Of a stretch of DNA of 34,384 nucleotides, positions 1-34,384 are shown piece by piece. The position numbers were made by a program, and so were the translations under genes. The number at the start of each line of letters is the position of its first letter. Position 1 is the stretch's first letter. The DNA comes from Leptolyngbyaceae cyanobacterium C42_A2020_001 (GTDB taxonomy: Bacteria > Cyanobacteriota > Cyanobacteriia > Leptolyngbyales > Leptolyngbyaceae), in contig JACYLN010000149.1 in assembly GCA_015272515.1 (NCBI GenBank), positions 1 through 34,384 on the forward strand, written 5' to 3'. Below the pieces are notes generated by a model. The model was given only the letters and a program-made list of their open reading frames with translations, ran no database searches and was not told where the DNA came from.

Positions 1-1
1 C

Positions 2-487
2 CCCACGGGAGTCTGGCTGATTGAGCAGCACATTGCCCATGAGCGAGTGTTGTATGAACAGTTGAGCGATCGCTGGCAAATGGTGGTTTTGGAGCCACCG
101 ATCATTCTGAGTGAGTTAACCTCTGCCCAACTGGAACAACTGCAACGAATTGGCATTGAGGTGGAACCCTTTGGGGAGCAAACCTGGATAGCAAGAACAG
201 CACCGACCCTGTTAGCCAAGCGGCAGGATTGCGCGGATGCGTTAATGGAACTGAGCTTAGGTGGGGATGTGCAAATGGCGCAAGCGGCGATCGCCTGCCG
301 GAGTGCGATTCGGAATGGAACCCCGCTAACGCTTCAGGAGATGCAACAGGTGTTGGACCAGTGGCAGCAGACGCGAAATCCTCGAACCTGTCCTCACGGT
401 CGTCCTATTTGCCTCTCCCTGGAAGAAAGCTCACTATCACGTTTTTTCCGACGACATTGGATGATTGGCAAAAGTCATGGGATATAG
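2..487 (+). CDS. mutL: DNA mismatch repair protein MutL, C-terminal part (5' end outside window)
   Basis: The reading frame is open from base 2, so the gene starts before the window and only about 161 C-terminal residues are visible. This is the dimerisation and regulatory/endonuclease region of MutL, which couples MutS mismatch recognition to strand incision. The visible motifs are EQHIAHERVLYE near the left edge (equivalent of the DQHA(X)2E(X)4E metal-binding motif, with Glu in place of the first Asp), ACRSAIRNG followed by an EMQQVL helix, and TCPHGRP close to the end, all in the canonical order. The C-terminus GKSHGI ends cleanly at a TAG. The next gene on the same strand begins 112 bp downstream. 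Identification is firm from the motif set. The ATPase domain cannot be assessed. Confidence 0.93.
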   Translation, partial: PTGVWLIEQHIAHERVLYEQLSDRWQMVVLEPPIILSELTSAQLEQLQRIGIEVEPFGEQTWIARTAPTLLAKRQDCADALMELSLGGDVQMAQAAIACRSAIRNGTPLTLQEMQQVLDQWQQTRNPRTCPHGRPICLSLEESSLSRFFRRHWMIGKSHGI

Positions 488-599
488 AATTGTGAAATGT
501 GAAGAGTCTGCAAATCCGGTACAAAGACTTTGTGACACGCCTTTCTTAAAACCTGATTAGCCTGCATCCTGTTTCTGTTAAACGTGTTTAGTTGAATTT

Positions 600-2159
600 A
601 TGATGTCCGCCACTGAACTTCTTAATGCTGCGATTCAGCATCACCAGGCGGGGCAATTGTTGGAAGCCGAGCGATTGTATGAGGAAGCATTACTTCAGCA
701 ACCGAACCAACCCCAGGTGCTTTACCTGCTGGGGTTAGTAAACCATCAACGGGGGGATTTGGATGCGGCTGTGCAGTGGTATCGCTCTGCGATCGCATTT
801 CAGCCTGACTACACCGATGCTCATAATAATTTAGGCGTTTTGATGGTGCAGCAAGGCAATTTGCAACAAGCAACTGTGCATTATCAGGCGGCGTTGCAGA
901 CAAATCCTAACAACCCCCGGGTGCACACAAATCTGGGTGTGATTTTGCAGCAGTTGGGGCAAATGGATGCCGCGATCGCTCACTATCAAACGGCGATCGA
1001 TCTAGAACCCAATTTGGCGGCGGCTCACACGAATTTAGGACACGCCCTGAAAGAACTTGGTCAGCTCGATGCCGCGATTACCTCCTACAAAATTGCTCAA
1101 CAGCTAATGCCAACCAACCCAGAGGCGTACCGCGATTTGGGTGATGCGCTGCAAGAACAGGGCAGATTTGAGGAGGCGATGGAGATTTACAATCGTGCGA
1201 TCGCCCTGGTGCCAAACCATCTGGAGCTGCAAGGAAGCCGCATTCGCGCCTTGCTCGTATCGGGCAATTTGCAAGATGGCTTTCGGGAATACGACCATTG
1301 GCGTTTGACGGTTGCCTCCCGTCCTCGCGCCTTCATTCAACCAGTGTGGGATGGGTCGTATTTAGAAGGGCAAGCAATTCTGCTGTATGCCGAAACTGGC
1401 TCAGGCATGGGCGACGGGATTCAATTTATTCGCTATGCACCTCTAGTCACTCAAATGGGAGGGCGCGTAATAGTTGAATGCGACCCCTCGCTTGTGCGGC
1501 TATTTCAATCGGTTGCAGGTGTAGAACAGGTGGTTCCAACAGGTGCGCCCCTGCCAGAATTTGCAGTTCAAGCATCGTTAATGAGTTTGCCACGAATTTT
1601 TGGTACCACCCTTCCCACGATTCCTGCCCAAATTCCCTATCTCCAGGCTCCCGCTCCGACTCCATCCCCCATCCCCCATACCCTATTCCCTTTCAAAGTT
1701 GGTATTGTCTGGGGCGGCAACGCAGAGCATAGCCACGATCGCGATCGTTCTTGCCCGTTTGCTGGCTTTATGACATTCCTCAAAACGCCTGGTGTTGCCT
1801 TCTACAGTCTGCAAAAAGGGTCTCACCGAGCAGAGTTAATCACGGATGGTGAGGTCACGATTATGGACGTAAGCCACCAACTCAACGATTTTGCCGATAC
1901 GGCAGCCGTGATGACGCAACTCGATCTGATAATTACGGTGGATACGGCGATCGCTCACCTGGCAGGCGCGTTGGGTAAACCCGTCTGGATTTTGTTGTCC
2001 GCTACTCCCGATTGGCGATGGCTAATGGAGCGGTTGGATAGTCCCTGGTATCCCACGGCGCGCTTGTTTCGACAAAGTCGTCGTCATGACTGGCGAGGCG
2101 TTTGTCAACAAGTTGCAGCAGCACTGGAGGCAGAAGTTGCAGGGTTTCGACAGGAGTAA
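600..2159 (+). CDS. TPR-repeat protein with glycosyltransferase-like C-terminal domain
   Basis: The protein has 519 residues. About six tandem 34-residue TPR units occupy residues 4-205, with the pattern LG..L...G....A...Y..A....P repeated at regular spacing. From residue 235 on there is a GT9/SPINDLY-like glycosyltransferase fold. It has GSGMGDGIQFIRY (nucleotide-sugar fold N-part), FKVGIVWGGN, HDRDRS, TVDTAIAHLAGALGKPVWILL and DWRW, typical of proteins annotated as 'tetratricopeptide repeat protein, glycosyltransferase family 9-like'. The likely role is a cytoplasmic protein or surface-glycan glycosyl transfer with the TPRs recruiting the acceptor; the substrate cannot be read. Two consecutive ATGs (600, 603) open the frame. 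A heptamer tandem repeat is embedded in frame around residues 355-363 between the two lobes of the catalytic domain and encodes a Pro-rich linker. Confidence 0.82.
   Translation: MMSATELLNAAIQHHQAGQLLEAERLYEEALLQQPNQPQVLYLLGLVNHQRGDLDAAVQWYRSAIAFQPDYTDAHNNLGVLMVQQGNLQQATVHYQAALQTNPNNPRVHTNLGVILQQLGQMDAAIAHYQTAIDLEPNLAAAHTNLGHALKELGQLDAAITSYKIAQQLMPTNPEAYRDLGDALQEQGRFEEAMEIYNRAIALVPNHLELQGSRIRALLVSGNLQDGFREYDHWRLTVASRPRAFIQPVWDGSYLEGQAILLYAETGSGMGDGIQFIRYAPLVTQMGGRVIVECDPSLVRLFQSVAGVEQVVPTGAPLPEFAVQASLMSLPRIFGTTLPTIPAQIPYLQAPAPTPSPIPHTLFPFKVGIVWGGNAEHSHDRDRSCPFAGFMTFLKTPGVAFYSLQKGSHRAELITDGEVTIMDVSHQLNDFADTAAVMTQLDLIITVDTAIAHLAGALGKPVWILLSATPDWRWLMERLDSPWYPTARLFRQSRRHDWRGVCQQVAAALEAEVAGFRQE
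1662..1689 (+). repeat. Degenerate heptamer tandem repeat inside the TPR gene
   Basis: Four head-to-tail heptamers are visible: CCATCCC twice, then CCATACC and CTATTCC. They form part of a Pro-rich linker (PSPIPHTLFP). The unit class resembles the other heptamer arrays of this window, so this is probably an STRR-type repeat accepted in frame. Confidence 0.65.
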
Positions 2160-2237
2160 CTTCTTTCCTTTGATGGAAGCCAATTCTGATACAGCTACAG
2201 TAGTTTAGAAAAGTCTATGGTTGCGTTGTGAATTCCC

Positions 2238-4673
2238 TTGAATAGTTATCTCAGCCAACTGCCACTCATTCTAGCTGGTCCAGTTTTGCGCCGGACTGAG
2301 CCAGATGCTGTAACGGTATGGGTCGCGTTAAAACAATCTTGCACGATGACTCTCAGCGTTTTTGCAACGAGCGATCGCGGTGCAACTCTGGCTTCGACGC
2401 TGCTGCAAGGAACGGGGGCTACGGTTGCGATCGGTCAATATTTGCATATTGCAGCCATAACAGCGCGATCGCTAAACGGCAACATCCTTCAACCAGGGCA
2501 TCTTTATGCCTACGATTTGACCTTTGATGGAGTTGAGAATCACCCCTCCCAAACACTTCAGCAGGCCCTAACTTCCGCTCTATCACAAAACCCCACGATT
2601 AGCTATTTTGAGCATCAACTGCCAACGTTTTCCCTGCCTCCACAAGATCCTCGGCAGTTGCGGTTGGTGCATGGTTCCTGTCGCAAACTTCACGGCAAAG
2701 GGCACGATGCCTTACCCATTTTGGATGACCTGGTTCAGCACAGCGCAGATTCACCAAACGTCCGACCCCATCAGCTTTTTCTCACGGGCGATCAGATTTA
2801 TGGCGATGATGTTGCCGATCCGCTTCTGGCAGCCCTGACCCCACTGGGAGAAATCTTGCTCGGTTGGGAAGAAGCCTTACCCATCGCATCCGCCACCTCC
2901 GACTCGACCACTTCCAAACCAAGTGAATTCAAGCCAGGAAACCGCAGTCACGTTGCCGAGAAACAGGGTGGTTTTACGGCTGGGCTACACAATAAAGCTG
3001 CTTATGCAAAGAGTCATCTCTTAAGTTTTGGCGAATACTGTACCATTTATTTGTTTGCCTGGTCTCCGGTGTTGTGGACGGTTGCCTTGCCAGCAAATGA
3101 AACTGCCCGCTCCACAAACTTCTTTGCTCCTGAGGTGCTTAATACTAAGCCGGAAGCTGGAGACACGTCCAACCATTCTAAACAGGCAAAGGCTGAACGC
3201 TGCACCCTGCGGGATTTTGCTCACACCGTTTGGAAGGTGCGCCGTGCTTTAGCCAATGTACCAACCTACATGGTGTTTGATGATCATGACATTAGCGACG
3301 ACTGGAACCTGAATCAGGCATGGGGTTTACGCGTGTTGGGTAAGCCTTTGGGCAAACGTGTAGTGCAAAACGGGCTGTTGGCGTATGCGCTGTTTCAAGC
3401 ATGGGGCAATACTCCTGAGCAATTTTTAGTTGGGCAACCGGGTGAACGATTATTAACTGCCGTTGAGTACTGGTCTAAGTCGCAGGGCACGGATGAGGGC
3501 AGTTGGGATGCGATCGCTCGCTATCTGGGGCTTCCACCTACTGACCCAATGACAGGCTTACCTCGTTTACGGCAAGACGGGGAGTGCTGGGTGTTGGATC
3601 GTGATCTCCAGGCGTTAACCTGGAATTATCGCGTGCGAGGCACCTGCCATGAAGTGATTGTGTTGGATACGCGCACCTGGCGAGGCTACCCAATTCAAGA
3701 AAAGGCGACAGCACCACCCCGGTTGTTAAGTGCTTCGGCGTTTGAGCAGCAGCTCTGGAAACCCTTAAAAGAGGGCGATCGCGAAGCGTGTCCCGTTGAT
3801 CTGACGTTGATTGTTGCGCCAACCAATTTGTTTAGCCTGCAATTAATTGATTGGATTCAACACTGGAACCTGAAGCAGCACAAAGTCTATGCCAATGATG
3901 TGGGCGATGCCTGGAACATCCACAAACCAGCTCTGGCAAAGTTTTTATCAACATTGTTCAAACATCGTGAGCACGTGATTGTGTTGTCGGGTGATATTCA
4001 TTACGGGTCAGCGGTTCATCTGGAGTACTGGAACCATCCCGAATCTACCGATTCGGTTGAATGCAATCCCTGTGTATTGGTGCAGTTAACCGCTAGCGCT
4101 ATCAAAAATTCGGAGTTGAAAACACGATTAATTCACACCAAGCTTAAATCACTGCTGCCAGAGGGCGATCGCATCTGGATTGGCTGGAACCATCCACCAG
4201 GTATGCAAGAAGTCTCATCCCATCCACTGCTTTCCGTCAAACACCAAAGCAGTTCTGACCTGGAAAACCGCCCTCAAGCTGATTGGCAATACCGAACTCA
4301 GTGGGTGCCACGTCAACCTGCCCAATCGCCTGCTTGGGGACGCTCTGTATCCTGGGTGCCCCTGTCTAACTCCCGGTTACCCCGTTGGCTGCGGCAAATG
4401 CTGGTATGGGCAAAGCAACTATGGTGCAACCGTTGGGTGCAGGATGGACATGAAGTTGTAGGGTTGAACAATCTCGGTGTGGTGTCGTTTGAGGAGTATC
4501 AACGGGGCGATCGCAATCAAGTGATTCAAGATCTTTACTGGTACGCTCCCTGGCAACCCAATCGGATTGTGTTCAGTCGATTTGCGGTCTCTCTGCTGCC
4601 GGGAAAACCTCAAAAATCAAACCGAGTTCAGCACCGCCGTACACTTGATTTCCACAATCAACCCCGGCGTTGA
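2238..4673 (+). CDS. PhoD-like metallophosphatase (alkaline phosphatase D family)
   Basis: The protein has 811 residues. PhoD-family motifs are seen in order: VHGSCRK near residue 148, LTGDQIYGDDVADP (metal-binding Asp and Tyr) near residue 183, FDDHDISDDWN near residue 350, and LSGDIHYGSAVH near residue 582. The family hydrolyses phosphate mono- or diesters with Fe/Ca at the site. No convincing signal peptide or Tat motif is visible at the N-terminus, so a cytoplasmic location is possible. The start is a TTG at 2238: an in-frame stop lies just upstream (2229-2231) and family-like sequence (LPLILAGPVLRRTEPDAVTVW) begins immediately, so no ATG fits. The last 57 bp overlap the 3' end of the convergent RidA-like gene, and the basic tail after LLPGKP may be non-conserved run-on. 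It lies 78 bp after the TPR gene on the same strand. Confidence 0.85.
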   Translation: MNSYLSQLPLILAGPVLRRTEPDAVTVWVALKQSCTMTLSVFATSDRGATLASTLLQGTGATVAIGQYLHIAAITARSLNGNILQPGHLYAYDLTFDGVENHPSQTLQQALTSALSQNPTISYFEHQLPTFSLPPQDPRQLRLVHGSCRKLHGKGHDALPILDDLVQHSADSPNVRPHQLFLTGDQIYGDDVADPLLAALTPLGEILLGWEEALPIASATSDSTTSKPSEFKPGNRSHVAEKQGGFTAGLHNKAAYAKSHLLSFGEYCTIYLFAWSPVLWTVALPANETARSTNFFAPEVLNTKPEAGDTSNHSKQAKAERCTLRDFAHTVWKVRRALANVPTYMVFDDHDISDDWNLNQAWGLRVLGKPLGKRVVQNGLLAYALFQAWGNTPEQFLVGQPGERLLTAVEYWSKSQGTDEGSWDAIARYLGLPPTDPMTGLPRLRQDGECWVLDRDLQALTWNYRVRGTCHEVIVLDTRTWRGYPIQEKATAPPRLLSASAFEQQLWKPLKEGDREACPVDLTLIVAPTNLFSLQLIDWIQHWNLKQHKVYANDVGDAWNIHKPALAKFLSTLFKHREHVIVLSGDIHYGSAVHLEYWNHPESTDSVECNPCVLVQLTASAIKNSELKTRLIHTKLKSLLPEGDRIWIGWNHPPGMQEVSSHPLLSVKHQSSSDLENRPQADWQYRTQWVPRQPAQSPAWGRSVSWVPLSNSRLPRWLRQMLVWAKQLWCNRWVQDGHEVVGLNNLGVVSFEEYQRGDRNQVIQDLYWYAPWQPNRIVFSRFAVSLLPGKPQKSNRVQHRRTLDFHNQPRR

Positions 4674-5054
4674 AAGGGTGGTAACGCCAACCCCTGTCCA
4701 GGTGGGGAATTGGTTCACAAAATAGCGATCTTTTACTTGCATAAACAACTGCAAGTAAGGAAGGGTGAAGGGCGGCTGTCCAGATGCCTCATACAATTCA
4801 GGGCTGGTTACGTGATAAGTCACCATTTCAACGACATGGTCAAAACTTGCTCCAGCGGCAGTCAGCACCCGTTTCACATTTTCAAACGTCTGGACAAATT
4901 GGGCTTCGGGATCACTTACTACCTGCATTGCGGCATCTCTGCCCACCTGACCAGCAATGTAGAGAGTATGACCCACTTTCACACCAGGACAGTAGTGAAA
5001 TTTTTCATACAACACCTCCATTCCGGGCGGGATAATAACTTCGCGGGCTGGCAT
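4617..5054 (-). CDS. RidA/YjgF/UK114-family protein lacking the catalytic arginine
   Basis: With the ATG at 5054 the product is 145 aa, the usual family length. Family features are YCPGVKVGHTLYIAGQVGRD, the FENVKRVLTAAGASFDHVVEMVTY segment and the terminal strand LIVEIKCTAVL. RidA enzymes hydrolyse reactive enamine/imine intermediates and depend on an Arg in the FPARS... segment. Here the equivalent stretch reads FPTWTGVGVTTL with no Arg, so it probably belongs to a non-deaminase Rid subfamily. Longer starts exist (5090, 5183) but would run into the divergent SnoaL-like gene, whose start at 5078 has a better ribosome site. The 3' end overlaps the convergent PhoD gene by 57 bp. Confidence 0.83.
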   Translation of the reverse strand: MPAREVIIPPGMEVLYEKFHYCPGVKVGHTLYIAGQVGRDAAMQVVSDPEAQFVQTFENVKRVLTAAGASFDHVVEMVTYHVTSPELYEASGQPPFTLPYLQLFMQVKDRYFVNQFPTWTGVGVTTLSTPGLIVEIKCTAVLNSV

Positions 5055-5077
5055 AGGACGATGAGGATAAACGACGA

Positions 5078-5488
5078 ATGAGCGAACCATTACAAACTGA
5101 GCAATTCCAATCGACATTGGCGATCGCTCACCAAGCATTTGAGCATTTCCAACACGGGCTGGCAACCGGGGAATGGCAAGCATTTCTGGAGATGGTTACG
5201 GATGATTTTTCCTTTTGGTTTCCGATGGGACCTTTTCACGGATTGAACCAGGGAAAGGCGCGGGCAGCAGAATTTTTCCAATATGTTTCCAACACGTTTA
5301 GTAGTGGCTTGTTCATTACCCTTGATCGGGTCATAGCAAACGAAACCACCGTTGTATTCGAGTTCCGCGATGAAGGGCTAATGGCAGGTGCGCCCTACAA
5401 AAACCGGGTGGCGGTATCGTTTGATGTGCGAGGCGACAAGATTTGTGCCTATCGAGAATATTTTGGCAGCGATGGCAAATCGAATTAA
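5078..5488 (+). CDS. SnoaL/NTF2-like domain protein
   Basis: This 136-aa protein has the NTF2-like cone fold pattern: an N-terminal helix pair (AHQAFEHFQHGLATGEWQAFLEMV), TDDFSFWFPMGPFHG, a helix ARAAEFFQYV, and antiparallel strands ending VAVSFDVRGDKICAYREYFGS, typical of SnoaL-like ketosteroid isomerase/polyketide cyclase relatives. The substrate cannot be predicted. The start ATG at 5078 is preceded by GAGGAT about 9 bases upstream. It is divergent from the RidA-like gene with about 23 bp between start codons, and is followed after 3 bp by the DUF99 remnant, so the two are probably one transcript. Confidence 0.8.
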   Translation: MSEPLQTEQFQSTLAIAHQAFEHFQHGLATGEWQAFLEMVTDDFSFWFPMGPFHGLNQGKARAAEFFQYVSNTFSSGLFITLDRVIANETTVVFEFRDEGLMAGAPYKNRVAVSFDVRGDKICAYREYFGSDGKSN

Positions 5489-5491
5489 GGT

Positions 5492-5824
5492 ATGAACCTG
5501 GAAACGCTAATTGAACAACGCCGCCTGATTTGGGTCATTGGGTTTGATGATGCGCCGTTTGTGCGGGGCGATCGCGCGCCAGTGAATATTGAACACGCAG
5601 TCACTCGGCTCCCCGACCCGCTTCAGCGGTTGGAGGCAATGGGTCGCGCTGGAGAAATTCATCGATCGCCGCCGTTCTACTTTCAGGTGTGCGGAACGTC
5701 GCCCAACCTTGCCGCGATCGCCCTTGAGCGTCTTACAGATCGGGGTCATGTGCCGGAAGCACTGAGAACTGCCCACCTGATTACATCGGCAGTGATCAAA
5801 GGCGAAAGCGGTAACCAGGCATAA
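5492..5824 (+). CDS. Shortened DUF99 (endonuclease V-like) family protein
   Basis: This 110-aa product resembles the two ends of DUF99 proteins, which are about 180-200 aa. The N-terminus RLIWVIGFDDAPFVRGDRAPVNI matches the start of the family. The sequence then jumps directly to EHAVTRLPDPLQRLEAMGRAGEIH, PPFYFQVCGTSP, and the C-terminal TDRGHVPEALRTAHLITSAVIKGES. The central part carrying the conserved LLDGITFGGFN-type segment is absent, though the frame is intact. An in-frame internal deletion of roughly 70-80 codons is inferred, with the join near 5580-5600 beside a HIP1 octamer. The product is probably non-functional or altered. It starts 3 bp after the SnoaL-like stop and looks co-transcribed. 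The family assignment is from memory of the conserved ends. Confidence 0.65.
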   Translation: MNLETLIEQRRLIWVIGFDDAPFVRGDRAPVNIEHAVTRLPDPLQRLEAMGRAGEIHRSPPFYFQVCGTSPNLAAIALERLTDRGHVPEALRTAHLITSAVIKGESGNQA

Positions 5825-5916
5825 GGAAAGAAGAAATACGACTACAGACTAATGTATCATCGCGCCAAATTCTCGCGTTTTAGCGCAGGAACCATTAAGC
5901 CTGTAGCGTTATCAAA

Positions 5917-5983
5917 GTGAACTGCGTCCACAGTTCACCAGAGCTAAAGGGTGTATGCTCAGTTTTTAATTTACCGAACTGAG
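5917..5983. terminator. Two hairpins between convergent genes
   Basis: The first hairpin pairs GTGAACTG (5917-5924) with CAGTTCAC (5931-5938) over a 6-base loop. The second pairs CTCAGTT (5958-5964) with AACTGAG (5977-5983). They lie between the 3' ends of the DUF99 gene and the response-regulator gene, so transcription termination in either direction is the natural guess, but neither is followed by a strong T-run. Confidence 0.4.
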
Positions 5984-5990
5984 ATAGATA

Positions 5991-6023
5991 ATTCGGGGAA
6001 AATTCGGGGAAAATTCGGGGAAA
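5991..6023. repeat. Three perfect tandem copies of an 11-bp unit
   Basis: ATTCGGGGAAA is repeated exactly three times, 8 bp from the stop codon of the response regulator. It is non-coding. The function is unknown. Confidence 0.9.
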
Positions 6024-6030
6024 TTGTCAT

Positions 6031-6708
6031 TCAGTGCATTTGTTTTAGTCGATAGCCCAAACCATGAACGGTTTCAATGAAATCGTCTGGAGCACCCACC
6101 GCTTTGAGTTTATGCCGCACGCTTTTGATATGAGATTTGACGGTCTCTTCGGTGGGGGGGTTGTCGAGCGACCAGATATGCTCAATGATGCCCGTGCGGC
6201 TTAATACCCGTCGCCCGCTCGATGCTAACAACTCTAGTAAGGCAAATTCTTTGGGTGTGAGTTGGAGCGGTTGCTGGTTGTAGGTTACTTCAAAGGTGCT
6301 GGAGTTGAGATGCAAGCTGCCCCAAACCAGCCCAGAACCCACCGGAATGCTGCCCCGCCGTAACAAGGCGCGAATTCGCGCCATCAGTTCTTGCAGGTTA
6401 AAGGGTTTGACCACGTAATCGTCGGCTCCGGCATCCAGCCCGGTAATCTTATCGGCAACGGTATCTCGTGCGGTGAGCATGAGTACAGGCAAGGTAACAT
6501 TATGCTGCCGCAGTCGCTTACACAGGCTGATGCCATCCAGTTTTGGTAAGGTAACATCCAGCACCAGCAAATCGTAGGGCAGGGTTTCGAGCCAGTTCCA
6601 CGCTGCTTCTCCATCCCTGGCAACATCGATCGCATACTGATAATCACGCAAGGCTTCCGTCAGCATTTCGGCGAGTTGCACATCATCTTCTACTACTAAA
6701 ATTCGCAT
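6031..6708 (-). CDS. OmpR/PhoB-type two-component response regulator
   Basis: This 225-aa protein has a standard receiver plus winged-helix layout. The receiver (1-118) has the acidic pair D8/D9, phospho-acceptor D51 in LLVLDVTLP, T79 in MLTAR and K101 in VVKPFN. The DNA-binding domain (about 125-222) carries LTPKEFALLELL and ETVKSHIKSVRHKL, ending IETVHGLGYRL. It binds promoter DNA as a phosphorylated dimer. Its partner is almost certainly the divergent CHASE3 kinase starting 86 bp away; the shared intergenic region probably holds both promoters. The precise regulon cannot be read. It resembles cyanobacterial RppA/ManR-type regulators in general architecture only. Confidence 0.92.
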   Translation of the reverse strand: MRILVVEDDVQLAEMLTEALRDYQYAIDVARDGEAAWNWLETLPYDLLVLDVTLPKLDGISLCKRLRQHNVTLPVLMLTARDTVADKITGLDAGADDYVVKPFNLQELMARIRALLRRGSIPVGSGLVWGSLHLNSSTFEVTYNQQPLQLTPKEFALLELLASSGRRVLSRTGIIEHIWSLDNPPTEETVKSHIKSVRHKLKAVGAPDDFIETVHGLGYRLKQMH

Positions 6709-6794
6709 AATTCAGTTGGCTGCATCGTAGACCCGCATCATAGAATGGGCAAGCGCCTCATCATTTTAATCAGCGTTCTGGTCTTTCTGTCTTC

Positions 6795-8195
6795 ATGAAA
6801 TGGATTTCTCACGCTAAATGGTTATTGACGGGCTTTGGGCTAACTTCACTGATGATGGCGATCGTCAACGTGATTTCTTATCAGAACGCAATGCAATTGG
6901 TAGAAAGTACCAATCGATCGCTGCAAACCTACGAGGTAATCAAAAATTTGGTAGATCTGTTTGCCACGATGACGGTAGCAGAATCCGGGCGACGGGGTTA
7001 TGTGTTTTTAAACGATGAGCAAGAATTGAACCGCTATCAACTTGCGATCCGTGCTATGGGTGTGGAAATGCAGGCGTTGCAGCAGCAGTTAGCAAAAAAT
7101 CCAGCCCAAACCACTCGCCTGCAAACGCTCAACCAGCTTCTAGACCAACGGATTGCTTTGTTAGGGGAATCCATTCAGCTTTACCAGCGCGATCGCACCG
7201 CGATTCCTGCCCAAAAGCAGATCACCCACAGAAGCATCAACTTGCGGGGACAAATTCAAGCGGCGATCGCAGAGATGCAGCGAGAAGAAGAAAATTCACT
7301 GCGTCAATGGCAAACAGAATCGCAAGTCAATATTCGCACGCGAGTGTTGATAGAGTTCCTCGTTACCTGCTTTAGCTTTGCGATTTTAAGTGTGGTGTGT
7401 TTACTACTCTATCGGCAACTGATGAAACGTCAGGAAGCCGAAGCGCTGGGAAAACTACTGGAAAGAGAGAAAGAACTGAGTAATTTAAAGCTGCGATTCT
7501 TCTCAATGGTGTCTCACGAATTTCGCACGCCTTTGAGCATCATTTCGGGGTCAGCTCAAATGCTGGCAGAAAACAAACCAGAATGGACAGAAGACCGTCG
7601 CTTAAAAAACATTCACCGCATCCAATCCTCTACCCGTTTAATGACCCACTATCTGACAGACATTCTCACCCTTACCCGGGCAGAAGCAGGCAAACTGGAG
7701 TGCAACCCAGAGCCACTGGATGTGGAGGCATTTTGCTTGAACCTGGTAGAAGATTTGCAAGTGGCAGAGTTAAACGAACACCAGATCCAGTTCCAGAGCC
7801 AGGGGCAATGTGGGTTAGTCAACCTGGATGAAAAGTTGCTGTACTGCATTCTCAGCAACCTGCTACTCAACGCGATGAAGTATTCTGCACCAGGTTCCAC
7901 GATTCAACTCAAGCTGCAATGTGGAGCAAATGAGACGCTGTTTCAGGTTTACGATCAGGGTATTGGCATTAGCCCGGAGGAACAACAATATCTCTATCAA
8001 CCCTTTTACCGCGGTGTCAATGCTGCGGACATTCACGGAACCGGATTGGGATTAGTCGTGGTGCGGACGTGTGTGGATTTGCATCATGGGCACATTGAAG
8101 TCACCAGTCAAGCGGGTGCAGGGACGACATTTAGCATCTGGATTCCTCACGTTAAACTTACCCGACTTGCAGAATCTCGGAGTGCGATCGCATGA
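6795..8195 (+). CDS. CHASE3-domain membrane sensor histidine kinase
   Basis: The protein has 466 residues. A first TM segment is at about 9-28, then a periplasmic helical CHASE3 region (EVIKNLVDLFATMTVAESGRRGY is the signature) to about 180, and a second TM at about 183-205. A short coiled linker follows, then HisKA with phospho-acceptor H241 in SMVSHEFRTPLS, and HATPase_c with the N box (LSNLLLNAMKYS), G1 (YDQGIGIS), F box and G2 (HGTGLGLVVV). It autophosphorylates and passes phosphate to a response regulator, here most likely the divergent OmpR-type gene. Its stop codon shares ATGA with the start of the methyltransferase gene, implying translational coupling. The stimulus is unknown. Confidence 0.92.
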   Translation: MKWISHAKWLLTGFGLTSLMMAIVNVISYQNAMQLVESTNRSLQTYEVIKNLVDLFATMTVAESGRRGYVFLNDEQELNRYQLAIRAMGVEMQALQQQLAKNPAQTTRLQTLNQLLDQRIALLGESIQLYQRDRTAIPAQKQITHRSINLRGQIQAAIAEMQREEENSLRQWQTESQVNIRTRVLIEFLVTCFSFAILSVVCLLLYRQLMKRQEAEALGKLLEREKELSNLKLRFFSMVSHEFRTPLSIISGSAQMLAENKPEWTEDRRLKNIHRIQSSTRLMTHYLTDILTLTRAEAGKLECNPEPLDVEAFCLNLVEDLQVAELNEHQIQFQSQGQCGLVNLDEKLLYCILSNLLLNAMKYSAPGSTIQLKLQCGANETLFQVYDQGIGISPEEQQYLYQPFYRGVNAADIHGTGLGLVVVRTCVDLHHGHIEVTSQAGAGTTFSIWIPHVKLTRLAESRSAIA

Positions 8196-9070
8196 CGGTT
8201 TCCTGGATTCCCCAATCCACAGAGGATGGCTCCTTCACTTTCTTCTCGGAAGAATTTGGAGAAGCATTTCACAGTCACTATGGAGCCAGAGACGAAGCGT
8301 TTCAGAAGTTTGCGACAGCAACGGATTTAGCCGAAAAAGCTCAACAGGGGCGATTACGGCTGTTGGATGTGTGCTACGGACTGGGCTACAACACTGCCGC
8401 GGCGCTGGAAGTGATTGGGGCGACGAATCCTACTTGTGTGGTGGAGGTGATGGGATTGGAACTGGATGAAACGGTGCCCCGCGCCGCGATCGCCCCGCCG
8501 TTAATCGATAGCTGGTCAAACTCAGTGCAGGATGTATTACGGGCGATTGCCCTTACCCATCACGCCGTCACTCCCACACTCAACGCCACCCTGCTGATCG
8601 GGGATGCCCGCCAAACGATGCAAACAGTGATTCAGTCCAGCTTTCAAGCAGATGCCATTTTCTTTGATCCTTTCTCGCCGCGTCGTTGCCCTCAACTATG
8701 GACGGTCGAATTTTTTCAGTTAGTTACCCGGTGTCTCCTCCCCACTGGCAAACTGGCAACGTATTCCCGCTCGGCTTCCGTTCGGGCGGCCATGCAAGAA
8801 GCAGGCTTGCACATTGGCACTATTCCTCTGGGCGAAACTCACCTGCCACACGAATGGTCACAGGGAACAGTGGGCAGTTTCGACGCGCGATCGCTCCAGC
8901 CTCTCTCCCTTATGGAGCAAGAACATCTCAACACCCGCGCCGCCATTCCTTACCGCGACCCCCACTTGAGCGACAGCGCAGACGTGATCCATCAACGCCA
9001 TCAGCAAGAACAGCAGGCATCGCATCGAGAATCAACCTCCAGTTGGCGAAGACGATGGGGTATTTGCTAA
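8192..9070 (+). CDS. MnmC-like SAM-dependent methyltransferase, single domain
   Basis: This 292-aa protein corresponds to the methyltransferase half of MnmC (Methyltransf_30/DUF752), which makes mnm5(s2)U at tRNA wobble position 34. It shows the SAM site [16 protein letters not shown] (about residues 56-71), the acidic LELDE strand end, LIGDARQTM, and the catalytic-side motif [15 protein letters not shown] followed by [25 protein letters not shown]. The C-terminal FAD oxidoreductase domain of the E. coli enzyme is absent, as in many bacteria with stand-alone MnmC-type genes. It overlaps the kinase stop by 4 bp (ATGA) and its 3' end overlaps the convergent glutaminase gene by about 39 bp. The tRNA role is inferred from family; the exact substrate is not proven. 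Confidence 0.83.
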
Positions 9071-10047
9071 ACATTCAAACAGGTGTAGCCCAAACCGTTG
9101 AGAAAATTCTTCGCTCACTTTCATGCCGCGCACACTGTTACCCCGCTCATCCAGGGGTGGCGAAAAGACAGCAATGCCCATCCGCCCCGGCACTGCCACA
9201 TTAGCCCACCACTTACTCCACTCTTGGCTGGCAACCCAACGGAATAGGGCCATTGTCCCGCGAAGTTATACATGCCGCAGGTATACATAACGCTGAGAAT
9301 ATCGCGAACGTAGCAAGGTGGTACGGCCTGTACACCTGTGAGCGGATTGGTGCCGTGATTGGCGAGGGTTGCTGCCATGACTGCTAGATCACAACAATTC
9401 ACCATCAAAGAGCACTGTTGAAAGTAAAGATCGAGGGCTTCGTCCAGCTTTTCGTCGATCATGCCGAAGTTATACATCAGGTAAGCCATTGCCCGGTTGC
9501 GGTACCCGGTCGTGCGCTCAGACATAAAGGTAGGCATATCGATGAAGCTTTCGTGCCCAATATAGCGTTCAAACATCGCCAACATGCGATTTAGCCGTTC
9601 AGTGGGTCCCTTGCCCTTGATCAAACTGGTGGTGGCGATCGCGCCCGCATTCACCATGGGATTGTAAGGACGCTTGGATTGCTCATCTAACACAATCGCA
9701 TTAAACGCATCCCCCGTTGGTTCGACCCCCACTTTCGATAGCACCAAATTCCGTCCGTGATCTTCCAGCGCCAACCCGTACACAAACACCTTTGAAATCG
9801 ATTGAATGGTAAATAGCTGCTGCGAGTCACCCACCTGAAACAACTGCCCGTCTGCTGTTGCCACACAAATGCTGAACCAATCGGGGTTCATTTTGGCAAG
9901 TTCTGGAATATAGGTCGCAGGTGTTCCGGTTCGCAACGATTGGTATTTGTCGTGCAATTCATGCAGAACAGGTTGGAGGGTTTCTGGCAGAATGGAGCGG
10001 AATAGTGTGTTGTTGTGAGCGTCTGAATGAGTGGCTTCGATGGTCAT
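9032..10047 (-). pseudogene. glsA: Glutaminase (glsA type) with a one-base frameshift near the 3' end
   Basis: Beta-lactamase-fold glutaminase hydrolyses glutamine to glutamate and ammonia. The first ~280 residues, from ATG 10047, are intact. They include catalytic [10 protein letters not shown] (Ser/Lys), [29 protein letters not shown] and KSGVSGG. After SGG the frame reads [12 protein letters not shown] and a non-family tail to 9121. The expected ending ([23 protein letters not shown], then [12 protein letters not shown]) continues in another frame down to 9032. Eleven bases separate the SGG codons from the VPGR codons where twelve are expected, so one base is missing at about 9199-9201; restoring one G:C pair gives [13 protein letters not shown]. 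This is either a real inactivating mutation or a sequencing error. The last 39 bp overlap the methyltransferase gene. Confidence 0.85.
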
Positions 10048-10072
10048 TGGTTAATCGAACCCTGGAGAAAGG

Positions 10073-11302
10073 ATGATTTCATTGTCGTCTAAACAGCCCC
10101 GCTTGCCGCTACCATCTCCCTTGATGATGTCAGAACCGGGATCGTTTGCCTATTTCACCATGCACGATCGCTGGACAACCATCGCCCGCCGTATCATTCC
10201 TGAAAATCAATATCCACCGGAGATTGCGGCCAACCTGGAAGCGTTAGTTAAAGAGTTATTGCATGGCAATGTGCGATCACTCAACGACGATGGTGGTACC
10301 GATGTGGCGACCTGGAATGCCAATTTGCAGCCATTTCTTGGCAAATCCTGGATTGAAATGCCCTGGTTCTTTGCAGAGGTGTATTTTTATCGCCGCATTT
10401 TGGAAGCAACTCAGTTTTTTGGGAAAGGTCAATGGCAGGGAGTTGATCCCTTTGCAGTGCAAAAACAGCGAGAGTTAGAGGCAATTTGTTCTAATCCAGC
10501 GATCTCGATTGCTGCCGATTCACAGGGGAACCCAAAACAATTCATTTCGCGACTGTATCAATCCTTGTGGGGAAATCGAGCTGACTTGAGCCTGAAGCCC
10601 GGTGAAACGCTCACTTCTGCCAGAGAGATTGAGTTTCGTAATAGTCAGCACATTTTGGTTGATGATGCGCCGGCGATCGCCGCCATGCTGGCAAAAAAAG
10701 CATGTACCCGTATCGATTTGATTGGGGATAATGCCGGATTTGAGTTGTTTTATGATTTGCAGTTAATAGAATTTTTGTTGACTACCCAAACAACTCAACA
10801 AGTTTTTCTACATCTTAAAGCACATCCTACTTTTGTTTCAGATGCCACGATTCAAGATGCACGAACGTTACTGGATACCTTCGCTAAGAATGAAGAAATA
10901 TATCTCCAAAGCTGGGCAAATTTGCTAAAAAACTATCTTAAAGAAGAACGATTGATTTTAGGCGCTGATGAGTTCTGGACGAGTCCCTTTGCGTTTTGGC
11001 AGATGCCCGATACTTTATATCAGGAGTTTGCAAAATCTCATCTGATTGTGATTAAGGGCGATGCCAATTATCGGCGCATCCTGGGCGATCGCCAGTGGTC
11101 ATTTACAACGCCTTTCTCCGAAATTGCCAGCTATTTTCCGGCTCCATTGGCAGCGCTGAGAACCCTGAAATCTGAGATTGTAGCAGGTCTGCAAACCGCT
11201 CAAATTCAACAGTTGAATAACGAAGATAGCGCATGGCTCACCAATGGTGATTGGGGGTTAATTCAGTTTGTTGACCATAAACAATCAGAAGAAGTTCCCT
11301 AA
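10073..11302 (+). CDS. DUF89/ARMT1-like damage-control phosphatase family protein
   Basis: This 409-aa protein has the ARMT1/DUF89 pattern: the N-terminal segment MMSEPGSFAYFTMHDRWTTIARR, a helical cap, then the metal-site motifs IGDNAGFELFYDLQLIEFLL (about 221-240) and VIKGDANYRRILGD (about 328-341). Members are metal-dependent phosphatases acting on damaged phosphometabolites such as sugar phosphates. The substrate here is unknown. The start at 10073 has GGAGAAAGG immediately upstream. It is divergent from the glutaminase, with only 25 bp between start codons, so the two promoters must overlap one or both coding regions. No truncation is apparent. Confidence 0.82.
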   Translation: MISLSSKQPRLPLPSPLMMSEPGSFAYFTMHDRWTTIARRIIPENQYPPEIAANLEALVKELLHGNVRSLNDDGGTDVATWNANLQPFLGKSWIEMPWFFAEVYFYRRILEATQFFGKGQWQGVDPFAVQKQRELEAICSNPAISIAADSQGNPKQFISRLYQSLWGNRADLSLKPGETLTSAREIEFRNSQHILVDDAPAIAAMLAKKACTRIDLIGDNAGFELFYDLQLIEFLLTTQTTQQVFLHLKAHPTFVSDATIQDARTLLDTFAKNEEIYLQSWANLLKNYLKEERLILGADEFWTSPFAFWQMPDTLYQEFAKSHLIVIKGDANYRRILGDRQWSFTTPFSEIASYFPAPLAALRTLKSEIVAGLQTAQIQQLNNEDSAWLTNGDWGLIQFVDHKQSEEVP

Positions 11303-11439
11303 ACCAATGGAATCTCATGAAATTTTCATGGTGAGTCGTTAGAGGTTGAAGTTTCCCCGAATGGATGATGACCTGGAAATGAAATTGGGTAGCCTATGCA
11401 GAGGGCTATCCCTTTCTGTCCAAATCATCAGTGAAGCCA

Positions 11440-11790
11440 ATGAACCCAATTCGATTCAGTGCATTTCTGGTGCCGTTGATGTTCGCGATCGCGCCCCTAT
11501 CAGCCAGCGCCCAGGTGCAAACCCTAACCTTTCAATGTGAGCAAGGTGGCTCCTTTGAAGCGCAGGTTGAAAAAGATCAAGCTAAAGTCAAATACGCCTC
11601 TGGTAAAACCGTTGGTCTTTTACCTGTAGACTCTCGTGAGGGTCGTAAGTTTTCAGATGGGCGCACATTGTTCTACGTCAACGGTTCTGAAGCCTGGATT
11701 GAAGTGAATTACACAATGGTTAATACCCAGTGCTTGGCGCAACAAGCCCCCACCACTGTTTCAACATCTAATAACTCTTCCGGCAATTAA
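11440..11790 (+). CDS. Secreted MliC-like small protein (divergent)
   Basis: The product is 116 aa from ATG 11440 (a GTG at 11431 is an alternative). The N-terminus MNPIRFSAFLVPLMFAIAPLSASAQ is a signal peptide with a likely cleavage after ASA. The mature part has the MliC (c-type lysozyme inhibitor) layout: TFQCEQGGSFEAQV, a LLPVDSREGRKFSDG turn and a second Cys in MVNTQCLA, suggesting one disulfide. The SGxxY and Lys elements that classic MliC proteins use against lysozyme read EGRKF and N here, so inhibition is doubtful. The tail is Ser/Thr/Asn-rich. It follows the DUF89 gene by about 130 bp and is followed by a perfect rho-independent terminator. A related and more canonical protein is at 20326-20736. 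Confidence 0.72.
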   Translation: MNPIRFSAFLVPLMFAIAPLSASAQVQTLTFQCEQGGSFEAQVEKDQAKVKYASGKTVGLLPVDSREGRKFSDGRTLFYVNGSEAWIEVNYTMVNTQCLAQQAPTTVSTSNNSSGN

Positions 11791-11817
11791 AGATTCAATC
11801 GTGAGCAAAATGTTCGC

Positions 11818-11861
11818 AGTATCAATATTCACATTCTTTCTAGATCGTGAATATTGATACT
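11818..11861. repeat. Perfect 15-bp inverted repeat
   Basis: AGTATCAATATTCAC (11818-11832) is repeated in inverse orientation at 11847-11861 with a 14-bp loop. It is AT-rich and not followed by a T-run. It lies between the MliC-like stop and the true terminator. It could be an mRNA 3'-end stabilising hairpin, a protein-binding palindrome or a small mobile-element remnant. Confidence 0.85.
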
Positions 11862-11916
11862 CACGCTTCCCTCACCAGGCAAACCATCCCAATATTCAGC
11901 AGTGCCGTTCTTAATC

Positions 11917-11958
11917 AGGAGCCAACGTCAAACTCAGATGTTGGCTCCTACTTTTTTT
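11917..11958 (+). terminator. Rho-independent terminator of the MliC-like gene
   Basis: AGGAGCCAAC (11917-11926) pairs with GTTGGCTCCT (11940-11949) and is followed after two bases by seven Ts (11952-11958). The orientation serves the plus-strand gene ending at 11790. Confidence 0.88.
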
Positions 11959-12157
11959 AGGCTGCTTGCGTAACGAAGCCTTCAAGCCAGATCAATACGC
12001 GATCAAGTTGTGCCAGGGTTACCAGTTTCTTTTGCCATAGAATGACAGGTAACCGATTAAGATTTTTGCATTGCTCCAGAACTTGTGGAATTGAGTCTGC
12101 TGGAACTGCCAACTCTTCTTTGAGAAATTGAGTTAACTGTGCTGTTCTGATATCCAT
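11957..12157 (-). CDS. DUF2949 family small protein
   Basis: This is a cyanobacteria-restricted small protein of about 66 aa when started at the ATG 12157. Conserved family elements are QFLKEELAVPADSI, a short LPVILWQKKLVTLAQLDRVLIWLE segment and the terminal helix. In this family the motif is typically LPMILWQYGLVTLEQLD followed by WLE. Function is unknown; it is soluble and helical with no membrane segment. A longer frame starts at ATG 12235 but its extra 26 residues (Ser/Cys-rich) do not look family-like, and neither start has a clear ribosome site. Its stop overlaps the T-run of the opposing terminator. Confidence 0.72.
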   Translation of the reverse strand: MDIRTAQLTQFLKEELAVPADSIPQVLEQCKNLNRLPVILWQKKLVTLAQLDRVLIWLEGFVTQAA

Positions 12158-12492
12158 AGACTCGTTTTTACCTGTTGGTGAGATGAGAAAGTTAGTGACG
12201 CTGCAAGAAGAAACTTTTGACAGTTGTTTAGTCATACACTCAGACGAAAACTGAGAAAACTTGTGAGAAATATTTCCAGAATTGAATATAACTACTCTCC
12301 TATACTTCTTCGGGTGAAATGGTGATAATCCGGCATGGGCGATCGTGATACTTCGCTTTTTCAGAGGTGATACCTGTCACAATAGTTAATACACCCACCC
12401 AAGAGCTTTCCCGTTTGCCTACGTTTTGTTACATGAAATCTTAAAGTGATTGTAAAGATAGTCATTAATATTGAACAAATAGACGGACAAAG

Positions 12493-12522
12493 TCAGTTCT
12501 AAGGTAGGCAAGATCAGTTCTA
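12493..12522. repeat. Direct 10-bp repeats spaced 20 bp
   Basis: TCAGTTCTAA occurs at 12493-12502 and 12513-12522, exactly two helical turns apart, in non-coding DNA. The spacing is suggestive of cooperative regulator sites, but no protein is identified. Confidence 0.5.
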
Positions 12523-12595
12523 ATGGGAGCATGTCACCTTTGCGCCCTCAGCCTAACTTCCTCTGCAAGCCTGGGAGAAGAACTTTGAGCCTTGA

Positions 12596-12627
12596 CACCC
12601 CTTTTCCAAAATTTGAGAGAAGGGGTG
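12596..12627. repeat. GC-rich hairpin in the intergenic region
   Basis: CACCCCTT (12596-12603) pairs with AAGGGGTG (12620-12627) over a 16-base loop. No T-run follows. Its role is unclear. Confidence 0.45.
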
Positions 12628-12704
12628 GGGATGAGGGGGAATCCAGAGACTGGCAAAACTGACATGCTTTCGCTCTAATGCCTGGCATTTTGGAGTTGCC
12701 TCAG

Positions 12705-12726
12705 TATAATGTGAGAACCATTATCA
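12705..12726 (+). promoter_or_regulatory. -10 element and Zur-box-like palindrome before the CobW gene
   Basis: A perfect TATAAT (12705-12710) is followed by TGAGAACCATTATCA (12712-12726). The latter is a 7-1-7 interrupted palindrome whose right arm is ATTATCA and whose left arm matches at 5 of 7 positions. This resembles the known Zur operator of cyanobacteria (TGATAAT-N-ATTATCA type). It lies 18 bp before the start codon, where a bound repressor would block transcription. The element is visible; zinc-Zur control is inferred. Confidence 0.62.
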
Positions 12727-12744
12727 CTTTAGGTAAGCATCGGT

Positions 12745-13695
12745 ATGGTCACGACCGAAACAAACCACGCGGTTCCTGTCACTGTCTTAACTGGATATCT
12801 AGGGGCAGGCAAAACCACACTCCTGAATCGCATTCTGACTCATGAGCACGGGAAGAAAGTTGCTGTTATCGTGAATGAGTTTGGAGAAGTCGGTATTGAT
12901 AACCAACTGGTGGTTGATACCGACAATGGCTGTATCTGCTGCACTGTACGGGGTGACCTGATCCGCATCATCGGCAATTTGATGAAGCGTCGCGACAAAT
13001 TTGATCATCTGGTGATTGAAACAACAGGACTGGCAGATCCTGCTCCTGTGATCCAAACCTTTTTTATGGATGAGGATGTGCAGACGCAAACCAGCCTGGA
13101 TGCAGTGGTGACTGTGGTAGATGCGAAGCATATCTGGCAACATTGGGATTCCGACGAGGTGCAGGAGCAAATTGCGTTTGCTGATGTGATCTTGCTGAAC
13201 AAAACTGATTTGGTAACGGAACAGGAGCTAGACGAACTGGAACAGCGCATCCGCAGCATAAATGCGCTCACGAAAATCTATCGTACCCGCGATGCCCAGG
13301 TGGAGATGGAAAACATTTTGGGGGTGCAGGCGTTTGATTTGAATCGAGCACTGGAAATTGATCCCCAGTTTCTCAACGAGTCTGCCCATGAACACGACGA
13401 AACGGTTTACTCGATCGCCCTTGTGGAACTTGGCGCATTAGATGGCGAAAAGCTGAATAGTTGGTTAGGAGAATTGTTGCGGACACAAGGGCCCGATATT
13501 TTCCGTATGAAGGGGATTTTGAACTTGGCAGGGGAGGATTGCCGCTTTGTGTTTCAGGGCATACATATGCTGTTTGATGGCAGACGCGATCGCCCCTGGA
13601 AATCGGATGCTGAACGCAAGAATGAGTTGGTGTTCATCGGGCGCAACCTGGATGAAGCCAGACTGAGAGAAGACTTTCGCGCGTGTTTAGTGTGA
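12745..13695 (+). CDS. CobW/COG0523-family GTPase, likely zinc metallochaperone
   Basis: This 316-aa G3E GTPase has a Walker [13 protein letters not shown] (about residues 17-28), [13 protein letters not shown], the metal-binding CxCC motif in [12 protein letters not shown] (about 60), ETTGLADP and NKTD (base recognition), then a C-terminal CobW_C domain (about 220-310). COG0523 proteins move metal, mostly zinc, to client enzymes using GTP. The Zur-like operator just upstream argues for the zinc branch rather than cobalamin synthesis; no cob genes are nearby. The stop TGA shares one base with the ATG of the WD40 gene, so the two are translationally coupled. Confidence 0.88.
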
Positions 13696-14768
13696 TGGCA
13701 GCAAATTGGCAAGACTTTCAGCCCATCTGGCGTGGGGAATTATCAGAGTATGTCACCGCGATCGCCTGGTTACCGAATGGCAAATCGCTGGTTGCGGGTT
13801 CGGCGGCGGGGGAGGTAATGCTGCTGCCAACTGGAACGAAAGAGGCGATCGCGCTGCAAACGGCAACTGGACAATCGATTGATTGCCTCGCTGTTTCTGG
13901 CGATGGGCGATTTGTTGCAGCAGGTGGGCAAGACGGAACGGTAAAAATTTGGCAAATAAACTCACCTGCGCCGGAACTCATCACCACATTAGAAAACAAG
14001 CCTGCCTGGGTGGATCACATGGCGTGGAGTCCAACCGCGAATCATCTAGCATTTAGTCTGGGTCGCTACGGGCAGGTGTGGGAAGCAGACGCTAACGCGA
14101 TCGCCACCACTCTCAACTTTGAATCGTCTTCAGTGCTGGGGCTAGACTGGCACCCGGATGGCAAGTTTTTAGCCTTGTGTGGTCATCAAGGGGCGCGAGT
14201 TTGGCATATCGATGATTGGGATGACGACCCCCAATGGCTAGAAATTCCCTCTGCCAGCGTGGCGATCGCCTGGTCAACCGATGGGCGCTATCTGGCAAAT
14301 GGCAACCTGGATGGCACTTTAATGATGGTGGAATGGCAACTGCCAGAAAATCCCTGGGTGATGCGAGGATTTCCTGGCAAAGTGCGGCAACTTGCCTGGT
14401 CGCAACCTATGACGGCGATTGGTTCACCCCTCCTTGCCTCTTGTAGTGCAGAATCCGTTGTAGTGTGGGAGCGCGATGCCGATGAATCGATTGGATGGGC
14501 AAGTCAAGTACTAGAAGCCCATGAAGGCACGGTGCAGGCAATCGCGTTTCAGCCCGATACGCTACTACTTGCCTCTGCGGCTGAGGATGGCTGGGTCTGT
14601 CTCTGGCACAACGCCCAACAACTGGTTCAGGTACTGGATGGTGCCCCCAATGGCTTCTCCTGCCTCTCCTGGCATCCTCACGGGCAGTTACTGGCTGCGG
14701 GTGGTCAAAACGGCGAACTGCTGATGTGGTCGCAATCCGCCGCTGGCAAGGGATTTAGCAAACACTAG
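13695..14768 (+). CDS. WD40-repeat beta-propeller protein
   Basis: The product is 357 aa with about seven WD40 blades: repeated WLPNGKSLVAGSAAGEVML, GDGRFVAAGGQDGTVKIW, W.PTANHLAFSLGRYGQVW, WHPDGKFLALCGHQGARVW, STDGRYLANGNLDGTLMM, F.PDTLLLASAAEDGWVCLW and WHPHGQLLAAGGQNGELLMW. It is a soluble scaffold with no signal peptide. The ATG at 13695 overlaps the CobW stop (TGATG), which is preferred over the GTG at 13683. Coupled expression with a COG0523 GTPase suggests a shared task in metal delivery or a client scaffold; this is inference from context. It ends 9 bp before the convergent Usp stop. Confidence 0.88.
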   Translation: MAANWQDFQPIWRGELSEYVTAIAWLPNGKSLVAGSAAGEVMLLPTGTKEAIALQTATGQSIDCLAVSGDGRFVAAGGQDGTVKIWQINSPAPELITTLENKPAWVDHMAWSPTANHLAFSLGRYGQVWEADANAIATTLNFESSSVLGLDWHPDGKFLALCGHQGARVWHIDDWDDDPQWLEIPSASVAIAWSTDGRYLANGNLDGTLMMVEWQLPENPWVMRGFPGKVRQLAWSQPMTAIGSPLLASCSAESVVVWERDADESIGWASQVLEAHEGTVQAIAFQPDTLLLASAAEDGWVCLWHNAQQLVQVLDGAPNGFSCLSWHPHGQLLAAGGQNGELLMWSQSAAGKGFSKH

Positions 14769-14777
14769 AGCATTTTA

Positions 14778-15179
14778 TTAAGGCACAATTAGCACGGGGC
14801 AGGGAGAGAGATTAATTACCCGGTTGGTGACGCTATCGGCGGCACCTTCTTCGGTTAACCCAATTCCTCGACAACCCATCACAATTAAATCAGCGGCAAT
14901 CTCGTCCGCCACATCACAGATGGTAAACGCAGGTTTTCCCTCCCGTTCCACTGCCTCAGCTTCAATCCCCTGCTCAGAGAAAAGGGTTTTGGCACTTTGC
15001 AGCAGTTCCGCGATCGCCTCTGGCGAAGTCATCACCTCCGGCGCTCCTTCTTCTGGGGTTTCCACCACCGACAAAATCACCAAACGACTGGAATGAAATT
15101 TCACAAGTTTTGCCACCGTCTCAACAGCTTGGCGAGACTCACGGCTTTGATCAATGGGAAACAGGACTGTTTCAAACAT
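14778..15179 (-). CDS. Universal stress protein (UspA family)
   Basis: The product is 133 aa from ATG 15179, which has GTGGAG nine bases upstream; the longer frame to 15215 lacks this support. The Usp fold signatures are MFETVLFPIDQSRESRQAVETVAKLV at the N-terminus and LIVMGCRGIGLTEEGAADSVTNRVI with terminal CPVLIVP. The ATP-binding motif G-2x-G-9x-G(S/T) is nearly complete (GCRG, nine residues, then DS), with Asp in place of the last Gly. It is a cytoplasmic stress-response protein. It is convergent with the WD40 gene. Confidence 0.88.
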   Translation of the reverse strand: MFETVLFPIDQSRESRQAVETVAKLVKFHSSRLVILSVVETPEEGAPEVMTSPEAIAELLQSAKTLFSEQGIEAEAVEREGKPAFTICDVADEIAADLIVMGCRGIGLTEEGAADSVTNRVINLSPCPVLIVP

Positions 15180-15200
15180 TCGTGCTATCTCCACGTAACG

Positions 15201-15242
15201 CTCAACCCTCAACACTATCTACCATTCACTATCCACCATCTC
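15201..15242. repeat. Degenerate heptamer tandem array upstream of usp
   Basis: Six successive 7-bp units follow the pattern CTCAACN / CTATCNA / CCATNNN. It is non-coding, between the Usp start and the pgk promoter region. It is similar in unit length to the arrays at 17594, 23464 and 25049. Confidence 0.5.
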
Positions 15243-15315
15243 TGATTCTTCAATCCTTAATTCTTCTAGATGTCCAAATCATGAAAGAATAGGAGAATAG
15301 GTAAAAAGACTTATT

Positions 15316-15321
15316 AGGAGG
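15316..15321 (+). promoter_or_regulatory. Strong ribosome binding site of pgk
   Basis: A perfect AGGAGG with 8-nt spacing fixes the GTG start of phosphoglycerate kinase at 15330. Confidence 0.85.
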
Positions 15322-15329
15322 TTGGTTCG

Positions 15330-16562
15330 GTGTCCAAAAAGACTGTAGCAAACTTGTCAGCAGATGATTTAACAGGCAAGCGGGTATTTGTCCGCGTGGA
15401 TTTTAACGTCCCGTTTGATGATCAGGGGAATATTACAGACGACACGCGAATTCGGGCAGCGCTCCCCACCATCCAAGAACTCACCTCCAAAGGTGCAAAA
15501 GTTATCTTAGCAAGTCATTTGGGTCGCCCAATTAAAAAGAATAAGGAAACGGGCGAAGTGACAATTGTGCGGGAAGGCAACAGTCTCCTGCCCGTTGCCA
15601 AGCGGTTGGAAGAAGCTCTAGGCAAACCCGTTACTTTTGTAGAAGACTGCATTGGAGATGGGGTTGCTGCAAAGGTGTCCAGCTTGAACAATGGCGATGT
15701 GTTGCTGCTGGAAAACGTGCGGTTTTATCCTGAAGAAGAGAAAAACAATCCAGAATTCGCTCAAAAATTGGCTGCAAATGCTGATCTGTACGTCAATGAT
15801 GCCTTTGGAACAGCGCACCGCGCTCATGCATCGACGGAAGGGGTGACCAAGTTTCTCAGTCCTGCGGTTGCCGGATTTTTGATTGAGAAGGAACTGAAGT
15901 ATCTGCAAAGCGCGATCGAAGAACCCCAGCGTCCTCTTGCCGCCATCATTGGTGGGTCTAAAGTGTCTAGCAAAATCACTGTAATTGAAGCCCTGCTGGA
16001 AAAAGTAGACAAGCTGTTTATCGGCGGCGGCATGATCTTCACCTTCTACAAAGCACGAGGACTCAGTGTGGGCAAATCACTGGTAGAAGATGAGTTTCTA
16101 GAACTGGCGAAAACCCTAGAAGCAAAGGCAAAAGAGAAGGGTGTTGAACTGTTACTGCCGACGGATGTAGTAGTAGCGGATAACTTTGCGCCTGATGCCA
16201 ATGCTCAAACCGTCAGCGTTGAAAGCATCCCCGATGGCTGGATGGGGCTGGATATTGGTCCCGACTCAGTAAAAGTGTTCCAGGCAGCCCTGGCAGACTG
16301 CAAAACAGTAATCTGGAACGGACCGATGGGCGTGTTTGAGTTTGACAAGTTTGCTGCTGGCACACTGGGCATTGCTCAAACCCTGGCAGGGCTAACCAAG
16401 ACTGGAACCACTACAATCATCGGTGGTGGCGACTCGGTGGCGGCGGTTGAAAAAGCTGGATTAGCTGACCAGATGAGCCACATTTCTACTGGAGGCGGTG
16501 CCAGCCTGGAACTGTTAGAAGGGAAAGTTTTACCTGGTATTGCCGCACTGAATGATGCTTAG
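15330..16562 (+). CDS. pgk: Phosphoglycerate kinase
   Basis: This 410-aa enzyme (family usual about 400) interconverts 1,3-bisphosphoglycerate/ADP and 3-phosphoglycerate/ATP in the Calvin cycle and glycolysis. All landmark motifs are present: RVDFNVPFD (about 22-30), [69 protein letters not shown] and the nucleotide site [13 protein letters not shown] with [16 protein letters not shown] at the end. The GTG start is supported by AGGAGG. It is a single-gene unit. Two palindromic structures follow the stop. Confidence 0.97.
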
Positions 16563-16568
16563 AGGCTT

Positions 16569-16586
16569 GTGAATTAAATAATTCAC
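16569..16586. repeat. Palindrome just after pgk
   Basis: GTGAATTA and TAATTCAC flank two As, a near-perfect 18-bp palindrome starting 7 bp after the pgk stop. It could be part of the 3'-end structure or a protein site. Confidence 0.6.
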
Positions 16587-16588
16587 CC

Positions 16589-16658
16589 AGGTTGGGTTGA
16601 AGTACGAGATTTAGACGTTGCCAACGTCTGAATTTTCTGGCTTCAACCCAACCTTTAT
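16589..16658 (+). terminator. Nested hairpin downstream of pgk
   Basis: The outer arms AGGTTGGGTTGAAG (16589-16602) and CTTCAACCCAACCT (16641-16654) are perfectly complementary over 14 bp. They enclose a smaller hairpin, AGACGTT (16613-16619) with AACGTCT (16623-16629). The T-rich TTTATCTT follows. It is likely the pgk terminator, with an unusually long and nested stem. Confidence 0.6.
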
Positions 16659-16709
16659 CTTGCGTGTAGCCATTGTCATCTCTGACTAATCTCCGGTCAG
16701 ATAGTTAAC

Positions 16710-17249
16710 TTACTTCAATGCTTTTTTGGGTCGATTTTGCCGTTGCTGAGAACTCGATGTAATGACGCTGATATTTCCGTCGCTCTCGATATGGGCCTCT
16801 TGCACTTCACTCATATCGCTAATGCCTTGTTGACGGAGTTGACTCATTAATTCATCTTTCGTGATTAATTCTCGCTTCATGTTCTGGCGCAGCATTTTCC
16901 CATTCTTGATTAAGGGAATAGACGGTGGATAAATAAATCGTTGAAATTGCGGGAAACGATAGCCAAGCCAATTGAAAGAGTGATTCCAGAAAATAATTGT
17001 TCCTACCAAAACAACCGCTTCAGTGACAGACTCATAGCCACCTGCGATGCCGTTCTGTGCAGCATCTGCTAATAAGACGATAACCAGTAGGTCTGTAATT
17101 CCGATCGCGCCCGCCTGTCGTTTTTGTACAATTCGCAGCAGAATAAAAAGCACGAAGTACATGATCGTACCTCGTACAATAATTTCGCCAATAGAAATGC
17201 TCGGAACAAAAATTTTTTGCCAATCAATACCAAATAATGCATTCATCAT
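16710..17249 (-). CDS. DUF421/YetF family membrane protein
   Basis: This 179-aa protein has hydrophobic segments at about 20-42 (GEIIVRGTIMYFVLFILLRIV), 50-65 and 75-95, then a C-terminal cytoplasmic domain. Family hallmarks are the KRQAGAIGITDLLVIVLLADAAQNGIAG segment and the RELITKDELMSQLRQQGISDMSEVQEAHIESDGNISVI segment, typical of YetF/YdfR proteins. The biochemical role is unknown. Two ATGs in tandem (17249, 17246) open it without a clear ribosome site. The tail is Lys/Arg/Gln-rich. The neighbours pgk and Omp85 do not suggest a pathway. Confidence 0.87.
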   Translation of the reverse strand: MMNALFGIDWQKIFVPSISIGEIIVRGTIMYFVLFILLRIVQKRQAGAIGITDLLVIVLLADAAQNGIAGGYESVTEAVVLVGTIIFWNHSFNWLGYRFPQFQRFIYPPSIPLIKNGKMLRQNMKRELITKDELMSQLRQQGISDMSEVQEAHIESDGNISVITSSSQQRQNRPKKALK

Positions 17250-17780
17250 GATGAGCCGTTGTTAGTCACAACGTGGGACTAGCGAGGAGAGTTAGGGAGT
17301 AATCTAGTCAAGATAAATCCACCGAGTTATATCCAATCAAATGATTTAGGAAATCTCATCTCTCGTAAGCCTGAATGAGATGTAACCTTCATTCACTTGT
17401 TCTAAGTTTTTTAACCAAGCTGAAAGGTATTCATAAGGGAAAACCTACGCCAAACTTCTTCCCAAAGAGAGAATAAAATAAATTTTAGTGTCGAGGATGC
17501 TAAATACTTAGTAAGTCTTTCTTATGGGTGTTTTTCGCCTTAATTAAGTCGAGGGAACTTACGATCGCATTCCCAGTTGATTGGTATAGCAAAGTGCTGA
17601 GTAATGAGGACTGAGTGCTGAGAATGCAATCCAGTCACTTCAGGACTTTCAGCAGTTCGATAGTCCTAACCTATAGCAGTACCGCTATAAAAGCGATGTG
17701 TGATTGTTGAGTAATGAATGCATGAAAGACTTTCAAACAGCGTGCGGTAAAGATCTCGTTGAAGTTGCCTGCTTTCTTCT
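17250..17780. other. Intergenic region without a gene
   Basis: I see no coding region. It contains the promoter side of the YetF gene, an inverted repeat ATCTCAT / ATGAGAT (17353-17359 and 17375-17381), a heptamer array (17594-17628) and a small stem TATAGC / GCTATA near 17672-17689. The T-rich hairpin expected for Omp85 termination is not obvious. Confidence 0.6.
17594..17628. repeat. Heptamer tandem array
   Basis: Five consecutive 7-bp units vary around GTGCTGA: GTGCTGA, GTAATGA, GGACTGA, GTGCTGA, GAATGCA. It is non-coding and consistent with STRR-type repeats. Confidence 0.6.
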
Positions 17781-20063
17781 CTAAAACCGCTGCCCAAACC
17801 CAAATTGGAAGCGAACGTCACCCTGATTGCTGATACCAAGATCACCCCGCAAAATGCCTAGAGGTGAGTTGACGCGTACCCCAAACCCAAATCCCAACCC
17901 TGTTCCAGGTTTATCGCGAATCACACCCGGTTTACCAGGTACATCATCACTGGAGCCAAGATCAGAGGCAAAGTCAATAAAAGCAGCCCCACCAATGAAT
18001 CGATAAATTGGAAAGCGATATTCGGCGGACGCTTCAACATAGCTGCGGCTAGTCGCGATCGCACCTGTATCCCACCCCCGCACAGAGAAAGGTCCACCCA
18101 GAACGAAGGCATTGTAAGGAGGCAGATCACCAACCCACGTACCTCCCTGCACATTGAACGCGAGCGTTTCAGGCTGGCTTTCTGCCGGGTTGGGTGGCGT
18201 TTTATGAGAAGCCGTAATCAGTGTAATCGGAATAAATTGAGTGTAGTTTGCTTGAAGTTTGGTACCTAATACATTGCCGCGCCCAATCGGGAAATACTGT
18301 TCAGTGTTCAAGCGCACTAAGGAACCAGTTCTGGGGTTGACGGTATTATCCCGCAGGTCGCGCAGAGCCGTGAAAGAGAAATTGAATAAATCGTCAATGC
18401 CGCTGTCGCTCAGGCTCAGAGGATTGCCCAACTCATCTCTGGCAAAAACTCTGCCACCGCTGTCTCGGATGCTGACGTTGGTGTAGTTCAGCCCCCAGGA
18501 GCCTTTCCACGCGTCACCCAATGGTTGTTCCAATCCAACACTTGCTCCATAGCGCCGTTCTCGAACGCGATCGTCATTGGGCAATCGCACTTCATCAGTA
18601 AACACGTTTGACAACCCCTGATTGCGAAACGCATTGGCACTATAGCCAGGAACATTCGGTTCGGTATCACGATAAGGACTCACAAAGCGAGCATCAAACT
18701 GAACATCTCGCGTCCCCACCAGCACCGTTCCACCCAACTGCTGCCCCAACCCGCCGAAGTTAACATCCTGAATATTAACCGTACCGAATAACCCCAACGT
18801 ATCGTTGTAACCACCACCAAATCGCAAATCTCGGGGGGGGCGCTCTTGCAGGTTGTAAACAACGACCGTGTTACGAGCATCTCCTTCAAAAGTGACATTG
18901 GTTTGTTCAAAAATTCCCAGAGCCTGCAAGCGTGCCAAATCTTCTCGTGCCGTTTCCACCTGAAAGGCTTGTCCTGGTTGCAGCTTGATTTGACGGCGCA
19001 CGAACGCATCCTGAGTTCGGTAACGAATTGGCTTACCGTTTGCGTCAACGCTTTGCCCTTCACGATTGACGAAGCGAATTTTCACGTCGGCAATTCGCCC
19101 TTCTGCTACTTCTACCACCACAATGCCTTGAGGGGTAGGCTGTAAACTCACAACTCGTGCCAGGGTAAAGCCATTTTGGGCGTACCAATCGTTGATTTGT
19201 TTTACTGCTTGATTCAAACTGCCCGGAGTAATCGGTTGACCAAATTGATCTTTGAAGATGGAGTTGGCAACTGACAGACTTAGCCCTTGTGCATTGGAAA
19301 GTTGCAGTGCTTGTAGCGTTACCGGATTAGCAGAGAAGGTTACACTCAACCCTTGAGGATTTTGCCGTGTGCTGACGGTGACGTTGGAGAAGAAGCCCGA
19401 ATTTTCCAGAATAGCAATGTCGTTTTGCAACAGGGTGGGGCTGGTTTGTCCACCGGGTTTGGTTTGAATTATGTCTAGTCCGTATGCTTGAGTTTCTGGC
19501 TCCACTCCAATGATTTGCACATCTGTTGCTTGCACAACTAATTCGCCGGGGGCGGGCGATCGCGGCGACGGTGCGGGTTGGCGGGGTGGCACTGTTGAAG
19601 GCGGAACCGTCACTGGTTGAGCCGTGGTGGGAGGTGTGGCAGGGACAACCCAGATTGGCTCATTTAAGGAAGAGGGTAAAGTGGCGGGTGGGACGGGTGT
19701 GCCAGGTCCAGGGCTGGGTACGACGACAGGCGGCGAACCAGCGCCAGGATTCGGCGCTGGTGTCACGGGCGGCGGCGCGGGAATTGGGCTGGGCGATGGG
19801 GGGGGTGGAATTTGGCTGGGCGGCGGCACAAATTGAGCCGTAGGAGGATCAATCGGCTCTGTTGGCACAATTACCGACTGATATTCCTGATAATACCGGG
19901 GATCAACTGGGGAAATGGTAGAGGCGGCAGCGGTCGTCGTAGAGTATTCCTGGGCGATCGCACCTTCTACTGTGCAGGTGGCGATCGTCGCCAATACACT
20001 CGCTGCCAACAGAGATAGATAGAGGCGAGTTGCATTTTGAGCCAGTGAAGTTGGAGCGTTCAA
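17781..20063 (-). CDS. Omp85/BamA-family outer membrane assembly protein
   Basis: This 760-aa protein runs in this order: a signal peptide (about 1-38), a long Pro-rich spacer (about 68-175, PPPSPSPIPAPPP type), POTRA domains (about 178-430, with LENSGFFSNV, LQALGIFEQTNV and VVEVAEGRIADVKIRFVNREG), and a C-terminal 16-strand barrel with GGPFSVRGWDTG (the VRGY/F substrate-site motif) and terminal GDVRFQFGFGQRF. It folds beta-barrels into the outer membrane. The Pro-rich leader before the POTRAs is usual in cyanobacterial homologues. The start is a TTG at 20063: the frame has no ATG between the upstream stop (near 20112) and the signal peptide. It is divergent from the MliC-like gene. Confidence 0.93.
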   Translation of the reverse strand: MNAPTSLAQNATRLYLSLLAASVLATIATCTVEGAIAQEYSTTTAAASTISPVDPRYYQEYQSVIVPTEPIDPPTAQFVPPPSQIPPPPSPSPIPAPPPVTPAPNPGAGSPPVVVPSPGPGTPVPPATLPSSLNEPIWVVPATPPTTAQPVTVPPSTVPPRQPAPSPRSPAPGELVVQATDVQIIGVEPETQAYGLDIIQTKPGGQTSPTLLQNDIAILENSGFFSNVTVSTRQNPQGLSVTFSANPVTLQALQLSNAQGLSLSVANSIFKDQFGQPITPGSLNQAVKQINDWYAQNGFTLARVVSLQPTPQGIVVVEVAEGRIADVKIRFVNREGQSVDANGKPIRYRTQDAFVRRQIKLQPGQAFQVETAREDLARLQALGIFEQTNVTFEGDARNTVVVYNLQERPPRDLRFGGGYNDTLGLFGTVNIQDVNFGGLGQQLGGTVLVGTRDVQFDARFVSPYRDTEPNVPGYSANAFRNQGLSNVFTDEVRLPNDDRVRERRYGASVGLEQPLGDAWKGSWGLNYTNVSIRDSGGRVFARDELGNPLSLSDSGIDDLFNFSFTALRDLRDNTVNPRTGSLVRLNTEQYFPIGRGNVLGTKLQANYTQFIPITLITASHKTPPNPAESQPETLAFNVQGGTWVGDLPPYNAFVLGGPFSVRGWDTGAIATSRSYVEASAEYRFPIYRFIGGAAFIDFASDLGSSDDVPGKPGVIRDKPGTGLGFGFGVRVNSPLGILRGDLGISNQGDVRFQFGFGQRF

Positions 20064-20155
20064 TAGAGTCTGGGATGAGACGACAGAATGGAAGCCGCGC
20101 TTTTGCGCGCCTCAAACGCCAATAGTTCTAAACCACGTCCACCTCAAAAATTGGG

Positions 20156-20265
20156 GTTTTTCTCAGGAAAAACTATGGATTTGGACGTGAACAAGCTTAA
20201 ATTGGCACCCTACATTCTGCACACATCCTCAAAAGTGGCGAAGTTTTTTAGAAAAATTATGGATT
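20156..20265. repeat. Direct repeat pair between Omp85 and the second MliC-like gene
   Basis: GAAAAACTATGGATT (20167-20181) and GAAAAATTATGGATT (20251-20265) match at 14 of 15 positions and lie 84 bp apart. The first copy also closes a small hairpin (GTTTTTC 20156-20162 with GAAAAAC 20167-20173). They sit in the shared promoter region of two envelope genes. Confidence 0.55.
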
Positions 20266-20325
20266 GCAACGCAAAAGATTGCGGATAATCTGGCAACAAC
20301 CAGATTCATCCCAGGAGGAATTTAC

Positions 20326-20736
20326 ATGAAATCTGCTTCGGCTTCTTCGCAGACGTGGCTCAAGTTTGTCCTACATGCAAACGTAAAAGCAGCGATCGCG
20401 CCTTCCCTAACGCTGCTGACCTTCGCCCTCACTAGTACAAACTGGATCGTCGCTGCCTTTGCTCAATCAGCCTCACCCAGGGTGATTAATAGCGTCGTGT
20501 ATCGATGTGATGATAGTAAGGGCTTTTCGGCCGAATACTTGGATGACAAAACCGTGAGAGCAACCTTTGGGTCTAAAGTGTTTGTTCTACCTCAAGAGCC
20601 GTCAGCATCGGGCGCACGATACAGCAATGGTAGCGTCACCATCTTTACAAAAGGGAACGACGCGTTTGTAGAAGTCGGCGACAAGCGGTTGTTTGACAAC
20701 TGTATTGCCGTTGGCTCAGTTCCTGGACTCTGGTAA
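20326..20736 (+). CDS. Secreted MliC-family (c-type lysozyme inhibitor-like) protein
   Basis: This 136-aa protein has a hydrophobic N-terminal signal (about 20-46, ending VAAFAQ). The mature domain is MliC: VYRCDDSKGFSAEYLDD, VFVLPQEPSASGARYSNG, VTIFTKGNDAFVEVG and a second Cys in FDNC, forming the usual disulfide. The SGARY segment and the Lys in TKG, which contact the lysozyme active site in characterised MliC proteins, are kept. There is no lipobox Cys, so it is probably periplasmic and soluble rather than a lipoprotein. AGGAGG at 20313-20318 gives a strong start. The fructosamine kinase gene follows after 18 bp. Its divergent paralogue is at 11440-11790. Confidence 0.85.
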   Translation: MKSASASSQTWLKFVLHANVKAAIAPSLTLLTFALTSTNWIVAAFAQSASPRVINSVVYRCDDSKGFSAEYLDDKTVRATFGSKVFVLPQEPSASGARYSNGSVTIFTKGNDAFVEVGDKRLFDNCIAVGSVPGLW

Positions 20737-20754
20737 ACCCATCCTCGGCAATTT

Positions 20755-21627
20755 ATGTGGGATTCGATCGCAACACACATCAGTCAAGTTACCGGGCAGT
20801 CGTTCCAGATAGAGGAGCGGCGATCAGTAAGCGGTGGGTGCATCAACTCTGGCTATGCCCTTTCTAACAAACAACAAACCTACTTCGTTAAACTGAACCA
20901 GGCACCCCAAATTGCCATGTTTGAGGCAGAAGCGGAGGGGCTGGACGAGATTGTGGCAACCCACACCATCAAAGTCCCCAAGCCGATTTGCTGGGGTACG
21001 GCTGGCAATTCTGCCTATTTGGTGCTGGAATGGCTGGACTTAGGACATAGCGGGGGAGCGGTCTGGTCAATCATGGGGCAACGGTTGGCAGCGATGCATC
21101 GGGTCACCAGTGCCAGCGGTTTTGGCTGGAAGATGAACAACACGATTGGTTCTACGTCCCAGCCAAATCCCTGGACAGCTAATTGGGTTACCTTTTGGCA
21201 AGAACATCGGCTTGGGTTTCAGTTTAAACTGGCAAACCGACGTGGTGGGCATTTCCCCAAACAGGATCGCTTGTTGGCTACGATTCCTCAACTGTTAGCA
21301 GGGCATGATCCACAACCCTCGCTGGTGCATGGCGATTTGTGGTCAGGCAATGCGGCTGTCACCCGTGCCGGAGAACCTGTAATTTTCGATCCGGCAACCT
21401 ACTATGGCGATCGCGAAGTCGATCTTGCAATGACAGAACTATTTGGTAGCTTTCCGGCTGATTTTTATCGCGCTTACAACCAAGCCTTTCCACTTGATTC
21501 TGGTTATCAGCAGCGCAAAGTTCTCTACAACCTGTACCACATCCTCAACCACTTCAACCTGTTTGGCGGCAGCTACGATTCCCAGGCAAACCGCATGATC
21601 GATCAAATTCTCAACTTAATTCCCTAA
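20755..21627 (+). CDS. Fructosamine/ketosamine-3-kinase family protein
   Basis: This 290-aa protein has the aminoglycoside-phosphotransferase-like fold. Seen are the N-lobe VSGGCINSGYALSN and YFVKLN (ATP Lys), the hinge LVLEWLDLG, the catalytic loop LVHGDLWSGNAAV (about 200-212), the metal Asp in VIFDPATYYGDREVDLAM and the C-terminal YNLYHILNHFNLFGGSY. These are diagnostic of FN3K proteins, which phosphorylate the sugar C3 of glycated amines to trigger deglycation (protein repair). It is cytoplasmic. It follows the MliC-like gene by 18 bp on the same strand and probably shares its transcript. It is complete, with no unusual residues. Confidence 0.9.
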   Translation: MWDSIATHISQVTGQSFQIEERRSVSGGCINSGYALSNKQQTYFVKLNQAPQIAMFEAEAEGLDEIVATHTIKVPKPICWGTAGNSAYLVLEWLDLGHSGGAVWSIMGQRLAAMHRVTSASGFGWKMNNTIGSTSQPNPWTANWVTFWQEHRLGFQFKLANRRGGHFPKQDRLLATIPQLLAGHDPQPSLVHGDLWSGNAAVTRAGEPVIFDPATYYGDREVDLAMTELFGSFPADFYRAYNQAFPLDSGYQQRKVLYNLYHILNHFNLFGGSYDSQANRMIDQILNLIP

Positions 21628-21759
21628 TCTAGTTAACAAGACATTAAAACTACTTGAGGGGTAGATAATTCAGATTTGAAATGAATCTGAAGAAAAATAG
21701 CAGGAGGTAAGCAAATATTTTGAAGTTAGCGGTTGAAGAAAACTACTCAATTTCCATGT

Positions 21760-22707
21760 CTAAGAGGCATCAGGAAACCGCAGATCGGAGCAGATGCGGT
21801 TGATGATTTGCACATAGGCTTCTGCGGCTGCTTGAAAAACGTTGCTATGGCTGGCACTTTCTTCATAGCTAATGCCCTCGCATTCCACGCCAACGACGAC
21901 TTCTACTGGAGAATCGGCACCAAACAGAGTTGCAGGGGGCACAGACCAACGGCTCAAATATCGAGTTGGTAGAGGGATACACTGATCCACGGCTTGATCG
22001 ATCGCTTTTTGCAATGCATCAACTGGGCTATTACCGATCGCCGTTCCCTGCAATCCTCGACCAACTTTGTCGCATAAGGTCACACTCACTTCATTCCCTT
22101 CGCCAGTTTGCAGATAGAAATTCATTAACCGGAAGCGCTGTAATCGGCGCGATCGCAGCAGTCGGCGTTCTTCAATTTCGTTCTCTTCCAGTTGGTCTTG
22201 TTGCAGTTGCAGTAGAAATGCCCTAACTGAAAAAATGCCGATTTTCAGTGTCACCATTTCTTGCGATTCCGCATCTTCAATCCGGATCGGCAATTGAAAA
22301 TATTCATTGATTTGCACCTGGTTGTGTTCCTCCGCATTGCGGGCGAATTGATGTGGCTCCCAGGTTACAATGCAGTCTAAAAAGCGATCGCGGGCACAGG
22401 CAATTCGCAATGCATCACAGAAGTTGATTCGGTAGCGATTTGACCCTTCTAAAATGTCGCTGTCAATGGGGCATTTGTGCCGAATCCGATGCAACATTTC
22501 AACGTAAGCAGACTGGCAAATCGCATCACCACCCAAGCGAAACGTGTCCCAAAACGCGATCGCCAGCGCATAATCAAACTCCGTCATGTACCAGGTCACA
22601 GGTTGAGCAGATAACCTTTGCAGCAAATTCGCGTAATATCCTCGGCTCACGCTCCGATTGGCTAAAGCATTTTGAAACACGTTGGCGGTCACAAGCGCAC
22701 TACGCAT
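21760..22707 (-). CDS. PIN-like domain fused to LeuA allosteric (regulatory) domain
   Basis: The product is 315 aa from ATG 22707, which has AGAGG before it; the TTG at 22746 is less likely. The N-terminal ~135 residues look like a PIN-type nuclease fold: SALVTANVFQNAL at the start and DALRIACARDRFLDCIVTWEPHQFA at the end, although the first Asp of the usual D-T-N-V is replaced by Thr. A Glu/Arg-rich linker follows (about 190-215). The C-terminal ~100 residues match the 2-isopropylmalate synthase dimerisation/leucine-binding domain: VSVTLCDKVGRGLQGTAIGNSPVDALQKAIDQ, then VEVVVGVECEGISYEESASHSNVFQAAAEAYVQIINRI. No catalytic LeuA barrel is present. It may be a leucine- or ligand-sensing RNA-binding or nuclease-like regulator; this is inference. 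Confidence 0.68.
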   Translation of the reverse strand: MRSALVTANVFQNALANRSVSRGYYANLLQRLSAQPVTWYMTEFDYALAIAFWDTFRLGGDAICQSAYVEMLHRIRHKCPIDSDILEGSNRYRINFCDALRIACARDRFLDCIVTWEPHQFARNAEEHNQVQINEYFQLPIRIEDAESQEMVTLKIGIFSVRAFLLQLQQDQLEENEIEERRLLRSRRLQRFRLMNFYLQTGEGNEVSVTLCDKVGRGLQGTAIGNSPVDALQKAIDQAVDQCIPLPTRYLSRWSVPPATLFGADSPVEVVVGVECEGISYEESASHSNVFQAAAEAYVQIINRICSDLRFPDAS

Positions 22708-22852
22708 AACACCTCTAGACACGATGCGAACCCTCGATGGAGCCAACCTTTCCGTTACTCATCACACGCTCATTGCCAAAGCTATCCACTCAACTGTTTG
22801 AGAATTGTGAGTCTTTACCCTTGTGGATAGCGAGATTCACAGATCATCCTTC

Positions 22853-23329
22853 CTAAACCACCCCTTCATCACTACCCTCGTCTGACGATGGATGTTGATT
22901 GGAGCTTCGCTCTTTCACTGCCAACACTTTTTCCATCATGGCTTCGAGATTGGCAATGCTTTCCATTTGTGCGCCCAGCGCGCCCAGTTTGGCGAATCCC
23001 GCTTCCATTTGGGCTTCCAAGCGTAAAATGCGTTGTTTCGTTTCCGTATCTGGCTCAGTTACAACGTTTTGGGGCAACAGTGGAGCATAGATAGGAACGG
23101 GAGAAATATTGCCAAAATTGACTTGTTTCAACTGCCTGAGTTCCCGAACTTCCTCCTCCAGTGCTGAAAGGCGATCATCAGGACTTGTCTGCAACCCCTG
23201 CCTTACCAATCTACACAGGAGTTCTGTGACGGTGGTGTTTTCTTCGTCTGCGCGCGATCGCAGTGCATCCAGTAGATCTTCAGGCAGTCGAAAACTCACC
23301 AACTTCTTCTCAAAGGTTTTCTTATCCAT
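22853..23329 (-). CDS. Ribbon-helix-helix regulator with coiled-coil C-terminus
   Basis: The product is 158 aa from ATG 23329 (an ATG at 23383 would add 18 residues). The N-terminus KKLVSFRLPEDLLDALRSRADEENTTVTELLCRLVRQGL is a typical CopG/Arc-type ribbon-helix-helix: a beta-strand with alternating polar residues, then two helices. After a break the protein shows heptad-rich segments (DRLSALEEEVRELRQL and KQRILRLEAQMEAGFAKLGALGAQMESIANLEAMMEKVL) that should form a coiled coil, then an acidic/Ser tail. It probably binds DNA as a dimer/tetramer. TGTATATA-type sequences lie just upstream at 23415 and at 23662-23690, possible own or neighbouring operators. No toxin gene is adjacent, so it is not an obvious antitoxin. 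Confidence 0.78.
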   Translation of the reverse strand: MDKKTFEKKLVSFRLPEDLLDALRSRADEENTTVTELLCRLVRQGLQTSPDDRLSALEEEVRELRQLKQVNFGNISPVPIYAPLLPQNVVTEPDTETKQRILRLEAQMEAGFAKLGALGAQMESIANLEAMMEKVLAVKERSSNQHPSSDEGSDEGVV

Positions 23330-23414
23330 GTCGGCTTCAAACTGATTTTTTGCTGTACATTCACCCAAATCACAGAGGCGCATAATGACTCACTGTAGCT
23401 AAGTTTGCAGTTTA

Positions 23415-23423
23415 TGTATATAC
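23415..23423. promoter_or_regulatory. TGTATATAC site upstream of the ribbon-helix-helix gene
   Basis: It matches the half-site of the palindrome at 23662-23690 and lies 86 bp upstream of the ATG at 23329. A possible autoregulatory operator (inference). Confidence 0.4.
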
Positions 23424-23463
23424 CGGGTGATACATTTTATCGCTACTTCACACAAGAGAGGAG

Positions 23464-23594
23464 GGGAATAGGGAATGGGGAATAGGAGATAGAGAAGGTG
23501 AGGAAGGAGTTGGAGATTGAGGCGCTAGAGAATTTTGAATTTTCTCCCACCTCCCTCGCCTTCTGGCTTCTGGCTTCTAACTCCTGACTTCTAA
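23464..23594. repeat. Two adjoining heptamer tandem arrays
   Basis: From 23464 to 23519 about eight 7-bp units vary around GGGAATA/GAGAAGG. From 23544 to 23594 about seven units vary around CTTCTGG/CTTCTAA/CTCCTGA. The right part is nearly identical to the segment inside the glmS-like gene (25270-25304), which shows that both derive from one repeat family. Confidence 0.72.
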
Positions 23595-23661
23595 TGAATT
23601 CTCCTTGCCGCTTTTTAGTATTGAAGCAGTAAACCGATCTTTCTGTATATCTAACAACAAA

Positions 23662-23690
23662 CTATTGTATATATTTTGTATATACAATAG
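23662..23690. promoter_or_regulatory. Palindrome with 12-bp arms before the zinc-ribbon gene
   Basis: CTATTGTATATA (23662-23673) and TATATACAATAG (23679-23690) form a perfect inverted repeat around TTTTG. TTGTATATA is also repeated directly inside it. It is AT-rich and sits 55 bp before the start of the membrane protein gene. An operator for the neighbouring ribbon-helix-helix protein is the simplest guess. Confidence 0.5.
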
Positions 23691-23745
23691 ACATCAATTC
23701 TTTTGCTCCAGCGATCGCCAATCAATTCCAACCAGGAGAACCCTT

Positions 23746-24084
23746 ATGAAATGCCCCTACTCAGACAGCCTCATGCCGCGCTGCCAAATCACCATGCATC
23801 CCCATCGGCAAAATATTGAGTATTGCCGAACTTGTGGAGAGTGGCGCTATCTCAGCGACGTAGGTGACGAGTTCCCCAATGTGTTTTGGCTGATTGTTGC
23901 GCTCTCCATTAGCATGATGGTGTTTGTAGGGTTGGTGAATGAAAGCGACACCGCTCGTCGCCAACAGGAGCAGCGCCGCCGCGATCGCGATTATTTAGGG
24001 CAATCGGAACACGTTGAAGGTCAGGTGCGATCGCTCACTCCAATCGTCCCTGAAGACTCGCCCTTTACACTAGAGTTTTCGTGA
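23746..24084 (+). CDS. Small zinc-ribbon-like protein with one membrane segment
   Basis: This 112-aa protein is not assigned to a family. It begins MKCPYSDSLMPRC and continues with YCRTCGEWRYL, giving two Cys pairs spaced like a small zinc ribbon (residues 3-42). A TM helix FWLIVALSISMMVFVGLV follows at about 48-65, and then a strongly charged tail (RRQQEQRRRDRDY) and a Pro/Glu-rich end. The tail or the ribbon could face the cytosol; topology is not certain. The ATG at 23746 has AGGAG 8 bases upstream. A longer frame opening at 23605 lacks such support. The final 20 bp overlap the convergent GlmS-like gene. Confidence 0.7.
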   Translation: MKCPYSDSLMPRCQITMHPHRQNIEYCRTCGEWRYLSDVGDEFPNVFWLIVALSISMMVFVGLVNESDTARRQQEQRRRDRDYLGQSEHVEGQVRSLTPIVPEDSPFTLEFS

Positions 24085-25462
24085 TATTACGAGGACGATC
24101 CACATCCAATCCCTTTAGCACTGCCAGATGATACGCCAGCAGTTGCAGCGGAATCACCGTCAAGATAGGCGATAGCATTTCATCGATAGGCGGCAGCACA
24201 ATTTGCTGATCAAAAATTTCAGCCGTTTCACTGGCGCTGTTGGCAGTAACGATGCCAATCAGCGGAGAACCGTGGGATCTAGCTTTGAGCGCATTGGCAA
24301 GAATGGCAGATTGCGTTGCCCCCGCAGGCGCGATCGCGATCACTGGAACCCGTTCATCCAAAAGGGCGATCGGTCCATGCATAAACTCACCAGCCGCATA
24401 GCCTTCCGCATGAAGGTACGTTGCCTCCTTGAGTTTAAGTGCGCCTTCCAGGGCGATCGCTCGGTTAATCCCTCGCCCTAAGAGTATGCATGTTTGCGCT
24501 TCTACAAGCCGCTGCGCTACTGCCTGAACTGCCGCTTCCTGCTGCAACACCTGATGGATGCTTACTGGTAGTTGATGAAGTGCGGTCAAGGCATGAGTCA
24601 GGCGATCGCGATCCAGCGTCTGACGGTGGGATGCCAACTCTAGTGCCAGTAAGTAAAACACAACCAGTTGAGCGGTAAACGTTTTCGTTGCCGCAACACC
24701 AACTTCCTCACCTGCCAGGGTTGGCAACACTGCATCCACCAGGTTTGCCAATGAACTGGTGGGCTGATTCGTAATACCCAACAAACGCGACTGGTACTCT
24801 AACGCATAAACAGCACGCCGCTGTTTTTCCAATTCCAGCGCTTGCAACGTGTCTGCCGTTTCACCCGACTGAGTTACACCAACAGTTAGCGTATGGACAG
24901 TCATTGGTAAAGGCGCTTCCAAAAATTCCGAGCCAGAGCGAATTCGAGTTGGAATATGCGCCAACTGTTCCAACCAAAACTGAGCAACCAATCCCGCATG
25001 GCGACTTGTGCCAGAAGCGATAATGTGAATTTCGTTGAGAGGAAAGGTGAGAGATTGGAGATTGAAGATTGGAGATTGATTGATAACTGGTAATTGGTCA
25101 TCGGCGATGGGGAATTGGCGATGGGGAATTGGCAAGGGGGAATTGGCAAGGGGAGGCTGAGGCGTTGGAGAATTTTGTTCTCCCTGAGTCGAACCGAAGG
25201 GAATTTTGGCTTCCGGTGAGTCAGCCGAACCGAATTTTGAATTTTGAATGTCTCTCCCACCTTCCTCATCTTCCGCCTTCTGGCTTCTGCCTTCTAACTC
25301 CTGCCGTCCCAAATAACTTGTTAAACACGTTTGAATAGCTTCGGGCTGCTGATGGATTTCTTTCAGCATGAAATGGGAAAAGCCCTGTTTGCTGGAGAAA
25401 TTAGGATTGACTGAACTCGTTGCGTTGCCGGGCGGTTGTACCCGGTCGGAGATTGGATTCAC
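24065..25462 (-). CDS. GlmS-like sugar isomerase (SIS domains only) lacking the glutaminase domain
   Basis: This 465-aa protein matches the C-terminal isomerase half of glucosamine-6-phosphate synthase. It has the GFSHFMLKEIHQQPEAIQTCL lead-in, then SIS1 with ASGTSRHA, TQSGETADTLQAL, SLANLVDAVLPTLAGEEVGVAATKTFTAQL, and SIS2 with GRGINRAIALEGALKLKEATYLHAEGYAAGEFMHGPIAL, ending PRNITKTLV. The N-terminal Cys-dependent glutamine amidotransferase domain (about 240 aa) is missing, with only 52 bp separating the gene from bcsA upstream. Residues ~52-138 are a Pro/Gln-rich insertion encoded by heptamer repeats. It could act as a deaminase, an ammonia-dependent synthase, or be a decaying paralogue. 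The GTG start at 25462 is tentative. Confidence 0.8.
   Translation of the reverse strand: MNPISDRVQPPGNATSSVNPNFSSKQGFSHFMLKEIHQQPEAIQTCLTSYLGRQELEGRSQKAEDEEGGRDIQNSKFGSADSPEAKIPFGSTQGEQNSPTPQPPLANSPLPIPHRQFPIADDQLPVINQSPIFNLQSLTFPLNEIHIIASGTSRHAGLVAQFWLEQLAHIPTRIRSGSEFLEAPLPMTVHTLTVGVTQSGETADTLQALELEKQRRAVYALEYQSRLLGITNQPTSSLANLVDAVLPTLAGEEVGVAATKTFTAQLVVFYLLALELASHRQTLDRDRLTHALTALHQLPVSIHQVLQQEAAVQAVAQRLVEAQTCILLGRGINRAIALEGALKLKEATYLHAEGYAAGEFMHGPIALLDERVPVIAIAPAGATQSAILANALKARSHGSPLIGIVTANSASETAEIFDQQIVLPPIDEMLSPILTVIPLQLLAYHLAVLKGLDVDRPRNITKTLV
25049..25309. repeat. Repeat-derived in-frame insertion in the GlmS-like gene
   Basis: The segment is composed of CTTCTGG-type heptamers (25270-25304) and GGGGAATTGGC-type 14-mers (25100-25145). 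It translates without a stop as a Pro/Gln/Asn-rich stretch (PLPIPHRQFPIADDQLPV). It is the coding counterpart of the intergenic arrays at 23464-23594. Confidence 0.72.
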
Positions 25463-25514
25463 GATCGCGGCTCTTCGATATGGGTGTCTCTTCAGTGTGC
25501 CCTAATCCTGTGAG

Positions 25515-27797
25515 CTAGACATTGGCAACGGCGATCGCTTGAATTTGATTCGTTTTGCGACGAAAGAGAATTCGAGGTTGCACCAATGCCCGCAGCATTA
25601 GCCACAACGACTGCAACTCTCCCGGAATATTCTGCCGCTTCCATTGCCCTGGGCGGCAAAACAACAGTTCCACAAGCTGGCGATGTTGTTCTAGCGTGAC
25701 CGATTGAAACTGAATCCGCACAGTTGGCAGATCGTTTTGAGTTCCCGTTTGGATGGCAATTCCCTTCAAAGTCAGATTCTCTTCAGGCAAGTGCAAGCTA
25801 ACTGGAACTGGTTGCCCGTTCTTCAACTCGGGAAACTCTGCCTGGGTCAACGCAATTTCTGCGCCCCCCTCCGAAATCATCGTTGTCACTCCCCATAGTT
25901 GATTTACAGGTAGGGGTAACTCCTGTTCCAGCTTCAAGTGAGCTGTGCGATTAACGGCAAACCACTCGTTGTGGTCTGGTTTGGGCACATTCAGCAATGT
26001 CAACAGCGCAATGCTGAGGGTGAATAGGTTGTAAGCGCTCCAAATCCAACCTAAACTGAGACCCTTCACATCCTGGCTATATAGATTTTTCCAACCATCT
26101 TCCATCCAAACATCCAGGTTGTGATAGAGGCTTAAAGCCGTGACCAGAGACAAGATCAGCAGCGGCAAGGCAAGCCCCCAATTGAACGTAAAGCGATCGC
26201 TGGCAGTACCTTTAGGCGTAACACTAAACCCTTTTGAGAACGGTGCCAGCATCGATTGAATAATCGTCAGTGCCAATGGTAACGCAATCACCAGAGTATA
26301 CACATCAGACATCAGAGCTGAACGAGAACGGTAATTCAGCCAGGAGAAAACACAGAGGTTTAGCAGGTAATAGGGCAAAAAGAAGTAGATCAGCTCAGCA
26401 GCAGAAGCTTTCACTGGAATGACGCGCAAAAAAGCATACGCCAGCGGAATAAACAAAAAACCAACTCGCGAAAGATTAGCAAACCAGGCGAGTAAACCTT
26501 CCAGGTGCGCCAAACGCTGAAGAGGATTGAGTCCGGGAATCGTCAGAGGATTTGCTTCAATAAAGAAGGCTTGCAAAGTTCCCCGGGCCCATCGTAAGCG
26601 CTGGGTGGCGTAGTCTACCATTGTGTCGGCGGCTAAGCCCGCACTCAACTTCTCATCCAGATACACAAGCCGATAACCGTTTGCCGATAGCTTGATGCCA
26701 GTGAAGTAGTCTTCGCTTAGAGAACCGATGACAAATCCACCTGCTTCCGCAAGGGCACTGCGCCGCACGACAAAAGACGTACCCGCACAGGTAACGCTGC
26801 CGACCCCATCCCGAATGGGTTGCAACTGCCGATAAAAGACCTCCTCGTCGGGGGTAACCACATTTTCTAGCCCCAAATTGCGGGCAACGGGGTCAAAGTT
26901 GTAGAAGCTTTGTGGTGTTTGCACCAAGGCAACTTGTTTGTCTTGAAAGAAGCCAACGGTACGCGTTAGAAAGTTACGAGTAGGGACAAAATCGGCATCA
27001 AAGACAACGATCAGGTCGCCATTGGTTTTGGCGATCGCGTGATTCAAATTGCCCGCTTTGGCATGGCGATTGTTGCGTCGGGTGATGTACTCACAACCCA
27101 ACTCGGCAGCTAAACAGCGAACTTCTGAGCGGCGAGTGTCGTCGAGTAAAAAGATGCGCTTGTTAGCATAATCCAACGCCTGACATCCAATAATGGTGCG
27201 ACGCAAAATAAAATCCGGCTCGTTATAAGTAGGGATGAGGATGTCAACTGAAGGCTGGTATTTACCCTCTACCACAGCCACCGAGTACCGATCCGCTTCT
27301 CGACGGCGATCGCGGGTTTGCAACGTTAGCACCAGCAAAATCGTAGTTTGCGCTAACATCACCATTTCCAGAAAAAACAGCCCCAGGCTAAACGTGCCGT
27401 TGAGCGGATCTGCCAGGTTCAACGTTGTGAGAGATCGCCACAACACATATCGCCCGGTAAGCACCAGCAAACTTCCCACCACAATCATGCGAGACCAACG
27501 ACGTGGCTGAGGCGAAAGTTGCATCACCAACAATGCCAGCAGTAGCAGAATAATGGTAGGTGCAAGGAGATGGTGCCCAGCAGGCATGGGGACTTTTAGC
27601 CAGGCTGGGGGTGAGGATTGAAAAGCGTCTAGCTGATGAAAAAACATCAACGTAGTTCTCTCTCCGGTACACCACGCCCAGGTAACACTTGCCAACACAC
27701 CTACCACGCCAAGCATGACAAGGGTTGGAAAACGGGGGCGAAAGAGTGACTGAGGTCGGTTGTTCAGTTTGAGACGCGCAATTTGAGTAGTCGTCAT
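25515..27797 (-). CDS. bcsA: Cellulose synthase catalytic subunit, BcsA type (GT2)
   Basis: The product is 760 aa from ATG 27797, which has GGAG eight bases before it; the TTG at 27854 is less likely. Several TM helices are at both ends (about 25-45, 78-95, 105-120, 130-155, then 400-560). The GT2 domain has VDILIPTYNEP, LLDDTRR, VFDADFVPTRNFL, QTPQSFYNFDP, SLSEDYFTGI and QRLRWARG (the D,D,D,QxxRW set), and the gating-loop FSVTPKGT. A PilZ-like C-terminal domain follows, but its c-di-GMP motifs are poor (RTAHL for RxxxR; MISEGG for [D/N]xSxxG). It polymerises UDP-glucose (or a similar UDP-sugar) into beta-glucan across the inner membrane. No bcsB or bcsZ is adjacent. Confidence 0.88.
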   Translation of the reverse strand: MTTTQIARLKLNNRPQSLFRPRFPTLVMLGVVGVLASVTWAWCTGERTTLMFFHQLDAFQSSPPAWLKVPMPAGHHLLAPTIILLLLALLVMQLSPQPRRWSRMIVVGSLLVLTGRYVLWRSLTTLNLADPLNGTFSLGLFFLEMVMLAQTTILLVLTLQTRDRRREADRYSVAVVEGKYQPSVDILIPTYNEPDFILRRTIIGCQALDYANKRIFLLDDTRRSEVRCLAAELGCEYITRRNNRHAKAGNLNHAIAKTNGDLIVVFDADFVPTRNFLTRTVGFFQDKQVALVQTPQSFYNFDPVARNLGLENVVTPDEEVFYRQLQPIRDGVGSVTCAGTSFVVRRSALAEAGGFVIGSLSEDYFTGIKLSANGYRLVYLDEKLSAGLAADTMVDYATQRLRWARGTLQAFFIEANPLTIPGLNPLQRLAHLEGLLAWFANLSRVGFLFIPLAYAFLRVIPVKASAAELIYFFLPYYLLNLCVFSWLNYRSRSALMSDVYTLVIALPLALTIIQSMLAPFSKGFSVTPKGTASDRFTFNWGLALPLLILSLVTALSLYHNLDVWMEDGWKNLYSQDVKGLSLGWIWSAYNLFTLSIALLTLLNVPKPDHNEWFAVNRTAHLKLEQELPLPVNQLWGVTTMISEGGAEIALTQAEFPELKNGQPVPVSLHLPEENLTLKGIAIQTGTQNDLPTVRIQFQSVTLEQHRQLVELLFCRPGQWKRQNIPGELQSLWLMLRALVQPRILFRRKTNQIQAIAVANV

Positions 27798-27833
27798 GCA
27801 AGCTGCTCCACCATGTTGAGAAATGTTACTAAG

Positions 27834-27868
27834 ATTGTCACTATTTTTAACCAAAGAAAAATTGTCAC
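27834..27868. repeat. Direct ATTGTCAC repeats upstream of bcsA
   Basis: ATTGTCAC occurs at 27834-27841 and 27861-27868, 27 bp apart, about 37 bp before the bcsA ATG (as GTGACAAT on the coding strand). It may mark a regulator site; the identity is unknown. Confidence 0.45.
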
Positions 27869-28020
27869 GTGCCAGTCTCTCGGTTGGTTAGCTGTTTTTT
27901 TCGTCTCCGTTGTATAACTTTCACGTTGGAAACGGCAGTGTTTAAGCACCCAAATACCTCCCGTAAACAGTTGCTTAATATCTTTACGGGTTATCGGCAA
28001 TTTTGGATTCGTAGGTTCGG

Positions 28021-29757
28021 TTATCCGCTCAATGCCGCGATCGCGATCGCCAGGAAATTGCCCCAATTGGGAGTCATTAGAAACCGGATATAACAACGAG
28101 CTAACTGCTGCAAGTTTTTGTGGTCAGCAAACCAGATAGGTGTAATCGGAATCTGGAAAGGCGCACGTAACACCGTTTTTTGAGGATGATCAAATAGATA
28201 CGTGTTGTGTACCACTCCTCGCCCAGACCTCACATCCTGCAAAGAGTTACCAGGAAACGCACCCCAGGTACACGCTGCCAATAAGAAAATGACACCCGTC
28301 CACACGTTGACCCCGATCGCACCATACTGTAAAGCTGCGATCGCCTGCTCAAGGGCTGTGGAATACTGCTTCTGAGTTTTGCGATCGACCAGCAACACAC
28401 AGGAAAGATTGCCCCACACCATTTCATTGGCAAATTCAACTGCGTGGGTGAGGAAATCGGCGGCATCATTGGCGGGCAACGTTACCTCTGCCAAAACCCC
28501 GCAAAAGGCTTCTGTGGTCAGGGCATATTCCCCTGGCTGGGGAGGAACATTGGGAATAATCGTCCAGGGTACCTCTGTATCATCCACACCCACAACCTGA
28601 GCCTGGGGATAGTGCTGCAAAAAGCTGTGATATCGTTGCTGTGCACCAGGGTAATACGCCTGACGAGGAGTAGCTTTGGCAAGTTCTTGTTGCACCAACC
28701 GCAAAAACTCATCTCGCTGGTGCCATCCTTCTGCGGTTACCAGCACTTTCGCTGAGACACAATTAAAACTGGCATTATGCACAACCATGCTGGCAATCTG
28801 TCGTGCCTGGAATTTGAGCTCCGAGGTTGACCACTTGCCGGGAACAACCAGAATAGGGGTGACGCATCCTAGTTCTGAGGTGATGGGTTTGGTTAGTAAG
28901 GGGCGGTTACTGGCTTTACGCTGCTGCTGTTGTGCGGATGGGTTGCCCCAAACGATCGCATCGTGAGTGTGGTGCGATCCGGTGATATGAATGGTGTCGA
29001 TCGCAGGATGTTGACACAGGTACTGCCCAACTTCTGCCCCGCCGTCAACAATTTCTAGAAAACCGTCGGCGATCAAGGGTTGGAAGGCGTGTTCCAAAAA
29101 TTTGCCAATATATTCATTGACCGGGTTTATTTTCAGCAGCACTACCTGATCTTCGGCAAACAGTTTGTAGAGCGTATCCATCGCTGCGATCGCTGAAACA
29201 TTGCCCGCCCCCAGTATCAAAACCACCTTGCCACAGTCAGATTTTTGGCGATAAATCAGCCCCTGTGTAGCAGGTTCTCCAGGCTGGATCCACACTTCAC
29301 CTGCAAACCCCAGCCACAGCAACCGATCTGGCAAATTGTCTGGAAAAATTTTGGCGACAACTTGTCCATCAGCACGAGTCGAACTTGAGGGTGGGGTAGG
29401 CTGTCCATTGGCTTCCAACGCTTTGATCAGCAACCGCATGTTCAGCAAGGTTGCCAGAGGTCCTGTTGTCCATTCTTCCCCTGCTAAAGATGAGGTTGGG
29501 TCAATTCCTTTGGCTTTACAAGCTGCGATCGCCCAAGCTTCCGCCACCTCATTCACGCCCTTCATACACTGGCGCAAATAATTGATTCGCTCTGGTATCG
29601 CAACCTGCACCCAGGCATCTTTGTGTTGGGTCAGGCGGGCGATCGCAGCTTCTAGGAAGGCAACCTGCTGGGGTACGAGCAAAGGAGATTCAGCCAAAAT
29701 TTCAGGGAGACGAACGATGAACAATCTACCTTCAGAATACCGGAGTGAGAATTTCAC
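28021..29757 (-). CDS. Aldehyde dehydrogenase superfamily protein
   Basis: This 578-aa protein (larger than the usual ~480) has an ALDH fold. It shows VVLILGAGNVSAIAAMDTLYKLF for the Rossmann region, HITGSHHTHDAIVWG, SELGCVTPILVVPG (the E-L-G-G motif, with Cys for the last Gly) and the catalytic Cys333 in NASFNCVSAKVLV. It resembles ALDH-family proteins whose substrates are unknown rather than any named enzyme. The GTG start at 29757 has no ribosome site; a TTG at 29724 with AAGGTAG upstream is an alternative. It is upstream of bcsA on the same strand, but 223 bp separate them, so co-transcription is possible and not certain. The C-terminus ends near a HIP1-rich stretch. Confidence 0.78.
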   Translation of the reverse strand: MKFSLRYSEGRLFIVRLPEILAESPLLVPQQVAFLEAAIARLTQHKDAWVQVAIPERINYLRQCMKGVNEVAEAWAIAACKAKGIDPTSSLAGEEWTTGPLATLLNMRLLIKALEANGQPTPPSSSTRADGQVVAKIFPDNLPDRLLWLGFAGEVWIQPGEPATQGLIYRQKSDCGKVVLILGAGNVSAIAAMDTLYKLFAEDQVVLLKINPVNEYIGKFLEHAFQPLIADGFLEIVDGGAEVGQYLCQHPAIDTIHITGSHHTHDAIVWGNPSAQQQQRKASNRPLLTKPITSELGCVTPILVVPGKWSTSELKFQARQIASMVVHNASFNCVSAKVLVTAEGWHQRDEFLRLVQQELAKATPRQAYYPGAQQRYHSFLQHYPQAQVVGVDDTEVPWTIIPNVPPQPGEYALTTEAFCGVLAEVTLPANDAADFLTHAVEFANEMVWGNLSCVLLVDRKTQKQYSTALEQAIAALQYGAIGVNVWTGVIFLLAACTWGAFPGNSLQDVRSGRGVVHNTYLFDHPQKTVLRAPFQIPITPIWFADHKNLQQLARCYIRFLMTPNWGNFLAIAIAALSG

Positions 29758-29931
29758 TGAAACGGGAACTCTATGTAGGTAGAATCTTCTGCTGGCACTG
29801 TGCTCTGATAAAAGGACATCTTCAAAAAGCCTAGTGTAAAAGTGGGGATTAGGTGAATCTACGAGATTGCAATTGACAGACGAAATTCTACTCAGCTAGA
29901 AAACCAATCAGGCGTGTTGTGGGGAAAATCC

Positions 29932-32900
29932 ATGGATATGAGACAACGATTTTGGTGGATGGTAGGAAGTGTACTGGGCAGTGTCGCGATCTCGGCTCCG
30001 GTTAACAGTCAAACCCTGGTACAGTCTCCACCCAACCCTGAACCTGTGTTGTCTTCTCCTGAGAGTACAAAGGCATCCGACCTGCTCATTCCAGCCAGAG
30101 CTGGAGCGGGTTACAGCACTTCTGGCGGCGGCTATGACGGCTTTGGCAGTTTTGAAGGCTTCATCCCGCTGCGGCAAACTCCTGGCAAAGATCTGTTGTA
30201 TTTAGTGGGACGGCTCCTGCTGGATAACGATGCCAACCTGGGAGGCAACTTACTGCTGGGTTACCGATTTTACAACCCCAAAGCTAACCTGATTTACGGT
30301 GGCTATCTGGGTTACGACAGCCGCAGCACAGGTGAAAGCGTCTTCTCCCAACTGGGCTTGGGTTTTGAGGCATTGGGCGATGGCTGGGATGCCCGCATCA
30401 ATGGCTATATCCCGGTTGGCAATACTCGTCAAACTGTAGCAGAACGCTTGTTTGACACAGGTGCTCAACTCAACAACTTCCGGTTTGAAAGTAATTTCCT
30501 CCGTGCATCGGGAACCCGGCAACAGCAATTAATTCGCAATGTCGAAGTGGCAATGGCAGGGTTTGATGCAGAGGCAGGCGGCAGGTTGTTCAGGTTTGGG
30601 AATGGTGGAGACTTACGAGGCTATGCCGGACTATATTACCTCTCTGGTGGCGAGAACTCATTTGGTGTGCGCGGCAGGCTGGAAGCCCGTCCCCTGGACT
30701 ATTTGACGCTGGGTGTGGCGGTGCAGCACGATAGCATTTTTGGCACCAATGTGGTTGGCACCGTTGCTCTCACCTTTCCCAGCAGTCGCCCAAAAGGGGT
30801 AAGCCCTACCTCGGTACAGGCTCGGATGGGTGAAATGCCTTATCGGATCAACGCGATCGCGGTTGACACTCGGACTGAGGTGGAATTCAGCAGTAGTGCC
30901 TTTGTAGATGTGATTCTCACCAACCCCGCTACTGGACAGCCCTATTTCTTCCAACACGTGACGCTGGGTGCAGCCGGTGGCAATGGCACGTTTGAAAATC
31001 CCTTTGGGCTGGTGCAGTCGGCCCTAAGTGCAACGCGATCGAACGGCAACGATATTGTCTATGTCCAGGCTGGCACCAATCCCGGTATCCCGGCATTCAC
31101 CATTCCCGATCGCGTTCAGGTACTTTCAACAGGGGTTGTTCAACAGGTTCCTGCGCTCATTTCTGGGCAACTCTTTCCCCCCTATCAACTGCCATTATCA
31201 GGCAGCGGCACCTTGCCGAATGTTAATGGTACCGTCACGATGGGGAGTGACACGGTGTTGTCAGGCTTCAATATCACCAGTACAACTGGCGCAGGCGTGA
31301 CGTTTAGCAACGTTAGTAGGGTTGAGATTCGCGACAACATCATCCGCAATACAGCATCGACAGGCATTGCAGGCAACGGGTTTACCACTGCCAATCTTTT
31401 CCGCAACCAGATCACCGCAACTGGAGCACAGGGAATTTCGCTGCAAAGTGGCGGCACGGCAACCATTACAGACAGCCGTGTTACGAATACTCAAGGTGCA
31501 GGTGTAGCGTTTACCAGCGTTACCAACACCGAAATCCGCGATACGGTTATTCAAAATACAGGCGATGCAGGCATTTTGGGTAATGGCGCAACGAGTCTCA
31601 CCCTGCTGCGAAATGACATTAGCAGTGCTCGGAATCAGGGGGTATATGTACAAAATGTTGGCACTTCAACCGTTACCGACAACCGCATCACAGGGACGAT
31701 CGCAGGCACTACAACGATTGCCAACCCGATCACGGGCGATATCACGATCGGTTCCATCACCATTCCCAACCCCGGCAGCATCATTCCGCTTCCCAGCGGG
31801 CAGGGCATCGTCATCGCCACAACCACAGGTAATACCAACATTGCCCGCAACACGATCACCGGAACTGGTACTCAAGGCATTGTGTTGCTCAATGCCAGCG
31901 GGAATGCTGCGATTACGGACAACACGGTAGCCAATACTGTAGGCGCGCTCTTTCCCGTCACAGTTCCGACGATTGGCACGTTTCAGGTTCCCACCGGACA
32001 GGGCATTGTCGTTGCCGGAGTCAATGGCAACTTGGATATCAACCGCAACACGTTGAATGCGCTCAATGGTCAGGGCATTGCGATCGCGGGGACAACCAAC
32101 GGCACCACCACCATAAGCAACAACACGATTCGCAATGCGACGGATCAAGGGCTGCTTCTCGCTGCAACCACAGGCACCACTAACATTACCAATAATCAGA
32201 TCAGTGACCTGTCCGCCCGCCTTGTCTCTGCAACCATTCCCGTTTTAGGCACAGTTACTTTTTCCACAGGGCAAGGGTTGGCTTTGCTTAACTCGGTTGG
32301 GACGGTAAACGTAACAGGCAACACGATTGAGCGGGTTGCTGGAGCCTATTTGCCAACCGTTCCCCCCTCTCTCCCAGCATTTCCGGGGGGGCAAGGGATT
32401 CAGGCAGCAAACTTTGCTGGACAGCTTGATCTGAACATCCTCAACAATCAGATTCGAACGAATGATAACGATGGTATTTTGATGCTGTTTGCAGGCAGAC
32501 CCAGTGGCTCCACTACAGCCGCCAGCGCCAATGTTCGCATTGCCAACAACACAATCGAGAATAACGGGGGCGCAACTCCGATTCGGGGTGATGGGATTGC
32601 GATCGCAGTTGAACAAGATGCAACTGTCAATAACCTAACCATTGAGAGCAATACAATTCGCGGCAACGGAGATGAAGGAATTGACATTCGCTTAGGTCTG
32701 CTAACAGTTCCGCTGGTCAACCCCACCACAGCCCGTTTAACTGGAGCAATTCGCAACAACACGATCAGTGGCAATGGGCAAAATGGCATTCAAGTGCAAG
32801 CCACGGCTTCAACCAACGCAAAGGTTGACATAATCAGCAATACTTCCAGCGGCAATGGACAGCGCGGCATTTATGTCACCACGACGAACACCAATAGCCT

Positions 32901-33204
32901 TGGCATACCAACACTCGGAAATCCCACCATCTCAGCCAATATCCAAACGAATACCCTCACAACCAATACGTTGCAAGGCATCGATGTGGCAACAACCGCT
33001 CAACCACTCTTGCAAACGATTTGTGTCAACTTGGCGGGCAACATCAGCACGAACCCATCCACAATCACGAATACTTTCTTTATCCCTGGTTTTGTTCCTA
33101 ATGTATTGGCTGTCGTGAACCTGGCGGGCGTAAATGCCGCAAATGTTGGGGGAGTCATCCCTTCTGTTACTCCGCCTCCCACAAATACGGTTGCTTGTCC
33201 ATAG
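29932..33204 (+). CDS. Inverse-autotransporter-like surface protein with right-handed beta-helix
   Basis: This protein of about 1090 aa begins with a signal peptide (MDMRQRFWWMVGSVLGSVAISAPVNSQ). Residues ~50-285 match the intimin/invasin-type beta-barrel: GGGYDGFGSFEGFIPL, LLLDNDANLGGNLLLGYRFYN, LIYGGYLGYDSR, FSQLGLGFEALGDGWDARINGYIPVG. A linker with GAAGGNGTFENPFG follows. Residues ~410-1040 are a parallel beta-helix of PbH1-type coils (N-x-I-x-N-T and GQGIxI repeats), interrupted by Pro-rich loops such as IGTFQVPTGQG. The C-terminus NTVACP ends after a short extension. It is probably exported by its own barrel and displayed at the surface, perhaps for adhesion or polysaccharide binding. 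The ATG at 29932 has GGGGA upstream; the GTG at 29914 is possible. Confidence 0.82.
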   Translation: MDMRQRFWWMVGSVLGSVAISAPVNSQTLVQSPPNPEPVLSSPESTKASDLLIPARAGAGYSTSGGGYDGFGSFEGFIPLRQTPGKDLLYLVGRLLLDNDANLGGNLLLGYRFYNPKANLIYGGYLGYDSRSTGESVFSQLGLGFEALGDGWDARINGYIPVGNTRQTVAERLFDTGAQLNNFRFESNFLRASGTRQQQLIRNVEVAMAGFDAEAGGRLFRFGNGGDLRGYAGLYYLSGGENSFGVRGRLEARPLDYLTLGVAVQHDSIFGTNVVGTVALTFPSSRPKGVSPTSVQARMGEMPYRINAIAVDTRTEVEFSSSAFVDVILTNPATGQPYFFQHVTLGAAGGNGTFENPFGLVQSALSATRSNGNDIVYVQAGTNPGIPAFTIPDRVQVLSTGVVQQVPALISGQLFPPYQLPLSGSGTLPNVNGTVTMGSDTVLSGFNITSTTGAGVTFSNVSRVEIRDNIIRNTASTGIAGNGFTTANLFRNQITATGAQGISLQSGGTATITDSRVTNTQGAGVAFTSVTNTEIRDTVIQNTGDAGILGNGATSLTLLRNDISSARNQGVYVQNVGTSTVTDNRITGTIAGTTTIANPITGDITIGSITIPNPGSIIPLPSGQGIVIATTTGNTNIARNTITGTGTQGIVLLNASGNAAITDNTVANTVGALFPVTVPTIGTFQVPTGQGIVVAGVNGNLDINRNTLNALNGQGIAIAGTTNGTTTISNNTIRNATDQGLLLAATTGTTNITNNQISDLSARLVSATIPVLGTVTFSTGQGLALLNSVGTVNVTGNTIERVAGAYLPTVPPSLPAFPGGQGIQAANFAGQLDLNILNNQIRTNDNDGILMLFAGRPSGSTTAASANVRIANNTIENNGGATPIRGDGIAIAVEQDATVNNLTIESNTIRGNGDEGIDIRLGLLTVPLVNPTTARLTGAIRNNTISGNGQNGIQVQATASTNAKVDIISNTSSGNGQRGIYVTTTNTNSLGIPTLGNPTISANIQTNTLTTNTLQGIDVATTAQPLLQTICVNLAGNISTNPSTITNTFFIPGFVPNVLAVVNLAGVNAANVGGVIPSVTPPPTNTVACP

Positions 33205-33257
33205 GTGCCATATAGGATGGAAAGAAACACCTACCTGTAAAAGAGTGAGGGTGTGTC

Positions 33258-33881
33258 ATGTACGCAACTGTTACACAACCCCTGACGTTTGAAGAATTTC
33301 TTGCCTGGGATGATGACTCAGGTCGTGCCTTTGAGCTGCTTGATGGAGTGCCTGTGCCCCTATCAGAACTCAATGCCAATCACGAAGATTTGATTCAACG
33401 ACTTTGCGCTTACTTAGAAACTTACTGCCAGGATCAGGATTTACCTTATGTTGTCCGCCAATCAAAGCAGGTGCGCCTAAAGACCGAACCAGGAGCAAAA
33501 GAAAAAAGCCGAAAAGCAGACATTGTGATTTTTATACGGGAAGAATGGCAGCGGATGAAGTCTCTTTCAAGTTCGGCAGCGGCTTATGTCCCGCCCCCTG
33601 GCGTGATTGAGGTCGTGAGTCAGAACTGGAAGGACGATTATCTGACCAAACTGGCTGAGTATGAGGATCTGGGTGTTTTAGAGTACATGATTGTGGACTA
33701 TGCAGCTTTGGGTGGAATTCGATTTATTGGTTCCCCGAAACAGCCTACAATTACGATTTACCAGTTGGACAATGGCGAATATCTACCTGCCAAAGTGTTT
33801 CGTGGGGACGATCGCATTGAGTCCTGGTTATTCCCCGATTTACCACTCACCGCAAACCAGATTTTTGCCATGAGTCTTTGA
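33258..33881 (+). CDS. Uma2-family endonuclease-like protein (DUF820)
   Basis: This 207-aa protein has the Uma2/DUF820 layout: MYATVTQPLTFEEFLAWDDDSGRAFELLDGVPVPL, HEDLIQRL, then the PD-(D/E)XK core with KADIVIFIREEW, GVIEVVSQNWKDDYLTKLAEYEDLGVLEYMIVDY and a C-terminal YLPAKVFRGDDRIESWLFPDLPLTANQIF. The family is highly amplified in cyanobacteria and its biological substrate is unknown. It is a single gene, 53 bp after the beta-helix gene; no repeat or mobile element adjoins it. Confidence 0.88.
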   Translation: MYATVTQPLTFEEFLAWDDDSGRAFELLDGVPVPLSELNANHEDLIQRLCAYLETYCQDQDLPYVVRQSKQVRLKTEPGAKEKSRKADIVIFIREEWQRMKSLSSSAAAYVPPPGVIEVVSQNWKDDYLTKLAEYEDLGVLEYMIVDYAALGGIRFIGSPKQPTITIYQLDNGEYLPAKVFRGDDRIESWLFPDLPLTANQIFAMSL

Positions 33882-33958
33882 TCCTAGACTAACCATGATT
33901 CGTCCCTTGAAGTAGCGTAAGATCGGACTCCATCTCCTGTTTTGCATCCCCTGATCCT

Positions 33959-34384
33959 ATGCTGTGCGACTACCTACAATTGATCCTGACTGCCCGTGTG
34001 TACGATGTGGCTCAAGAAACGCCGTTGGAGATTGCGCCGAATCTTTCCGCACGATTGAACAATCAACTGTTGCTGAAACGGGAAGATATGCAATCGGTGT
34101 TTTCATTCAAACTGCGGGGTGCATACAATAAAATGGCGAAGTTGCCGCCGGATTTATTACAACAGGGGGTGATTGCGGCATCTGCGGGAAACCATGCTCA
34201 GGGAGTGGCATTGGGTGCAAAACGGTTGGGTAGCAAGGCGATCATTGTGATGCCCGTGACCACGCCCCAAGTGAAAATTGATGCGGTGAAAGCACGGGGC
34301 GGCGAGGTGGTGCTGCATGGCGATACTTACGACGATGCCTATGCCTATGCGCGGCAACTGGAAGCGGAAAAGGGTTTGACCTTT
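33959..34384 (+). CDS. ilvA: Threonine ammonia-lyase (biosynthetic), 5' part
   Basis: The first 142 codons are visible and run off the window. The start ATG at 33959 opens MLCDYLQLILTARVYDVAQETPLE, typical of biosynthetic IlvA. The PLP lysine is K51 in FSFKLRGAYN, followed by IAASAGNHAQGVALGAKRLG and the VMPVTTPQVKIDAVKARGGEVVLHG segment. The enzyme converts threonine to 2-oxobutyrate, the first step to isoleucine. The C-terminal regulatory ACT-like domains lie outside the window. It begins 77 bp after the Uma2 gene on the same strand. Confidence 0.95.
   Translation, partial: MLCDYLQLILTARVYDVAQETPLEIAPNLSARLNNQLLLKREDMQSVFSFKLRGAYNKMAKLPPDLLQQGVIAASAGNHAQGVALGAKRLGSKAIIVMPVTTPQVKIDAVKARGGEVVLHGDTYDDAYAYARQLEAEKGLTF

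Follow-up and report, generated by a model that had tools for sequence, protein, structure and literature searches.

A PIN–LeuA fusion and its ribbon-helix-helix-like partner suggest an old toxin–antitoxin pair turned nutrient-responsive gene switch in some cyanobacteria

We analysed a 34,384-nucleotide stretch of DNA from a Leptolyngbyaceae cyanobacterium (hereafter the window) that encodes a protein with a predicted PIN-like fold joined to a predicted LeuA-type regulatory domain. Its family comprises clade A, with the architecture found in the window or the PIN part thereof, and a diverged clade B. The predicted folds of both halves, a conserved pairing with a ribbon-helix-helix (RHH)-like gene, the complementary loss of acidic PIN residues in the two clades and repeat arrays upstream of the RHH gene suggest that an old toxin–antitoxin pair was turned into a nutrient-responsive gene switch in some cyanobacteria. 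We consider it somewhat probable that a former toxin–antitoxin pair became a DNA-binding complex that regulates itself and responds to amino acids, its PIN domain being a pseudo-nuclease. A fuller version is put forward more tentatively, as a serious and rather doubtful possibility: a novel type of transcriptional regulator, namely a two-protein amino-acid switch in which a pseudo-nuclease ex-toxin would carry the sensor of a leucine enzyme and an ex-antitoxin would read an 11-bp-phased array, the nuclease site having been lost in two ways and the partnership kept.

The open reading frame at 21760–22707 that the preliminary description had singled out was recovered on the minus strand, with its ATG at 22707 and 315 codons for amino acids, and both LeuA-like stretches quoted there were found in the translation (Table 1). 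The proposed lack of the LeuA catalytic barrel was borne out, as residues 3–163 match PIN folds instead; the TIM barrel that precedes the regulatory domain in 2-isopropylmalate synthase is missing from the 315-residue fusion, and an ordinary leuA-length gene of the host genome sits on another contig. Comparison of the window fusion with its nearest relative gave a whole-gene pN of 0.126 and pS of 0.701 (dN/dS 0.07, dS being close to saturation), and pN was lower than pS by a factor of about 5 or more in the PIN part and in the LeuA part alike. Clade-B and canonical PIN rows of the alignment are gapped at the hairpin stretch within residues 126–188; a connecting helix is also present in the predicted structure of a clade-B protein. 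On the other side of the fusion, at 20326–21627 on the plus strand, lie a small protein and a kinase-like gene, which we take to be fructosamine-kinase-like, an arrangement (clusters C3 and C4) that 7 of the 18 clade-A loci share.

Table 1 Features of the fusion locus, in window positions.
Feature	Position	Strand	Details
PIN–LeuA_dimer fusion gene	21760..22707	-	315 aa, ATG at 22707, stop included; full-length homologues; pN << pS to three relatives
LeuA regulatory (allosteric/dimerisation) domain, residues 189–310 (predicted)	21778..22143	-	Pfam PF08502; Z 15.6 to 3f6h
Beta-hairpin insertion and connecting helix, residues 126–188 (predicted)	22144..22332	-	Secondary structure, alignment
PIN-like domain, residues 1–125 (predicted)	22333..22707	-	VapC fold match, profile match, residue table
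Ribbon-helix-helix-like partner, 158 aa, long C-terminal extension	22853..23329	-	Sub-cut-off RHH_5, RHH_1, CopG_antitoxin; alignment A5
Putative operator site TGTATAT, proximal to RHH gene	23415..23421	+	Pattern search
Putative operator array	23644..23686	.	TGTATAT at 23644, 23666 and 23677; steps 22 + 11 bp; spacing statistics
Divergent small protein, zinc-ribbon-like Cys pattern, one hydrophobic segment	23746..24084	+	Probable regulated neighbour

LeuA_dimer (PF08502) was the sole Pfam model to exceed its cut-off in the window protein, scoring 41 bits where 24.9 are required (residues 187–305, E 2.2e-10), and NCBIfam LeuA models covered the same C-terminal stretch at scores far under their full-length cut-offs. 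A PIN domain was not found by the Pfam scan of the window protein alone; four of 15 members of the family gave weak PIN_3 matches (E 0.023 at best), and the two canonical PIN proteins that we scanned gave PIN_3 matches at E 4.2e-25 and 6.8e-26. Profile–profile comparison of the family with seven canonical cyanobacterial PIN proteins scored 98.3 % (E 1.1e-14), a match that is not independent because those seven proteins were found with the same family profile. Sequence searches of the PDB returned 12 matches to the window protein, none of them meaningful (best E 0.23), and the family profile gave weak matches to VapC 7by2 (E 0.044) and LiCMS 3f6g (E 0.1), mixed with unrelated entries; fold comparison was therefore used instead.

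The AlphaFold model of the window protein, built with 17 sequences, had a pLDDT of 85.6 and a pTM of 0.55, a modest value that leaves the mutual placement of the two halves unfixed. Foldseek placed LiCMS/LeuA structures at all of ranks 1–12 (E 6.0e-07 to 6.4e-05) and PIN-type structures lower, among other rows, including 1v8p, presumably a PIN protein (E 8.6e-04), and the Mycobacterium tuberculosis toxin–antitoxin structure 7vwo (E 1.5e-03). In VIA-align, residues 190–310 matched 3f6h, the regulatory domain of the citramalate synthase LiCMS, with Z 15.6 and rmsd 2.4 over 117 residues; M. tuberculosis LeuA structures followed at Z 11.3–11.5, with leucine-bound LeuA 3fig at 11.3. Residues 3–163 matched VapC 7by2 with Z 11.0 and rmsd 3.0 over 113 residues, and VapC structures as a group matched the PIN half at Z 8.6–11.0. 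Unrelated double-stranded-RNA-binding and ribosomal proteins were also among the Foldseek matches; in the VIA list they fell on the first half of the LeuA domain. Sequence and predicted structure together support the joining of a PIN fold and a sensor domain of LeuA type. The fold search of both halves agreed with the preliminary description, in which the C-terminal half was the LeuA regulatory domain (here PF08502 above its cut-off and a predicted LeuA/LiCMS-like fold) and the N-terminal half was PIN-like (weak PIN_3 matches in relatives, the profile match and a predicted VapC-like fold).

Searches for relatives covered the class sample, plasmids and viral contigs, and the further PIN–LeuA fusions that had been anticipated were found in both clades. 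Clade A was present in at least 13 of 291 sampled class genomes, the window genome included and one of them (G173) without the LeuA part, and on two contigs of cyanobacterial metagenome assemblies (L100 and L101). Profile searches recovered it from 10 of 42 genomes of its own family and, in a second family, from 6 of 36; a six-peptide scan of genome contigs with the window protein reached only two cyanobacterial loci. Most other matches listed in the 291-genome search were LeuA-length frames, and a few short frames led to clade B. Five clade-B loci (L165, L166, L168, L169 and L170) were reached through two short LeuA-containing frames and RHH matches, and a profile search, in which at most the six best candidates per genome were scored, added L196, L197 and L198, with matches in at least 8 of 388 genomes. 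Once the disrupted L168 was set apart, LeuA_dimer was recognized in 7/7 clade-B proteins and PIN_3 in 1/7, below its cut-off (E 0.0084). The model of the L169 protein (7 sequences, pLDDT 73.3) matched VapC 7by3 with Z 13.8 and LiCMS 3f6g with Z 13.0 in VIA-align. A tree of LeuA domains (46 rows, including 24 of 74 leuA domains) placed clades A and B on one side of a branch with support 87/87, not starred; long branches meet in this tree, and L014 fell among clade B. One fusion origin for the two clades is possible on this tree.

Breakage or shortening affects 4 of the 26 copies in the two clades, indicating that the RHH/fusion module is dispensable in some strains. The fusion copy at L106:8256–9128 (G142) is shortened at its C-terminus, the gene at L107:8724–9708 (G296) is split, and the clade-B gene at L168:2576–3844 (G269) is disrupted. 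At L113:8072–8635 (G173), a clade-A RHH and PIN pair (184 aa) is missing the LeuA domain. Short open reading frames of 159–168 aa with little besides a LeuA regulatory domain were seen at L137:1909–2388 and L138:1601–2107; these may be either split LeuA genes or free-standing sensor domains. The window protein had no match among plasmids, and 47 pattern stretches in viral contigs yielded zero confirmed relatives, so a link to mobile elements was dropped; a link to defence was likewise dropped when PADLOC returned no defence match for five proteins.

Residues of the PIN site were tabulated from a joint alignment with 16 rows from clade A, 7 from clade B and 7 from canonical PIN proteins, from which L006 (near-identical to L005) and the fragment L043 were left out. 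The replacement of the first catalytic Asp noted in the preliminary description proved general in clade A: position 7 is Thr in 15 and Cys in 1 of the 16 rows, and is Asp in 7/7 clade-B and 7/7 canonical rows. At position 98, Asp is found in 15 clade-A rows (Asn in 1 of 16) and in 7/7 canonical rows, with Ala or Phe in 7/7 clade-B rows; position 117 is Glu in 16/16 clade-A rows, Asp in 7/7 canonical rows, and Asn, Arg or Thr in 7/7 clade-B rows, most of which keep an Asp three residues further on. The window protein follows its clade, carrying T7 for the first Asp and, at the two later positions, the acids D98 and E117. Clade A shows no variation at N9, N13, D45, R101, T115, E117 and F121 and hardly any at T7 and D98; in the column of D45, a candidate for the second acidic PIN position, the canonical rows have Thr. 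As aligned, neither clade has the complete acidic PIN site of VapBC/FitAB toxins, and different parts of it are lost in A and B. Replacing just one of these acids is enough to inactivate VapC toxins. With D98 and E117 retained, clade A may have residual or altered catalysis.

The two ligand loops also distinguish the clades. We aligned the fusions with 74 cyanobacterial LeuA domains, six of which were compared in printed rows; L011 and L013 were left out of the loop counts, and L168 out of alignment A7. The first loop reads GTGPVDA in the six printed LeuA rows and retains G-x-G-P in 7/7 clade-B rows; in 14/15 clade-A rows Ser or Thr replaces the second Gly, which L014 retains. The Asp of the second loop, present in the six LeuA rows and in 7/7 clade-B rows, is Asn or Ser in 14/15 clade-A rows (HSNVF in the window), L014 again keeping the original residue. 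We take these two loops to line the leucine site; since both are altered in clade A, its LeuA domain may bind a different ligand or none. The earlier proposal of a leucine-type sensor is supported as regards the LeuA-type domain itself, by fold and Pfam; leucine is a putative ligand, with altered loops in clade A and intact ones in clade B.

The fusion does not stand alone, as had been thought. In 18/18 clade-A loci (17 if the near-identical L108 and L109 are merged) and in 8/8 clade-B loci, its immediate upstream neighbour, on the same strand, is an RHH gene; this is the arrangement of VapBC/FitAB systems, in which a PIN protein has an RHH partner encoded upstream, and the reading of an isolated gene was discarded. 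The accompanying statement that leu genes are missing beside the fusion was upheld, none being seen adjacent. The RHH assignment rests on sub-cut-off scores, as none of three partner proteins scanned in Pfam exceeded a cut-off; the window protein scored 19 bits for RHH_1 (cut-off 20.5) and 19.6 for RHH_5 (cut-off 26). The motif KLVSFRLPEDL...TELVCRLLRQGL is conserved in 17 alignment rows, and partners are mostly 129–188 aa long (82 aa in L114). In the window, 145 bp separate the RHH gene from the fusion, and a promoter and terminator search over 21500–24200 gave no match. A partner profile, with at most the 13 best candidates per genome scored, matched at least 25 of 291 class genomes, of which 13 have clade A, 5 have clade B and 7 (L164, L167 and L171–L175) have neither fusion among the matches listed for them. 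Partner relatives lie at L164:2026–2313 and near 2200–2420 of L167, where the fetched stretch holds no PIN–LeuA gene.

Repeats resembling operators are concentrated upstream of the RHH gene. All five exact TGTATAT copies of the window fall in the one intergenic region there; five in 34 kb were equalled by 2/100 shuffles, making the clustering rather than the number notable. The copy at 23677 belongs to the palindrome TGTATATACA. The proximal copy at 23415 has counterparts in L099, L101, L106, L110 and L113, where they lie at −91 to −93 relative to the start of the RHH gene. In 17 RHH-upstream regions of 420 bp, ATATACA/TGTATAT occurred 41 times versus 2.3 in shuffles, with 15/17 regions positive. 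With L109 (near-identical to L108) omitted from the motif counts, TGTAT[AT]T was found 46 times in 7,650 bp upstream of RHH genes versus 39 times in 227,128 bp elsewhere for clade A (17 loci), and 20 times in 3,495 bp versus 4 times in 39,648 bp for clade B (8 loci), so that its density in the 450 bp upstream exceeded that in the rest of the fetched loci 35-fold (A) and 57-fold (B). Of 28 pairs of GTAT[AT]T lying on one strand no more than 40 bp apart, 19 were spaced by 11 bp (nine), 22 bp (seven) or 33 bp (three), whereas shuffles averaged 0.42 pairs in total; these repeat statistics include close relatives sharing part of their arrays by descent. TGTAT[AT]T is absent from the 450 bp upstream in L112, L115 and L166, the last of which carries CGTATATCAAA repeats. 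The upstream motif scan was likewise enriched in GCGATCGC, presumably a general cyanobacterial repeat, which we set aside.

In pattern searches of the window's genome, these repeats did not extend into a wider regulon. The exact 11-bp tandem TGTATATNNNNTGTATAT occurs once in the 5.55-Mb genome, at this locus. With up to two mismatches it gave 9 matches in that genome, two of them here, against 5 for the reversed-pattern control; an ATATACA tandem with an 8-base gap and up to two mismatches gave 13 against 14, and TGTATWTNNNNTGTATWT with up to one mismatch gave 3 against 2. Because matches barely exceeded controls and only the fusion locus stood out, a wider regulon was dropped.

The gene across the array encodes a protein with the pattern CP...C...HP...YC-x2-C and no Pfam family above cut-off. 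Divergent open reading frames were counted if they started within 650 bp on the opposite strand, with Cys and hydrophobicity criteria that we set. A protein with the Cys pattern and a hydrophobic segment was found at 15/26 loci (10/18 in clade A, 5/8 in clade B), and a different divergent protein with a hydrophobic segment at six others. Neither sort is present within 650 bp in L110, L112, L114, L166 or L170 (contig end); L112 has a divergent gene farther away. A profile of the clade-A protein, for which at most the 18 best candidates per genome were scored, matched at least 9 of 291 genomes, seven of which had supplied clade-A rows or were near-identical to one that had; the other two were weak (best E 3.3e-07 and 7.1e-07), and among these candidates strong matches were confined to fusion loci.

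An RHH-like partner and an upstream repeat array favour a transcriptional regulator over one based on RNA or a nuclease. The suggestion of a metabolite-responsive regulator thus remains a reasonable reading, and the nuclease or RNA mode of action first attached to it gives way to DNA. In the explanation that we favour, the fusion would be the co-regulator in a two-protein complex derived from an RHH–PIN pair of VapBC/FitAB type. The helically phased TGTATAT repeats that separate the putative RHH operon from the divergent gene would be the binding site of the RHH protein. The PIN domain would no longer cut RNA, its site being incomplete, and would instead dock the RHH protein's tail in the presumed complex, which the LeuA domain would dimerise. 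This domain would also bind a small amino-acid-like ligand, of the leucine family in clade B and perhaps another in clade A; binding would alter cooperative DNA binding, with a presumed effect on transcription and a presumed direction of regulation. Several observations weigh against this regulator: clade A keeps D98 and E117, and its altered loops may mean that sensing was lost there; 4/26 copies are broken or shortened, and L112, L115 and L166 are without a TGTAT[AT]T site in the 450 bp upstream; pattern searches gave hardly any second target in the genome; and the genes are separated by the 145-bp gap with no promoter or terminator match, next to a partner with sub-cut-off Pfam scores.

Some of these observations would be expected if the same RHH/PIN regulator used its LeuA domain merely to dimerise and sensed nothing, at least in clade A. 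The loops altered in 14/15 clade-A rows at each of two positions, and the PIN part kept without LeuA in L113, are consistent with this; both loops are intact in 7/7 clade-B rows and the clade-A domain is retained with pN well under pS, and we regard a sensorless domain as unlikely. The RHH–PIN gene order, which is that of VapBC, together with D98 in 15/16 and E117 in 16/16 clade-A rows, could instead point to a working type II toxin–antitoxin system, an amino-acid-gated PIN ribonuclease controlled through LeuA and neutralised by an RHH antitoxin. With the first Asp gone in 16/16 clade-A rows, the two later acids gone in 7/7 clade-B rows, PADLOC empty for five proteins, plasmids without a match and viral contigs without a confirmed relative, such a system is very unlikely.

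We find it highly improbable that the PIN half performs some newly gained, non-nuclease chemistry or is RNA-binding, with the RHH neighbour controlling its expression only. The invariance of N9, N13, D45, R101 and E117 in clade A is what a rebuilt pocket would show, and the cyclodehydratase RohQ (by title) is among the fold matches; that pocket is not kept in clade B, however, and RHH pairing at 26/26 loci is strict for a plain enzyme. Least credible, to the point of being nearly negligible, is a chance fusion or decaying gene with no particular function: 4/26 copies are broken or shortened and the spread is patchy (at least 13/291 and at least 8/388 genomes), but diverged relatives retain architecture, partner and motifs, and pN is far under pS in both halves.

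If the favoured explanation of an amino-acid-responsive DNA-binding complex is right, a toxin–antitoxin pair lost catalysis, took over an allosteric domain from a biosynthetic enzyme and was thereby domesticated as a nutrient sensor. The effector-binding part of an RHH regulator would then reside on a toxin-derived partner, and toxin–antitoxin exaptation could be tested directly on two small proteins and a short piece of DNA. In openly licensed literature, we found no title that describes a PIN–LeuA fusion, and no paper was found that brings 'PIN domain' and 'isopropylmalate synthase' together; an account may exist in other print. PIN–RHH is listed as a common pair, in a paper whose main text contains neither 'isopropylmalate' nor 'LeuA' (PMC2701414).

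The locus resembles VapBC/FitAB in its order of RHH then PIN, in a predicted PIN fold closest to VapC (Z 11.0 in clade A, 13.8 in clade B) and in having repeats upstream of the RHH gene, as would suit autoregulation. It differs in the incomplete catalytic acids of both clades, the extra LeuA regulatory domain, the long C-terminal tail of the RHH partner and the divergent membrane-type gene. With LeuA and LiCMS the fusion shares LeuA_dimer and the regulatory fold over about 117 residues, including both loops in clade B, but it has no catalytic barrel and its clade-A loops are changed. NikR and MetJ are metabolite-controlled RHH repressors whose effector site lies within the RHH protein itself. 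If the favoured explanation holds, the cyanobacterial pair would likewise be a small-molecule-controlled RHH protein acting at repeated sites, but its effector site would lie on a partner protein derived from a toxin.
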